From NCBI RefSeq assembly GCF_012569045.1, contig NZ_CP046196.1, forward strand, positions 67,290-131,289: DNA of 64,000 nt. Reading direction: 5' to 3'. The notes under the pieces were generated by a model, which saw nothing but the letters and a program-made list of their open reading frames with translations, had not been told where the DNA came from and ran no database searches. The DNA comes from Enterobacteriaceae endosymbiont of Donacia sparganii (GTDB lineage Bacteria; Pseudomonadota; Gammaproteobacteria; Enterobacterales; Enterobacteriaceae). Shown in pieces: positions 1-64,000 of this stretch (position 1 is its first letter; each line of letters begins with the position of its first letter). The position numbers were made by a program, and so were the translations under genes.

Positions 1-981
1 ACTAGTTATGTTATAGGGAAAGCATTATCAAAAGGTAAATTACATCGTAATGATATGGTTACAATTAGTAAAAATGCCTGGGCAACAGGTAATAATTTAT
101 TTAGTGGTTCATCATTAATGTTTTTAAAACTTGGAGATCGTATTTCTGTATCAAATTTAATAAAAGGAATTATATTACAATCAGGAAATGATGCATGTGT
201 TGCTATATCAGAATATATTTCTGGTAATCAAAAAAATTTTGTAAATTTAATGAATTTTTATGCAAAAAAAATAGGATTAAAAAATACTTATTTTAAAAAT
301 GTACATGGATTAGATGAATTAGGACAATATACTACTGCAAGAGATATAGCTATTATGGGTAAATCTTTAATTAGAGATTTTCCCCAAGAATATTCTATAT
401 ATAAAGAAAAAAGTTTTACTTTTAATCATATTTATCAAAAAAATCGTAATTTATTATTATGGGATAAAACATTAAATGTAGATGGAATTAAAACAGGACA
501 TACTGAAGATGCTGGTTATAATATAATTGCTTCAGCAACGAAAAATAACATGAGATTAATTGTTGTTATTTTAGGGGATAAAACAGAACAAGATCGTAAA
601 AAAAATAGTAAAAGATTATTAAATTGGGGATTTGAAACATTTAGAACAATTAATCCAATAAAAAAACATCAAAAAATAGCCTCTATTCCTGTTTTATATG
701 GAAAATATAGTCATATAAGAATTGGAACTAAAAATAATGTTTATTTAACAATTCTTAAAAATCAAGAAAAAAAAATAAAAATTTTATATCATATAAAAAA
801 TAATAAAATATTTGCTCCAATTTATAAAAATCAAGTATTAGGTAATATTACTTTTATAATAAATAATCATATTATTGGAAATTATCCTTTAATTGCATTA
901 GAAAAAATACCAAAAGGTAATATTTTTATGTGTTTCTTAGATTATATTAAATTATTATTAAGTAAATGGATACATCAATAA
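1..981 (+). CDS. dacA: D-alanyl-D-alanine carboxypeptidase (PBP5), 5' end outside window
   Basis: Trims the terminal D-Ala from peptidoglycan pentapeptides at the outer face of the inner membrane. The frame is open from base 1, so the signal peptide and the SxxK nucleophile motif lie just upstream of the window; the first residues, TSYVIG, normally follow that motif directly. The SGN motif is at fragment residues 61-63 and KTG at 164-166, both intact. The C-terminal end, with FLDYIKLLLSKW, is the amphipathic helix that anchors PBP5 to the membrane. About 326 residues are visible of the roughly 400 usual in the family. lipB follows after 42 bases; ybeD, which lies between them in E. coli, is absent. 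Retention suggests the symbiont still makes some cell wall. Confidence 0.95.
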   Translation, partial: TSYVIGKALSKGKLHRNDMVTISKNAWATGNNLFSGSSLMFLKLGDRISVSNLIKGIILQSGNDACVAISEYISGNQKNFVNLMNFYAKKIGLKNTYFKNVHGLDELGQYTTARDIAIMGKSLIRDFPQEYSIYKEKSFTFNHIYQKNRNLLLWDKTLNVDGIKTGHTEDAGYNIIASATKNNMRLIVVILGDKTEQDRKKNSKRLLNWGFETFRTINPIKKHQKIASIPVLYGKYSHIRIGTKNNVYLTILKNQEKKIKILYHIKNNKIFAPIYKNQVLGNITFIINNHIIGNYPLIALEKIPKGNIFMCFLDYIKLLLSKWIHQ

Positions 982-1023
982 AATACATAAATATTAAATT
1001 TGTAATGATATTAAATCATAATA

Positions 1024-1659
1024 ATGAAAAATAAAAAAAATTTTATTATAAGATATCTGGGGATAGAATCATGGTATATAACTTATAAAAAAATGTACAA
1101 TTTTAATTATACAAGATCTAATAATACATTAGATGAAATCTGGTTAGTCGAACATAATCCTGTTTTTACTCAAGGAAAAAGATCTAATATAAAAGATATT
1201 TTATCTTATAATCATAATATACCAATATTTAAAACTGATAGAGGTGGTAAAATTACTTATCATGCTCCAGGACAACAAATTATGTATATTTTAATTAATT
1301 TAAAAAAAAGGAAAATTAATATTAAATCTTTAATTATTATACTTGAAAAAACAATAATTAATATATTATTATATTTTAATATTATACCAGATAATTCTTT
1401 TAATCATAATCCTGGTGTATATATTAATAATAAAAAAATTGCATCTATAGGAATAAAAATTTCTAAAGGATGTACAATGCACGGAATTTCTTTTAATATT
1501 AATATGGATTTGTTACCTTTTAAATATATTAATCCATGTGGTTTTAATAAATTAAAAATGACACAATTAAGAGATTTTATTCCTAATATAAAAATATTTA
1601 AAATTAAAAAATTATTAATAAATGAATTTATATTATTAATAAATAACTATAATAGTTAA
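1024..1659 (+). CDS. lipB: Octanoyl-[ACP]:protein N-octanoyltransferase
   Basis: Moves the octanoyl group from acyl carrier protein to the lipoyl domains of 2-oxoacid dehydrogenases and the glycine cleavage H protein, in the cytoplasm. At 211 residues it has the normal length (213 in E. coli). The DRGGKITYHAPGQ substrate-binding motif is near residues 74-86, the catalytic lysine is in NKKIASIGIKI, and the catalytic cysteine is in INPCGF. The next gene, lipA, performs the following step (sulfur insertion), so this pair is a complete endogenous lipoylation route fed by the fatty-acid cluster at 11-15 kb. Confidence 0.96.
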   Translation: MKNKKNFIIRYLGIESWYITYKKMYNFNYTRSNNTLDEIWLVEHNPVFTQGKRSNIKDILSYNHNIPIFKTDRGGKITYHAPGQQIMYILINLKKRKINIKSLIIILEKTIINILLYFNIIPDNSFNHNPGVYINNKKIASIGIKISKGCTMHGISFNINMDLLPFKYINPCGFNKLKMTQLRDFIPNIKIFKIKKLLINEFILLINNYNS

Positions 1660-1704
1660 TATTAATAATATTAATTTTTTTAAATAAGTAATTTATATAA
1701 TAAT

Positions 1705-2574
1705 ATGACGCAAAAAATTTTAAAAAAACCTAATTGGATTAAAATTAAATTTTCAATAGAAAATATAAATAAAATAAAAAAAATAAAATCCATTTTAAAA
1801 ATTAATAAATTACATACAGTCTGTGAAGAAGCATCTTGTCCTAATTTAATTAAATGTTTTAGTAAAAAACAATTAACTTTTATGATTTTAGGTAATATTT
1901 GTACTAGAAATTGTCCATATTGTGATGTAATACATGGTAGGCCAAAAATAAAATATGATAAAAATGAACCTTTAAATTTAGCTAATACTATTTTACAAAT
2001 GAAATTAAAATATGTAGTTATTACTTCAGTTAATCGTGATGATTTACATGATGGAGGTGCAAAACAGTTTGTTAATTGTATCAAAAAAATACGTAAAAAA
2101 AATTTAAATATAAAAATAGAAATTTTAGTACCTGATTTTAAGAATTGTATGGAAAGAGCTTTAAATATATTTAGTTATTCATTACCTGATGTTTTTAATC
2201 ATAACATAGAAACAGTAGAACGTTTATATTTTAAAATACGTCCTTCAGGAAAATACCAAAAATCCTTAATTTTATTAAAAAAATTTAAATTTTTATTTCC
2301 TAAAATTTTAACTAAATCAGGATTAATGATTGGTTTAGGAGAAACAAGAAAAGAATTATTTAATACTATAAAAGATTTAAAATCTAATGGAGTAGATATT
2401 TTAACTATAGGACAATACTTACAACCAAGTATAAATCATATACCTGTATATAGATATATAAGTTTAACTGAATTTGCTGAAATAAAAGAAGAAGCAAAAA
2501 AAATTGGTTTTAAAAAAGTAGCATGTGGACCTTTTATACGTTCTTCATATAATGCAGAAAATTATTTTTTTTAA
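1705..2574 (+). CDS. lipA: Lipoyl synthase (radical SAM)
   Basis: Inserts two sulfur atoms into the octanoyl chains attached by LipB. Two iron-sulfur cluster motifs are visible: the auxiliary cluster cysteines C40, C45 and C51 (CEEASCPNLIKC) and the radical SAM cysteines C66, C70 and C73 (CTRNCPYC). The C-terminal RSS motif that ligates the auxiliary cluster is present (FIRSSY). The protein has 289 residues against 321 in E. coli; the roughly 30 missing residues are all from the poorly conserved N-terminus. It ends 188 bases before the convergent cspE. Confidence 0.96.
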   Translation: MTQKILKKPNWIKIKFSIENINKIKKIKSILKINKLHTVCEEASCPNLIKCFSKKQLTFMILGNICTRNCPYCDVIHGRPKIKYDKNEPLNLANTILQMKLKYVVITSVNRDDLHDGGAKQFVNCIKKIRKKNLNIKIEILVPDFKNCMERALNIFSYSLPDVFNHNIETVERLYFKIRPSGKYQKSLILLKKFKFLFPKILTKSGLMIGLGETRKELFNTIKDLKSNGVDILTIGQYLQPSINHIPVYRYISLTEFAEIKEEAKKIGFKKVACGPFIRSSYNAENYFF

Positions 2575-2598
2575 AATTAAATAATATTAAATAATAAT

Positions 2599-2725
2599 GC
2601 CTCTGAAAAAAATTATTTTTATTAAAATTATTTAAAATAATTTTTATTTATTAAAATAAATAAAAATTTTTAATTATTTTAATTCTAAATAGTTAGAAAT
2701 AAAAATTTTAAATTTTATCAGAGGC
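2599..2725. terminator. Large imperfect inverted repeat between convergent lipA and cspE
   Basis: GCCTCTGA at 2599-2606 is the exact reverse complement of TCAGAGGC at 2718-2725. The 111 bases between contain only A/T-rich sequence that is itself loosely self-complementary, so either transcript could fold into a long hairpin. The two arms are the only G/C-rich bases of the gap. The position between two convergent stop codons suggests a bidirectional terminator; a structured RNA is a less likely alternative. No computed fold supports this. Confidence 0.4.
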
Positions 2726-2762
2726 AATTTTATTAAAACCTTTTCTTACTGACTAAAGAAAT

Positions 2763-2972
2763 CTAAAGAGCAACAACATTAGCAGCAGAAGGTCCCTTGG
2801 CTCCGTTAGTAATTTCAAATTCCACTCTTTGGCCTTCGGTTAATGTTTTAAAACCACTACTTTGAATTGCAGAAAAATGTACAAAAACATCTTTACTACC
2901 ATCTTCAGGAGTAATGAAACCAAAACCTTTAGATTCATTAAACCACTTAACGTTACCTTTAATCTTGGACAT
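2763..2972 (-). CDS. cspE: Cold-shock-family RNA chaperone CspE
   Basis: A single cold-shock domain of 69 residues that binds single-stranded nucleic acid and acts as RNA chaperone and transcription antiterminator. RNP1 (KGFGFI) and RNP2 (VFVHF) are intact. Compared with E. coli CspE from memory only about four residues differ, far fewer than for any neighbour, and G+C in the gene is 35-40% by count over two lines. I chose the ATG at 2972 (start MSKIKG), preceded by AAAGGTAA; a TTG one codon upstream would add one residue but breaks the family start. Its place beside lipA matches the E. coli region order. Confidence 0.97.
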
Positions 2973-2997
2973 CAATTATTACCTTTACATAAAAATA

Positions 2998-3062
2998 GAC
3001 ACTAAAATTGTGTCATTTAAAAGTACATCAATTAATAATAGATTTGTCTAGTGAAACAAATC
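2998..3062 (-). promoter_or_regulatory. Possible structured leader of cspE
   Basis: Two small inverted repeats lie upstream of cspE: GACAC/GTGTC at 2998-3014 and GATTTGT/ACAAATC at 3041-3062. Between them the cspE strand reads TGATGTAC, one base away from the first eight bases of the cold-box consensus of csp leaders. The stems are short and the function is inferred only from position. Confidence 0.25.
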
Positions 3063-3183
3063 AAAAAAGTGAGAAATATCGAATTTTTAATTATTTTTTA
3101 AAAAATTTATATAATTTTTTTCATATGTTTATTATTTTTATTAGATTTATTGATAAAATGTAGATTACTTTAGGAATAAAAAA

Positions 3184-3963
3184 ATGTATTTATTATTAGG
3201 AAAAAAAATATTAATTACTGGTATTTTAAATAAATTATCTATTTCATATGGTATTGCTCGTATTATGTATAAACATAAAGCAAATTTAATATTTACATAT
3301 CAAAAAAAAAAAAATAAAAAAAAAATAGAAAAATTAGTAAAAAAAATGACAAAATATCCTATTATAAAATGTGATGTATCTAAAGATAAAGATATTAAAT
3401 TTTTATTTTTACAAATTTCTAAAATATGGAAAAAATTTGATGGTTTTGTACACTCTATTGCTTTTACTCCTAATAATACATTAAAAGAAAATTTTATTAA
3501 AAATATATCTCGTTTATCATTTCAAATTTCTCATGATATTTGTTCTTATAGTTTATTAGGTATGGTAAAAGAATGTTTAAACATCTTACATAAAAAATCT
3601 TCAATTATAGTATTAACTTATTTAGGATCAAGAAATTTTATACAAAATTATAATATTTTAGGGTTAGCAAAAGCTTCATTAGAAGCTAACATCCGTTACA
3701 TAGCATGTAATATTGGAAAAAAAAATATAAGAATTAATGGTATTTCTCCTGCACCTATAAAAACTATTGCATCTTCAAGAATAAAAAGTATTAATCATAT
3801 AATAAAATTATATAAAAAAAATAGTCCTTTATCAGAAATAATTACTATAAATCATATAGGAAATGTAGCTACTTTTTTAGCTTCTGATTTATCTTTAGGT
3901 ATTACAGGGGAAATAATTAATTTAGATTCTGGATTTAATATACAAATTATTAGTAATATTTAA
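3184..3963 (+). CDS. fabI: Enoyl-[ACP] reductase (NADH)
   Basis: Last reductive step of each fatty-acid elongation cycle. It is a short-chain dehydrogenase of 259 residues (262 in E. coli). The N-terminal nucleotide-binding segment (KKILITGILNKLSISYGIA) and the active-site pair Y156 and K163 in YNILGLAK are intact. FDGFVHSI and the C-terminal LDSGFNI segment also match the family. It lies apart from the fab cluster at 11-15 kb, as in E. coli, and is transcribed divergently from cspE. It is the only enoyl reductase visible in the window. Confidence 0.95.
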   Translation: MYLLLGKKILITGILNKLSISYGIARIMYKHKANLIFTYQKKKNKKKIEKLVKKMTKYPIIKCDVSKDKDIKFLFLQISKIWKKFDGFVHSIAFTPNNTLKENFIKNISRLSFQISHDICSYSLLGMVKECLNILHKKSSIIVLTYLGSRNFIQNYNILGLAKASLEANIRYIACNIGKKNIRINGISPAPIKTIASSRIKSINHIIKLYKKNSPLSEIITINHIGNVATFLASDLSLGITGEIINLDSGFNIQIISNI

Positions 3964-4126
3964 TATTAGTTATTAATTATTATTTTTTATTTTTATATTT
4001 TCTTATATAAAATAAAAATTTGAAAAATAATTTAATAAATGATAATTTTTAAGTTTAATAAATAATAATTTTATTTTTATATATTTATATAATATAAAAA
4101 TATTTTTTATAATTAAGGAATATAGA

Positions 4127-5677
4127 ATGATTATTGGGATACTAAAAGAAAAATATTTTGAAGAAACAAGAGTTGCAATGACTCCTATTAACATTAAAAA
4201 ATTAATAAACTTAGGTTTTAAAAAAGTATATGTAGAAAAAGGAGCAGGTAATCTTGCTTATTTTAAAGATCAAGATTTTATAAATGAAGGAGCAAAAATA
4301 GTAACAAATAAAGAAATTTGGACAGCAAACATAATAATTAAAATTCATCCACTAGATATAGAGGAAAGTAAACTAATAAAAAATAATAGTATATTAATTA
4401 GTTTTATTTATCCACATAAAAATAATTTATTATTAAAAATATTAGCAGAAAAAAATATAACTACTATTGCAATGGATACTATACCTAGAATTTCTAGAGC
4501 TCAATCTTTAGATGCATTAAGTTCAATGAATAATTTATCTGGTTATAGAAGTATTATAGAAGCAACAAATTTATTAGGAAGAACTTTAAACGGACAAATA
4601 ACAGCTGCAGGTAAAATATTACCTGCTAAAGTAATGGTAATTGGAGCAGGAGTAGCAGGCTTATCAGCTATTGGAACAGCTAAAAGTTTAGGAGCAAAAG
4701 TAATTGCTTTTGATAAAAGGAAAGAAGTAAAAGAACAAATTCGTAGTATGGGTGCTGAATTTTTAGAGTTAAAAAATCAACCAGAAAATAATATACATGA
4801 ATATAAAACTCTATTATCAAAAAAAAAAGTACAACTAGAACAAGAATCTTTTAATAAAATTGTAAAAACAACAGATATTATTATTACAACAGCAGTTATT
4901 TTTAATAAAAAAGCACCTATTTTAATTACTAAAGAAATGATTCAATTAATGAAACCAGGTAGTATTATTTTTGATCTTGCTATTGAAAATGGGGGTAATT
5001 GTGAATTAACAAAAAAAAATACAATAATTACTACAGATAATAATATAAAAATAATAGGTTTTACGAATTTAACTAGTAAGTTAGCTCCACAAGCTTCTCA
5101 ATTATATAGTACAAACATTGTTAATTTAATTAATTTATTATCTAAAAATAATTTTGGTAAAATTTATATTAATTTAAAAGATGAAATTGTTAGAAACATG
5201 ACTATTATTTATAATAGTAAAATTATTTGGCCTGCTCCAAAAATAAAATTATCAAAAAAACAACAAAATTTAGAAAAAATTAATAATTTTCAAAATCAAG
5301 AAAATAGTACAAATATAAAAAAAAATAAATGTTTTTTAAAAAATAAATATTTATTATATACTATAGGATTTTTTTGTGCTTATTATATAACACAATTTAT
5401 TCCTTATGAAATCATACCACATTTTATAATTTTTTTATTATCCTGTATAATAGGATATTATGTAGTATGGAATGTAGATCATAAATTACATACGCCTCTA
5501 ATGTCTGTTACTAATGCAATTTCTGGTATTATTATAATTGGTTCTATATTACAAATAAATAGTAGTTATTTTACTATAATTATATTAGCTTTTTTAGGAA
5601 CTTTATTATCTAGTATTAATATTTTTGGAGGATTAACTATTACTCAACGTATGTTACAAATGTTTCGTAAAAATTAA
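4127..5677 (+). CDS. pntA: NAD(P) transhydrogenase subunit alpha
   Basis: Membrane enzyme that uses the proton gradient to make NADPH from NADH. The 516-residue protein (510 in E. coli) has the soluble NAD(H)-binding domain ([20 protein letters not shown] fold, NGGNCE) over about residues 1-380. A low-complexity Asn/Lys linker follows, and then about four membrane segments from residue 400. The conserved membrane stretch [13 protein letters not shown] is intact. A ribosome site (AAGGA) sits before the ATG. pntB begins 13 bases downstream, so the two form an operon. Confidence 0.97.
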
Positions 5678-5690
5678 GGAGAATTTATAA

Positions 5691-7094
5691 ATGTTTGATA
5701 GGTCATTAATATTTATATATACTATATCTGCAATATTATTTATATTAAGTATAGCTAGTCTTTCAAAAAAAGAAACTTCTCAAAGAGGTAATTTACTTGC
5801 TATTAATGGTATGCTTATTGCTATTATTATAACTATATTAAAATCACCAATAAATAATATTGGTTATGTATTAGGAGCTATTTTTTTCGGTGCAATTATA
5901 GGAATTAGTATTTCTAAAAGAATTGATATGACTAAAATGCCTCAATTAATTGCAATACTACATAGTTTTGTTGGATTAACTGCAATCCTTGTAGGATTTA
6001 ATAATTATTTATTATTAATATATAATAAAAATATTATTCAGCAAAATATGAATATTCAATTAATAGAAATATTTATTAGTATTTTTATTGGTTCTATAAC
6101 TTTAATAGGTTCTATTATAGCTTTTAATAAATTATCTGGAATTATTAAATCTAAAAATTTAGATATTAAATATAAAAATCAAATACACATTTGTACATTA
6201 TTAATATCATTTATATTAATGATGATTTTTTTAAAAACACATAATGTAAAATTACAAATTATAGTATTAGGATTTATATTTTTAATTTCATTAATGTTTG
6301 GTTTTCATTTAATAATTAATATTGGTGGAGCAGATATGCCTGTAGTAATATCAATGTTAAATTCTTATTCAGGATGGGCTGCTGCATCTTCAGGATTTAT
6401 GTTAACTAATGATTTATTAATTATAACTGGAGCTTTAGTAGGTTCTTCAGGTGCTATACTTTCATATTTAATGTGTAAAGGTATGAATAGATCTTTTTTC
6501 AATATTATTCTTGGTGGGAAAAAAAAAAATATTATTCAAAATAAAAATTCTATTCTAAATGAAGATATACAAAATTATAAAGAAATATCTATTGAAAATA
6601 CAGTAGAAATATTAAAAAATTCTAATAATATTATTATCGTTCCTGGATATGGATTAGCTGTATCTCAAGCACAATATCCACTTTCTGAAATAGTAAAAAA
6701 ATTAAGTTTATTAAATATTAATATAAGATTTGCTATTCATCCTGTAGCAGGACGTTTACCTGGACATATGAATGTTTTATTAGCTGAAGCTAATATATCA
6801 TATGATATGGTATTAGAAATGGATGAAATTAATAAAGATTTTATAAATACTGATACAGTATTAGTAATAGGTGCTAATGATACAGTTAATCCATCTGCAC
6901 AAGATGATATGAATAGTCCAATATCAGGAATGCCTGTTTTAGAAGTATGGAAAGCTAATAATATTATTATTCTTAAAAGAAGTATGAATCAGGGATATTC
7001 AGGAATTAATAATCCTTTATTTTATAAAGATAATAGTTATATGTTATTTGGTGATGCTAAAGATATAATAAATAAAATTCTAAAAATAATTTAA
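5691..7094 (+). CDS. pntB: NAD(P) transhydrogenase subunit beta
   Basis: Partner of PntA: about nine membrane helices followed by the cytoplasmic NADP(H)-binding domain. It has 467 residues (462 in E. coli). The membrane part carries the conserved stretch [19 protein letters not shown]. The NADP-binding domain shows [29 protein letters not shown] and [16 protein letters not shown] precedes the start. The gene ends five bases before a strong inverted repeat. In a symbiont with a short pentose-phosphate inventory, PntAB may be an important NADPH source for FabG and other reductases (inference). Confidence 0.97.
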
Positions 7095-7098
7095 TAAA

Positions 7099-7142
7099 AA
7101 AGTTTACTCATTGTATATAAATATAATACTAGAGTAAACTTT
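7099..7142. terminator. Inverted-repeat terminator between pntB and rne
   Basis: An 11-base perfect inverted repeat (7099-7109 with 7132-7142, core AAGTTTACTC) encloses a 22-base loop. It starts five bases after the pntB stop. On the rne strand the stem is followed by a T run, so it probably ends transcripts from both sides. Confidence 0.65.
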
Positions 7143-7286
7143 ATATTAAAAAATAATATATATTTTAATATATTAAATTAATTATTTATAATTAAATACT
7201 TTAATACTATTAATTCTACTAAAATATAAAATAAAATTTTATAAAAATTTATTTTATATAAATTTTTTATATTCTATCAAAAATTT

Positions 7287-9785
7287 TTACGGTCTTTTTA
7301 CAGGAGATGTAGCATATTTTTTTGCAGCATGACCACCAGCACCTTTATTATTATTTAAATTAAATGACGAATTAATTAATTTATTATTTAAATAATTTTT
7401 AAAATTATCTTGTATTTTTTTATTATTTGATGACGTATAATTTTTATATGTTTTTTTTCTTGTTATAAAATTATTATGTAATATTTTATGTTTATTTAGA
7501 ATATCAGAAATAGTAATATGTTTTTTAGATAATATATTTTTTTTAAAATTTAATTTTTTTTTATTTAAAATTATTTTATTAATTTTAATAGTATTTTTAA
7601 ATTTATTTAATCCTATTCTATTTTCTATAGAAATATTAGATATATTAATTTGTTTATTATCAGAAATATTATTAATTTTTTCAAAATTATTTTTTAAATA
7701 TTTTTTATTACGTAAAAAATAATTATTATTTGTTTTTATGTTTAAAATTTTTTTAAATTTAATATTATTAAACTTATTTTTATTATTTTTAAATAATAAT
7801 TTATGATTAATTTTTATTGGTTTAAATTTTTTTGGTGTTAATTTTAATTGAGGAAGAGAAATAGCTTTTTTTTTATAAAAAGATAAAAAATTTTTTCCTG
7901 TATTTAAACTTATTTCATAAAAAGAATTATTAATATTTTTATTTAAATTATTTCCTTTATAAGAAAAATAATATAAATTATAATAATTTAAAAAAAAATC
8001 ATTTATAATTATAAATTTTTTTATAAAATAATTAAAAATTTTTTTTATATAAATTGTTTTTTTTATAAAAAAATTTACAAATGTATATTTTTTAATATTT
8101 AAAAAATTTAATAAATCAGATTTTTTTAAAAAAAAGTGATCTTTTCTCTTTATTATATGTTTATCATATATATTTAATTTTTTAATTTGATTATCTTTAT
8201 TTATAAAATTTTTTTGCAAAAATTTATTTTTAAAATAATGATAATTATTAATATTAGAATTTAATTTATGAATTTTTTTTATAAAAAAATAAATATTTTT
8301 CCTATCTTCTCCATGTTTTATTCGTAAAACAGAATAATTAGGTGTATTTAATTTATCATTAGGTATGATAAATGTTCTAATTTTTCTATTTTCAATTGCA
8401 TTTACTGCATCTCTTTTTTCATTTAATAAATATGATGCTATTTTTACAGGAACTATTGCATATACTTCTTTTGTATTTTCTTTAAAAGATTCTTCTTCTA
8501 TTAATCTTAAAATAGATAAAGATAAAGATTTACTATCTCTTAAAGTTCCATTTCCCAAACACCTTGGACATAAATAATAACTAGATTCTTTTAAAGAAGA
8601 TCTTAATCTTTGACGAGACATTTCTAATAATCCAAATTTTGAAATTTGATTTATTTGAATTTTAGCTCTATCTTGTCGTATATTATTAAGTAATCTTTTT
8701 TCTACAGATTTCTTATTTTCTAAAAGAGACATATCAATAAAATCTATTACAATTAATCCCCCTACATCACGTAATCTTAATTGTCTAATAATTTCATCTG
8801 CAGCTTCTAAATTAATATTTAATGCCGTTTCTTCTATATCAATACCATTAGTTGCTTTAGAAGAATTTACATCAACTGATGTTAAAGCTTCCGTAGTATC
8901 AATAACGATTGATCCTCCTGAAAATAAACTTACTTTTCTTTGAAAAGCTGTTTCAATTTGTGATTCTATTTGATAATGACTAAATAGAGGAATATTACCT
9001 TTATATAATCTAATTTTATGATGTAAATCTGATCTTCCTAGAAGATTAATATGTTTTTTTGCTAATCTTAATATTTTAGGATTATCAATTAAGATTTCAT
9101 TTATATCTTGATGTAAATAATCACGTAATGCTCTTATAATTATATTACTTTCTTGATATATTAAAAAAGGAGCTGCTTTATTTTTAGCTATTTTTTTTAT
9201 TATTTCCCAATGTTTTAACCGAAATTTTAAATCTAATTTAAGTGTTTCTCTATTTTTTCCTAATCCAGCTGTACGAATAATTAAACTCATATTATTAGGT
9301 AAATATAATGATGATAAAATTTTTTTTAAATTTTTTCTATTTTCTCCTTCTATTTTTCTAGATATTCCACCAGAATTAGGATTATTAGGCATTAAAATTA
9401 AATAACTACCTGCTAGGCTAATAAATGTTGTTAATGAAGCTCCTTTATGACCCCGTTCTTCTTTATTTATTTGTACAATAATTTCTTTACCAATTAATAA
9501 AAAATTTTTTAAATTTATTTTATTATATATATTTTGATTATAATCATTAGGTAAATATTCTTCTGTAATTTCTTTAATTGGTAAAAAACCATGTTTTTCT
9601 ACTCCATAATCTACAAAAACAGCTTCTAAACTTGGTTCAATACGTGTAATTTTACCTTTATATATATTAGATTTTTTTTGTTTATGATCAGAATTTTCTA
9701 TATCTAAATCATATAATTTTTGTCCATCTACTAGAGCAACACGTAATTCTTCATGTTGAGTAGCATTTATTAACATTCTTTTCAT
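7287..9785 (-). CDS. rne: Ribonuclease E, shortened and degenerate scaffold tail
   Basis: Main endonuclease for mRNA decay and for rRNA and tRNA processing, membrane-associated in relatives. The catalytic half (about residues 1-510) is well kept: S1 domain near residues 36-120, the catalytic aspartates in TSVDVNSS and VIDFIDM, and the zinc-link motif CPRC. The remaining 320 residues are mostly Asn, Lys, Ile and Phe with no recognisable RhlB or enolase sites, and the total is 832 residues against 1061 in E. coli. The last 20 residues (KGAGGHAAKKYATSP) resemble the PNPase-binding tip of the E. coli protein. rluC is divergent, as in E. coli. Confidence 0.96.
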   Translation of the reverse strand: MKRMLINATQHEELRVALVDGQKLYDLDIENSDHKQKKSNIYKGKITRIEPSLEAVFVDYGVEKHGFLPIKEITEEYLPNDYNQNIYNKINLKNFLLIGKEIIVQINKEERGHKGASLTTFISLAGSYLILMPNNPNSGGISRKIEGENRKNLKKILSSLYLPNNMSLIIRTAGLGKNRETLKLDLKFRLKHWEIIKKIAKNKAAPFLIYQESNIIIRALRDYLHQDINEILIDNPKILRLAKKHINLLGRSDLHHKIRLYKGNIPLFSHYQIESQIETAFQRKVSLFSGGSIVIDTTEALTSVDVNSSKATNGIDIEETALNINLEAADEIIRQLRLRDVGGLIVIDFIDMSLLENKKSVEKRLLNNIRQDRAKIQINQISKFGLLEMSRQRLRSSLKESSYYLCPRCLGNGTLRDSKSLSLSILRLIEEESFKENTKEVYAIVPVKIASYLLNEKRDAVNAIENRKIRTFIIPNDKLNTPNYSVLRIKHGEDRKNIYFFIKKIHKLNSNINNYHYFKNKFLQKNFINKDNQIKKLNIYDKHIIKRKDHFFLKKSDLLNFLNIKKYTFVNFFIKKTIYIKKIFNYFIKKFIIINDFFLNYYNLYYFSYKGNNLNKNINNSFYEISLNTGKNFLSFYKKKAISLPQLKLTPKKFKPIKINHKLLFKNNKNKFNNIKFKKILNIKTNNNYFLRNKKYLKNNFEKINNISDNKQINISNISIENRIGLNKFKNTIKINKIILNKKKLNFKKNILSKKHITISDILNKHKILHNNFITRKKTYKNYTSSNNKKIQDNFKNYLNNKLINSSFNLNNNKGAGGHAAKKYATSPVKRP

Positions 9786-10165
9786 AATAACTTACTCATG
9801 TATTTTTTATAAACTAATTAATATTTTCATATAAAATAATAAAATTATATAATAGAAAATTTTATTTAATATTTTATGCATAGATTTAAATTAAATAATA
9901 TTAATTATTTGAAAATAATAAAATATATTTTATGATTATTTATAATTTATAAGAAAAATTTTATAAAATATTATTTCTTAATTAAAGATATTTTATTTAT
10001 TAATATTTTATAGAAATAATTTACTAAAATAATATTAACATAAAATTTTATTTTCAAATAATCATTTTATATTAAAAATATATTAAATATTATTATATTT
10101 TTTTATATTTTTTGATTATATTAATAAAATAACTAATATATTTTTATAAATATTTTTATAATTTT
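9786..10165. promoter_or_regulatory. Divergent rne/rluC intergenic region, possible rne leader
   Basis: This 380-base gap is the longest in the window and holds no gene. Two nested perfect inverted repeats are visible: 9904-9918 with 10048-10062 (15 bases, core TTATTTTCAAATAA) and 9962-9973 with 10001-10012 (12 bases, all A/T). In E. coli the long rne leader folds and lets RNase E control its own mRNA, so a similar role is possible here. Repeats this rich in A/T can arise by chance. Confidence 0.3.
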
Positions 10166-11101
10166 ATGTATAAAATCATAATTGTTCCAATTACTATTGA
10201 AAAACAAAGAATTGATAATTTTTTAATTAATAAATTTAAAAATGTTCCTAAAAGTATGATATATAGGATCTTAAGACAGGGAAAAATAAAAGTTAATAAA
10301 AAAAAAATACTTCCAAATTTTAAAATTAAATCTCAAGATATAATAAAACTTCCTTTTATATATATAAAAAAAACAAAACCTATTAAATATAATCTAAATT
10401 TAGATAAAATAAATTTTTTTAAAAAAACTATAATTTTTCAAGATAAATATATTTTAGCTATAAATAAACCTTCTGGTATAGCAGTACATGGTGGAAGCGG
10501 TATTAATTATGGTATTATTGAAAATTTTAGATTTTTATTTAAAAAAAATAATTTTTTAGAACTTGTACATAGAATTGATAAAGAAACTTCTGGTGTATTA
10601 TTAATAGCTAAAAAAAGATCAATATTAAAAATATTACAAAAGCAATTAAGAGAAAAACAAGTTATTAAAGAATATTTAGCTTTAGTAAAAGGAAATTTTT
10701 TTGAAAAAAAATATATTCATATTAAAAATTTTTTATTTAAAAATTTTTTAAATAAAAAAATTAAAGTAATAATAGATGATAATAAAGGTAAATATTCAGA
10801 AACTAAATTTAGAATAATCAAAAATTATAAAAATATGATGTTAATAAAAATAAAACCTTTAACAGGAAGAACACATCAAATTAGAGTTCATATGTCTTAT
10901 TTAAATTATCCTATTATTAATGATAATAGATATGGTAATGATATTTTTAATATTAAATTTAAAAAAAAATTTAATTTAGACAGGTTATTTTTACACGCTA
11001 AAAGTATTATATTTACACATCCTATAAATAATAGGAAAATTAAAATTTATGCTCCATTAAGTCAAGAATTGAATAATTGTTTATTAAAATTAAACAATTA
11101 A
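10166..11101 (+). CDS. rluC: 23S rRNA pseudouridine synthase RluC
   Basis: Makes pseudouridines at positions 955, 2504 and 2580 of 23S rRNA in E. coli. The 311-residue protein (319 in E. coli) has an N-terminal S4 RNA-binding domain (about residues 13-75) and the RluA-family catalytic domain with the aspartate in HRIDKETSGVLLIAKK. The GRTHQIRVHM motif typical of the family follows. The neighbour pair rne/rluC settles RluC over the related RluD. yceF and yceD, which follow in E. coli, are absent. Confidence 0.92.
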   Translation: MYKIIIVPITIEKQRIDNFLINKFKNVPKSMIYRILRQGKIKVNKKKILPNFKIKSQDIIKLPFIYIKKTKPIKYNLNLDKINFFKKTIIFQDKYILAINKPSGIAVHGGSGINYGIIENFRFLFKKNNFLELVHRIDKETSGVLLIAKKRSILKILQKQLREKQVIKEYLALVKGNFFEKKYIHIKNFLFKNFLNKKIKVIIDDNKGKYSETKFRIIKNYKNMMLIKIKPLTGRTHQIRVHMSYLNYPIINDNRYGNDIFNIKFKKKFNLDRLFLHAKSIIFTHPINNRKIKIYAPLSQELNNCLLKLNN

Positions 11102-11198
11102 TAATAATATTGCATATATAAATAAATATATTTATAATAAAAACCTTATTAATTATATAAAACAAGCTTATAATTTTACAGTAAAAAAGGTAAATAAT

Positions 11199-11381
11199 AT
11201 GGCTGTTCAAAAACATAAAAAATCAAGATCTAAAAGAGGTATGAGACGTTCTCATAATAAATTATCTGATAATAAATTTTTACTAATTAATAAAAAAACT
11301 GGGAAAAAATATTTATATCATCATATAACTGATGATGGTTTTTATAAAGGACAACAAATTATAAATAAAAAAAGAAATTAA
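11199..11381 (+). CDS. rpmF: 50S ribosomal protein L32
   Basis: Small basic large-subunit protein, 60 residues (57 in E. coli). The N-terminal KKSRSKRGMRRSHNKL is the family signature, and HHITDDGFYKGQ is the conserved C-terminal part. A ribosome site (AAAAGGT) precedes the ATG. In E. coli rpmF is followed by plsX and fabH; here fabD begins 54 bases downstream. Confidence 0.97.
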   Translation: MAVQKHKKSRSKRGMRRSHNKLSDNKFLLINKKTGKKYLYHHITDDGFYKGQQIINKKRN

Positions 11382-11435
11382 TCATTATAAATATATAATA
11401 CTATTAAGTATTTATTATAAAAAAATATAAAAAAT

Positions 11436-12391
11436 ATGAAAAAATTTGCTGCTATTTTTCCAGGACAGGGAACACAATTTTTAGGAATGTTATCTTCTTT
11501 ATATAAAAAATATAAAATTATAAAAGAAACTTTTTATTATGCTTCAGAAATACTTGGATATGACCTGTGGTTTCTGACACAAAATGGACCATTAAAAAAA
11601 TTAAATAAAACATATTATACACAACCTGCTATTTTAGTATCATCAATAGCTATATATAAATTATGGTTACAAAAAAAAAATATATTACCTAATATAGTTA
11701 CTGGTTATAGTCTAGGAGAATATACAGCAATGGTGTGTAGTAATATTATTAGTTTTTCCGATGCTATAAAAATAGTAGAATTTAGAGGGAAATTAATGCA
11801 TGAAATATCATCTACTTTAAATGATTTTAATATGAATGGATATTATATGCAAACTATTATTGGATTAAAAAAAAAAAAATAGAAAATATTTGTAAAAAAA
11901 TATCTAAAAATAATTATATTATATCAATATCTAGTTATAACTCATTTAATAATATAACAATTAGTGGTAATAAATTAGCTATGGTGAAAGCTGTAAAAAT
12001 ATTTAGATCTTTAGGAGCATATATAATACCTATTAATATAAATATACCTTCACATTGTTTATTAATGAAACCTATAGCATATAAATTTAAAATTTTTTTA
12101 GATAAAATTATTATAAATAAACCAAAAATTAAATTTATTAATAATATAGATTGTAAATATGTAAATTCAGTCAAAAAAATAAAAAAATCTCTAGTTAAAC
12201 AATTATATTCTACTATTAATTGGGTTGAATGTATAAAATTTATAGAAAAACAAAATATCTTAAATATAATAGAATTTACTCCTAAAAATGTACTTAAAAA
12301 AATATCACAAAAAATTACAAGTAATTTAAATATAAATTCAATTTATAATGTAAAAACATTTCTTATAATATTTAAAAAATATAAAATTTAA
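11436..12391 (+). CDS. fabD: Malonyl-CoA:ACP transacylase, split by a frameshift at a 13-A run
   Basis: Loads malonyl groups onto acyl carrier protein, a step needed for every round of fatty-acid synthesis. The first frame encodes 148 residues to a TAG at 11880-11882, directly after a run of 13 A (11867-11879). The other frame continues the family sequence at once (IENICKKISKNN) to 12391. One extra A would give about 318 residues (309 in E. coli). The Ser-His dyad is present (S of GYSLGE, H of IPSHCLLMKP), as is the Arg in EFRGK. The usual GHSLG reads GYSLG and the later PGQ motif reads FNN. A full protein would depend on RNA-polymerase slippage; otherwise it is a recent pseudogene. Confidence 0.85.
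11867..11879 (+). repeat. 13-A slippery run in fabD
   Basis: Thirteen consecutive A form four lysine codons just before an in-frame TAG. Transcripts with 14 A (or 11 A) restore the fabD frame. Poly(A) runs of about this length are known slippage sites in AT-rich endosymbionts such as Buchnera and Blochmannia. Confidence 0.8.
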
Positions 12392-12401
12392 AATAAAAAA
12401 T

Positions 12402-13154
12402 ATGTTAATAAATATTAACTTAAAAAATAAAATAGCTTTAGTAACAGGAGCTAATAAAGGTATAGGTTATAATATTGCTAATACATTAATTAAATATGGT
12501 ACCTATGTAATAGGTACATCTACTAATCTTGAAGGAGTAAAAAAAATTAATAATTCTTTAGGTAAAAATGGTATTGGTTTTATTCTTGATTTAAAAAATA
12601 AATCACCTTATATTATTAATAATTTTATTAGATATATTATTAAAAATTTTAATAAGTTAGATATACTCATTAATAATGCTGGAATTGTATGTGATAAACT
12701 TGTATTAAATATGTCAGATTATCAATGGAATAATGTTTTACAAGTTAATTTAACTTCTATTTTTAGAATTTGTAGAGAAGTACTTTACTATATGTTAAAA
12801 AAATCGTTTGGTCGTATAATTAATATTGGATCTATTATAGGTAATACTGGTAATATAGGACAAGCTAATTATGCAGCATCTAAAGCAGGAATTATTGGAT
12901 TTAGTAAATCTTTAGCTAAAGAAGTTGCCTCAAAAGGTATTACTGTAAATGTTATATCTCCTGGTTATATTAAAACTGATATGACATTAAATTTAAAAAA
13001 AAGAGATTATAACAATATTATAGAACAAATTCCATCTAAACGTTTTGGTTATCCTCAAGAAATAGCTGATGCTGTAATTTTTTTAGCTTCTGAAAAAGCA
13101 TCTTATATAACAGGAGAAACACTCCATATTAATGGAGGTTTATATATGAGATAA
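12402..13154 (+). CDS. fabG: 3-oxoacyl-[ACP] reductase
   Basis: NADPH-dependent first reduction of the elongation cycle. It is a short-chain dehydrogenase of 250 residues (244 in E. coli) with the glycine-rich TGANKGIG motif near residue 15, the NNAG motif, and the catalytic Ser-Tyr-Lys set in NIGSIIG and YAASKAG. ETLHINGGLYM at the C-terminus is typical of FabG. It starts 10 bases after the fabD stop, consistent with a fabD-fabG-acpP operon. NADPH from PntAB would feed this step. Confidence 0.96.
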   Translation: MLININLKNKIALVTGANKGIGYNIANTLIKYGTYVIGTSTNLEGVKKINNSLGKNGIGFILDLKNKSPYIINNFIRYIIKNFNKLDILINNAGIVCDKLVLNMSDYQWNNVLQVNLTSIFRICREVLYYMLKKSFGRIINIGSIIGNTGNIGQANYAASKAGIIGFSKSLAKEVASKGITVNVISPGYIKTDMTLNLKKRDYNNIIEQIPSKRFGYPQEIADAVIFLASEKASYITGETLHINGGLYMR

Positions 13155-13215
13155 TTTATTATTTTATTTATTTAAAAAAATATTTTAAAATAATTTTATA
13201 GGAAATATAAAAAGT

Positions 13216-13452
13216 ATGAGTAATTCTATTACTAAACGTGTTAAAAAAATTATTATTGATCAATTAGGAATAAAAAAAAATATTATTAATTCTGCTTCTT
13301 TTAAAGAAGATTTAGGTGCAGATTCTCTTGATACTATTGAAATTATAATGTCTTTAGAAGAAGAATTTAATATTGAAATTTTAGATGAAGATGCTGAAAA
13401 AATTACTACTATTCAAGAAGCTATTAATTATATTAATAATTATAAGAAATAA
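13216..13452 (+). CDS. acpP: Acyl carrier protein
   Basis: Carries growing acyl chains on a phosphopantetheine arm; it also supplies octanoate to LipB. 78 residues, the usual length, with the attachment serine S37 in LGADSLDT. The acidic helix II ([16 protein letters not shown]) that docks the Fab enzymes is well kept. A ribosome site (TAGGAAAT) precedes the start. A strong inverted repeat follows, as expected for a gene expressed above its neighbours. Confidence 0.98.
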
Positions 13453-13464
13453 AGTTTAATTAAA

Positions 13465-13508
13465 ATTATGGAATATAGTAAAATATAAAATTACTTTTAT
13501 TCCATAAT
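13465..13508 (+). terminator. Inverted repeat between acpP and fabF
   Basis: ATTATGGAATA (13465-13475) is the exact reverse complement of 13498-13508, with a 22-base loop. It lies 13 bases after the acpP stop and 38 before fabF. No long T run follows, so it is more likely a leaky terminator or a 3' end stabiliser that raises acpP output relative to fabF. Confidence 0.4.
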
Positions 13509-13545
13509 AATAAATTTAAACATATATTTTTTATATAAAATAAAT

Positions 13546-14790
13546 ATGATATCTAAACGTAGACGTGTAGTAATTACTGGTATTGGTATGATTACACCAA
13601 TAGGTAATACAATAGAATCTAATTGGTTTAATCTTATTAATGGTTATAGTGGTATTAATGTTATTAATACTTTTGATACTAGTAAATATAAAACTAAAAT
13701 TGCTGGATTAATAAAAAAATTTAAATATAAGAATATTATTTCAAATAAAAAAAAAAATATTGATTTATTTATTCAATATGGATTAGGAGCTTGTCAAGAA
13801 GCTATTCAAAATTCTGGTCTAAAATTAAATAAATATAATAATCCTAGATTTGGAATTTCTATAGGTTCTGGATTAGGAGGAATTAATTTAATAGAAAAAA
13901 ATGCTTATATTTTAAAAAAAAAAGGTCCTAAAAAAATAACTCCATTTTTTATGACATCTACTATTATGAATATGATTACAGGAAATATTGCATTAGATTA
14001 TAAATTAACAGGTCCTAGTTTATCAATTAGTACAGCTTGTAGTTCTGGCATTCATAATATTGGAATTGCTTTTAAAATTATTTCTTATAATGATGCTGAT
14101 ATTATGATAGCAGGAGCATCAGAAAAATCTGTAACTCCTTTAAGTTTAGGTGGTTTTTGTGCAATGAAATCATTATCTAGAAGAAATAAAGAACCTAAAA
14201 AAGCAAGTAGACCATGGGATAAAGATAGAGATGGATTTGTTCTTGGAGATGGAGCAGGTATATTAGTTCTAGAAGAATATAATCATGCTAAAAAAAGAAA
14301 TGCAAATATTTTTGCTGAATTAATAGGTTTTGGTATGAGTAATGATGCATATCATATAACTTCTCCTTCTATAAATGGTGAAGGTGCACAATTAGCAATG
14401 TTAAATGCATTAAAAGATGCAAATATTAATCCAGAAGATATTCAATATATAAATGCACATGGTACTTCAACAATATTAGGAGATATTGCAGAAGTAAATG
14501 CTATTAAAAAAATTTTTAAAAATAATTATTATAAATTATTTGTAAGTTCTACTAAATCAATTACTGGACATTTATTAGGTGCTGCTGGAGCAATTGAATC
14601 TATTTATTCTATTTTATCTTTAAAAAATCAAATAGTTCCTCCTACAATTAATTTAGATAATCCTGATAAAAATTTAGATTTAGATTTTATTCCTAAAATT
14701 TCACGTGATGTATATAATATGAAATATGTATTATGTAATTCTTTTGGTTTTGGAGGAACTAATGCGTCATTAATATTTAAAAAAATATAA
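13546..14790 (+). CDS. fabF: 3-oxoacyl-[ACP] synthase II
   Basis: Condensing enzyme that extends acyl-ACP with malonyl-ACP. 414 residues (413 in E. coli). The catalytic cysteine is in [10 protein letters not shown], and the two histidines are in NAHGTST and [10 protein letters not shown]. The C-terminal [10 protein letters not shown] glycine loop is intact. FabH, the usual starter enzyme, is missing from its expected place, so FabF might prime the pathway by decarboxylating malonyl-ACP, or fabH may lie elsewhere in the genome (inference). pabC and mltG, which normally follow, are absent. Confidence 0.97.
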
Positions 14791-14956
14791 TTTATAATAC
14801 TTAAAATTTATATAAATATTAAAAAAAAATTTTTATGAAAAATATATTTTTTAATCGTTAAATATTAATTTAATTTTTTAAATATTTTTTATTTATAAAT
14901 AAAAATACTAAATATAGTATAGTAATTAATATTTAATTTTTTAAAAAATATTAAAA

Positions 14957-15571
14957 ATGAAAAATAATAAATTTATTGTAATAGAAGGTATAAATGGAGC
15001 AGGAAAATCTACAATTTGTAATTATATAGTAGAATTATTAAATAATTTAAATATTAATAATATTATCAAAACTCATGAACCAGGAGGGACTTTTATTGCA
15101 GAAAAATTAAGAAATATTATTAAATTTTCTAAGAAAGAAATTTTTTCTCATAAAACAGAATTATTATTAATATATGCATCTAGATTACAATTATTAGATA
15201 ATATTATAAGACCAAATATTAATACACATTGGATTTTATCAGATAGATATGATTTATCAACATTTGCCTATCAAATAGGAGGAAGAGGAATAAATAAAAA
15301 TATTATATTATTTTTACAAAATTTTATTAATAATAATATTAAACCTGACATAATTATTTATTTAGATGTTGATCCTATAATTGCTTTACAAAGAATTAAA
15401 TTTAAAAAAAAAGATAGAATTGAACAAGAATCTATAGAATTTTTTTTAAAAGTAAGAAATTATTATTTAAAAATAGCAAATAAAAAAAAAAATATTATAA
15501 TAGTTGATGCAAATAAAAGTTTAAAAAATGTAAAATTTATAATAAAAAAAATTATTAATAATTTTTTTTAA
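14957..15571 (+). CDS. tmk: Thymidylate kinase
   Basis: Phosphorylates dTMP to dTDP for DNA synthesis. 204 residues (213 in E. coli). The P-loop GINGAGKST is near residues 11-19, the DRY motif (SDRYDLST) near residue 97, and the LDVDP substrate motif near residue 139. The lid segment is short and lysine-rich. It precedes holB by 17 bases, the E. coli order. The 166-base gap upstream, after fabF, is plain A/T-rich sequence with nothing recognisable. Confidence 0.95.
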   Translation: MKNNKFIVIEGINGAGKSTICNYIVELLNNLNINNIIKTHEPGGTFIAEKLRNIIKFSKKEIFSHKTELLLIYASRLQLLDNIIRPNINTHWILSDRYDLSTFAYQIGGRGINKNIILFLQNFINNNIKPDIIIYLDVDPIIALQRIKFKKKDRIEQESIEFFLKVRNYYLKIANKKKNIIIVDANKSLKNVKFIIKKIINNFF

Positions 15572-15588
15572 TTAATAAAAAAATAAAA

Positions 15589-16611
15589 ATGAAAAAATAT
15601 CCTATATTACCGTGGTATCCATGGCTAAATTTTTTTTATAAAAAAATTATTTATCAATTCTTAAATAAAAAAACTTATAAAGCCTATATTTTTTGTTCTT
15701 TAAATGGATTAGGAACAACTTCTTTAATTTATGCATTAACTAAATGGATTTTTTGTACAAATAAAAAAAATTTATATAGTTGTTCTAAATGTCAAAATTG
15801 TATTTTAATAAAAAAAAATATTCATCCTGATTTATATATTATTAAAAATAATAAAGAAAAAAATAGTATTAGTATAGAACTAATTAGAAATATTATAAAT
15901 TTAATTTATAAATCATCTTATAAAAATTTAGGGAAAATTATATGGTTACCTTTTGCTAAACAATTAAATATATCATCTAGTAATGCTATTTTAAAGATTT
16001 TAGAAGAACCTATTAATAATACTTGGTTTTTTATACAATGTAATAATAAAAATGAATTATTACCTACAATATATAGTAGATGTCAATTTTGGTATATATC
16101 TCCTCCTAACGAGGAAATAGGTATGTTATGGTTAAAAAATAATTTTACAAATAATAAAATTTTAAAAGATCAATCTGTAAAAACTGCATTACGTATATGT
16201 AATAATATACCAATATATGCATATCAATTATTAAATAATGTAATTTGGGAGAATAGAAATATTTTATATAATATTTTATTATCTTCTCTAGAAAAAGATA
16301 TAATGAATTTATTATCTATATTAAATAATAAAAATATTTTATTATATATAAATTGGATTTATCTAATTTTACTAGATACGATAAAATTCCATCTTAATAT
16401 AAATAAAAAATTTTTTTATAACTTAGATCAAATATCTATTATACATAAAATATCTAATTTAATTTTAGCAGATAAAATTTTTTTAATGATAAAAAAAATT
16501 TTGTTTTATAAGAATATTTTAATAAAAATTGATACAATTAATTCTGAATTAGTACTAATAAATTTATTATTATCTCTAGAAAAAATATATAAATATAATA
16601 AATATAAATAA
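15589..16611 (+). CDS. holB: DNA polymerase III delta' subunit
   Basis: Stator of the clamp loader that places the beta clamp on DNA. 340 residues (334 in E. coli). The zinc cysteines are visible in CSKCQNC near residues 61-67, preceded by a degenerate ATP-binding loop, as expected because delta' does not bind ATP. The arginine-finger-like SRC motif (YSRCQFW) is present. The C-terminal collar domain is strongly divergent and rich in Ile, Leu and Lys. The location between tmk and ptsG supports the call. Confidence 0.9.
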   Translation: MKKYPILPWYPWLNFFYKKIIYQFLNKKTYKAYIFCSLNGLGTTSLIYALTKWIFCTNKKNLYSCSKCQNCILIKKNIHPDLYIIKNNKEKNSISIELIRNIINLIYKSSYKNLGKIIWLPFAKQLNISSSNAILKILEEPINNTWFFIQCNNKNELLPTIYSRCQFWYISPPNEEIGMLWLKNNFTNNKILKDQSVKTALRICNNIPIYAYQLLNNVIWENRNILYNILLSSLEKDIMNLLSILNNKNILLYINWIYLILLDTIKFHLNINKKFFYNLDQISIIHKISNLILADKIFLMIKKILFYKNILIKIDTINSELVLINLLLSLEKIYKYNKYK

Positions 16612-16649
16612 TATTTATTAAACTTAATAATCAAAATTAGGATATTATA

Positions 16650-18107
16650 ATGTTCAATAATATATTTGCTAATATGCAAAAAATAGGTAAATCTTTAATG
16701 TTACCAGTATCAGTATTACCAATAGCTGGTATATTATTAGGTATAGGATCTGCAAATTTTAATTGGTTACCTCATATTATTTCTAATATTATGGAAAAAA
16801 CAGGTAGTTCTGTATTTGCTAATATGCCTTTAATATTTTCTATTGGTATTTCTTTAGGATTTACTCATAATAATGGTGTATCTGCATTAGCATCTGTTAT
16901 TTCTTATGGAATTTTAACAAAAACTGTTGAAGTTATGATTCCTATTTTATTACATAATAATGTAACACAAGAAATAATTATTCAAAAACATCTTACTGAT
17001 ACAGGAGTTTTAGGAGGTATTATTTCTGGTACTATTGCAGCTTATATGTTTAATCGTTTTCATAATATTCAATTAGTAGAATATCTTGGTTTTTTTTCTG
17101 GTAAACGTTTTGTTCCTATTATTTCAGGATTAACATCAATTTTTATTGGTTTATTATTATCTTTTATATGGGTGCCTATTGGTAAAATAATACAATTTTT
17201 TTCATATTGGGCAGTATATCAAAATCCAATACTTGCATTTGGGATTTATGGAGTTATAGAAAGAACTTTATTACCTTTTGGATTACATCATATTTGGAAT
17301 GTTCCGTTTCAAATGGAAATAGGTTCATTTATAAATATAGTTACTAAACAAATATATCATGGTGATATTGCTAGATATATAGCTGGAGATCCATCTGCAG
17401 GAAAATTAGCTGGAGGATTTTTATTCAAAATGTATGGATTACCTGGAGCAGCTATTGCTATATGGCATACTTCTAAAAAAGAAAATAAAAATAGAATTGG
17501 TAGTTTAATGTTGTCTGCAGCACTAACATCTTTTTTTACAGGAATTACTGAACCTATAGAATTTTCTTTTATGTACGTAGCTCCAATATTATATATAATT
17601 CATATTATCTTATCTGGATTATCTTTTCCTATTTGTATTATGTTAGGAATGAGAAATGGAACAAGTTTTTCTCATGGATTAATTGATTTTATTATTTTAA
17701 GTGGTAATGGTTCTAAAATATGGTTATTTCCTATTATAGGATTTATTTATGCTATTATTTATTATAGTATATTTAAAATATTAATTATTAAATTAAATTT
17801 AAAAACTCCTGGTCGTGAAAAAATACAAAATTATACATATAAAAATAATGATATATCTTTAAATTATGGTAAAAAATTAGTGGAAGCTTTTGGAGGAAAA
17901 AATAATATTATTAATTTAGATGCATGTATTACTAGATTACGGATTAGTGTTATAAATATTAAACAAGTTAATAAAAAAGAATTAAAATTATTAGGAGCTT
18001 CTGCCGTTATTATTTTAGGTAATGGAGTCCAAGCTATATTTGGTACTAAATCTGATAATTTAAAAACAGAAATGGATAATTATATGAAAAATAATAATCA
18101 TAAATAA
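16650..18107 (+). CDS. ptsG: PTS glucose-specific enzyme IICB
   Basis: Imports glucose and phosphorylates it to glucose-6-phosphate, taking phosphate from enzyme IIA-Glc. The IIC domain (about residues 1-385) has roughly ten membrane segments, including [14 protein letters not shown] and the substrate motif [15 protein letters not shown]. The IIB domain carries the phosphorylated cysteine in LDACITRLR. The length of 485 residues (477 in E. coli) and the high similarity indicate strong selection. A GGATATT ribosome site precedes the ATG. Together with gapA, fbaA and pgk it points to host-derived glucose as an energy source. Confidence 0.97.
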
Positions 18108-18142
18108 ATTTAAAATAAATTATTTTAAAATATAAAAATATT

Positions 18143-18493
18143 ATGAATAATAAAAAAAATATATTTCAACAGATCTTATCTAAGAAAATAATTACTAAAA
18201 TTATTTATGAAGATAACCTAGTAACAGCTTTTAATGATATAAAACCTCAAAGTCCAATACATGTTTTAATTATACCTAATAATTTCATAAGTACACTTAA
18301 TGATATTAATAAAAATCATGAATTAATTTTAGGAAGAATGTTATTAGTTGCTTCAAAAATAGCTAAAAAAATGTTAATTGATAAAGATGGATATAGGGTT
18401 GTTATTAATTGTAATAAAAATGGAGGACAGACCATATTTTATTTACATATGCATTTATTAGGAGGAAGGCAGGGTATAAAATTTTTTTTTTAA
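18143..18493 (+). CDS. hinT: HIT-family purine nucleoside phosphoramidase HinT, altered active-site motif
   Basis: Hydrolyses adenosine phosphoramidates. 116 residues (119 in E. coli). The HIT motif normally reads H-x-H-x-H; here it is YLHMHLL, so the first histidine is replaced by tyrosine while the second and the catalytic third are kept. The C-terminal tail after GGRQ is replaced by GIKFFF, encoded by an A/T homopolymer stretch. The rest, such as ITKIIYEDNLVTAFNDIKPQSPIHVLIIP, is typical in pattern. The protein may still be active, or may be starting to decay. It ends convergently with gapA. Confidence 0.88.
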   Translation: MNNKKNIFQQILSKKIITKIIYEDNLVTAFNDIKPQSPIHVLIIPNNFISTLNDINKNHELILGRMLLVASKIAKKMLIDKDGYRVVINCNKNGGQTIFYLHMHLLGGRQGIKFFF

Positions 18494-18580
18494 TTTATTA
18501 GCTATTTAAATTTATAAAAATGTATAAATATTTAAATATATTTTTTTTTATTAAAAAAAATATTTTATAAAATTTAAAAT

Positions 18581-18617
18581 GTTTTTTGCTATGTATTTTA
18601 AATACATAGCAAAAAAC
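18581..18617. terminator. Bidirectional terminator between hinT and gapA
   Basis: An 18-base perfect inverted repeat (18581-18598 with 18600-18617, core TTGCTATGTATTT) is flanked by six T on one arm and six A on the other. Read on either strand it gives a hairpin ending in a U run, a classic rho-independent terminator in both directions. Confidence 0.85.
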
Positions 18618-18644
18618 TTATATTTCAAAATTAATTAAAAATTT

Positions 18645-19643
18645 TTATTTAAAAATGTGTAATATTAAATCTAATATTTTAGAAGAATATCCTGTTTCAT
18701 TATCATACCAAGCAATTAATTTAAAAAAATTATTACTAATAGATATACTTGCTTTTTTATCGAAAATAGATGTTAATGAAGTTCCATTAAAATCACTTGA
18801 TACAACATCATCTTCTGTATAACCAATGATTTCATTCATATAATTATATGATGCAAATTTAATAACTTTACAAATATCTGATAATGTAGTTTTATTTAAA
18901 ACTTTTACAGTAAAATCTACAACAGAAACATTAGCGATAGGAACACGTAATGATATTCCTGTTAATTTATTTTTTAATTCTGGTAAAACAATTCCGACAG
19001 CTTTTGCAGCTCCAGTACTTGAAGGAATAATATTTTGATAAGCTGCTCTACCCCCTCTCCAGTCTTTACTAGAAGGACTATCTACAGTTTTTTGTGTTGA
19101 AGTTACTGCATGAATAGTTGTCATGAGACCATTTTCAATTATATAGTTATCATTAATAACCTTTGCTAAAGGTGCTAAACAATTGGTTGTACATGAAGCA
19201 TTAGAAATAATATCTTCTCCATTATAATTATTAAAATTAACTCCTCTTACATACATAGGAATTAAATTATCTTTGGGAGGAGCTGTAAGAATAACTTTTT
19301 TAGCACCAGCAGTAATATGTTTTTTAGCTAATTCTTTTGTTAAAAAAATTCCTGTAGCTTCAATAACAACATCTATTTTAAGATCACCCCATTTTAATTT
19401 ACTAGGATCTAATTCAGAAAAAACATGAATAATATTTTTATTTATAATTAAATTATTATTAAAAACTTTTATATTTTCATTAAAATTACCGTGTGTAGAA
19501 TCATATTTTATCATATAAGCCATATAATTTATTTCTAATAAATCATTAATAGCTATAATTTTAATTTTAGTATTTTTTTGAGCAGCACGAAAAAAAATAC
19601 GTCCTATTCTGCCAAATCCATTAATAGCAACTCTAATAGACAT
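18645..19643 (-). CDS. gapA: Glyceraldehyde-3-phosphate dehydrogenase
   Basis: NAD-dependent glycolytic oxidation and phosphorylation of glyceraldehyde-3-phosphate. 332 residues (331 in E. coli). The N-terminal NAD fold starts GFGRIGR. The catalytic cysteine, near residue 150, is in [12 protein letters not shown], and the histidine partner is in [10 protein letters not shown]. The C-terminal [10 protein letters not shown] motif is intact. AGGAGT lies upstream of the start. The epd paralogue usually found beside pgk is missing, so this is the only GAPDH-family gene seen here. Confidence 0.98.
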
Positions 19644-19713
19644 TAGGTTAACTCCTAAATTATTAATAAAATATAAAAATAATATATAATAAATTTATTT
19701 ATTGATTTTAAAT

Positions 19714-21531
19714 TTATATCATATATAAAGTATATGTTTTTTCATAATCTGAAAAGTTATCATTCTTTAATGATAAAAAATCTTTATTCAAGATAATTTT
19801 TATATAATTTTGAATTAAATTAGATTTAATATAATTATTTGTTTTGATAAAAAAATCTAATATACAAAAAGTTTTTGTATCTTCCCATAGAAATCTAATT
19901 TTTTTAATTTTTGCTAATTCAGAAATTTTCATTGCTGCATTATCAAAATCACCTAATTCATCAATTAATCCATATTTAATAGCATCTTGTCCCATAAAAA
20001 CCATACCATTAGCTAATTTTTTTACATATTCTAAAGGAAGATGTCTTTCTTTAGAAACTAAGTTAATAAATTTGTCATAACCATTTTTTATATTTAATTC
20101 TATTATTTTTTTTTCTATAGGAGACATTTTTTCACTTAAAGGAACATTAAATCTATCAGATATATTAACTCCATCTTTTTTAATACCGATAAAATTTAAG
20201 ATATCATGAAAATTATGTATAATACTAAATATTCCAATAGAACCAGTTAAACTTGCAGGATCAGCAATTATAAAATTAGCTGCTGTAGAAATCCAATAAG
20301 CTCCTGAAGCAGCTATTTTACCCATTAATACAACTATTGGTTTATGAATTTTTTTAAATAGAATTAATTCATTATAAATAGCTTGAGCCGCTAATATGTC
20401 TCCTCCTGGACTATTAATTTTTAATATTAATCCTTTAATTTGTGGATTTTGATAAACTTTATGTATTGCATTTATAATAGCATCACTTCCATTTTTACCA
20501 TATATCATTATTCCATCTATTGTTATAACTGCAATATTAGCATTTTGTGGTTGTATAAAATTAATTATATTATATTTTATATAATCTTTAATATTAATTT
20601 TATTATATGTTTTTTTATCTTTATCTAAACCAAAATTTTGAATCATTTCCTCTTCAAAATCAGAATTACTAACTATTTTATCTATTAATTTATTTTTTAA
20701 TGCAAATAAAGCTAGGTCTCCATGAGATTTTTCAAGAGAAATTAAAAATTTTTGATCTGTAGGAAAAATTTCTTTTGGTGTTAGTTTTCTATTAGTTGAT
20801 ATAGTTATTAAATAATCATTCCATAAATTATTAATTAATTTATTCATAATAATTTTATTATGACTAGACATATTACTTCTTGAAACAGGTTCTACAGCAG
20901 ATTTATATTCTCCTATTTTAAATATATAAGATTTTATTTTTAAATTCTGTAAGAAATCCTTTATAAAAAATTTTTTAAATTCAAAACCATGTAACTTTAC
21001 ATAACCATATGGTAGTAAAAAAATTTTATTAGCAAAACTAGCTAGATAATATTGATTATGATCATATACATCTGAAATTGCATATATTTTTTTACCTGTT
21101 TCTTTAAAATTATTTAAATATTTACCGATATATCTTAGAGTAGGTATATCAAAAATATTTAAATTATTAAGTTTAAGTATAATTCCATTAATATTTTTAT
21201 CTTTTTTTGCATAATTTATAGCTTGTATTATATTAAATACAGGATCATTATTTTTTTTACTTACAAATTTACTAAATAATTTAAATATTAAATTATTTTT
21301 ATAAAAAGATTCATTAGTTATATTTTCTTCAAAACTTATTTCTAATACTTGATTATTTTTTTTAAAAATTTTGTTATTAATGTTTTTTTTATGATGAACA
21401 TTATATATGTAATAACATAATAAAGATATTAATAATATAAAAATAATATTTATTATTAATATTCTAGTAAAATTAATTAATGACCATAGATAATAACAAA
21501 AAGATTTTACTAAATTCAATAACTTAATCAT
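19714..21531 (-). CDS. sppA: Signal peptide peptidase SppA (protease IV)
   Basis: Inner-membrane serine protease that degrades cleaved signal peptides. 605 residues (618 in E. coli). One N-terminal membrane segment lies at about residues 23-45, followed by two tandem SppA domains. The catalytic lysine is in KIGEYKSAVEP in the first domain and the catalytic serine in KIAASGAYWIS in the second; in this family the Ser-Lys pair is shared between domains. SLTGSIGIF is also conserved. Its retention suggests Sec-dependent export is still active. It lies between gapA and xthA, as on the E. coli map. Confidence 0.95.
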   Translation of the reverse strand: MIKLLNLVKSFCYYLWSLINFTRILIINIIFILLISLLCYYIYNVHHKKNINNKIFKKNNQVLEISFEENITNESFYKNNLIFKLFSKFVSKKNNDPVFNIIQAINYAKKDKNINGIILKLNNLNIFDIPTLRYIGKYLNNFKETGKKIYAISDVYDHNQYYLASFANKIFLLPYGYVKLHGFEFKKFFIKDFLQNLKIKSYIFKIGEYKSAVEPVSRSNMSSHNKIIMNKLINNLWNDYLITISTNRKLTPKEIFPTDQKFLISLEKSHGDLALFALKNKLIDKIVSNSDFEEEMIQNFGLDKDKKTYNKINIKDYIKYNIINFIQPQNANIAVITIDGIMIYGKNGSDAIINAIHKVYQNPQIKGLILKINSPGGDILAAQAIYNELILFKKIHKPIVVLMGKIAASGAYWISTAANFIIADPASLTGSIGIFSIIHNFHDILNFIGIKKDGVNISDRFNVPLSEKMSPIEKKIIELNIKNGYDKFINLVSKERHLPLEYVKKLANGMVFMGQDAIKYGLIDELGDFDNAAMKISELAKIKKIRFLWEDTKTFCILDFFIKTNNYIKSNLIQNYIKIILNKDFLSLKNDNFSDYEKTYTLYMI

Positions 21532-21562
21532 TTTTCACCTAATTTTTTAAAATAAAAATTTA

Positions 21563-22369
21563 TTAAATAATTTTAAACTTTACCCAAATAGGAGCATGAT
21601 CTGAAGGTTTAATTAAATTACGAATAGAATATTCTATATCTGAATTAATATAATATTTTATTAATGAATGAGTAATTAAAATAGTATCAATTCTTAATCC
21701 CTTATTTATAAGGAATCCTTTGGTTCTATAATCAAACCAAGAAAATTTATTATTTGTTAATGGATTCATTAATCTCCAAATATCAAATAAACCCCAATCA
21801 AGTAATTGATTAATATAAAATCTTTCTTTTGGTAAGAAAGAACATTTTCCTTGTTTTAACCATTTTTTACGTTTTTTTTCTCCTATACCAATATCTAAAT
21901 CAGTAATACTAATATTAATATCTCCCATAATTATAATATGGTTATTTGGATTTAAATTTTTCTTTAAATAAGAATATAGATGCTTAAAAAAATTAATTTT
22001 ATATTCAAATTTTATATAATTATTTTGATTATCTCCTTGAGGGAAATAACAATTTATAATTTTTATATTACCAATAGAACTATCTAAATCAACCATTATT
22101 AATCTTTTTTGATTACTATAATCTTTAAAAATTTTTTTTTGAATATTAAAAAATTTTTTTTTACTTAATAAAGCTACTCCATAATATTTTGATTGTCCAC
22201 ATACGTAAGCATTATACCCTAATCTATATATTTTTTCTTTAGGAAAATCTTTATTACTAACTTTTATTTCTTGTAATCCAATTATATCAGGGTTATATAA
22301 TTTTATAATTAATTTTAATTGATGTATATGTGCTCTTATACCATTAATATTAAATGAAAAAATTTTCAT
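21563..22369 (-). CDS. xthA: Exodeoxyribonuclease III
   Basis: Apurinic/apyrimidinic endonuclease and 3' repair exonuclease of base-excision repair. 268 residues, identical in length to E. coli. Metal and catalytic motifs of the family are visible: FNINGIRA at the N-terminus, GLQEIKV, MGDINIS, WFDYRT and the C-terminal SDHAPIW. One of few repair genes in the window besides mutS. Confidence 0.96.
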   Translation of the reverse strand: MKIFSFNINGIRAHIHQLKLIIKLYNPDIIGLQEIKVSNKDFPKEKIYRLGYNAYVCGQSKYYGVALLSKKKFFNIQKKIFKDYSNQKRLIMVDLDSSIGNIKIINCYFPQGDNQNNYIKFEYKINFFKHLYSYLKKNLNPNNHIIIMGDINISITDLDIGIGEKKRKKWLKQGKCSFLPKERFYINQLLDWGLFDIWRLMNPLTNNKFSWFDYRTKGFLINKGLRIDTILITHSLIKYYINSDIEYSIRNLIKPSDHAPIWVKFKII

Positions 22370-22422
22370 AAAAATTTAAATTTTTAATATAAAATAACAT
22401 ATTTATGTTTTTTTATTTATAT

Positions 22423-23871
22423 TTATAAAATAAATTTAAATAAAAAAAATAATTTTTCTATTAATTTTTTCCAATATGGTCTTTTTATCCATAAATTATA
22501 TTCTAATTTTTGAGATTTTAAAATATATTTATTTTGTATATTTAAAAGTGATTTATTAAAGATATTATCTTCTATAATTAAATTAATTTCAAAATTTAAA
22601 TATATACTTCTTATATCTAAATTTACAGTACCTATAAAACTAATTTTTTTATCTATAATAATACTTTTAGTATGTAAAAATCCTGTTTTTAATTGATAAA
22701 TTTTAACTCCAGATTTTAATAATTTATAAAAAAAAAACTTACTAGCCCAATAAATTAAAATTGAATCATTATATTTAGGAATAATAATTTGTACATCTAC
22801 TCCACGTTCAGAAGCAATACAAATTGCTAGTAATAAGTTATTACTTGGTATAAAATATGGAGTAGTAATTATCAAACTTTTTTTAGATAAAAATATAGCT
22901 GTAATTAAAGAATTATGAATTATTTTTTTAGATAATTCTAATCCTGAAAAAATTACCTGCACCCTATTTATATTATTTTTATTCTTAAATTTAACTAAAT
23001 TTTTTTTTAACTGATGAAGTGATAAAATATATCTTCCTGTTTCAATTTCCCAATCATATGAATAAATAATACTTATAGTATTTACTATAGGGCCTGTTAT
23101 ACGTATCATTAAATCTATCCATTTACCTATTTTAATATTTTTTTTAAAATAAGAAGAATCAACCATATTCATGCTGCCAACATAAGCTGTTTTATTATCA
23201 ATTAATATTATTTTTTTATGCTGCCTTAAATCTATACGAGAATAAAAAAAATTAAAAATTGTAATTTTTAATGATTGAATAATCAAAATACCTACTTTTA
23301 ACATAATCTTATACCAGGAACTATAAAAAAATTTTTTACTTCCAATATAATCTAACATTATATAGCATTTAACACCTCTTTTTGCTGCTATTATAATCGA
23401 TTTTGAAAATTTATTTACTAATCCTCCTGGAATCCATATATAAAATACAATATGTATACTATTTTTAGCTAAATTTATATCATTAATTAATGATGTAAAT
23501 AATTTTAATGATGAATCTAATAATTGAATAGAATTATTAGTCATACTAAAAAGATTTTGTTTATTTTCACATAATTGAAATAATGATTTTATTTTAGTAT
23601 TTGGTTTTATATATTTAAAATATAATTTATAATATATTTGTAATTTTTTTAATAATTCACTATAACGAAACCATATTTTTTTAGCTTTTTGTGATTTATA
23701 TTGTGTTTTTGAATAAATTTCTCCAAAAATAAAATAAAAAATAATTCCTATCTTAGGAAAAACATATAAAATAAGACACCATAGTATATAAGACTTTATA
23801 TCTTTATATTTTATAAAAATTCTAATTATAATACAAATTAATATTATTATATTAATATATAATAAAAACAT
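22423..23871 (-). CDS. cls: Cardiolipin synthase A
   Basis: Condenses two phosphatidylglycerol molecules to cardiolipin at the inner membrane. 482 residues (486 in E. coli ClsA). Two N-terminal membrane segments cover about residues 1-55. Two phospholipase-D motifs (HxKxxxxD) are present: HKKIILID followed by GSMNM, and HTKSIIID followed by GTVNLD. The loss of many other lipid genes in reduced genomes makes a full-length cls notable. Confidence 0.94.
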   Translation of the reverse strand: MFLLYINIIILICIIIRIFIKYKDIKSYILWCLILYVFPKIGIIFYFIFGEIYSKTQYKSQKAKKIWFRYSELLKKLQIYYKLYFKYIKPNTKIKSLFQLCENKQNLFSMTNNSIQLLDSSLKLFTSLINDINLAKNSIHIVFYIWIPGGLVNKFSKSIIIAAKRGVKCYIMLDYIGSKKFFYSSWYKIMLKVGILIIQSLKITIFNFFYSRIDLRQHKKIILIDNKTAYVGSMNMVDSSYFKKNIKIGKWIDLMIRITGPIVNTISIIYSYDWEIETGRYILSLHQLKKNLVKFKNKNNINRVQVIFSGLELSKKIIHNSLITAIFLSKKSLIITTPYFIPSNNLLLAICIASERGVDVQIIIPKYNDSILIYWASKFFFYKLLKSGVKIYQLKTGFLHTKSIIIDKKISFIGTVNLDIRSIYLNFEINLIIEDNIFNKSLLNIQNKYILKSQKLEYNLWIKRPYWKKLIEKLFFLFKFIL

Positions 23872-23946
23872 ATTTAAAAATTAATCATATTAAAATATAA
23901 TGTTTTAAAAAAATATATATAAAAAAGTTTTAATAAAAAATATATT

Positions 23947-24987
23947 TTAAACTTTAAAAAGAAAATGAATGATATCACCATCTAAAATAATATATTGTTT
24001 ACCTTCAATTTTCATTTTACCAAATAATTTTGCTTTTGTTACACTTTTATAAAAAATAAAATCTTTATAATGAATTACTTGAGCTCTAATAAATCCTCTT
24101 TGAATATCATTATGAATTTTTTTAGCAGCAATAAATGCTGTAGTTCCCTTTAAAATACTCCATGATTTTGTTTCTTTTATACCTACTGTATAAAAAGTAT
24201 GTAAATTTAATAATTTAAAGCTATAAGTAATTATTTTTTTTAAGTCATAATTATTATTTATTGGTAATAATTTTTGTTTTTTATTTAGAGTTTTAATACA
24301 TATTTTTAAAACTAGATAATTTTGATTAAGAATATTTATTTCTTCTAAAAAAAAATTATTTTTAATATCATTTTCATCTATATTAGCAATAATAATTATT
24401 GGTTTTATTGTTAATAATTTTAAATTTTTTAAAAAATTTGTTTCTTCTATATTTAATTTTAATAAATTTAATAATTTTCCATCTTTTAAATAATTTAAAC
24501 AAATATTTAATAAATATTCCCATTTATTAAATATTTTTTGATTTTTTTTAGAAAAATTTTTTTGTACTTTAAAAATTAAATTTATATCAAATTGAATAAT
24601 TTCATTATTTATGATATGAACATCTTTTATTGGATTAAATGATAAATTTAATATATTTTTATTATTAAAACAACGTACTACATGAATTATAGCATCAACT
24701 TCTGATATATTATGTAAAAATTGATTACCTAATCCTTCTCCTTTAAAAGCACCTTTAATTAAACCCGCGATATCAACAAAAGTTATTGTTGATTGTACAG
24801 TTTTTTTAGATTCTACTATTTTAGATAAATAAAATAACCTATCATCAGGTACAGTTACTATGCTAGTATTTGGTTTTATTGTACAAAAAGGATAATTTAA
24901 TGCATCTACATTAGAATTAGTTAATGCATTAAATAATGTTGATTTACCTACATTAGGTAAACCTATTATACCACATTTTAATCCCAT
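23947..24987 (-). CDS. ychF: Ribosome-binding ATPase YchF (OLA1 family)
   Basis: Obg-related P-loop ATPase that binds ribosomes and is linked to redox stress in E. coli. 346 residues (363 in E. coli). The Walker A motif GLPNVGKST is near residues 9-17, followed by the DIAG switch II region. NIDE replaces the GTPase NKxD motif, as expected for this ATP-preferring family. A C-terminal TGS-like domain ends the protein. The pair ychF-pth (11 bases apart) is conserved in enterobacteria. Confidence 0.96.
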   Translation of the reverse strand: MGLKCGIIGLPNVGKSTLFNALTNSNVDALNYPFCTIKPNTSIVTVPDDRLFYLSKIVESKKTVQSTITFVDIAGLIKGAFKGEGLGNQFLHNISEVDAIIHVVRCFNNKNILNLSFNPIKDVHIINNEIIQFDINLIFKVQKNFSKKNQKIFNKWEYLLNICLNYLKDGKLLNLLKLNIEETNFLKNLKLLTIKPIIIIANIDENDIKNNFFLEEINILNQNYLVLKICIKTLNKKQKLLPINNNYDLKKIITYSFKLLNLHTFYTVGIKETKSWSILKGTTAFIAAKKIHNDIQRGFIRAQVIHYKDFIFYKSVTKAKLFGKMKIEGKQYIILDGDIIHFLFKV

Positions 24988-24998
24988 TATTTATCCTA

Positions 24999-25583
24999 TT
25001 ATTTTTTAGAATGTAAAAAATTAACTGCTTTATTATAATTATTTGTTTTAATAAAAATTAATAAAGCTTGTATACTACTTTTTATTGCAAAATTAATATT
25101 TTTTTGTTCAATTTTAGTAGGAAAACTTAATACAAAATTATTTACTTCTATTTTATTTTTTGGATGACCTATACCTATACGAAGTCTATAAAATAATTTA
25201 TTATTAAAAATTTTAATAATACTATTAATACCATTATGTCCACCACTCCCACCACCATATTTAAATTTAATAATTCCAGGTAAAAAATCTAATTCATCAT
25301 GAATAATTAAAATATTTTTTAAAGAAATTTTATAAAAATTAGAAACAATAAATATTATTTTTCCTGAATCATTCATAAAAGAATTTGGTATCAATAAAAT
25401 TATATTTTGATTGAAAATACTAATATTAGTAATATATCCATTTAAATTTTTTATTTTTTTTAATTTTCCATTAAATTCTTGAGATAACTGTATAACATAA
25501 TCTGCCCCTATATTATGACGAGTTCCTATAAATTTATTATTTTTATTATTACCCAATCCTGCAATTATTTTAATATTATTCAA
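24999..25583 (-). CDS. pth: Peptidyl-tRNA hydrolase
   Basis: Releases tRNA from drop-off peptidyl-tRNAs so that it can be reused. 194 residues, the E. coli length. The catalytic histidine is in GTRHNIGADYV, the supporting asparagine in LGNNKNN, and the conserved aspartate in IHDELDFLPG; GGGSGGHNGI is the substrate loop. Slippery poly-A genes make many truncated chains, which may keep this enzyme important (inference). Confidence 0.96.
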   Translation of the reverse strand: MNNIKIIAGLGNNKNNKFIGTRHNIGADYVIQLSQEFNGKLKKIKNLNGYITNISIFNQNIILLIPNSFMNDSGKIIFIVSNFYKISLKNILIIHDELDFLPGIIKFKYGGGSGGHNGINSIIKIFNNKLFYRLRIGIGHPKNKIEVNNFVLSFPTKIEQKNINFAIKSSIQALLIFIKTNNYNKAVNFLHSKK

Positions 25584-25606
25584 ATATTTACCTTATTTAT
25601 TATATT

Positions 25607-26554
25607 TTATTTAAACATTATAGAAATAGATTCTTCGTTATTAATTCTTCTTATTGATTCTGCAAGTAAATAAGATAGAGTTAAGACTCTAACATTATTT
25701 AATTTTTTTATTTTTTTGGTTAATGGAATACTATCACATACAATAATTTCATCTATTACAGAATTATAAATATTTTCAATAGCATCTCCAGAAAAAATAG
25801 CATGTGTAACATAAGCAAAAACTCTTGTAGCTCCATTATTTTTTAATGCTTTTGCAGCTTGACATAATGTACCTCCTGTATCGATAATATCATCTATTAA
25901 AATACAATCTCTTTTGTGAACATCTCCAATAATATGCATAATTTCTGTTGTATTATAATTAGGTCTTCTTTTATCTATAATAGCCATATCTGTTCCATTA
26001 AATAATTGTTTTGCTATAGATCGTGCACGTATTACCCCACCAATATCTGGAGAAACTATTATAGGATTATTATATGTATTTTTTGATATATCTGTTAAAA
26101 ATATAGAACTTGTAAAAACATTATCTACAGGAACATTAAAAAAACCTTGAATTTGTTCTGCATGTAAATCTACTGTTAGTATTCTACTTACACCTACTCT
26201 AGATAAAAAATCAGCTATTACCTTAGCTGTAATAGGAACTCTAGCAGAACGAATTCTTCGATCTTGCCTAGCATAACCAAAATAAGGAATAACAGCAGTT
26301 ATTCTTCCTGCAGAAGCTCTTTTAAAAGCATCAATCATAATAATTAATTCAATAAGATTATCATTTGTAGGATTACAAGTTGATTGTATAATAAAAATAT
26401 CATTTCCTCGAATATTTTCATTTATTTTAACAGATATTTCTCCATCACTAAATTTACCTACAAATATTTTTCCTAAATTAATATATAAATGATTAGCAAT
26501 TTTTGTTGCTAATTTTGGAATAGCATTTCCAGTAAATAATTTCATATTAGTCAT
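25607..26554 (-). CDS. prs: Ribose-phosphate pyrophosphokinase
   Basis: Makes PRPP from ribose-5-phosphate and ATP; PRPP feeds nucleotides and, through HisG, histidine. 315 residues, as in E. coli. The catalytic flexible loop ([18 protein letters not shown]) and the PRPP-binding motif [13 protein letters not shown] are intact, as is the regulatory TCNPTNDN segment. The start MTNMKLF matches the family. It is divergent from prfA across a 193-base A/T-rich gap in which I recognise nothing. Confidence 0.97.
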
Positions 26555-26747
26555 TCAAAACCTTTAAGATTATATTTTTAATTTTTATTTAAAAAATTTT
26601 TTAATTATAAAAAAAAATAATATTTTGATTAAATATTTTAAAATAAGAGTATATAATTTATATTAATTATTTAGTATATATTAATAATATTATATTTATA
26701 ATAAAAAATATTTTATTTATAAAATTTTAAATATAAAAGTAAAATTT

Positions 26748-27818
26748 ATGAATTCTTATATGATTAAAAAACTTAATATTTTATATAAAAGATATAATTA
26801 TATAATTAAAAAATTAAGTCATTATAAAGTATATAATAATCAAAATTCTCTACGTAGTTTATCAACTGAATATTCAAAATTATCGAATATAATTAAACCT
26901 TTTATAAAATGGAAAAAATTACAACTAAATTTAGAAAATACTAAAATATTATTAGGAGAAAAAGATAAAGAAATATATTTAATGGCATTAGAAGATATAA
27001 AAAATATTAAAAAGAAAAAAAAAAAATTAGAAAAAATATTATATAAACTTCTTTATCCTAAAAATAAAGAAGATAATCGTAATTGTTTTTTAGAAATTAA
27101 AGCAGGTTCTGGAGGAAATGAAGCGGCAATATTTGTAAAAAATATTTCAAGAATGTATATTAGATATGCTGAATCACAAAAATGGAAAATACAGGTGATA
27201 AATATACATTATAGTGAATATGGTGGAGGTTTTAAAGAAATTATTTTAAAAATTATAGGAACTGGAGCATATGGAAAACTTAAATTTGAATCAGGAGGAC
27301 ATAGAGTACAAAGAATCCCTGAAACAGAATCACAAGGACGAGTACATACTTCTACTTGTATTATTGCTGTTATGCCTGAACTGTTAAAAACAGAAATTCC
27401 AGAAATAAATAATCAAGATTTAAAGATTGATACATTTAGATCTTCTGGAGCAGGAGGACAGCATGTTAATACAACAGACTCAGCTATACGGATTACTCAT
27501 ATCCCTACAGGAATTGTAGTTGAATGTCAAGATGAAAGATCTCAACACAAAAATAAAGCTAAAGCATTAGCTGTTTTAGCGGCAAGAATAAATACTTTAG
27601 AAATAAAAAAAAAAAATAAAGATAATGCATTAAAAAAAAAAAATTTATTAGGAAGTGGTGATCGTTCAGATAGAAAGAGAACTTATAATTTTATTCAGAA
27701 AAGAGTAACAGATCATCGTATTAATTTAACAATTTATAAATTAAATGAAATTATGGATGGAAATTTAGATATTTTAATTAAACCTATTATTAAGTATAAT
27801 AATACTTATAAATTATAA
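26748..27818 (+). CDS. prfA: Peptide chain release factor 1
   Basis: Ends translation at UAA and UAG. 356 residues (360 in E. coli). The GGQ peptide-release motif is in GAGGQHVN, and the codon-reading PxT motif is present as PET in RIPETESQGR. Two runs of exactly 12 A (27605-27616 and 27632-27643) lie 15 bases apart after the GGQ motif, each coding lysines in frame. Slippage there would remove the C-terminal part. hemA, the usual upstream neighbour, is missing; prmC follows, which methylates the GGQ glutamine. Confidence 0.97.
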   Translation: MNSYMIKKLNILYKRYNYIIKKLSHYKVYNNQNSLRSLSTEYSKLSNIIKPFIKWKKLQLNLENTKILLGEKDKEIYLMALEDIKNIKKKKKKLEKILYKLLYPKNKEDNRNCFLEIKAGSGGNEAAIFVKNISRMYIRYAESQKWKIQVINIHYSEYGGGFKEIILKIIGTGAYGKLKFESGGHRVQRIPETESQGRVHTSTCIIAVMPELLKTEIPEINNQDLKIDTFRSSGAGGQHVNTTDSAIRITHIPTGIVVECQDERSQHKNKAKALAVLAARINTLEIKKKNKDNALKKKNLLGSGDRSDRKRTYNFIQKRVTDHRINLTIYKLNEIMDGNLDILIKPIIKYNNTYKL

Positions 27819-27839
27819 TATACATAAAAAAGATAATTT

Positions 27840-28682
27840 ATGATTATTAATCAATGGTTAAAATATTCTTCTAATTTTTTAAAAAAAAATAAAATATCAA
27901 CATATCAATTAGAAGCAGTTATATTATTATCTTTTGTGCTAAAAAAACCTAAATCTTGGATTTATGGTTTTGATGAAAAAATAATAAATCATAAACAATT
28001 TATAATATTACAAAATTTTTTAAAAAGAAGAATTAAAGGAGAACCTATAGCTTATATATTAGGTTTTTGTGAATTTTGGTCATTAAAAATTAATGTATCA
28101 CCTTATGTTTTAATACCTCGTAAAGATACAGAAATTTTAGTAGATGTTGTATTAAAAAAAATAGATCATAATATTAAAAAAATACTAGATTTAGGTACTG
28201 GGAGTGGTGCAATTGCACTAGCAATTGCTTCTAAATATAACTTTCTAGATATTACTGCTATAGATGTTTCTAATAAAATTCTTGATATAGCTAAATATAA
28301 TGCTAAAAAATTATATATTGATAATATTATATTTTTAATTAGTAATTGGTTTAGTAATCTTAAAAATAATACGTTTGATATTATAATTAGTAATCCTCCT
28401 TATATAAGTTTAAATGAATATTTTAATTTTAAAACACAATTAAAATTTGAACCTATGAAAGCATTAATTTCACTTAATAATGGATTAGCTGATTTAAATT
28501 ATATTATTTCAAAATCTTTTAAATATCTTAATAATTATGGTTGGTTAATATTAGAACATAGTTATAAACAAGGATATATAATAAAAAAAATATTAAAAAT
28601 AAAAAATTTTAAAAATATTACTCAATATCCTGATATACAGGGATATTATCGAGTAATTTGTGGTCAAAAAATTTTAAGTTAA
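27840..28682 (+). CDS. prmC: Release factor glutamine methyltransferase
   Basis: Methylates the glutamine of the GGQ motif of release factors RF1 and RF2. 280 residues (277 in E. coli). The SAM-binding motif DLGTGSGAIAL is near residues 116-126, and the substrate motif NPPYIS is intact. It starts 21 bases after its substrate gene prfA, the conserved operon order. Confidence 0.95.
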   Translation: MIINQWLKYSSNFLKKNKISTYQLEAVILLSFVLKKPKSWIYGFDEKIINHKQFIILQNFLKRRIKGEPIAYILGFCEFWSLKINVSPYVLIPRKDTEILVDVVLKKIDHNIKKILDLGTGSGAIALAIASKYNFLDITAIDVSNKILDIAKYNAKKLYIDNIIFLISNWFSNLKNNTFDIIISNPPYISLNEYFNFKTQLKFEPMKALISLNNGLADLNYIISKSFKYLNNYGWLILEHSYKQGYIIKKILKIKNFKNITQYPDIQGYYRVICGQKILS

Positions 28683-28848
28683 CAATATTTATAAATTTTT
28701 TAAAATTTAAACTTATAAAATTTAATTTTTTTAAAAAAATATTTTATATTATAAAAAAAATTAGATAAAATTAAGAATAATTTTTTTAATATATTTAATA
28801 TAAAAATTTTGTTATTATAAAATAATATTCTTATTATAAAAGTAAAAA

Positions 28849-30123
28849 ATGGAACAAAATGATAATTCTAAAAAAATAGAAAAAAAGATAAATTTATGTA
28901 ATAAAATAAAACTATTAAAAGTAGATCATAGAATTATAGGAAAAAAATTAAATTTATATCATTTTCAAAATGAATCTCCAGGAATGGTTTTTTGGCATAA
29001 TGATGGTTATATTATTTTTAGAGAATTACAAAAATTTTTACGTTTAAAATTAAATAAATATGATTATTTAGAAGTAAAAACTCCTTTTATAACTAATATT
29101 TCTATTTGGGAAAAAACAGGACATTGGAAAATTTATAAAGAAGCTATTTTTACAACTTATTCAGAAAATAGAAATTATTGTATAAAACCTATGAACTGTC
29201 CAGGGCATATTCAAATTTTTCAACAAGGATTAAAATCATATAAAGATTTACCATTAAGAATTGCTGAATTTGGTATTTGTCATAGAAATGAGCCATCTGG
29301 TTCTTTACATGGTTTAATGAGATTAAGAAATTTTACACAAGATGATGCTCATATTTTTTGTACAAAAAATCAAGTTATAAAAGAAATTGAAAATTGTATT
29401 AATATGATGTATGAAATTTATAATATTTTTGGTTTTAAAAAATTTATTGTAAAATTATCTACTAGACCTTTACACAAAATTGGAAATGATAAACTTTGGG
29501 ATCAAACAGAAAATAATTTATCTTTTATTTTAAAAAAACTAAATATTAAATTTCAATATCAAATAGGAGAAGGAGCTTTTTATGGTCCTAAAATAGAATT
29601 TTCTTTTTTTGATTGTTTAAATAGAGAATGGCAATGTGGTACAATACAATTAGATTTTACATTACCAAAATGTTTAAATTTATTTTATATTAATAAACAT
29701 AATAAACATAGTACACCAATAATAATACATCGTGCTATTTTAGGTTCTCTAGAAAGATTTATAGGTATTATTATTGAAGAATTCTCTGGATATTTACCTA
29801 TTTGGTTAGCTCCTATACAAATTATAATTTTAAATATTAGTAAAAAACATATTCAATATGTTTTAAAAATATTTAAAATAATTCAAAAAAATGATATTCG
29901 TGTAAAATATGATATAAAAAATCAAAAGATTTCATTTAAAATAAGAAAATATACTATACAACATATTCCATATATTCTGATATGTGGAGACAAAGAAATT
30001 AATAATGAAACAATTTCAATAAGAAATTCTTTTGGTAAAGATTTGGGATTTATGAAAATTCATGATATTATCAATAAAATAAAAAAAGAAATTAATAATT
30101 TTTATTTTAAAAAAAGAGATTAA
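28849..30123 (+). CDS. thrS: Threonyl-tRNA synthetase lacking TGS and editing domains
   Basis: Charges tRNA-Thr. The 424 residues align to E. coli ThrRS from about residue 218 onward. The zinc ligands C117, H168 and H294 correspond to C334, H385 and H511 with a constant offset of 217. The catalytic core (MVFWHNDG, CHRNEPSGSLHG, GEGAFYGPKIEF) and the anticodon-binding domain are complete. The N-terminal TGS and Ser-tRNA editing domains are gone: only 166 A/T-rich bases separate prmC from the start, and they hold no remnant. MEQNDNSKK is preceded by AAAAGTAAAAA. The enzyme should aminoacylate but could not clear Ser-tRNA-Thr by itself. Operon with infC, rpmI and rplT. Confidence 0.93.
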   Translation: MEQNDNSKKIEKKINLCNKIKLLKVDHRIIGKKLNLYHFQNESPGMVFWHNDGYIIFRELQKFLRLKLNKYDYLEVKTPFITNISIWEKTGHWKIYKEAIFTTYSENRNYCIKPMNCPGHIQIFQQGLKSYKDLPLRIAEFGICHRNEPSGSLHGLMRLRNFTQDDAHIFCTKNQVIKEIENCINMMYEIYNIFGFKKFIVKLSTRPLHKIGNDKLWDQTENNLSFILKKLNIKFQYQIGEGAFYGPKIEFSFFDCLNREWQCGTIQLDFTLPKCLNLFYINKHNKHSTPIIIHRAILGSLERFIGIIIEEFSGYLPIWLAPIQIIILNISKKHIQYVLKIFKIIQKNDIRVKYDIKNQKISFKIRKYTIQHIPYILICGDKEINNETISIRNSFGKDLGFMKIHDIINKIKKEINNFYFKKRD

Positions 30124-30137
30124 GGAGGTAAAATATT
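30124..30137 (+). promoter_or_regulatory. infC ribosome site and AUU start codon
   Basis: GGAGG at 30124-30128 directly follows the thrS stop and lies six bases before ATT at 30135-30137. The reading frame from ATT gives IKIGKK, matching the start of E. coli IF3, which also uses AUU. Rare AUU initiation lets IF3 repress its own translation in E. coli. Confidence 0.85.
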
Positions 30138-30674
30138 AAAATTGGAAAAAAAATAATACAATTATTACGTCCTAATAAAATTAATAAAAATATTAAGAGT
30201 AAAATTGTAAGATTAATAGGATTAAATGGTGAACAAATTGGGATAATTAGTTCACAAGAAGCTTTAATAAAAGCAAAAAATACTGGATTTGATCTAGTTG
30301 AAATTAGTCCTAATTCTGAACCTCCTGTATGTCGTATAATGGATTATGGTAAATATTTATATGCAAAAAACAAGGCTTCTAAAGAACAAAAAAAAAAACA
30401 AAAAATAATACATTTAAAAGAAATTAAGTTTCGTCCTGGAACAGATACAGGAGATTATAAAGTAAAATTACGTAATTTAATTCGTTTTTTAAAAAAAGGA
30501 GACAAAATAAAAGTTACTCTAAGATTTAGAGGTAGAGAAATGATACATACCAATCTTGGATTTTTAATGCTAAATCGTATAAAAAATGATTTAAAAAATT
30601 TAGCTACAGTAGAATTATATCCGACAAAAGTCGAAGGTAGGCAGATTATAATGATTTTAATTCCAAAAAAATAA
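30135..30674 (+). CDS. infC: Translation initiation factor IF-3 (AUU start)
   Basis: Keeps ribosomal subunits apart and checks start-codon pairing. 179 residues from the ATT at 30135 (180 in E. coli). The N-domain runs to about residue 75, including [19 protein letters not shown], followed by the lysine-rich linker and the C-domain with [13 protein letters not shown] and RFRGREM. The first ATG in frame (30339) lies deep inside the N-domain and would remove 68 conserved residues, so it is not the start. The strong GGAGG and the AUU codon are conserved with E. coli, so IF3 self-regulation is probably retained. Confidence 0.95.
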
Positions 30675-30705
30675 TTTTAAATATAAAAACTTGGATTTTT
30701 AAAAT

Positions 30706-30903
30706 ATGGGTAAACTTAAAACAGTAAGTAGCGTTGCAAAACGTTTTAAAAAAACAGGTAATGGTTTTTTTAAACATAAACAAGCAAATTTAAGACATTT
30801 ATTAACTAAAAAAAGTAAAAAAAATAAAAGATCTTTACGAAAAAAGAAAATAGTTACAAAAGGAGATTCATATTCATTGAAAATGTGTTTACCTTATTTA
30901 TAA
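30706..30903 (+). CDS. rpmI: 50S ribosomal protein L35
   Basis: Small basic large-subunit protein of 65 residues, the usual length. Conserved parts are [17 protein letters not shown] near the N-terminus and [13 protein letters not shown] in the middle. CLPYL at the C-terminus matches the enterobacterial protein. It lies between infC and rplT in the standard order. Confidence 0.97.
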
Positions 30904-30945
30904 GGTAAATATTTAAAACCTAATTATTATAGGAATTTAAATTTT

Positions 30946-31296
30946 ATGGTTAGAATAAAACGTGGAGTTACTGCAAAAGCAAGACATAAAAAAATTATAA
31001 AACAAGCAAAAGGTTATTATGGAGCAAAATCCAGAACTTACCGTTCTGCTTTCCAAGCAGTAATTAAATCAGGACAATATGCTTATAGGGATAGAAAACA
31101 AAAAAAAAGAAAATTTCGTCAATTATGGATTATGAAAATTAATGCAGCGGTACGTCAAAAAAATATATCATATAATTATTTAATATATAAATTAAAAAAA
31201 AATAATATTAACATAAATAGAAAAATTTTAGCTAATATGGCAATATTTGATAATTTATCTTTTAATAAATTAATAGATTCTCAAATTATAAATTAA
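30946..31296 (+). CDS. rplT: 50S ribosomal protein L20
   Basis: Early-assembly large-subunit protein that binds 23S rRNA and in E. coli also represses rpmI-rplT translation. 116 residues (118 in E. coli). The long basic N-terminal helix (RVKRG-like [15 protein letters not shown]) and [14 protein letters not shown] are intact. AGGAATT lies before the start. pheM and its attenuator, normally between rplT and pheS, are absent: only 54 bases separate the two genes. Confidence 0.97.
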
Positions 31297-31350
31297 TTAA
31301 ATTTTATTTATTAAATTTTAATACCTTATAAAGTTATTTGTATTATATTA

Positions 31351-32361
31351 ATGAGAATATCATATATGATATCTGATAATATAGTTATTATTGCAAAAAA
31401 AGAAATTTATTCAGTAAAAAATATTAAAGATCTAAATATATTAAAAATTAAATATTTAGGTAAAAAAGGATATATTACAAAACAATTTTTATTAATAAAA
31501 ACTTTAAATAAAGAAGAAAAAATTAATAAAAGTATTATTATTAATAAACAAAAAAAACAAATACAAAAAATAATAATAAAACGTAAAAAAGAAATAGAAT
31601 TAGATAAATATGATGAAAAAATTTTAAATCAAAAAATAGATATTTCACTACCTGGAAAATATATTGAAATAGGTTCTGAGCATCCTATAAAAAGTATAAT
31701 TTACGAAATTGAAGAATTTTTTACACAAATAGGTTTTAAAATAGTTATAGGACCTGAAATAGAAGATGTTTATCATAATTTTGATGCATTAAATATTTCT
31801 AAAAACCATCCTATAAGAACAGAAAAAGATACATTTTGGTTAAATAAAAATACTTTATTACGCACTCAAACTTCTAACATACAAATTAGAATAATGAAAA
31901 AATCAAAACCTCCTATACGGATATTAACTTCTGGAAAAGTATATCGTAATGATTATGATAGTAATCATACTCCTATGTTTCATCAAATAGAAGGATTATT
32001 TATTGATAAAAAAGTAACTTTTAGTGATTTAAAAGGAATATTAATTTTATTTTTAAATTATTTTTTTGGTAAAAAATGTAAAATACGTTTTAGACCTTCT
32101 TATTTTCCTTTTACAGAACCTTCTTTAGAAGTGGATATTCTAAATAATAATCAGCAATGGATAGAAATTTTAGGTGCAGGAATGGTACATCCTAATGTTT
32201 TAAAAAATGTTCAAATAAATACTTCTCGATATTATGGATTTGCTTTTGGTTTAGGAGTAGAACGATTAGCTATGTTACGTTATAATATAAACGATATTCG
32301 TTTATTTTATGAAAATGATATACGTTTTCTTAAACAATTTAAATTCAATAATTTTATATGA
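31351..32361 (+). CDS. pheS: Phenylalanyl-tRNA synthetase alpha subunit
   Basis: Catalytic subunit that activates phenylalanine. 336 residues (327 in E. coli). Class II motif 2 is in RVYRNDYD-like KVYRNDYDSNHTP, the substrate pocket includes FRPSYFPFTEPS, and motif 3 is GLGVERLAMLRY. An internal ATG at 31366, with GAGA nine bases upstream, would give 331 residues and fits the family N-terminus better than the first ATG, so the start is uncertain by five codons. The stop overlaps the pheT start (ATGA), giving translational coupling. Confidence 0.95.
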   Translation: MRISYMISDNIVIIAKKEIYSVKNIKDLNILKIKYLGKKGYITKQFLLIKTLNKEEKINKSIIINKQKKQIQKIIIKRKKEIELDKYDEKILNQKIDISLPGKYIEIGSEHPIKSIIYEIEEFFTQIGFKIVIGPEIEDVYHNFDALNISKNHPIRTEKDTFWLNKNTLLRTQTSNIQIRIMKKSKPPIRILTSGKVYRNDYDSNHTPMFHQIEGLFIDKKVTFSDLKGILILFLNYFFGKKCKIRFRPSYFPFTEPSLEVDILNNNQQWIEILGAGMVHPNVLKNVQINTSRYYGFAFGLGVERLAMLRYNINDIRLFYENDIRFLKQFKFNNFI

Positions 32362-34832
32362 TTAAATTTAGTGAGTCATGGTTACGTGAATGGTTTAATT
32401 TTGATAAAGATATAAATTATTTAGCTGAAAAAATAACAATGTTAGGATTTGAAATAGAAAAAATTGAACCTATTACTATAAATATAAATTTTGACAATAT
32501 CTTAGTAGGAGAAATAATAAAATCTTTTGTATATATAAAAAATCCTAAAATTTATAAATTAATAGTATCTATTAATAATGAAAAAACGTTAACAATATAT
32601 TCTAATATAAATAATTGTAAAAATAAAATTAAAACTATTATAGCTACTAAATGTTCTTCTTTATATAAAAAATATATTAAAATACCAGAATATTCTTTTT
32701 TATTAAAATCAGAAGGATTATTATGTTCCTATCAAATTATTAATTTATATCAAAATAATACTATTAATAATATTATTGAACTAACTAAACATAGTTATAA
32801 TGGAGAAAATGCACAAAAATATTTAAATTTAAAAGATAATATTTTACATATTAATATCCCTACTAATAGGTCTGATTGTTTAAGTATATTAGGATTTACT
32901 AGAGAATTATCTGTTTTAAATAAAAAATTATCTTTCAAAAAACCATATAAAAATAATTTAACTACAAAATCTAAAAAATATAAAATAAATATTAATTTTA
33001 ATAAAAATATTAAAAATATACTATATCAATATAATTATTGTATTATTAAAAATCTTAATTTTACAAAAAAAATTCCATTATTTATTCAAAATAGATTATT
33101 TCAATCAGGAATTGATATTATTTCTGATAATCCATTATTAAATATTTATAATTATATAATTTTAGAATTAGGATATCCCATACAATTTTATGATTTTAAT
33201 AAAATTAAAGGTAATATTTATATAAAATATGATGAAAAAAATGGATATGATTTTCTAAATATAGAAAATAAAAGAATTAATTTAATTAATGATAATTCAT
33301 TACTTACTATAATGGACAGTTATAAAATAATATCTATACCTGGAATTATACAAAATAAAGACTTAGTTGTAAAATTAAAAACTAAAAATATTTTAATAGA
33401 GAGTTTGTTTTTAAATAAAAAATATATTGAATGTTTATTAAATAAAAATTCTTGCTTTAAAAATATTTCTAATATTTCTAATATTTATAATCGATATCTA
33501 GATCCCTTAATTCTAAAAGAAGTAATGATAAGAACAATAAATTTATTGATAGAAATATTTGGTGGCGATAGAAGTAAAATTTATACAATTAATATTAATA
33601 ATATTTATTGTGTAAAAAAAGTAATTAAATTATCATTTAAACATATATATAAAATTTTAGGTTTTAATATTCTTCCAAAAGATATATTAAACATTTTAAA
33701 TAAATTAGGTTTTTTTGTTATTAAAAAAAAAATTAATTATTGTATTATTCAAATACCTAGTTGGCGTAATGATATAAATATTTCAGAAGATTTAATAGAA
33801 GAAATCATACGTGTATATGGATATGATAAAATTCCTAATAAAATCAAAGTATTTTTTATTAAAAAAAATATTTTTAAAAAAAAGTTAAAATATAAAAAAA
33901 TTAATATAAAAAAAATTAAAGATATTTTAATTCATAAAGGATATTATGAAGTAATTAATTATAGTTTTGTTGATCCTAAAATACAATCTATATTGTATCC
34001 AAAAATAGAATTTATTAAAATTAATAATCCTCTTACAATTGAAACATCCGTAATGCGTAATTCTTTATTATATGGATTAATTAATAATATTATTTATAAT
34101 CAAAATAGACAACAAAAAAATTTACGTTTTTTTGAATATGGACTATGTTTTTTTAAAAATATAAAAGAAAAATTAGGAATTTCACAAAAGTTAATGTTAG
34201 CTGGTATAGCAAATGGAAATTTATATTCAGATTATTGGCAAGAAAAAAATAAACTAATAAATTTTTATGATATAAAAGGTGATTTAGAATATATTTTAAA
34301 TTGTTTTCATAACTCTAATAAAATAGAATTTCGTCAAAATAACAATATTAAAATATTACATCCATATATAAGTTCATTAATTTATATTAATAAAATATAT
34401 ATTGGATATATTGGTATGTTACATCCTAAATTAATTAATTATTTTAATATAGATCATAATATTTTTTTCTTTGAATTATTTTTTAATAAAATTATTATTA
34501 ATAATACTTTTAATTTTCAAAAAATTATTGATTTTCCAATAAATCGAAGGGATATATCTTTTTTTGTAAAAGAAAATATTTATTTTAAAGATATTTTATC
34601 TTTATTAAATAAATTAAAATTACAAGAAATTATAAAAATTCATTTAATTGATATATATAAAGGAGATAATATACCTATAGGATATAAAAGTATTACTTTA
34701 AGTTTATTTATACAAAATAAATCTTATACATTAAATGAAAAAGAAATTAATAATATTTTAAATAAATGTATTTTAGAATTAAAAAATAAATTTCAAATTT
34801 TATTAAGAGATCACATTTATTTATTAAAATAA
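32358..34832 (+). CDS. pheT: Phenylalanyl-tRNA synthetase beta subunit with degenerate editing site
   Basis: Beta subunit needed for tRNA-Phe binding and, normally, hydrolysis of mischarged Tyr-tRNA-Phe. 824 residues (795 in E. coli). The B5 helix-turn region, the catalytic-like core (VINYSFVDPKIQ, NPLTIETSVMRNSL) and the C-terminal anticodon domain (FPINRRDISFFV) are recognisable. The editing site is eroded: E. coli H265 aligns with Q276, and the Thr-Asp-Ala motif around T354-A356 is replaced by NISNISNIY (residues 369-377). E348, matching E334, remains. The N-terminal OB-fold is also strongly diverged. Charging is probably intact and proofreading probably lost. Confidence 0.94.
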   Translation: MIKFSESWLREWFNFDKDINYLAEKITMLGFEIEKIEPITININFDNILVGEIIKSFVYIKNPKIYKLIVSINNEKTLTIYSNINNCKNKIKTIIATKCSSLYKKYIKIPEYSFLLKSEGLLCSYQIINLYQNNTINNIIELTKHSYNGENAQKYLNLKDNILHINIPTNRSDCLSILGFTRELSVLNKKLSFKKPYKNNLTTKSKKYKININFNKNIKNILYQYNYCIIKNLNFTKKIPLFIQNRLFQSGIDIISDNPLLNIYNYIILELGYPIQFYDFNKIKGNIYIKYDEKNGYDFLNIENKRINLINDNSLLTIMDSYKIISIPGIIQNKDLVVKLKTKNILIESLFLNKKYIECLLNKNSCFKNISNISNIYNRYLDPLILKEVMIRTINLLIEIFGGDRSKIYTININNIYCVKKVIKLSFKHIYKILGFNILPKDILNILNKLGFFVIKKKINYCIIQIPSWRNDINISEDLIEEIIRVYGYDKIPNKIKVFFIKKNIFKKKLKYKKINIKKIKDILIHKGYYEVINYSFVDPKIQSILYPKIEFIKINNPLTIETSVMRNSLLYGLINNIIYNQNRQQKNLRFFEYGLCFFKNIKEKLGISQKLMLAGIANGNLYSDYWQEKNKLINFYDIKGDLEYILNCFHNSNKIEFRQNNNIKILHPYISSLIYINKIYIGYIGMLHPKLINYFNIDHNIFFFELFFNKIIINNTFNFQKIIDFPINRRDISFFVKENIYFKDILSLLNKLKLQEIIKIHLIDIYKGDNIPIGYKSITLSLFIQNKSYTLNEKEINNILNKCILELKNKFQILLRDHIYLLK
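33462..33488 (+). repeat. Tandem 9-base repeat in the pheT editing site
   Basis: Three adjacent units, AATATTTCT, AATATTTCT and AATATTTAT, encode Asn-Ile-Ser, Asn-Ile-Ser and Asn-Ile-Tyr. They occupy the place of the conserved editing motif of the beta subunit. Slipped-strand replication of a simple repeat is a plausible origin. Confidence 0.7.
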
Positions 34833-34901
34833 AATTTTAAAATTATAAATAATATATGTTATTTATATAACAAGTAAATTTATTCTATAAAAAAGTAAAA
34901 A

Positions 34902-35522
34902 ATGTTTACAGGTATTATTCAATCTATAGGTAAAATTAAAAATATTATCTTTAAAAAAGATATATATTGGATATATATAGAAACAAGTAAAAAATTCATT
35001 AAAAACCTAAAAATAGGAGAATCTATTTCTAATAATGGATGTTGTTTAACAATAGTTAATTTACATAAAAATATTATTAGTTTTCATTTAATAAAACAGA
35101 CAATTAAAATTACAACTTTTAAAAAGATAAAAGTTGGTGATTATATAAATCTTGAAAAACCTATAAAAGTTAATGATCCTCTTGGAGGACATGTAGTTTT
35201 AGGACATGTTACTGATATTGGAATTATTACTAATATTATAAATTATGCTTTTTCTAAAATTTTATGGATAAAACCTAATAATATTTTACAAATGAATTAT
35301 ATTTTTCAAAAAGGATCCATATGTATAGACGGAGTTAGTTTAACAATAGACAAAAAATTAAAAAATAAATTTAGTGTAAATATAATACCAAAAACATTAT
35401 ATAAAACTACATTATCTAAAAAAAATATTAATAATTATGTAAATATTGAAACTGATGTATATACTAGAAATACAGTTAAAACTGTAGAAAGATTATATAA
35501 TAATATTAAGTTTTTTAAATAA
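34902..35522 (+). CDS. ribC: Riboflavin synthase alpha chain
   Basis: Final step of riboflavin synthesis: two lumazines give one riboflavin. 206 residues (213 in E. coli), made of two tandem lumazine-binding domains starting at MFTGIIQSIG and about residue 98 (GGHVVLGHVTDIG). The catalytic MFTGI start, NGCCLTI and IDGVSLTI motifs are intact. Called ribC in E. coli and ribE in many other species. B-vitamin synthesis may serve both symbiont and host; the other rib genes are not in this window. Confidence 0.94.
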   Translation: MFTGIIQSIGKIKNIIFKKDIYWIYIETSKKFIKNLKIGESISNNGCCLTIVNLHKNIISFHLIKQTIKITTFKKIKVGDYINLEKPIKVNDPLGGHVVLGHVTDIGIITNIINYAFSKILWIKPNNILQMNYIFQKGSICIDGVSLTIDKKLKNKFSVNIIPKTLYKTTLSKKNINNYVNIETDVYTRNTVKTVERLYNNIKFFK

Positions 35523-35541
35523 AATATTAAAAGGAATATGG

Positions 35542-36822
35542 ATGATAAAAAAAAAAATAAATATTATAAAAAAATTAGAAAATCGTAATATTTTATATCA
35601 AGTAACTAATAAAAATAATTTATGTAAAATTTTAAATGAACAAAAAATTAATCTTTATTGTGGTTTTGATTTAACAGCAGATAGTTTACATATAGGACAT
35701 CTTATACAATTAATTACACTCAAATATTTTCAAGAATTAGGGCACAGACCAATAATTTTATTAGGAGGAGCAACAAGCTTAATAGGAGATCCTAGTTTTA
35801 AATTAAGAAAAAGAAAAATAAATTCAATAGATCTTATAAATATATGGTTTCAAAAAATTAAATTACAACTAACTAATTTTTTAGATTTTAATTGTGGTAA
35901 TAATAGCGCAACTATAATTAATAATTATAAATGGTTCCATAAAATGGATATTTTATTTTTTTTAAGAAAAATAGGAAAACATTTTTGTGTTAATCATATG
36001 ATGAATAAAGATTCTATAAAAAATAGAATGATTAATAATAATACTGAAGGAATTTCTTTTACTGAATTTTCTTATAATTTATTACAAGCTTATGATTTTG
36101 CTTATTTAAATAAAAATTTTAATGTAATACTCCAAATTGGAGGTTCAGATCAATGGGGACATATTATTTCAGGAATAGATCTTATAAAAAAAATTTACAA
36201 AAAAAAAACTTTTGGAATAACAACTAATTTAATTCTTAAAAATGATGGAACAAAATTTGGAAAAACAGAAAAAAACACAATTTGGTTAGATTCAAAAAAA
36301 ACTAGTCCATATAAATTTTTTCAATTTTGGTTAAATATATCAGATTCAATTATATTTAATTTTTTGAATATGTTTACTAATATTAGTTCAAATATAATTA
36401 ATAATTATAATCAAAAAAAAAATAATATTAAACAAAATAGTCCTCAATATTTACTCGCAGAGTATATGACTAAAATGATACATGGTCAAAATAATTTAGT
36501 AATATCAAAAAAAATAACTAATTTACTTTTTTATGAAAAAATAAATAATTTATCTGAAAAAGATTTTTTTATATTATTTAATAATATTGATAATATTTCT
36601 TTAGAAAACAAAATATTTGATTTACAAACAATATTAATTTTAAGTAAATTTACATCTTCTCGTACAAAAGCATCTATTTTAATCAAATCGAATGCTATAT
36701 TCATTAATAATGAAAATATATCTAATATTACATTTAAATTTACAAAATATCATAAAAAATTTAATCATTTTACTTTATTACGTAAAGGAAAAAAAAATTT
36801 TTGTTTAATTTATTGGAAATAA
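35542..36822 (+). CDS. tyrS: Tyrosyl-tRNA synthetase
   Basis: Class I synthetase for tyrosine. 426 residues (424 in E. coli). The HIGH motif is in SLHIGHLIQL near residues 51-54, the KMSKS-type motif is KFGKT, and tyrosine-binding residues lie in GGSDQWGH. The C-terminal S4 domain (about residues 355-426) is present. AAAGGAATATGG precedes the start. The end of the gene converges with tRNA-Val. Confidence 0.96.
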   Translation: MIKKKINIIKKLENRNILYQVTNKNNLCKILNEQKINLYCGFDLTADSLHIGHLIQLITLKYFQELGHRPIILLGGATSLIGDPSFKLRKRKINSIDLINIWFQKIKLQLTNFLDFNCGNNSATIINNYKWFHKMDILFFLRKIGKHFCVNHMMNKDSIKNRMINNNTEGISFTEFSYNLLQAYDFAYLNKNFNVILQIGGSDQWGHIISGIDLIKKIYKKKTFGITTNLILKNDGTKFGKTEKNTIWLDSKKTSPYKFFQFWLNISDSIIFNFLNMFTNISSNIINNYNQKKNNIKQNSPQYLLAEYMTKMIHGQNNLVISKKITNLLFYEKINNLSEKDFFILFNNIDNISLENKIFDLQTILILSKFTSSRTKASILIKSNAIFINNENISNITFKFTKYHKKFNHFTLLRKGKKNFCLIYWK

Positions 36823-36869
36823 AAAAAATATTTATAATAGTACTATTATATAGTAATTTTTATTTTTTA

Positions 36870-36942
36870 TGCGTTCTAGAGGATTTGAACCTCTGACTTT
36901 CACCATGTCATAGTGACACTCTACCTGCTGAGTTAAGAACGC
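36870..36942 (-). tRNA. tRNA-Val (anticodon GAC)
   Basis: 73 bases fold into a full cloverleaf: acceptor GCGTTCT with AGAACGC, D stem ACTC/GAGT, anticodon stem TCACT/GGTGA with loop ATGACAT, and T arm AGAGG-TTCAAAT-CCTCT. The anticodon is GAC, reading GUU and GUC. The CCA end is not encoded. In E. coli the valV and valW genes with the same anticodon lie beside mdtK, exactly as here. Confidence 0.97.
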
Positions 36943-36977
36943 ATATGATATATAATATATCATATATATGATAAAAA

Positions 36978-38315
36978 TCAATTTTTTTGTATTTTTAAAA
37001 TACGTAAAATAATTAATATTGCTGCGATAGTTAATCCAATAATAAATCCGATCCAAAAACCTGATGGACCCATAGGGTTAGTGATTAAGTTCGTAATAGA
37101 CAAGATATATCCAACTGGCAAACCTATTAACCAATAAGATATAAAAGTAATTAAAAAAATATATTTTGTATCTTTATAACCTTTTAAAATACCACATCCT
37201 ATTACTTGAATAGAATCTGAAAACTGATAAATAGATGCTAATAATATTAAATGTGATGATAAATTTATAATATTCTTATTTGGATTATATAATGAAGCAA
37301 TTTTTTTCCTAAAAAAAATACTTATTAAAATAGTAAAAATAGATATTATTCCTCCTATAATTTGTGCAATCCAACTAATAATTCTAGCTTTATCTTTATT
37401 ACCTAAACCAAGGTATAATCCAACTATTATAGTAGTAGCAATACTTAATGATAAAGGAATAACAAAAATTAAAGAACTAAAATTTAAAGCTATTTGATGA
37501 CTAATAATATTTTCTAATCCCATAGAAGATATAAATAAAGAAACAATACTAAATAATGTAATTTCAAAAAAAATAGATAATCCAATAGGAATTCCTAATT
37601 TTAATATTTTTTTTAATATTTTAAAATTAGGTTTATTTAATAAATTAAAATATTTAATATTATTAAAATATATTGATCTAGACATCCATATCATGGTTAT
37701 AAAAAATAATATCCAGTAGATTAATACTGTAGATAAAGCACATCCTAAACTACCAAATGATGGTATATAACCAAAACCATAAATAAAAATATAATTAATT
37801 GGTATATATAAAATTACTCCAATCCAACTAATAATCATATCAGGTATGATTAAGGATAAAGCTATACATAAACAACGTAATATTTGTAATAATAAATATC
37901 CTGGTATACTCCAAAGCATTATTTTTAAAAATTTTTTTATTTTTAAAATTAAAAATATATTATTAGATAATATTGATATTAAAAAATTTATTTTATATAA
38001 AATTAGCATTAATATGCATGATATTATTATAGCTAATAAATATGATTGTTTTATATAATTTATTATATTTTTTTTATTATTAGATCCATATAATTTTGTA
38101 ATAATAGGTATTAAAGCTAAAAAAATACCATGCCCAAACAATACTATTGGTAACCATATAGATGTACTTATTGATACTACAGCTATATCAATTTTATTAA
38201 AAGAACTTAACATAATAATATTGATAATACTTATTAATAGTAAAGCTATTTGTGTTAAAATCATTGGTATTGCAATATTAAATAATTTTTTAATTTCAAT
38301 TAAATATTTTTGCAC
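36978..38315 (-). CDS. mdtK: MATE-family multidrug efflux transporter MdtK
   Basis: Inner-membrane antiporter (NorM type) that expels cationic compounds using Na+ or H+. 445 residues (457 in E. coli) with about 12 membrane helices. Conserved stretches include MILTQIA near residue 18, SIWLPIVLFGHGIFLALIP, and HQIALNFSSLIFVIPLSLSIA. A drug exporter is an unusual thing to keep in a protected host cell; export of a metabolite is one possible reason (inference). Transcribed toward tRNA-Val with a 35-base gap. Confidence 0.94.
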   Translation of the reverse strand: MQKYLIEIKKLFNIAIPMILTQIALLLISIINIIMLSSFNKIDIAVVSISTSIWLPIVLFGHGIFLALIPIITKLYGSNNKKNIINYIKQSYLLAIIISCILMLILYKINFLISILSNNIFLILKIKKFLKIMLWSIPGYLLLQILRCLCIALSLIIPDMIISWIGVILYIPINYIFIYGFGYIPSFGSLGCALSTVLIYWILFFITMIWMSRSIYFNNIKYFNLLNKPNFKILKKILKLGIPIGLSIFFEITLFSIVSLFISSMGLENIISHQIALNFSSLIFVIPLSLSIATTIIVGLYLGLGNKDKARIISWIAQIIGGIISIFTILISIFFRKKIASLYNPNKNIINLSSHLILLASIYQFSDSIQVIGCGILKGYKDTKYIFLITFISYWLIGLPVGYILSITNLITNPMGPSGFWIGFIIGLTIAAILIILRILKIQKN

Positions 38316-38439
38316 ATATATCCTTTATATTTTTATAATTTATGAAATAAATATATTTTACTTTTAAATAATTTAGAATTATTATATATATAATTATATT
38401 AATTTTTAATAATTTATTATAAATAAAATAGAGAATTTT

Positions 38440-38754
38440 ATGCAAATTTTTAATAAAATTAAAAAACAAATCAATAATAATCCTATTATTTTATATATGA
38501 AAGGAGATCTAGAAAATCCTCAATGTGGTTTTTCTGATAAAGCAGCTAAAATTATTTTATTTTATAAAGTAAAATGTACTTATGTTGATGTATTAAAAAA
38601 TTCTAAAATTAGAATATCTTTACCAAAATATGCTGATTGGCCAACATTTCCACAATTATGGGTAAACGGTGAATTAATAGGAGGATATGATATATTATAT
38701 ACATTACATACTGATAATAAACTAAAAAATATTTTAAATATTAAAAAAAAATAA
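38440..38754 (+). CDS. grxD: Monothiol glutaredoxin Grx4
   Basis: CGFS-type glutaredoxin that carries and delivers iron-sulfur clusters. 104 residues (115 in E. coli; the missing part is the C-terminal tail). The CGFS motif is in PQCGFSDKA near residue 29, and the glutathione-binding WPTFPQLWVNGELIGGYD segment is intact. It would support cluster enzymes such as LipA. It converges with rnt, 23 bases away. Confidence 0.95.
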   Translation: MQIFNKIKKQINNNPIILYMKGDLENPQCGFSDKAAKIILFYKVKCTYVDVLKNSKIRISLPKYADWPTFPQLWVNGELIGGYDILYTLHTDNKLKNILNIKKK

Positions 38755-38777
38755 TTTATATATAATTATAATAATTA

Positions 38778-39410
38778 TTACGGAGGAGGCCATCCACCTT
38801 TTTTTTTCCAGTTATTAACTAATTTACAAAATAATTTAGCAGTACGATTAGTATCATATAATGCAGAATGTGCTTGATTATTATCAAATGAAATACCAAT
38901 AGCATGACATGATTTAGCTAAAACAGTTTGACCTAATATTAAGCCACACATTGAAGCTGTATCAAATGTTACAAAAGAATGAAATGGATTATAATCTTCC
39001 ATATTTGTTCTTTTAATAGCTTCCATAATAAAGCTATGATCAAAACTAGCATTATGAGCTACTATAACTGCTTTTTTACATTTATTTATTTTTATATCTT
39101 GAGAAATTTTTTTAAAAATAATTTTTAAAGCTTTTTTTTCATTTATAGCTCCTCTTAAAGAGGTATTAATGTTAATACCATTAAAAGCTATAGCTTCTGG
39201 AGAAATATTTGAACCTTTAAAAGGTATAATATGAAAATGTAATGTTTCATTTTTTTCTAACCAACCATTATACATTTTTAATGTTATTAAACTTATTTCT
39301 AATATAGCATTAGATTTAGAATTAAATCCTGAAGTTTCAATATCAATTACGACAGGATAAAAACCTCTAAATCTATAAGATAATAAATCTAATTTAGATA
39401 AGTTATTCAT
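38778..39410 (-). CDS. rnt: Ribonuclease T
   Basis: 3' exonuclease that trims tRNA and other stable RNA ends. 210 residues (215 in E. coli). The DEDD exonuclease residues are visible in VIDIETSGF, the AHNASFD motif and [11 protein letters not shown], with the histidine of the DEDDh class. FRGFYPVV at the N-terminus is characteristic. Because neither tRNA in this window encodes CCA, exact 3' trimming before CCA addition is needed. Confidence 0.96.
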
Positions 39411-39598
39411 TTTTATTCTTAAAATTTTTATTTAAATATATTTTATATTAATATTATATACATAAATAAATTATACTTTTATGAATAAAAATACAAGTAT
39501 AAAATATTTTATATATGTTTATATATTAAAAAAATATTTATATAATTGATAAAATTATTTTAAGTAAAAATAATTTTAATTAATTAAAGGCGATAAAA

Positions 39599-40372
39599 AT
39601 GTTAACAAAAATAATAAAATTTAGACAAAATAATTTTTCCTTCTATGTAATTTATTTATATAATAATAAACCTGAGCTTATATATAATGCAATTAAAAAA
39701 AAAATAAATCATTCTCCTGTGTTTTTTAAAAAAATATCAGTTATTATAAATATTTATCATATAAAAAATGAAATGGATTGGGAAAAAGTTTATAATGCTA
39801 TTATTTCTACAGGAATTAATATTATAGGAGTTAGTGGTTGTAATAATAAAAATATAATAAAAATTATACATAATACTGGTATACCTATTTTATTTACAAA
39901 TAATAAAGATAATAAAAAAATTCAGAATATTGATATTAAAGAACAGAAAATAAATAAAAATACTTATAATACAACACAAAAATCTATTATTAAAATAATA
40001 AAAGAAAAAAGTTCATTATTACTAAATAAAAATATTATTTATAATAAAAGTAAAATTATTTATAATCCAATTAGATCAGGACAACAAATTTATGCTTATA
40101 ATAGTGATCTAATTATTGTAAATAATGTTAGTACAGGAGCTGAATTAATAGCAGATGGTAATATTCATATTTATGGTTTTATGAGAGGAAAAGCTTTATC
40201 TGGAGCTAATGGAGATAAAAATTGTCAAATTTTTTGTAATCAATTATTTGCTGAATTACTATCTATTGCTGGTGAATATTTACTTCAAGATCAAATTCCT
40301 AAAAAATTTTTAGGAAAATCATCAAGAATATATTTAAAAAATAAAGTATTAACAATAAAATTATGTAATTAA
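39599..40372 (+). CDS. minC: Septum site-determining protein MinC
   Basis: Inhibits FtsZ polymerisation away from mid-cell. 257 residues (231 in E. coli); the extra length is a Lys/Asn-rich linker between the N-terminal FtsZ-inhibiting domain (about 1-110) and the C-terminal beta-helix (about 155-257). The C-domain is well conserved: RSGQQIYAYNSDLIIVNNVSTGAE-type repeats, with MRGKALSGANGD. GGCGAT precedes the ATG. First gene of minCDE. Confidence 0.94.
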   Translation: MLTKIIKFRQNNFSFYVIYLYNNKPELIYNAIKKKINHSPVFFKKISVIINIYHIKNEMDWEKVYNAIISTGINIIGVSGCNNKNIIKIIHNTGIPILFTNNKDNKKIQNIDIKEQKINKNTYNTTQKSIIKIIKEKSSLLLNKNIIYNKSKIIYNPIRSGQQIYAYNSDLIIVNNVSTGAELIADGNIHIYGFMRGKALSGANGDKNCQIFCNQLFAELLSIAGEYLLQDQIPKKFLGKSSRIYLKNKVLTIKLCN

Positions 40373-40405
40373 ATTTATTTTAGTTTACTGTTAAGGAACA
40401 TTCTA

Positions 40406-41215
40406 ATGCGTATAATTGTTGTTACTTCTGGTAAAGGTGGAGTAGGAAAAACTACTTCTAGTGCAGCTATAGCTACAGGACTAGCAAAAAATGGTAAAAA
40501 AACTGCTGTTATTGATTTTGATATTGGATTACGTAATCTTGATTTAATAATGGGTTGTGAAAGAAGAGTTGTGTATGATTTTATCAATGTTTTACAAGGA
40601 GAAGCAACATTAAATCAAGCTTTAATAAAAGATAAAAAACATAAAAATTTATATATTTTACCTGCTTCTCAAACAAAAAATAAAGATGCTTTAACTTATA
40701 AAGGAGTAGAAGTAATTTTAAAAAATTTACGTATTATGAATTTTGATTTTATCATATGTGATTCACCCGCAGGAATTGAGACAGGAGCTTTAACTGCATT
40801 ATATTTTGCTGATGAAGCAATTATTACTACTAATCCTGAAATCTCTTCTATTAGAGATTCTGATAGAATTTTAGGTATTATTTCATCACAATCTAAAAGA
40901 GCTAAATATGGAGAAAATCCTATAAAAGAATATTTATTATTAACACGTTATAATCCTATAAGAGTTGATTGTGGTGATATGTTAAGTATTGATGATATTA
41001 TAGAAATTTTAGGAATTAGAATAATAGGTGTAATACCAGAAGATCCTTTAGTTTTAAGAGCATCAAATCAAGGTAAAAGTATAATTTTACATGATAATTC
41101 TAATGCTTCATTAGCATATACTGACGCAGTTAAACGTTTATTAGGAGAAAAAATTCCTTTACGTTTTATAAAAAATAAACAAAAAAATTTTTTACAACGT
41201 TGGTTTTGGAGATAA
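40406..41215 (+). CDS. minD: Septum site-determining ATPase MinD
   Basis: ParA-like ATPase that cycles on and off the membrane and recruits MinC. 269 residues (270 in E. coli). The deviant Walker A GKGGVGKTT is at residues 10-18, and switch motifs DFDIGLRNLD and CDSPAGIE are intact. The C-terminal amphipathic membrane helix is kept (FLQRWFW). It starts 33 bases after minC and ends one base before minE. Confidence 0.97.
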   Translation: MRIIVVTSGKGGVGKTTSSAAIATGLAKNGKKTAVIDFDIGLRNLDLIMGCERRVVYDFINVLQGEATLNQALIKDKKHKNLYILPASQTKNKDALTYKGVEVILKNLRIMNFDFIICDSPAGIETGALTALYFADEAIITTNPEISSIRDSDRILGIISSQSKRAKYGENPIKEYLLLTRYNPIRVDCGDMLSIDDIIEILGIRIIGVIPEDPLVLRASNQGKSIILHDNSNASLAYTDAVKRLLGEKIPLRFIKNKQKNFLQRWFWR

Positions 41216-41216
41216 T

Positions 41217-41504
41217 ATGAATTTTATTAATTTTTTTTTATCAAGAAAAAAGAAAACTGCTAATATTGCTAAAAAAAGACTACAGATTATTATATCAGAA
41301 GAATCAAAAAAAGGATATGTGTATCCTTGTTATATAACACAATTAAAACAAGAAATATTAAAAGTTATTTCTAAATATGTTAAAATTAATCCAAATATGA
41401 TTAATATAGAGTTAGATGATAAAAAAAATAATATATCAACATTGGAATTAAATATTATTTTACCTAAAACAAAAAAATGTATAAAAAAAATGAATGATAA
41501 ATAA
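41217..41504 (+). CDS. minE: Cell division topological specificity factor MinE
   Basis: Stimulates MinD ATPase to drive pole-to-pole oscillation. 95 residues (88 in E. coli). The N-terminal membrane-binding and anti-MinCD segment (FFLSRKKKTANIAKKRL) and the C-terminal dimer domain are recognisable. A complete Min system implies the cells still place septa accurately. It ends nine bases before the convergent tsaB. Confidence 0.94.
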   Translation: MNFINFFLSRKKKTANIAKKRLQIIISEESKKGYVYPCYITQLKQEILKVISKYVKINPNMINIELDDKKNNISTLELNIILPKTKKCIKKMNDK

Positions 41505-41513
41505 AATTTATAT

Positions 41514-42191
41514 TTATAATATATTTTTAATATAATTAATTTTATAATATTTTTTAATTTTTTTATTATTTAATAAAATATTATTAATAATATCAATAAT
41601 TTCTTCTGAAGAAGGTTTATTAGAAATAAAATGTATTTTTAAGTTTTTATTTAATATTTTTTTTATATCATATTCTATATATTTATTTATATTAGAAATT
41701 AATACCCATATTCCTTTTAATAATAAGATTTTACTTAAAAAATCATTATAATTTAATAAACATTCATTTTTTTTACCAATCCATAAACCTTTATAATTTT
41801 TTCTATATAAAGAGAAATACAAAAGATTTTTATTACATTTAACTATAGTTATTACATTTTTAATTCCTGTTTTTTTCCATGATTTTTCAGCTAAAATCAT
41901 TAAATGTGATATTCCTATTTTAGGAATATTAAGAGCATAAGATATACTTTCTATTGTTGCTATGCCTATTCTTATACTTGTAAAATTTCCAGGACCTAAA
42001 TTATATCCTAATAAATTAATTTCAGATAATAATATTTTAGTTTCTTTTAAAATATTATTAATTAAATTTAATATATATTTTATATGTGAACAAGGACAAA
42101 ATTTTATTTTATTGTAAATAATTTTATTATTTTTTAAGGTAATTAAACAATATTCAGTAGAAGTATCAATAGCTAAAATATTTTTATACAT
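41514..42191 (-). CDS. tsaB: tRNA N6-threonylcarbamoyladenosine synthesis protein TsaB
   Basis: Scaffold partner of TsaD in making t6A at position 37 of ANN-decoding tRNAs. 225 residues (231 in E. coli). The ASKHA fold shows the N-terminal phosphate loop IDTSTEYC and the conserved LGPGNFTSIRIG motif. The second half is poorly conserved. Known as yeaZ in older annotation. Confidence 0.92.
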   Translation of the reverse strand: MYKNILAIDTSTEYCLITLKNNKIIYNKIKFCPCSHIKYILNLINNILKETKILLSEINLLGYNLGPGNFTSIRIGIATIESISYALNIPKIGISHLMILAEKSWKKTGIKNVITIVKCNKNLLYFSLYRKNYKGLWIGKKNECLLNYNDFLSKILLLKGIWVLISNINKYIEYDIKKILNKNLKIHFISNKPSSEEIIDIINNILLNNKKIKKYYKINYIKNIL

Positions 42192-42452
42192 ATAATTTTT
42201 AATTAGATATAAATTTATTGTTTAAAATTTAAATTATGTTATAATTTTACTGTTTTTAATAAATTTTAAAACTATTTTATATAATAATTATAATATAATA
42301 TTATATTAAATAAAATATTAAATATTAAAATTAATTATTAATATTATAATTAATAATTTTATTTTTTTTTTAAAAAGTAAAATTTATTTATCGTATTGTT
42401 ATGAGATATAAAATAAATAATAATTAATATGAGGGTATAGAGGTATAAACTC

Positions 42453-42980
42453 ATGACAACAATAGTTAGTGTAAGGAAAAATAATAATGTAGTAATTGGT
42501 GGCGATGGACAAGCAACTCTTGGTCATATTATAATGAAAGGAAATGTTAAAAAAATTCGCAAATTATATAATAATACAGTTATTGCAGGTTTTGCAGGTG
42601 GTACTGCAGATGCTTTTACTCTTTTTGAATTATTTGAACAAAAATTAGAAATATATCAAGGTAATTTAATAAAATCAGCAGTAGAATTAGCCAAAGATTG
42701 GAGAACAGATCGTATGTTACGTAAATTAGAGGCTTTATTAGTAATTGCAGATAAAGTTACTTCTTTAATAATTACCGGTAGTGGAGATGTTATACAACCT
42801 GAGAATAATATAGTAACTATCGGTTCTGGTGGGCCATATGCACAAGCATCAGCTCGTGCTTTGTTTGAAAATACTAATTTAAGTGCATATGAAATAGTTA
42901 AAAAATCTTTAAATATAGCAGGAGATATTTGCATATATACTAATCATAATTTTACTATTGAAGAATTACCATCTAAATAA
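42453..42980 (+). CDS. hslV: ATP-dependent protease subunit HslV (ClpQ)
   Basis: Proteolytic double-ring subunit of the HslUV protease. 175 residues (176 in E. coli). The catalytic threonine follows the initiator methionine (MTTIVSVRK), with GDGQATLG and the catalytic-support GSGGPYAQA motifs intact. The 261-base gap upstream, shared with divergent tsaB, is almost pure A/T; I could not find a heat-shock sigma-32 promoter (no CTTGAA box). hslU follows. Confidence 0.97.
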
Positions 42981-43000
42981 GCATGAGGAAAATGCTAATT

Positions 43001-44320
43001 ATGTCTGAGATGACTCCAAAAGAAATTGTTAATGAATTAGATAAATTTATTATTGGGCAAGAAAGTGCAAAAAAAGCTGTAGCTATAGCGTTAAGAAACC
43101 GTTGGCGTCGTATGCAACTAGATGAAAATTTAAGACAGGAAGTAACACCTAAAAATATATTAATGATAGGGCCTACTGGTGTAGGAAAAACAGAAATTGC
43201 ACGTAGATTAGCAAAATTAGCTAATGCACCCTTTATAAAAGTAGAAGCTACTAAATTTACTGAAATTGGTTATGTTGGTAAAGAAGTAGATTCTATTATT
43301 CGTGATTTAACTGATGTTTCTATAAAAATGATAAGGATACAAGCATTTAATAAAAATTGTAATAGAGCAAAAGAAATGGCGGAAGAAAGAATTCTTAATG
43401 TTTTAATTCCAAATAAAAATAATTGGAATAATGATAATAATATGGAATTAATTCGTCAAAAATTAAAAATTAAACTTAAAAATGGATTATTAGATAATCA
43501 AGAAATTGAAATTAATGTATCTAGTACCCCTATGGGTATTGAAATTATGGCTCCTCCAGGAATGGAAGAAATGACTAGTCAATTACAGTCACTATTTCAA
43601 AATTTAGGAGGTAATAAACAAAAAAAACGTAAATTAAAAATTAAGGATGCTATTAAATTATTAATAGAAGAAGAAGCAGGGAAATTACTTAATAATGAAG
43701 ATATTAAACAAAAAGCTATAGAAGCAGTAGAACAAAATGGTATTGTTTTTTTAGATGAAATAGATAAAATTTGTAGAAGAAGTCATAATGTATCTTCTGA
43801 TATTTCTAGAGAAGGAGTACAGAGAGATTTATTACCGTTAGTTGAAGGATGTACTGTATCAACAAAACATGGGATGGTTAAAACAGATCATATTTTATTT
43901 ATTGCTTCAGGATCATTTCAAATATCTAAACCTTCTGATTTAATACCTGAATTACAAGGTAGATTACCTATTAGAGTAGAATTAAAAGCACTTACTAGTA
44001 ATGATTTTGAAAGAATTTTAATAGAACCTAATGCATCTATAACAGTACAATATAAAGCATTATTAGCTACTGAAAAAGTAGATATCATCTTTACTAAAGA
44101 TGGTATTAAAAAAATAGCAGAATCTGCTTGGAAAGTTAATGAAACTACTGAAAATATAGGAGCAAGAAGATTACATACTGTTCTAGAATATTTAATGTCT
44201 GATATATCTTATGAAGCTAATGAATATAATAATAAATCAATTATTATTGATAAAAATTATGTAAGTAAACATCTTGACACATTAATAATTAATGAGGATA
44301 TTAGTAGATATATTTTATAA
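43001..44320 (+). CDS. hslU: ATP-dependent protease ATPase subunit HslU (ClpY)
   Basis: AAA+ unfoldase that feeds substrates into HslV. 439 residues from ATG 43001 (443 in E. coli); an earlier in-frame ATG at 42983 adds six residues that do not match the family, and [10 protein letters not shown] is the standard start. Walker [10 protein letters not shown] is near residue 57, Walker B is FLDEIDK, and the I-domain is slightly shortened. The C-terminal ISRYIL, which inserts into HslV to activate it, is kept. It is the heat-shock protease seen in this window. Confidence 0.96.
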
Positions 44321-44359
44321 TAAATTTTTTTATTTTTTTTAATAAAATAAAAAAATTTA
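44321..44359. terminator. Bidirectional terminator between hslU and hisI
   Basis: A 16-base perfect inverted repeat (44321-44336 with 44344-44359, seven-base loop) begins at the base after the hslU stop. It is built only of A and T with T runs at both ends. Its position between convergent genes supports a shared terminator. Confidence 0.6.
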
Positions 44360-44395
44360 TAAAATAAAATTTTATTAAAATTAATCTAAATAAAA

Positions 44396-45004
44396 TTAAG
44401 AATTTCTTTTCTTTAAAATTTTTATAATATCATTTAAATTAATATTTTTTATTTTTAATAAAACAATTAAATGATATACTAAATCAGCTGTTTCTTGCAT
44501 AGTTTCTTTTTTATTATTATCATTTGCAGCTATAATAGTTTCTATGGCTTCTTCTCCTACTTTTTGTGATATTCTTTTTAAACCACTTTGGTATAAATCA
44601 TAAGTATATGAAGATTCTATAGAATACTTTTTTTTATCTAAAATTTTTTCTAATAAATATAAAAAAGTAAAATCTGAAATAATATTTTTAAAACAACTAT
44701 ATTCATTTAAATGACATGTTTTATTAATAGGATTAACTAAAATAAGTAATGTATCTTTATCACAATCTATTGCAATTTTTTTAACATATAGAAAATTACC
44801 TGTTGTTTCTCCTTTAGTCCATATTTTATTTTTAGTTCTAGAAAAAAATGTAACTTTTTTAGTTTCTAATGTTATTTTCAGAGATTTTTGATTCATATAT
44901 GCATGCATAAGTACTTGTCCAGAAATTTTATGTTGTATAATAACTGGAATTAATCCTTTTGTTTTTAACCAATTTAGATCATTTATAGAATTTAGTATTA
45001 ACAT
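44396..45004 (-). CDS. hisI: Bifunctional phosphoribosyl-AMP cyclohydrolase / phosphoribosyl-ATP pyrophosphatase
   Basis: Steps 2 and 3 of histidine synthesis. 202 residues (203 in E. coli). The N-terminal cyclohydrolase domain has [18 protein letters not shown] and metal-binding DCDKDTLL and CH motifs; the C-terminal pyrophosphatase domain has [13 protein letters not shown]. It overlaps hisF by seven bases and is the last gene of the his operon. Confidence 0.97.
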
Positions 45005-45777
45005 AGTCTTACCTCAATATTTTTTTTAGATAAAAATTTTTTTAATGTATTAATATTAATAATATTTTTATGAAATACTGATGCAGCTAGAGCACCATCA
45101 ACATTTATTTCTTTGTTAAAAACATGATAAAAATCTTTTAAAGAACCTGCACCTCCAGAAGCAATTAAAGGAATTTTACAAATTTTTCTAATTTTTTTTA
45201 ATTGTATTAAATCATAACCATTGCATAATCCATCTTGATTCATCATATTTAATACTATTTCTCCAGCTCCTAATTCTTGTACTTTTTTAATCCATTCTAT
45301 TGTTTCCCAAGGAGTTTTTTTAGTATATTTTGTATTACCAGTATATTTATATACACAATATTTTTTAGTTTCTTTGTTATACCAAGAATCTATTCCTATA
45401 ACAATACATTGTTTACCAAAATATTTGGATAATTTTGTTATTAAATAAGGATTATCTAATGCAGGAGTATTTATAGATATTTTTTCCGCTCCTAAATATA
45501 ATATTTTAGCAGCATCATCTATAGATTTAATACCACCTGCTATACAGATAGGTATACTAATTTTTTTAGCAATTTGTGATATCCATTTTTTATCTACTAA
45601 TCGTTTATCAATAGATGCTGTAATATCATAAAATACTAATTCATCAGCTCCCTCTTTATCATATTTAGTAGCTAGGGATAAAATATCTCCTATAATTTTA
45701 TGATTTTTAAATTGTTTCCCTTTTACTACTACATCTTTATAAACATCTAAACAGGGAATTATTCTTTTTGCCAACAT
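44998..45777 (-). CDS. hisF: Imidazole glycerol phosphate synthase, cyclase subunit
   Basis: Uses ammonia from HisH to form imidazole glycerol phosphate and AICAR. 259 residues (258 in E. coli), a single TIM barrel. Catalytic aspartates are in IPCLDVYKD and [11 protein letters not shown]-type segments, and the phosphate sites in AGGIKS and ASGGAGS. It overlaps hisA upstream by 19 bases, pointing to coupled translation. Confidence 0.97.
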
Positions 45778-46499
45778 AAATTAGCCTCTTTAATAGTAAA
45801 TTTTTTTTCTAAAAAAGCTCTTCCTATAATTATATTTTTTACGCCACTATTTTTTAAATTTAAAATATCTTGTAAAGTAGAAATACCTCCTGATGCTTGA
45901 AAAAATATTTCTGGATATTTTTTAACTATTTCAGTATATAAATTTATATTTGGTCCTAAAAAAGTTCCATCTCGAGAAATATCAGTACATAACACATATT
46001 TTAATCCTATATTTAAAAATTTTTCTATAATATCTTCAAAAATCATATTACTTTTATTTTGCCAGCCATTTATAAAAATTATTTTTTCATAATTTTTATT
46101 AAATTTAATATCTAATGCTAAAATAATAGAATGTGGATTATATAAATTAAACCATTTTTGTACATTTTTAAAATCTTTAATTATTGAAGATCCTAATATA
46201 ATTTGAGCATTAGGTATTAAATCAAAAATTAAATCTATATCCTTTTGGGATCTAATACCTCCCCCTATTTGTATAGAAGGTATTTGATATTTAGAAATTT
46301 CTTTTAATAGGTTAATTTGTTTTTTATTAGGATTTTTAGCTCCATCTAAATCTACAATATGGATTTTTTTTGCTCCTTCTTTAAGACATTTTTGTATATA
46401 AAATAAAGGTTCATATAAATATTTACGTTTTAAATTAAACTTTCCTTGATGTAATCTAACTACTTCTCCTTTTATTAAATCAATTGCTGGAATAATCAT
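45759..46499 (-). CDS. hisA: ProFAR isomerase
   Basis: Fourth enzyme of the pathway, an Amadori isomerase with a TIM barrel. 246 residues (245 in E. coli). The catalytic aspartate is in [17 protein letters not shown], and the second in [13 protein letters not shown]; phosphate-binding GGGIRS and ASGGIS motifs are intact. It is homologous to HisF next door. Confidence 0.97.
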
Positions 46500-46509
46500 A
46501 TTTATAGTT

Positions 46510-47100
46510 TTATATTTTTAAAAAATTTTTAATTAATTGTATACCATTAATTCCTGATCTTTCTGGATGAAATTGTACTCCAAAAAAATTTTTTTTCTGA
46601 ATAACAGAACTAAAAATATTATCATAATTAGTAGTAGCTACTGTATAATCATTAATATTAACTTTATAACTGTGTGAAAAATAAAAATAAGAATTTTTAT
46701 TAATATTATTGAATAATGGCGATGATTTTATATTATTTACTTTATTCCAGCCCATATGAGGAACTGGTATATGTTTATTATTCATTAATTGAGAAAAATA
46801 ATCTAAAATTCCTAATGTAGAAATTCCATTATTTTCTTCACTATATTTACCTAAAATTTGCATACCTAAACATATCCCTAAAATATCTTTTTTACAATTT
46901 TGAATTAATTTTATTAAATTATCATTTTTTAATTTTTTAATTATAGAATTTGCTGAACCTACTCCTGGTAAAAAAATTTTATCAGCATTTAAAATTACAT
47001 CTTTTTTATTTGTAATTTCAGAATTAAATCCTATTTTTTTTATAGTAGTTTTTAAAGAATAAAAATTACCACAAGATGTATCTAAAATAACAATTTTCAA
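46510..47100 (-). CDS. hisH: Imidazole glycerol phosphate synthase, glutaminase subunit
   Basis: Class I glutamine amidotransferase that feeds ammonia to HisF. 196 residues (E. coli 196). The nucleophilic cysteine is in GICLGMQILG, and the His-Glu pair in FHPERSG. GVGSAN near the N-terminus is the oxyanion region. It overlaps hisB by four bases. Confidence 0.97.
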   Translation of the reverse strand: MKIVILDTSCGNFYSLKTTIKKIGFNSEITNKKDVILNADKIFLPGVGSANSIIKKLKNDNLIKLIQNCKKDILGICLGMQILGKYSEENNGISTLGILDYFSQLMNNKHIPVPHMGWNKVNNIKSSPLFNNINKNSYFYFSHSYKVNINDYTVATTNYDNIFSSVIQKKNFFGVQFHPERSGINGIQLIKNFLKI

Positions 47101-48164
47101 TTTAAAACTCCTTTTGAACTAGGAATAATGTTATTTACAATTTTTATAGCTTTTTTTAAAGAACATCCAAATGCTTTAAATAAGCTTTCAACTTTATGAT
47201 GATCATTTTCTCCTGTAGCTTTTAAATATATATTACATGACATAGAATATGATAAAGAATAAAAAAAATGTTTAATCATTTCTGTACTTAAATCACCAAT
47301 TTTTTGATATTTAAAATTTACATAATATTGTAAATATGGTCTACCAGATAGATCTAATGAACATTGAGCTAATGATTCATCCATTGGTAAAAAAAAACCA
47401 AATCTATTAATACCTCTTTTATTACCAAGAGCTTTAGAAAAAGCTTGTCCTAATGCTATTGCAATATCTTCTATAGTATGATGATCATCAATAAATAAAT
47501 CTCCTTTACTATAAATATTTAAAAGAAATCCTCCATGTATTGCTATTTGTTCTAACATATGATTTAAAAAATTAATTCCAGTATTAATAATATTTTTACC
47601 TTTTTTATTTAATAATAATTCTACATTTATTGTAGTTTCTTTTGTTATTCTTTTTATTATAGCATATCTTTTTATTGGTGTTAATTTTGTTAAAATATCT
47701 AACCAATTACATATTTTTTTATTATATAAAATACCTTGAATACCAATGTTTTTTGCTAATTCAATATCAGTTAAACGATCACCTATAACATAACTATTTT
47801 TTTTATCTAAATTATTATTTAAATATGGTTTTAATAATGTTAAATTTGGTTTTCGACATAAACAATTATCATAAGAATAATGAGGACAAATAAAAATATT
47901 TTCAAATTCTATATTTTGTGATTTAAAAATATTAATCATAAAATTATGGGGAATATTAAAAGATTTATGAGAGAAAGATTTACTTCCTAAACCATCTTGG
48001 TTTGTAATTATTACAAATAAATAAGAAAGTTTTTTTAAAGCTGATAATGTAATAATAACATTTTTTTCAAAAAATAATTTATTAATATGATCAATTTGAT
48101 AATTATTTTTAGGTTCAGATATTAAAGTTCCATCTCTATCTATAAAAAGTATTTTTTTTAACAT
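47097..48164 (-). CDS. hisB: Histidinol-phosphatase / imidazoleglycerol-phosphate dehydratase
   Basis: Bifunctional: the N-terminal HAD phosphatase (about residues 1-165) performs step 8, and the C-terminal dehydratase (about 166-355) step 6. 355 residues, the enterobacterial fused form. The phosphatase has DRDGTL and the zinc cysteines in CPHYSYDNCLC. The dehydratase has HMLEQIAIHGG, DDHHTIEDIAIALG and NDHHKVESLFKAFG metal motifs. The fused form is typical of gammaproteobacteria. Confidence 0.97.
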   Translation of the reverse strand: MLKKILFIDRDGTLISEPKNNYQIDHINKLFFEKNVIITLSALKKLSYLFVIITNQDGLGSKSFSHKSFNIPHNFMINIFKSQNIEFENIFICPHYSYDNCLCRKPNLTLLKPYLNNNLDKKNSYVIGDRLTDIELAKNIGIQGILYNKKICNWLDILTKLTPIKRYAIIKRITKETTINVELLLNKKGKNIINTGINFLNHMLEQIAIHGGFLLNIYSKGDLFIDDHHTIEDIAIALGQAFSKALGNKRGINRFGFFLPMDESLAQCSLDLSGRPYLQYYVNFKYQKIGDLSTEMIKHFFYSLSYSMSCNIYLKATGENDHHKVESLFKAFGCSLKKAIKIVNNIIPSSKGVLN

Positions 48165-48192
48165 ATAGTATTTCTTTTTTTATAAAATTTTC

Positions 48193-50595
48193 TTAAGATA
48201 ATTTTTTTAATTCAAAAAATAATTTTTTACATTCGTAAAATGTTCCTACTGTAATTCTTAAACAATTATGTAATTTTTTTTCATGATTTTGATTTCTCAC
48301 AATTATTTTTTTTTTATTTAACATATTAAAAATATTATTAGAATTATTAAATTTTATTAGAATAAAATTAGTTTTACTATTAAATATAGTTTTTATACAA
48401 GGACAATTATTTAAATTATTTATTAACCATTTTTTATTATTAATTATTATTTTTACATTATTTTTCATAATAATTAAGTTTTTTAAATTTAAAGCTTGTA
48501 TAGCTATATCTATAACAGGATCAGGAATGGGATAGGGAGCTATAACTTTTATTAAAATATTAATAATATTTTTATTTGTTAATATAAAACCACAACGTAA
48601 CCCAGCTAATGCAAATGCTTTAGATAAAGTTCTTAATATAATTAAATTTTGATATTTATTTATTAAATAAGTTAAAGATTGATTAATACAAAATTCAATA
48701 TACGCTTCATCAATAACAATAATTATTTTATTTTTTGTTAATTCTAATAGTTTTATTATATTATTTATATTAATAGAATTACCAGTTGGATTATTAGGAT
48801 TACAAATATAAATAATTTTAACATTATTAAGATTTTTTTTAATTTTATCTAAATTTAATTCCCAATTATCTATACTATTAATCATTATATATTTAATATC
48901 TAATATCTCAGCAGTAACACGATACATATCATATGTTGGTGGACAAAATAGTATTTTATCATGTCTTTGATTACAAAATGTACGCATAATTATATCTATG
49001 CCTTCATCTGCTCCTCTTGTAATTAAAATGTTTTCAGTACTTAAATTTACATATCGACTATACATATTAATTAATTCTTTAGATTGAGGTTCTGGATATT
49101 TATTAAATATTTTTTTATTTAAAGTAAAATAAGAGGTAATAGGCGATTCATTAGCATTTAATAAAATTGAATGTTTCATATCACTTTTATATAGTGATCT
49201 AGCTGATTTATATGGAATTAAATTAATAATATTTTTTCGAGCTATTTTATTAATATTATTTATTTTTTTTTTTTGATGAAAAAAATTTTTATTAATAAAA
49301 TTTTTTCTTATTGTAATAGAATTACTATGTCCTAATAAATTTTCTGTTTTTGCCATAATTTCTACTGTATGAGAAATATTTAATAAACCCTTTTTTGTTA
49401 ATTTTTGTACATACATTCTTTTTTGAAAATCAGAAATTCCTAAACCTGAATATGTTAATGCATAACCATAAGTAGGTAAAACATGATTAGTTCCTGAAGC
49501 ATAATCTCCAACTGATTCAGGAGTCCAATGACCTAAAAAAATTGATCCTGCATTAATAATTTTAGATAAAATTTTTTCATAATTATGACATTGGATAATA
49601 AGATGTTCAGGAGCATATTTATTTATTATTTTTATACATTCTTCAATATTTTTAACTATTATAATATGACTATTACTAATAGATTTTTTTGCTATATTTT
49701 TTTTAGGTAATTTTTCTAATTGTTGAGAAAGACCTTTTTGAACTAATTTTGCAATTTTTTCTTCAGTAGTAATTAAAAATACTTGAGAATCAATTCCATG
49801 TTCTGCTTGTGATAATAAATCTGCTATAATAAAATTATAATTTGCAGTATTATCAGCTAAAATAATTAATTCTGATGGACCTGCTGGCATATCTATAGAA
49901 ATATTACTATAAATTTTATTTTGATTACTTACTTGTTTTTTAGCCTCTGTAACAAAAAAATTTCCTGGTCCAAAAATTTTATTTACTCTATTAATAGATT
50001 CTGTACCAAAAGCCATGGCTGCTATAGCATGGGCTCCTCCTACCTGAAAAATATTTTTTATATTACATAAATAAGCTGCAAATAAAATTTCGTTAGATAT
50101 TGGAGCAGGAGAACATAATATAATTTCAGGACATAAAGCTAATTGAGCAGGAATTCCTAACATTAATACAGTGGAAAATAATGAAGATGTTCCTCCTGGG
50201 ACGTATAATCCAACTTTAGGTATAGGACGATAAATTTGTTTACAAAAAACTCCAGGTATAATTTCAATTATTTTTTTTTTAAAAATCTGATATTTATGAA
50301 ATTTATATATATTATTATAAGCACTTTGTATTGCATTTTTAATGTTTTTATCTATATAAAATTTTGCATTATTTATTTTTTCTGTATTAATTTTTAAATT
50401 ATCAATTTTTATTTTATCAAATAATAAATTATATTTTTTTAAAGCATTATCTCCTTTTTTTTTTACTTGATTTAAAATATTTGTTACATTATTTTTAATT
50501 TTTTTATCTATTAAAAATATTGGTCGAGATAATATTTTTTTTTTTTCATCTTTATTATGATTATGCCAATAAATTAAATTATTTATAATAGTCAT
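48193..50595 (-). CDS. hisDC: In-frame fusion of histidinol dehydrogenase (HisD) and histidinol-phosphate aminotransferase (HisC)
   Basis: Normally two adjacent genes; here one frame of 800 codons. HisD (about residues 1-440) catalyses the last two oxidations to histidine and shows the PGNFFVTEAK, MPAGPSE and QAEHG motifs. HisC (about 446-800) makes histidinol phosphate; its pyridoxal lysine is in TLSKAFALAGLRCGF. The join is a 12-A run (49263-49274) coding Q441 to I445. No ATG lies at the HisC start expected from E. coli, so HisC depends on read-through. With 11 or 13 A the frame stops at once (TAA), giving HisD of 444 or 446 residues. hisG starts four bases upstream on the same transcript. 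Confidence 0.92.
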   Translation of the reverse strand: MTIINNLIYWHNHNKDEKKKILSRPIFLIDKKIKNNVTNILNQVKKKGDNALKKYNLLFDKIKIDNLKINTEKINNAKFYIDKNIKNAIQSAYNNIYKFHKYQIFKKKIIEIIPGVFCKQIYRPIPKVGLYVPGGTSSLFSTVLMLGIPAQLALCPEIILCSPAPISNEILFAAYLCNIKNIFQVGGAHAIAAMAFGTESINRVNKIFGPGNFFVTEAKKQVSNQNKIYSNISIDMPAGPSELIILADNTANYNFIIADLLSQAEHGIDSQVFLITTEEKIAKLVQKGLSQQLEKLPKKNIAKKSISNSHIIIVKNIEECIKIINKYAPEHLIIQCHNYEKILSKIINAGSIFLGHWTPESVGDYASGTNHVLPTYGYALTYSGLGISDFQKRMYVQKLTKKGLLNISHTVEIMAKTENLLGHSNSITIRKNFINKNFFHQKKKINNINKIARKNIINLIPYKSARSLYKSDMKHSILLNANESPITSYFTLNKKIFNKYPEPQSKELINMYSRYVNLSTENILITRGADEGIDIIMRTFCNQRHDKILFCPPTYDMYRVTAEILDIKYIMINSIDNWELNLDKIKKNLNNVKIIYICNPNNPTGNSININNIIKLLELTKNKIIIVIDEAYIEFCINQSLTYLINKYQNLIILRTLSKAFALAGLRCGFILTNKNIINILIKVIAPYPIPDPVIDIAIQALNLKNLIIMKNNVKIIINNKKWLINNLNNCPCIKTIFNSKTNFILIKFNNSNNIFNMLNKKKIIVRNQNHEKKLHNCLRITVGTFYECKKLFFELKKLS
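49263..49274 (-). repeat. 12-A run at the hisD/hisC junction
   Basis: Twelve A on the coding strand lie exactly where hisD should end. In the genome they keep hisD and hisC in one frame. An 11-A message gives three lysines then TAA; a 13-A message gives Lys, Asn, Lys then TAA. It is therefore a possible ratio switch between HisD and HisDC products. Confidence 0.75.
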
Positions 50596-50599
50596 TTTA

Positions 50600-51499
50600 T
50601 TACTCCATTATTTTTTCAATAGGTAAAACTAAAATAGAACTTGCTCCTAATAATTTTAATTTTTCCATTTTTTCCCAAAATAGTGTTTCACTACATACCA
50701 TATGTATGGCTATTTTTTTAGTTTCTCCCATTAATGGTAAAATAGTAGGATTTTTAACATAAGATAATAATGACATTACTTGTTTTAATTTTTTATTTGG
50801 AATATGTAACATTATATATTTAGATTCTCTAGCTTGAATAACTCCTTTTATTCTAGTTAATAATTTATTTATTAATTTTTGTTTAAAATTTGATATTTTA
50901 TCATAACGTTGTATTAAACACGCTTGAGAAGCATATATAATTTCTACTTCTTTAATACCATTAGCTTCTAATGTTGCTCCTGTTGAAACTAAATCACAAA
51001 TAGCATCTGATAAACCTACTCTAGGAGCTAATTCTACTGAACCATTTAACATACATGATTTAAATATAATATGATGTTTATCGAGATACTTTTTTAATAA
51101 ATTAGGATAAGAAGTTGCTATACAAGTATTTTGTAAAGATTGTAATCCTGTATAATTTTTATTAATAGGAATTGCTATAGATAATCTACATATACCAAAA
51201 TCTAATTTACGTAATGTTAGATAATTTGCATTATCTCCTCTTGAGAGTCTAGTTAAAACTTCTTCTTCCAAAACATTTTTCCCAATAATACCTAAATCAA
51301 CTACACCTTCCATAATTAATCCAGGAATATCATCATCACGTACTCTCAGAATATCAATAGGCATATTTTCTGTAAAAGCAATTAATCGTTGTTGTTGTAA
51401 ATTAATTTTAAGACCACAATTTTTTAAAAGTTTACTAGATTCATTACTTAAACGACCAGATTTTTGTATTGCAATACGTAAACGATTATTATCTAGCAT
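50600..51499 (-). CDS. hisG: ATP phosphoribosyltransferase (long form)
   Basis: First committed step of histidine synthesis, condensing PRPP and ATP; feedback-inhibited by histidine in relatives. 299 residues, the E. coli length. The PRPP-binding [17 protein letters not shown] motif is intact. The C-terminal regulatory ACT-like domain (about residues 225-299) is present, so product inhibition is probably kept. The 187 bases upstream, before rnhA, contain no His-rich leader peptide and no G/C-rich attenuator, so attenuation seems lost. Confidence 0.97.
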
Positions 51500-51686
51500 A
51501 TTTTACCTTTTTATTTAAAAAACTTTAATTTTTTAAATATAAATTTAATAATTAAAAATTATTTATTTTATTTAAACTTAAATAACTTATTTAAAAATAA
51601 CAACCATTTTTATTAAAAATTTTTTATAAATTTATTTTTTTAAATTTTATAAAAATATTTTTTAAAAAATTAAAATATATTTATTT

Positions 51687-52148
51687 TTATTTTATGTAAC
51701 CTAAATCCCTATTTATAGGGTTTTTTGCTGAAATACGAGCTAATTGATCACATTTATTATTCATTTCATGATATGAATGTCCTTTAATCCATTTCCAATA
51801 AATATTATGGTTAGATAAAGCAAATTCTAATCTTTTCCATAAATCAATATTTTTTACTTTTTTTTTATTATCACGTAACCAATTACATTTTTTCCAATTA
51901 TATATCCATTTTGTAATTCCTTTTTGTAAATAATTACTATCAGTAAATATGTAAATATTACAATTCTCTTTTAGAGATTCTAATGCTATAATAGAAGCCA
52001 TTAACTCCATTCTATTATTAGTTGTTAAAAAAAATCCTTTAGTTAAAATTTTTTCATATTTATGATATTGTAAAATAGCAGCACATCCTCCTGGTCCAGG
52101 ATTATATATACAAGAACCATCTGTAAAAATATTTATATTTTTATACAT
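51687..52148 (-). CDS. rnhA: Ribonuclease HI
   Basis: Degrades RNA in RNA-DNA hybrids. 153 residues (155 in E. coli). All four acidic catalytic residues are visible: IFTDGSC, NNRMELMA, IFTDSNYL and the late Asp in NKCDQLAR. Divergent from dnaQ with 41 bases between start codons, as in E. coli, where their promoters overlap. Confidence 0.97.
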   Translation of the reverse strand: MYKNINIFTDGSCIYNPGPGGCAAILQYHKYEKILTKGFFLTTNNRMELMASIIALESLKENCNIYIFTDSNYLQKGITKWIYNWKKCNWLRDNKKKVKNIDLWKRLEFALSNHNIYWKWIKGHSYHEMNNKCDQLARISAKNPINRDLGYIK

Positions 52149-52189
52149 ATAACTTTTTTATTAAAATTTACATTATTTATATAACAAAT

Positions 52190-52912
52190 ATGAAAAAATT
52201 TAATATACGTCAAGTAGTTTTAGATACAGAAACAACTGGGATGAATTTATCTTATCCCTATTATATAGGACATCGTATTATAGAAATAGGAATTATAGAA
52301 ATTATTAATCGTAATATTACTAAAAATTACTTTCATACATATATAAATCCACAACAAACTATAAGTAAAGAAGCATTTAATATTCATGGTATTTCTAATG
52401 AATTTTTATATAAAAAACCTATTTTTTCTAACATTGTTGATAATTTTTTAAATTATATTAAAGGTTCAGAACTTATTATTCATAATGCTCAATTTGATAT
52501 TAATTTTTTAAATTATGAATTATCTTTATTAAAAAAAAATTTTCCTAAAATAGAAGATATTTGTACTATAAAAGATACTCTTAAAATAGCTAGAAATCTT
52601 TTTCCAGGAAAAAGAAATTCATTAAATTCTTTATGTTCTAGATTTAATATTGATAAAAGTAAACGTAATTTACATGGAGCTTTATTAGATGCGAAACTTT
52701 TAGCATATGTTTTTTTATTTATGACTACTGAACAAAATTCATTTGAATTAAAATTTTCTAAAGAAAAAAATAATGAATTAGAAAATTTATTTAAAAAATT
52801 TAAAAAAAAAAAATTATTAATTATCACAGCTTCTAATCAAGAATTAAAATTACACAAATTAAATTTAAATTTAATTAAAAAAAAATGTGGTTTTTATTTA
52901 TGGAAAAAATAA
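52190..52912 (+). CDS. dnaQ: DNA polymerase III epsilon subunit (proofreading exonuclease)
   Basis: 3'-5' exonuclease of the replicase. 240 residues (243 in E. coli). Exo I is VLDTETTGM near residues 11-18, Exo II is HNAQFDINFL, and Exo III is HGALLDAKLL. The C-terminal polymerase-binding tail (about residues 185-240) is lysine-rich but present. Replicative proofreading thus looks intact even though MutS is truncated. tRNA-Asp follows, as in E. coli. Confidence 0.97.
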   Translation: MKKFNIRQVVLDTETTGMNLSYPYYIGHRIIEIGIIEIINRNITKNYFHTYINPQQTISKEAFNIHGISNEFLYKKPIFSNIVDNFLNYIKGSELIIHNAQFDINFLNYELSLLKKNFPKIEDICTIKDTLKIARNLFPGKRNSLNSLCSRFNIDKSKRNLHGALLDAKLLAYVFLFMTTEQNSFELKFSKEKNNELENLFKKFKKKKLLIITASNQELKLHKLNLNLIKKKCGFYLWKK

Positions 52913-52962
52913 ATAAAAGTATTGACGATTAACAATATGATATATAATATAATAATTATTAT

Positions 52963-53036
52963 GGTGCGATAGTTCAGTTGGTTAGAATACCGGCCTGTCA
53001 CGCCGGGGGTCACGGGTTCAAGTCCCGTTCGCACCG
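52963..53036 (+). tRNA. tRNA-Asp (anticodon GTC)
   Basis: 74 bases form a complete cloverleaf: acceptor GGTGCGA with TCGCACC, D stem GTTC/GAAT, anticodon stem CCGGC/GCCGG with loop CTGTCAC, T arm ACGGG-TTCAAGT-CCCGT, discriminator G. CCA is not encoded. Position after dnaQ matches E. coli aspV. Its G+C content stands out sharply from its surroundings. Confidence 0.98.
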
Positions 53037-53088
53037 TAGTATTAAATTTTTAATATAGTAAAAATATAATAATTTATTAATAATATTA

Positions 53089-53922
53089 TTAATCATTATT
53101 AATCCATAATACACATGATTTTTTATATAATTCTAAATTATTTTTTAAAATATTAATTAAATCTGAACAAATTTCTTTTTTATTTATAAAATCATTAATC
53201 CAAAAAAAAACAGTAAAATTAATAGAATTATTAGTAATTTCATCAACAATAACATTAACAATTGAATTTTTTATTATTTTATCATTTAAGGAAACAGTAT
53301 CTAATAAAATTTTTTTAATCATATTTATATCTTTTTGTATTAAATCTCGTGAAATACCTAAAGTAATTTTATTACGATATTCATTTGATTTAGAAAAATT
53401 TACTATATTTTCTGTAAGAATTTTTCCATTCGGAACAGATATAATACTACCATCAAATGTTTTTAAAAGAGTACAAAAAATTTCAACATTAGTAATTTTC
53501 CCAGTAATATTACCTATGTTAATATAATCTCCTACTTTAAAAATACGAAAAGTAATAATTAATAATCCTGAGGCTAAATTTGCTAATGCACTTTGCCAAG
53601 CTAAACCAATTACTAATCCTATAGTTCCAAATGCAGCAAAAATTGATGATGTTTTTAATCCAATACTACTTAATGCACTAACTATAACAAAAATAGTTAA
53701 ACTATATTTAAAAACATTTGTCAGAAATCCAGTTGTAATAGGATCTATATTTCTAATAGTAAAAACATTTTTTATTGTTTTAGTAACAAATTTCACCCCC
53801 CATAATCCAAAAAATAAAACCATCCCGGCTAAAATAAAATGCTCACATTGATATAAAATAAAAATTCTATTTTTAAATATCCACATTTTTATAAAATCTA
53901 ATACACTAGTAAATTTATTCAT
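53089..53922 (-). CDS. mscS: Small-conductance mechanosensitive channel MscS
   Basis: Heptameric inner-membrane channel that opens under tension to relieve osmotic shock. 277 residues (286 in E. coli). Three membrane segments lie at about 25-120; the pore helix reads FGTIGLVIGLAWQSALANLASG. The cytoplasmic beta domain contains VGDYINIGNITGKI and VPNGKI. It follows fbaA, the enterobacterial order. Confidence 0.94.
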   Translation of the reverse strand: MNKFTSVLDFIKMWIFKNRIFILYQCEHFILAGMVLFFGLWGVKFVTKTIKNVFTIRNIDPITTGFLTNVFKYSLTIFVIVSALSSIGLKTSSIFAAFGTIGLVIGLAWQSALANLASGLLIITFRIFKVGDYINIGNITGKITNVEIFCTLLKTFDGSIISVPNGKILTENIVNFSKSNEYRNKITLGISRDLIQKDINMIKKILLDTVSLNDKIIKNSIVNVIVDEITNNSINFTVFFWINDFINKKEICSDLINILKNNLELYKKSCVLWINND

Positions 53923-53985
53923 ATTTTAATAATCCCTTTTATAAAATAATTTGTATTGTTTTTTATAATTTAAGTAATTTATTTT

Positions 53986-55065
53986 TTATAATATATTAAT
54001 CGCATTTAATTCTTTAAATGTTCTTTCTAGTCGTTTTTTCATAGAAATTTGTGATGCTCTAATCCATGATCTAGGATCATAATATTTTTTATTAGGTTTA
54101 TTTAATCCTTCTGGATTACCAAGTTGGTTCTGTAAATATTTTTTATATTTTTTATAAAATTTTAATATACCTTCCCATGTAGCCCACTGAGTATCTGTAT
54201 CAATATTCATTTTAATAACACCATAATTTATAGATTTTTTAATTTCTAATAATGAAGATCCAGAACCACCATGAAATACAAAATTAATAGGATTTTTAGA
54301 AAGATTATGTTTTTTACTAATAAATTTTTGTGAATTTTTTAAAATTTCAGGCAATAATTTTACATTTCCTGCTTTATATACTCCATGAACATTACCAAAA
54401 GAAGCAGCAATAATAAACTGTGAACTGATTAATTTTAATTTTTCATAGGCATAATTTACATCATTATAATCAGTATATAATAATTTTTTATTTAAATTAC
54501 TATTATCAATACCGTCTTCTTCTCCTCCTGTACATCCTAATTCTATTTCTAATGTCATTTTCATATGTGACATTCTTTTTAAATAATAACTACATATTTT
54601 AATATTATCTTTAAGAGACTCTTTAGATAAATCTATCATATGAGATGAAAATAAAGATTTTTTATGTATTAAATAGTATTTTTCATTTTCATTTAATAAA
54701 TGATCTATCCAAGATAATTTATTTTTTGGACAATGATCAGTATGTAAAATAACTGGGATACCATAATATTTAGCAATTTTATGAACATGTTTAGCTCCAG
54801 AAATAGCTCCTATTACAGAAGCTAATCTAGGATTTATTTTTTGTAATCCTTTACCAGCAATAAAAGAAGCTCCTGAATTTGAAAATTGAATAATTACTGA
54901 AGATTTTACTTTTGCTGCAGTTTCTAATACTACATTAATAGAATCAGTACCAATACAATTAATAGCTGGTAAAGCAAAGTTATTTTCTTTTGCTATTTTA
55001 AATATGGTTTGTACATCATTACCAACAACGACACCAGGTTTTACATAATTTAAAATTTTAGACAT
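53986..55065 (-). CDS. fbaA: Fructose-bisphosphate aldolase, class II
   Basis: Zinc-dependent cleavage of fructose-1,6-bisphosphate in glycolysis. 359 residues, as in E. coli. Zinc-binding histidines are in HTDHC, GNVHGVYK and VFHGGSGSS; the substrate site NMDTDTQWA-like region is NIDTDTQWATW. Part of a tktA-pgk-fbaA-mscS cluster on the minus strand. Confidence 0.97.
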   Translation of the reverse strand: MSKILNYVKPGVVVGNDVQTIFKIAKENNFALPAINCIGTDSINVVLETAAKVKSSVIIQFSNSGASFIAGKGLQKINPRLASVIGAISGAKHVHKIAKYYGIPVILHTDHCPKNKLSWIDHLLNENEKYYLIHKKSLFSSHMIDLSKESLKDNIKICSYYLKRMSHMKMTLEIELGCTGGEEDGIDNSNLNKKLLYTDYNDVNYAYEKLKLISSQFIIAASFGNVHGVYKAGNVKLLPEILKNSQKFISKKHNLSKNPINFVFHGGSGSSLLEIKKSINYGVIKMNIDTDTQWATWEGILKFYKKYKKYLQNQLGNPEGLNKPNKKYYDPRSWIRASQISMKKRLERTFKELNAINIL

Positions 55066-55136
55066 AATATATACTTTACCTTATTGTAATTTTTTTATTA
55101 TTAAAAATTTTAATATTTTAATTAAAAATTAAAATA

Positions 55137-56291
55137 TTATAAAATATTTTCTAATATAGATATAACAGGTAATTTACGTCCTTCGATATATTTTAAAAAA
55201 GCTCCACCACCTGTAGAAATATAGGAAATTTTATTAAAAGCATTAAATAATTCTATTGCAGCTAATGTATCTCCTCCTCCTACAATAGAAAAAGCATTAC
55301 TATTTATAATAGCTTTAACTATATTTTCAGTACCTTTTCTAAAATTTTTAAATTCAAATACTCCAATAGGACCATTCCATAATATGGTTTTTGCTTTTTT
55401 TAATTCATTTTTAATAATATTTATAGTTTTATGCCCTATATCGAGAATTTTTTCATTTTTTAATATGTTATTAATATTTTTTATTTTTACTAAAGAATTA
55501 TTTTTAATAGATGTACTAACTACACAATCAACGGGAAGAATTATATTTTTATATTTATTAATTATTTCTTGTGCTAATAAAATAGCATTAGGTTCATATA
55601 ATGAACTTCCAATATCATTATTTAATGATAATAAAGTATTTGCTATACCTCCTCCTACAATTACTTTATCAGATAATTTAGATATTTTTTTTAAAACATT
55701 AAATTTAGTAGATATTTTAGCTCCACCTATAATAGAAATTATTGGTTTTACAGGATTTTTTAATAATTTTTTTAAATTTTTTATTTCATTTATTAATAAA
55801 AATCCTGCACAAGATTTTTTAGCAAAATTAATAACACCATAAGTAGATGAATGAATACGATGAGAAGTTGCAAATGCATCCATTACAAATATATCGCATA
55901 AAGATGCATATTGTTTAGATAGTTTTATACTATTATCTTTTTCACCAATATTAAAACGAACATTTTCTAAAAGAATGATTTCATTATTTTTAAACTCACA
56001 TCCATTTAAATAATTTTTTTGTAAAATAACTTTATGATTTAAAATTTTTTCTAAATATATAGCAATTTTTTTTAGAGAAAATAAAGAATTATATTTTCCT
56101 TCACTAGGTCTTCCTAAATGAGAAGCTATAATAATTTTAGATCCTTTTTTTAAAGCATACTTTATAGTTGGTAATGATAATCTAATTCTAATATCAGAAA
56201 TAATATTACCATTTAAATCTATAGGCACATTAAAATCAGATCTAATTAATAAAATTTTATTTTTAATATTTAAATTTAAAATACTCAACAT
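55137..56291 (-). CDS. pgk: Phosphoglycerate kinase
   Basis: Transfers phosphate from 1,3-bisphosphoglycerate to ADP. 384 residues (387 in E. coli). N-domain substrate motifs RSDFNVP, ASHLGRP and the C-domain nucleotide motif GGGDTLAA are intact, as is WNGPIGVFEF. Together with gapA and fbaA it supports a working lower glycolysis. Confidence 0.97.
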   Translation of the reverse strand: MLSILNLNIKNKILLIRSDFNVPIDLNGNIISDIRIRLSLPTIKYALKKGSKIIIASHLGRPSEGKYNSLFSLKKIAIYLEKILNHKVILQKNYLNGCEFKNNEIILLENVRFNIGEKDNSIKLSKQYASLCDIFVMDAFATSHRIHSSTYGVINFAKKSCAGFLLINEIKNLKKLLKNPVKPIISIIGGAKISTKFNVLKKISKLSDKVIVGGGIANTLLSLNNDIGSSLYEPNAILLAQEIINKYKNIILPVDCVVSTSIKNNSLVKIKNINNILKNEKILDIGHKTINIIKNELKKAKTILWNGPIGVFEFKNFRKGTENIVKAIINSNAFSIVGGGDTLAAIELFNAFNKISYISTGGGAFLKYIEGRKLPVISILENIL

Positions 56292-56328
56292 AAGTAATTT
56301 AATCCTATAATTTAAAATGTTAAAACAA

Positions 56329-58341
56329 TTAATTATATATATTTTTAAAAATTTTTTTAATTTTTAAAATAATGTTTTCAACAGTAAAACCAAATATTTT
56401 AAATAATTCTTTTGCAGGAGCAGAATATCCAAAAGTATTAATACCAATTACACTACCATTTAAACCTACATATTTATACCAAAAATCTTTAGAACCAGCT
56501 TCAATAGCTATTCTACATTTAATATTAATAGGTAATATATAATTTTTATATTCTTTTGTTTGTTTATCAAAGGTATCAGTAGATGGCATAGATACTACTC
56601 TAATTTTATATTTTGAAATAGATAATTTTTTATATACTTCAACAGCTAAAGATACTTCAGAACCAGAAGCAATTAAAATAATTTGGGGATTTTTATCTAT
56701 ACAATCTTTTAATATATATCCTCCATATGATATAAATGATATTTCTTTTTTATTTCTTTTTTGTGTAGGTAAATTTTGTCTGGATAAAACTAATACAGTA
56801 GGTTTAGATATATTTTCAATAGCAATTTTCCATGCTAGAGCGGTTTCAATTTGATCACATGGACGCCAAATACTTATATTTGGAATTAATCTTAAACTAG
56901 ATAATTGTTCTATAGGTTGATGTGTAGGTCCATCTTCTCCTAATCCTATAGAATCATGGGTAAAAATCATTATATTTCTAATTTTCATTAAAGAAGCCAT
57001 TCTTATGGCATTACGACAATAATCTGAAAAAACTAAAAAAGTAGCAGTATAAGTAATAAATCCCTTATATAAGGAAATTCCATTTGCTATAGCCATCATA
57101 CCAAATTCTCTTACTCCATAATGGATATAATTACCATCTTTAAATTGATTAATAGGTCGAGAATTTTTTAAAAAAGTTAGATTACTACTAGATAAATCTG
57201 CAGAACCTCCGAATAATTCTGGTAATAATTTTGAATATTTTTGTAAAATATTCTTAGATGCTTCTCTTGTTGAAAGATTAATATTAAAATGATTTAATTT
57301 ATGGATATATTTATTTATTTTATTATTCCAATTATATGGTAGAATATTATTAATTCTTCTTTTAAATTCTTTAGCTAAAAGAGGAAATTTATGATAATAA
57401 TTTTTAAACATATTTATCCATTTAAGTTCTTTTATACTACCTATTTTTTTTGCATTCCATTTGTCATAAATATATTCAGGAATTTCAAAAGGTTTATAAT
57501 GCCAATTTAATTTTTTTCTTATTAGTATAATTTCTTCTTTACCTAAAGGAGTTCCATGTGCAATATTTTTTCCTGATTTATTAGGTGATCCAAAAGCAAT
57601 AATTGTATTACAAATTAATAAAGAAGGTTTTTCTTCTTTAAGAGATTTAGCATTTTCAATAGCTATTTCTATATTTTTATAATTATGTCCATTTATATTT
57701 GGAATAACATTCCATCCATAAGATTCAAATCTTTTTTGAGTATCATCATTACACCATCCTTTAATATTTCCATCTATAGAAATGTTATTATTATCATAAA
57801 AAACTATTAATTTTTTTAATTTTAATGTTCCTGCTAAAGAACATACTTCATGAGAAATACCTTCCATTAAACAACCATCACCTACAAAAACATAAATATA
57901 ATGATCAATTATATTAAAATCTAATCTATTAAATTGTGCTGCTAACGTTTTTTCAGCTATAGCCATACCAACAGCATTTGCTAATCCTTGTCCTAAAGGA
58001 CCAGTACTAGTTTCAATATTAGAAGTACAGCCATATTCAGGATGTCCCGGAGTTTTAGAATATAGTTTTCGAAATTTTTTTAAATCAGAAATTGTTAAAT
58101 TATATCCAGTTAAATGTAACAAACTATACATTAACATTACACAATGTCCATTGGATAATATAAATCGATCACGATTTATCCATAAAGGATTATTAGGATT
58201 ATGATTTAGATAATTACGCCAAAGTACTTCAGCTATATCTGCCATACCCATTGGTGCTCCAGGATGTCCGGACTGAGCATTTTCTATAGCATCTATACTT
58301 AAAAATCGAATAGCATTAGCAAGATTTCTTCTAGAAGGCAT
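56329..58341 (-). CDS. tktA: Transketolase
   Basis: Thiamine-diphosphate enzyme of the non-oxidative pentose phosphate pathway, supplying ribose-5-phosphate for PRPP. 670 residues (663 in E. coli TktA). The ThDP motif starts GDGCLMEG, and [30 protein letters not shown] and [16 protein letters not shown] are intact. In E. coli epd lies between tktA and pgk; here only 37 bases do, so epd (a PLP-synthesis dehydrogenase) is deleted. Divergent from metK across 200 A/T-rich bases with nothing recognisable. Confidence 0.97.
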
Positions 58342-58541
58342 AATTTAAATTACTCCTAAAGTTAAAACAAAAATATTTTATAAAAAAATTATTTATATAA
58401 AGAAATATATACTTAAAATGTTTTAAAATCTATGTATTATAATTTTAAAATTTTAATTTTTAAAAATTTTATATATATTTTATTTTAAATAAATATATAA
58501 TAATAAAGAAAAAATATTTTTAATTATAAAAGGTAATATTA

Positions 58542-59696
58542 ATGACAGAATATTTATTTACATCAGAATCTGTATCAGAAGGACATCCTGATAAAATAGC
58601 AGATCAAATTTCAGATGCTATACTAGATGATATAATAAAACAAGATATTAAGGCTCGTGTAGCATGTGAAACATATATTAAAAATAATATGATATTAATT
58701 GGAGGAGAAATAACTACAAAAGCTAAAATAAATATAGAAAAAATAACAAGAAAAACTATAAAAGAAATAGGATACACTAATCCTAATGCAGGATTTAATG
58801 CTAATACATGTACAATACTAAATATTATTAGTAAACAATCGGAAGATATTAATAAAGGAATAACATCTAATTTAGATAGATACAATCAAGGAGCAGGAGA
58901 TCAAGGTTTTGTTTTTGGATATGCAACAAATGAAACAGATGTTTTTATGCCAGCACCTATTGTATATGCACATAAATTAGTATATCAACAAGCACAAATT
59001 AGAAAAAAAAAAATATTATCATGGTTAGAACCAGATGCTAAAAGTCAAATTACTTTTAAATATAAAAATAATAAAATTATTAATATAGATTCTGTTGTTT
59101 TATCTACACAAATTTCTAAAGAAATATCATATAAAAAATTACAAGAAGCTATTATGGAAGAAATTATTAAACCAGTTTTGCCTAAAAATTGGATAAATAA
59201 AAAAACAAAATTTTTTATTAATCCTTCCGGTCGTTTTATTATAGGAGGACCTGTTAGTGATTGTGGTTTAACTGGAAGAAAAATTATTGTAGATACTTAT
59301 GGAGGAATGGCTAGACATGGAGGAGGAGCTTTTTCAGGTAAAGATCCATCTAAAGTAGATAGATCTGCTGCTTATGCAGCGCGTTATATAGCAAAAAATA
59401 TAGTAGCATCCTCTTTAGCTTCACGTTGTGAGATACAAATTGCCTATATTATAGGTATTGCTAATCCAATTTCAATAATGGTAAATACTTTTGGTACTGG
59501 AAAAGTATCTAATAAAAAAATAATATTATTTATTAAAGAAATTTTTGACTTAAGACCTTTTAATTTAATTAAAATGTTAGATCTTTTAAAACCAATATAT
59601 AAAAAAACTGCATGTTATGGCCATTTTGGAAGAAATATTTTTACATGGGAAAAAATAGATGAAGTAAATAAATTTAAAGATTTTTTTAGTATTTAA
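58542..59696 (+). CDS. metK: S-adenosylmethionine synthetase
   Basis: Makes SAM from methionine and ATP; SAM is used by LipA and PrmC in this window. 384 residues, as in E. coli. The ATP motif [12 protein letters not shown] and the signature [18 protein letters not shown] are intact; the N-terminal [19 protein letters not shown] is typical. A ribosome site (AAAGGTAAT) precedes the ATG. It converges with gyrA. Confidence 0.98.
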
Positions 59697-59699
59697 GAA

Positions 59700-59732
59700 A
59701 AAAAATATTAATTATTTATAATAATATTTTTT
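59700..59732. terminator. A/T-only inverted repeat between metK and gyrA
   Basis: AAAAAATATTA at 59700-59710 is the exact reverse complement of 59722-59732, with an 11-base loop, starting four bases after the metK stop. Located between convergent genes and ending in a T run on each strand, it is a likely but weak bidirectional terminator. Confidence 0.45.
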
Positions 59733-59765
59733 AAAAAATTAAATTCCATAAATTAGAAAGATTAT

Positions 59766-62300
59766 TTAAATTTTCTGTAATCCAACAATTTTTTCATTAA
59801 ATTTAGTTTTCATTATAATTACACCTTTAGTATTACGTCCAACAACACAAATTTCAGATATATTAACACGTATAAGTGTTCCCATATTAGTTATAATAAT
59901 AACTTGATCATTGTTTTCTACTTTTAAAGATCCTATTAATTTTCCATTTCTTTTATTAATTTTTATAGATATAACACCTTTTGTAGATCTAGATTTTGTT
60001 GGAAATGCTATGTGATTTGTACATTTACCGTATCCATTTTCTGTTATAGTAAAAATATTATTTTTAGATTTATGTTTTATAATTATTAATGAAACTATAT
60101 AATCATCTTTTTTATTTAAAATATTCATTCCTTTTACACCTATTGTATTCCTTTCCATAGATCTAATTTGAGATTCATTAAATTTAACTGCTTTTCCTGA
60201 AGAAGAAAATAACATTATTTTATCATCTTTATTAACAAGTGATACTCCTATTAAAGTATCGTTTTTTTTTAATTTTATTGCAATAATTCCATTAGATCTA
60301 GGATTACTAAATTTTTTTAAATTTGTTTTCTTTATTTTTCCTTGTGAAGTTACTAAAATTAGATTTGAATTATTTGTATAGTCATTTACTACAAGAAAAC
60401 TATTAATTACTTCTTTATCTCTTAAAGAAATTAAATTTATAATAGGTCTTCCTTTAGCATATCTGTTAGCTTCAGGAATATTATATACTTTTAACCAATA
60501 TAAACGACCTTTATTAGAAAAACATAAGATGTTATCATGAGTATATGCTATTAAAATTTTATGAATAAAATCATTTTCTTTTAATTTTATAGCTAATTTA
60601 CCTTTACCTCCTCTATGTTGTAAATTATATTCAGTAATTTTCTGATATTTAATATAACCTTGATAAGATAAAGTAATAATAACTTTTTCATGATTAATTA
60701 AATCCTTTTTTTGAATAAAAGAATTATTATTGAAAATAATTTCTGTTTTTCTATGATCTCCAAATTCTTTTTTTATTAAAATTAATTCATTATAGATTAC
60801 TTTCATTAAGTATTCATAATTATTAATAATTTTAATTAATTTTGATATTTTATATATCAAATTTTGATATTCTATACATAATTTTTTATGTTCTAGGGTT
60901 GTTAATTTATTTAATTTTAATTCTAAAATAGCTTGAATTTGTTTATAACTAAAATGATAATTATCATTAAATTTTATTAAATTAGAATTAGTTAAATAAA
61001 TATTTAATGTTTTTTTTTCTTTTAAATCAAAAATTTGAAATATATTTGGAATTTTCCAAGATTGAATATAAATTTTATTTCTTATAGTTTCTGATATTTT
61101 AGAAGAACGTATAATTTTTATAATTTCTTGTATATTTAATAAAGCTACTATTAATCCTTCTAATATATGTGCTTTATTGCGAGCTTTATCTATTTCATAA
61201 TTTGTTCTTCTTATCACTATTTCACGACGATGAGAAATAAATGCTTTAATAATTTTTTTTAAAGACATTAATTTAGGCTCACCCTTATATAAGGAAACCA
61301 TTTTTATACTAAAAGTAGTTTGTAATGATGTTAATTTATATAAATTATTTAAAAGAACATTAATAGATATATCTTTTTTGATTTTAATTAAAATACGTAT
61401 ACCATCTTTATCAGATTCATCTCTTAAAGTTTTAATACCTTGAATTTTTTTTTCTTTTATTAAAAAAGCTATTTTTTCTATTAATTTAGATTTATTTACT
61501 TGATAGGGGAGTTCATAAATTATGATAGTTTTATAATTTTTTTTTTCATCTTTAATTATTTTAATACGTCCTCTAAGAAAAATTTTTCCTTTTCCTGTAC
61601 TATAAGCATTTTCAATACCATTTATACCATAAATAATCCCTGCAGTAGGAAAATCTGGACCTGGAATATGATTCATTAAATCTTTAGTAGTAATTGAATT
61701 ATTATTAATATAAGCTAAACAAGCATTAATTACTTCAGTAATATTATGAGGAGGAATGTTAGTTGTCATTCCTACAGCTATACCTGATGATCCATTTATT
61801 AATAAATTAGGTATTTTAGTAGGCATTATTTCAGGTATTTTTTCAGTACCATCATAATTAGGTAAAAAATTTACTGTATTTTTTTCTAAATCAGTAATAA
61901 TCTCCTGAGAAATTTTAGACATTTTTACTTCAGTATAACGCATAGCAGCAGCTGAATCTCCATCAATAGAACCAAAATTACCTTGTCCATTTATTAATGG
62001 ATATCTTAAAGAAAATATTTGAGCTAATCTTACAATAGTATCATAAACTGCATTATCTCCATGAGGATGATATTTTCCTATAACATCACCTACTATTCTT
62101 GCTGATTTTTTATAAGGTTTATTCCATGTATTTCCTAATACATACATAGCGTATAATATACGTCTATGTACTGGTTTTAATCCATCTCTTACATCTGGTA
62201 ATGCTCTTCCTATTATAACTGACATAGCATAATCTAAATAAGAATTTTTTAATTCTTCTTCAATATTAATTAATTTTATTTCTTTAGCAAAAGAATTCAT
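59766..62300 (-). CDS. gyrA: DNA gyrase subunit A
   Basis: Breakage-reunion subunit that introduces negative supercoils with GyrB. 844 residues (875 in E. coli). The catalytic tyrosine is in [10 protein letters not shown] near residue 122, and the GyrA box needed for wrapping is QHRGGKGK, so true gyrase rather than Topo IV. Residue 83 is Asn where E. coli has Ser ([10 protein letters not shown]), a position linked to quinolone binding. The acidic C-terminal tail of the E. coli protein is missing: the chain ends GLQKI. In E. coli this tail tunes supercoiling activity. Confidence 0.97.
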
Positions 62301-62513
62301 ATAAATAAATATCCTTTAAACTTAATTTTATAGGTTAAATATTTATCATTTATATTTATAAATATATAAATTTATTACAAAATTTATAAAAAAGTATAAA
62401 TAAATTTTTTGATAAAATAAATTTTTGTATTTTTATATTCATATAATTATAATAATTATATTAATATAATAAATATATATATTTTATATAATACTAAATT
62501 TTTTAAAATATTT

Positions 62514-64000
62514 TTAACTTAAAGTATTATAATTTTTTAATTGTTTAATTTTTTTTTTTGCTTGATTAATAACTTCTTTAGGAATTCCTGCTAAAGATGC
62601 TACAAATAAACCATAATTTTTATTAATTGATCCAATTTTAACTTTATGTAAAAAAACAATAGAATTGTTTAATTCTATTGCATCAAAATATACATTTTTT
62701 ATACATTTATTTTTAATTTTTAAGTTAGTTAATTCAATATAGTTAGTTGCAAATAAAGTAAGTGATTTATTTTTTTTTGCAATATTTTCTGCACAAGCCC
62801 AAGCAATAGCTAAGCCATCATGAGTGGATGTTCCTCTTCCTATTTCATCCATCAATACTAAACTTTTTTGTGTTGCATTTCTTAAAATATTTGCAGTTTC
62901 TATCATTTCTACCATAAAAGTAGATAATCCAGAAGAAATATCATCTGTTGATCCTATTCTAGTAAAAATTCTATCTATTGGTCCTATAATAGCTTTATCT
63001 GCAGGAACATAACTACCTATATAAGTCATTAATATAATTAATGCAACTTGCCTCATATAAGTACTTTTTCCCCCCATATTAGGACCTGTTATTAACAATA
63101 TATTATGATTATTATTTAATAATACATTATTAGCTATAAATGGTGATTTTATAATATTTTCAACAATAGGATGTCTAGAATTAATTAAAGATATTCCTAT
63201 TTTTTTTTTTATTATAGGACAAGTATAATTTAAAGTTAAAGATCGTTCAGCTAAGTTACATAATACATCTAATTCTGATAAATATAATGATAATTTTTGT
63301 AAATTTTTTAAAAAAGGATTAATGTAATCAAATAATTCTTCATATAATTTTTTTTCTAAATTTATAAGTTTTTCTTTTGAATTTAGAATATTTTTTTCGT
63401 ATTTTTTTAATTCTGGAATTGTATATCTATTAAAATTTTTTAAAGTTTGGATTTGAATATATTTATTAGGTATATCAGATTTATAACTTTTATTAATCTG
63501 AATATAATATCCATGAATTGTATTAAATCCAATTTTTAATTTTTCTAATTTTAATAAATTACGTTCTTTTTGTTCTAAAAAAGATAGATATTTATTAGAA
63601 TCTTTTGAAAATTTTCTTAATTCATCTAATAATATATTATATCCAGAAGCTATAACGTCTCCCTCTCTTAAGGATAAGGAAGGTTTTTTTTTTATAGATT
63701 TTTCTAATAAATTTTTTAATGAAAGAAATGATCCTAAATTTAAAATTTTAGTTTTTATTTCACAATTATCTATATTTTTAAAAATTTTATAAAAATAAGG
63801 TAAATAATTTAATGTTTGTCTTAAAGAAACTAAATCATGTGGTTTAGCAGTTTTTAATGCTAATCTAGCAATAATTCTTTCAATATCTCTAATTTTTAAT
63901 AAAATTTTTTTAAAATCAAAATAATATTTTTGTAATATTGAAATATTTTTTTGTCTATTTAAAATAATTTTTATATCCCTTATAGGGTTATTTAACCATC
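62514..64000 (-). CDS. mutS: DNA mismatch repair protein MutS, 5' end outside window, C-terminus truncated
   Basis: Recognises mismatches and starts repair. The frame is open from 64000 down to the stop at 62514 (about 495 residues), covering core, lever, clamp and ATPase domains. No start codon occurs in frame upstream of a TTG at 63098, which is internal, so the gene simply runs off the window. Walker A is GPNMGGKST and Walker B LVLMDEIGRGTS. The ATPase switch motif ATHYxELT reads ATNYIELT, so its His (H728 in E. coli) is Asn. The protein ends near E. coli residue 800 (QLKNYNTLS), lacking the clamp-binding and tetramer region. The 213 bases before gyrA are A/T-rich and empty. Confidence 0.93.
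   Translation of the reverse strand, partial: WLNNPIRDIKIILNRQKNISILQKYYFDFKKILLKIRDIERIIARLALKTAKPHDLVSLRQTLNYLPYFYKIFKNIDNCEIKTKILNLGSFLSLKNLLEKSIKKKPSLSLREGDVIASGYNILLDELRKFSKDSNKYLSFLEQKERNLLKLEKLKIGFNTIHGYYIQINKSYKSDIPNKYIQIQTLKNFNRYTIPELKKYEKNILNSKEKLINLEKKLYEELFDYINPFLKNLQKLSLYLSELDVLCNLAERSLTLNYTCPIIKKKIGISLINSRHPIVENIIKSPFIANNVLLNNNHNILLITGPNMGGKSTYMRQVALIILMTYIGSYVPADKAIIGPIDRIFTRIGSTDDISSGLSTFMVEMIETANILRNATQKSLVLMDEIGRGTSTHDGLAIAWACAENIAKKNKSLTLFATNYIELTNLKIKNKCIKNVYFDAIELNNSIVFLHKVKIGSINKNYGLFVASLAGIPKEVINQAKKKIKQLKNYNTLS

Follow-up and report, generated by a model that had tools for sequence, protein, structure and literature searches.

The hisDC locus and its two halves

The window, i.e., the whole stretch of 64,000 nucleotides that was analysed, stems from the Enterobacteriaceae endosymbiont of Donacia sparganii (contig NZ_CP046196.1, positions 67,290 to 131,289). 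The genome of this symbiont consists of a chromosome of 466,482 bp and a plasmid of 5,238 bp, and it has a GC content of 20%. All coordinates given below are window positions unless they are marked as plasmid or chromosome. The locus under study lies within a his operon on the minus strand and has the following features, listed in the direction of reading:

50600..51499, minus strand: hisG, the upstream neighbour of hisDC in the his operon (translation and gene order)
48193..50595, minus strand: hisDC, a single frame of 800 aa encoding HisD (histidinol dehydrogenase) and HisC (histidinol-phosphate aminotransferase)
50535..50546, minus strand: second A12 run of hisDC, inside HisD, codons 17-21 (read from the sequence)
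49306..50487, minus strand: HisD domain, residues 37-430 (TIGR00069 match; alignment to E. coli HisD, 1k75)
49240..49305, minus strand: linker, residues 431-452, which differs in sequence and length among species (24-species comparison)
49263..49274, minus strand: A12 run of the linker, Gln441-Lys-Lys-Lys-Ile445 (read from the sequence)
48202..49239, minus strand: HisC domain, residues 453-798 (TIGR01141 match; alignment to E. coli HisC, 1fg3)
47097..48164, minus strand: hisB of the HisNB type, the downstream neighbour of hisDC (translation and gene order)

Translations and gene order revealed that hisDC is followed by hisB, hisH, hisA, hisF and hisIE. Attenuation control of the his operon has been suggested for reed-beetle symbionts (PMC12508126). 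The region upstream of hisG (window 51500-51686) shows no stretch of histidine codons.

Both halves of the D. sparganii frame match their families over nearly the entire profile. The HisD half reached 508.4 bits with TIGR00069 (cut-off 243.8; profile positions 1-393 of 393), and the HisC half 357.1 bits with TIGR01141 (cut-off 276.55; profile positions 1-348 of 349). Full-length matches to both families above the cut-off were found for the symbionts of D. sparganii, D. thalassina, M. mutica and P. pusilla. The positions for catalysis and cofactor binding agree with those of the E. coli enzymes (1k75 and 1fg3). In an alignment of 29 sequences, Q263, H266, E330, H331, D364, H371, E418 and H423 of HisD as well as N602, D629, Y632, K659, R667 and R780 of HisC were invariant. 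K659, the PLP lysine, aligns with K214 of E. coli HisC; the roles of the listed residues in zinc binding, catalysis and cofactor binding are presumed to be those of the E. coli enzymes. The dN/dS values, obtained for nine species pairs with a simple Nei-Gojobori count, were 0.14-0.28 for HisD and 0.10-0.41 for HisC. As judged from these ratios, both halves of hisDC are under purifying selection, and the sequence features suggest that HisD and HisC are both active in the joined protein.

The join and its conservation

The frame was compared in 24 genomes of the symbiont genus, including that of the D. sparganii symbiont, from hosts of the genera Donacia, Plateumaris, Neohaemonia and Macroplea; the set comprises the 26 published genomes except those of the D. 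versicolorea and D. semicuprea symbionts. hisDC was a single stop-free frame in 24 of 24 genomes, with 60-100% identity. This includes the reference genome of the Macroplea mutica symbiont, for which PacBio reads were used (PMC7289800). In the 24 linkers, which together have 649 codons, there was no stop in the reading frame, versus 50 and 134 stops in the other two frames. A base-shuffled linker stays open with a probability of 0.01-0.06 each; the species are related and the trials are, therefore, not independent. Because the open frame across the join is kept in all 24 genomes, it cannot be explained by chance. The length differences between the linkers are whole codons, and the mean pairwise identity of the linker was only 45%, compared with 73% for HisD and 69% for HisC. 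An apparent in-frame duplication in HisC of the Plateumaris sericea symbiont was rejected, as it turned out to be an assembly gap, a stretch of N with duplicated flanking sequence.

At the join the D. sparganii frame reads TTT CAT CAA AAA AAA AAA ATA AAT AAT ATT AAT AAA ATA GCT. The sequence-only reading had stated that hisD runs into hisC without a stop, that the join is exactly A12, that a one-base shift in either direction ends the chain after HisD, and that HisC has no ATG start. All of this was verified: removal of one A leads to an immediate TAA, addition of one A leads to a stop two codons on, and the D. sparganii linker contains no in-frame ATG, GTG or TTG. The same lack of an in-frame start codon was seen in 18 of the 24 linkers. 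The other six contain ATG (four linkers) or TTG (two linkers), at inconsistent positions. Since ATG, GTG and TTG are absent from these 18 linkers, HisC most likely depends on translation that reads on from HisD, and this would be the way in which HisC is mostly made in most of the species.

Outside the genus the situation is different. In most of the sampled genomes of the family, order, class and phylum, hisD and hisC are separated by a stop or lie in different frames. An unbroken hisD-hisC frame was found in five of them; named species with such a frame are Photorhabdus noenieputensis, P. caribbeanensis, P. bodei, Photorhabdus sp. CRCIA-P01 and Xenorhabdus beddingii. In these species HisD also continues into HisC without a stop, but, in contrast to the reed-beetle symbionts, the ATG of HisC is kept, and in Photorhabdus it is preceded by a GGAG/GGAA-like motif. 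HisC could thus still be initiated on its own in Photorhabdus and Xenorhabdus. Since the two genes are not fused in other species of Photorhabdus and Xenorhabdus, these fusions look recent and separate. The sequence comparison suggests that a HisDC fusion probably arose more than once. The reed-beetle case is set apart because the HisC start is mostly gone and the fusion is fixed across the whole sampled genus.

As in hisNB and hisIE of enterobacterial his operons (PMC8305728), adjacent his genes yield one bifunctional protein, but hisDC represents a different gene pair, and the steps of HisD and HisC are not consecutive. A literature search that covered few subscription journals retrieved no description of a hisD-hisC fusion.

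A runs and interpretation of the fusion

The sequence-only reading had further proposed that RNA polymerase slips on the A12 run and that the ratio of HisDC to free HisD is set by this slippage. The stops that directly follow either one-base shift would fit such a switch, the A18 run of D. thalassina has the same double stop, and slippage on long A runs is documented for insect symbionts (PMC5009743, PMC3017870). Corrected frames were reported there for 12-50% of the transcripts (PMC5009743), and a figure of about 30% is cited in PMC3017870. The comparison with the sister genomes, however, revealed no conserved run length. The longest A run of the linker has 18 A in D. thalassina, 12 in D. sparganii and D. 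piscatrix, 10 in three further species, one of them D. marginata, and 6-9 in all others (8 in M. mutica), and, thus, a slippage-prone run of at least 10 A is present in only 6 of 24 species. A double stop within two codons of the longest run was found only for D. sparganii, D. thalassina and D. clavipes (A9).

In addition, such runs are common in this genome. The 388 called ORFs of the D. sparganii symbiont contain 291 sense A runs of at least 10 A and 66 of at least 12 A, and 45 runs of exactly 12 A, the join run included. For 89 of the 291 runs (31%) both one-base shifts lead to a stop within 5 codons, and for 19 (6.5%) within 2 codons, so that the double stop at the join is slightly uncommon, yet no surprise at 20% GC. 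The longest A run in the genes of this genome has 18 A and lies at codon 43 of a minus-strand ORF of 927 codons (chromosome 57394-60177). hisDC itself has its second A12 run at codon 17, and a slip there would abolish HisD and HisC alike. It also contains A10 runs (codons 44, 106 and 761). Moreover, free HisC cannot arise by slippage. Because the run is not conserved, similar runs are common, and a second A12 is present at codon 17, a slippage switch that sets HisDC and free HisD to a tuned ratio is not indicated, and this part of the sequence-only reading was not supported; we regard such a switch as very unlikely. The same holds for the narrower idea that in D. sparganii (A12) and D. thalassina (A18) slippage gives substantial, useful free HisD and the homopolymer length sets the enzyme ratio, which is highly improbable. 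Unregulated slippage at the join that makes some free HisD is plausible, but we infer that it has no regulatory role.

Runs of at least 10 A are enriched in the linker, with 6 per 649 codons versus 38 per 18,637 codons elsewhere in hisDC, i.e., an about 4.6-fold higher density (Fisher p 0.003, with species that are not independent of one another). This is as expected for a permissive segment.

An error in homopolymer length could hide two separate genes, and most of the reed-beetle symbiont genomes are indeed short-read assemblies (PMC7289800). All 24 genomes are fused, however, in most of them the A run at the join is shorter or broken up, and separate genes with an ATG were not seen in any sister genome. 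In D. sparganii either one-base change creates a stop, and, thus, an erroneous run length would have to reproduce the very frame found in every relative. An assembly error can practically be dismissed. Additional, separate translation of HisC, via a non-standard start codon or re-initiation inside the linker, is very unlikely. ATT and ATA codons are present at the expected HisC start in D. sparganii, and the ATG is kept at this position in the HisDC frames of the other genera, but against it stand the lack of standard start codons in three quarters of the linkers and the absence of a visible G-rich ribosome-binding motif from the D. sparganii linker. It is extremely unlikely that the HisC half is a decaying pseudogene behind HisD with another aminotransferase as substitute. 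This would agree with the published listing of hisC as missing (PMC7289800), but it is at odds with the full TIGR01141 match, the invariant active site and the purifying selection, and also with the small aminotransferase repertoire of the D. sparganii symbiont described below.

Taken together, hisDC is very probably an ancient, fixed gene fusion of the Donaciinae symbionts, and the A12 run one neutral variant of a linker under weak constraint. The stop of the ancestral hisD and the start of hisC would both have been lost, and one polypeptide would contain HisD and HisC, connected by a short, poorly conserved linker rich in Asn and Lys. The chain would fold into HisD followed by HisC. The A12 at the join would be one of several neutral states that a permissive linker can adopt in an AT-rich genome, and slippage of RNA polymerase at this run, if it occurs, would give a minor amount of prematurely ended HisD, as noise. 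The simplest consequence of the fusion would be a fixed 1:1 ratio of HisD and HisC. The phosphatase half of HisNB would catalyse the step between HisC and HisD (the order is in part that of PMC8305728), and, therefore, no direct channelling from one half of hisDC to the other is expected.

A related case is the slippage rescue in Buchnera and Blochmannia (PMC5009743, PMC3017870). Both cases involve AT-rich insect symbionts whose genes contain long A runs. In Buchnera and Blochmannia, however, a frame that is broken in the DNA is restored by slippage, whereas hisDC has an unbroken frame in the DNA, and the only possible effect of slippage would be the loss of HisC.

The hisC gene reported as missing, and the aminotransferases

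HisC is responsible for step 7 and HisD for steps 9 and 10 of the histidine pathway (PMC8305728). Reis et al. (2020) reported that hisC is missing from otherwise complete pathways of reed-beetle symbionts, and another aminotransferase was suggested as substitute (PMC7289800). As the hisD frame contains hisC as its second half, this published gap looks like an annotation artefact, and no aminotransferase of the host or other substitute would be needed at this step. A gap in the histidine synthesis of reed-beetle symbionts is thereby apparently closed, and the example illustrates that in a reduced genome a fused gene can be mistaken for a lost one.

In the D. sparganii symbiont genome, PF00155 matched only one ORF besides the HisC half, and this ORF reads as SufS. 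PF00202, the class that includes ArgD, had no match in this genome. Because the HisC half is the sole PF00155 aminotransferase besides the SufS-like protein, it might also catalyse further transamination steps that lack an assigned enzyme in D. sparganii. Additional PF00155 matches were found within the genus in the Plateumaris genomes and in D. tomentosa, and, therefore, this point is restricted to D. sparganii.

Three further observations concern the plasmid of the D. sparganii symbiont. An ORF at plasmid positions 2905-3597 encodes a prephenate dehydratase of 230 aa with a match to the PDT domain only (residues 43-228). Plasmid positions 1-2847 encode a protein of 948 aa with an inverse-autotransporter barrel, a bacterial Ig-like domain and an InvE-type adhesion domain. 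Finally, about seven head-to-tail repeats of 22 bp are located at plasmid positions 4872-5020; the same plasmid carries a TrfA-like replication gene, and the repeats could be replication iterons.
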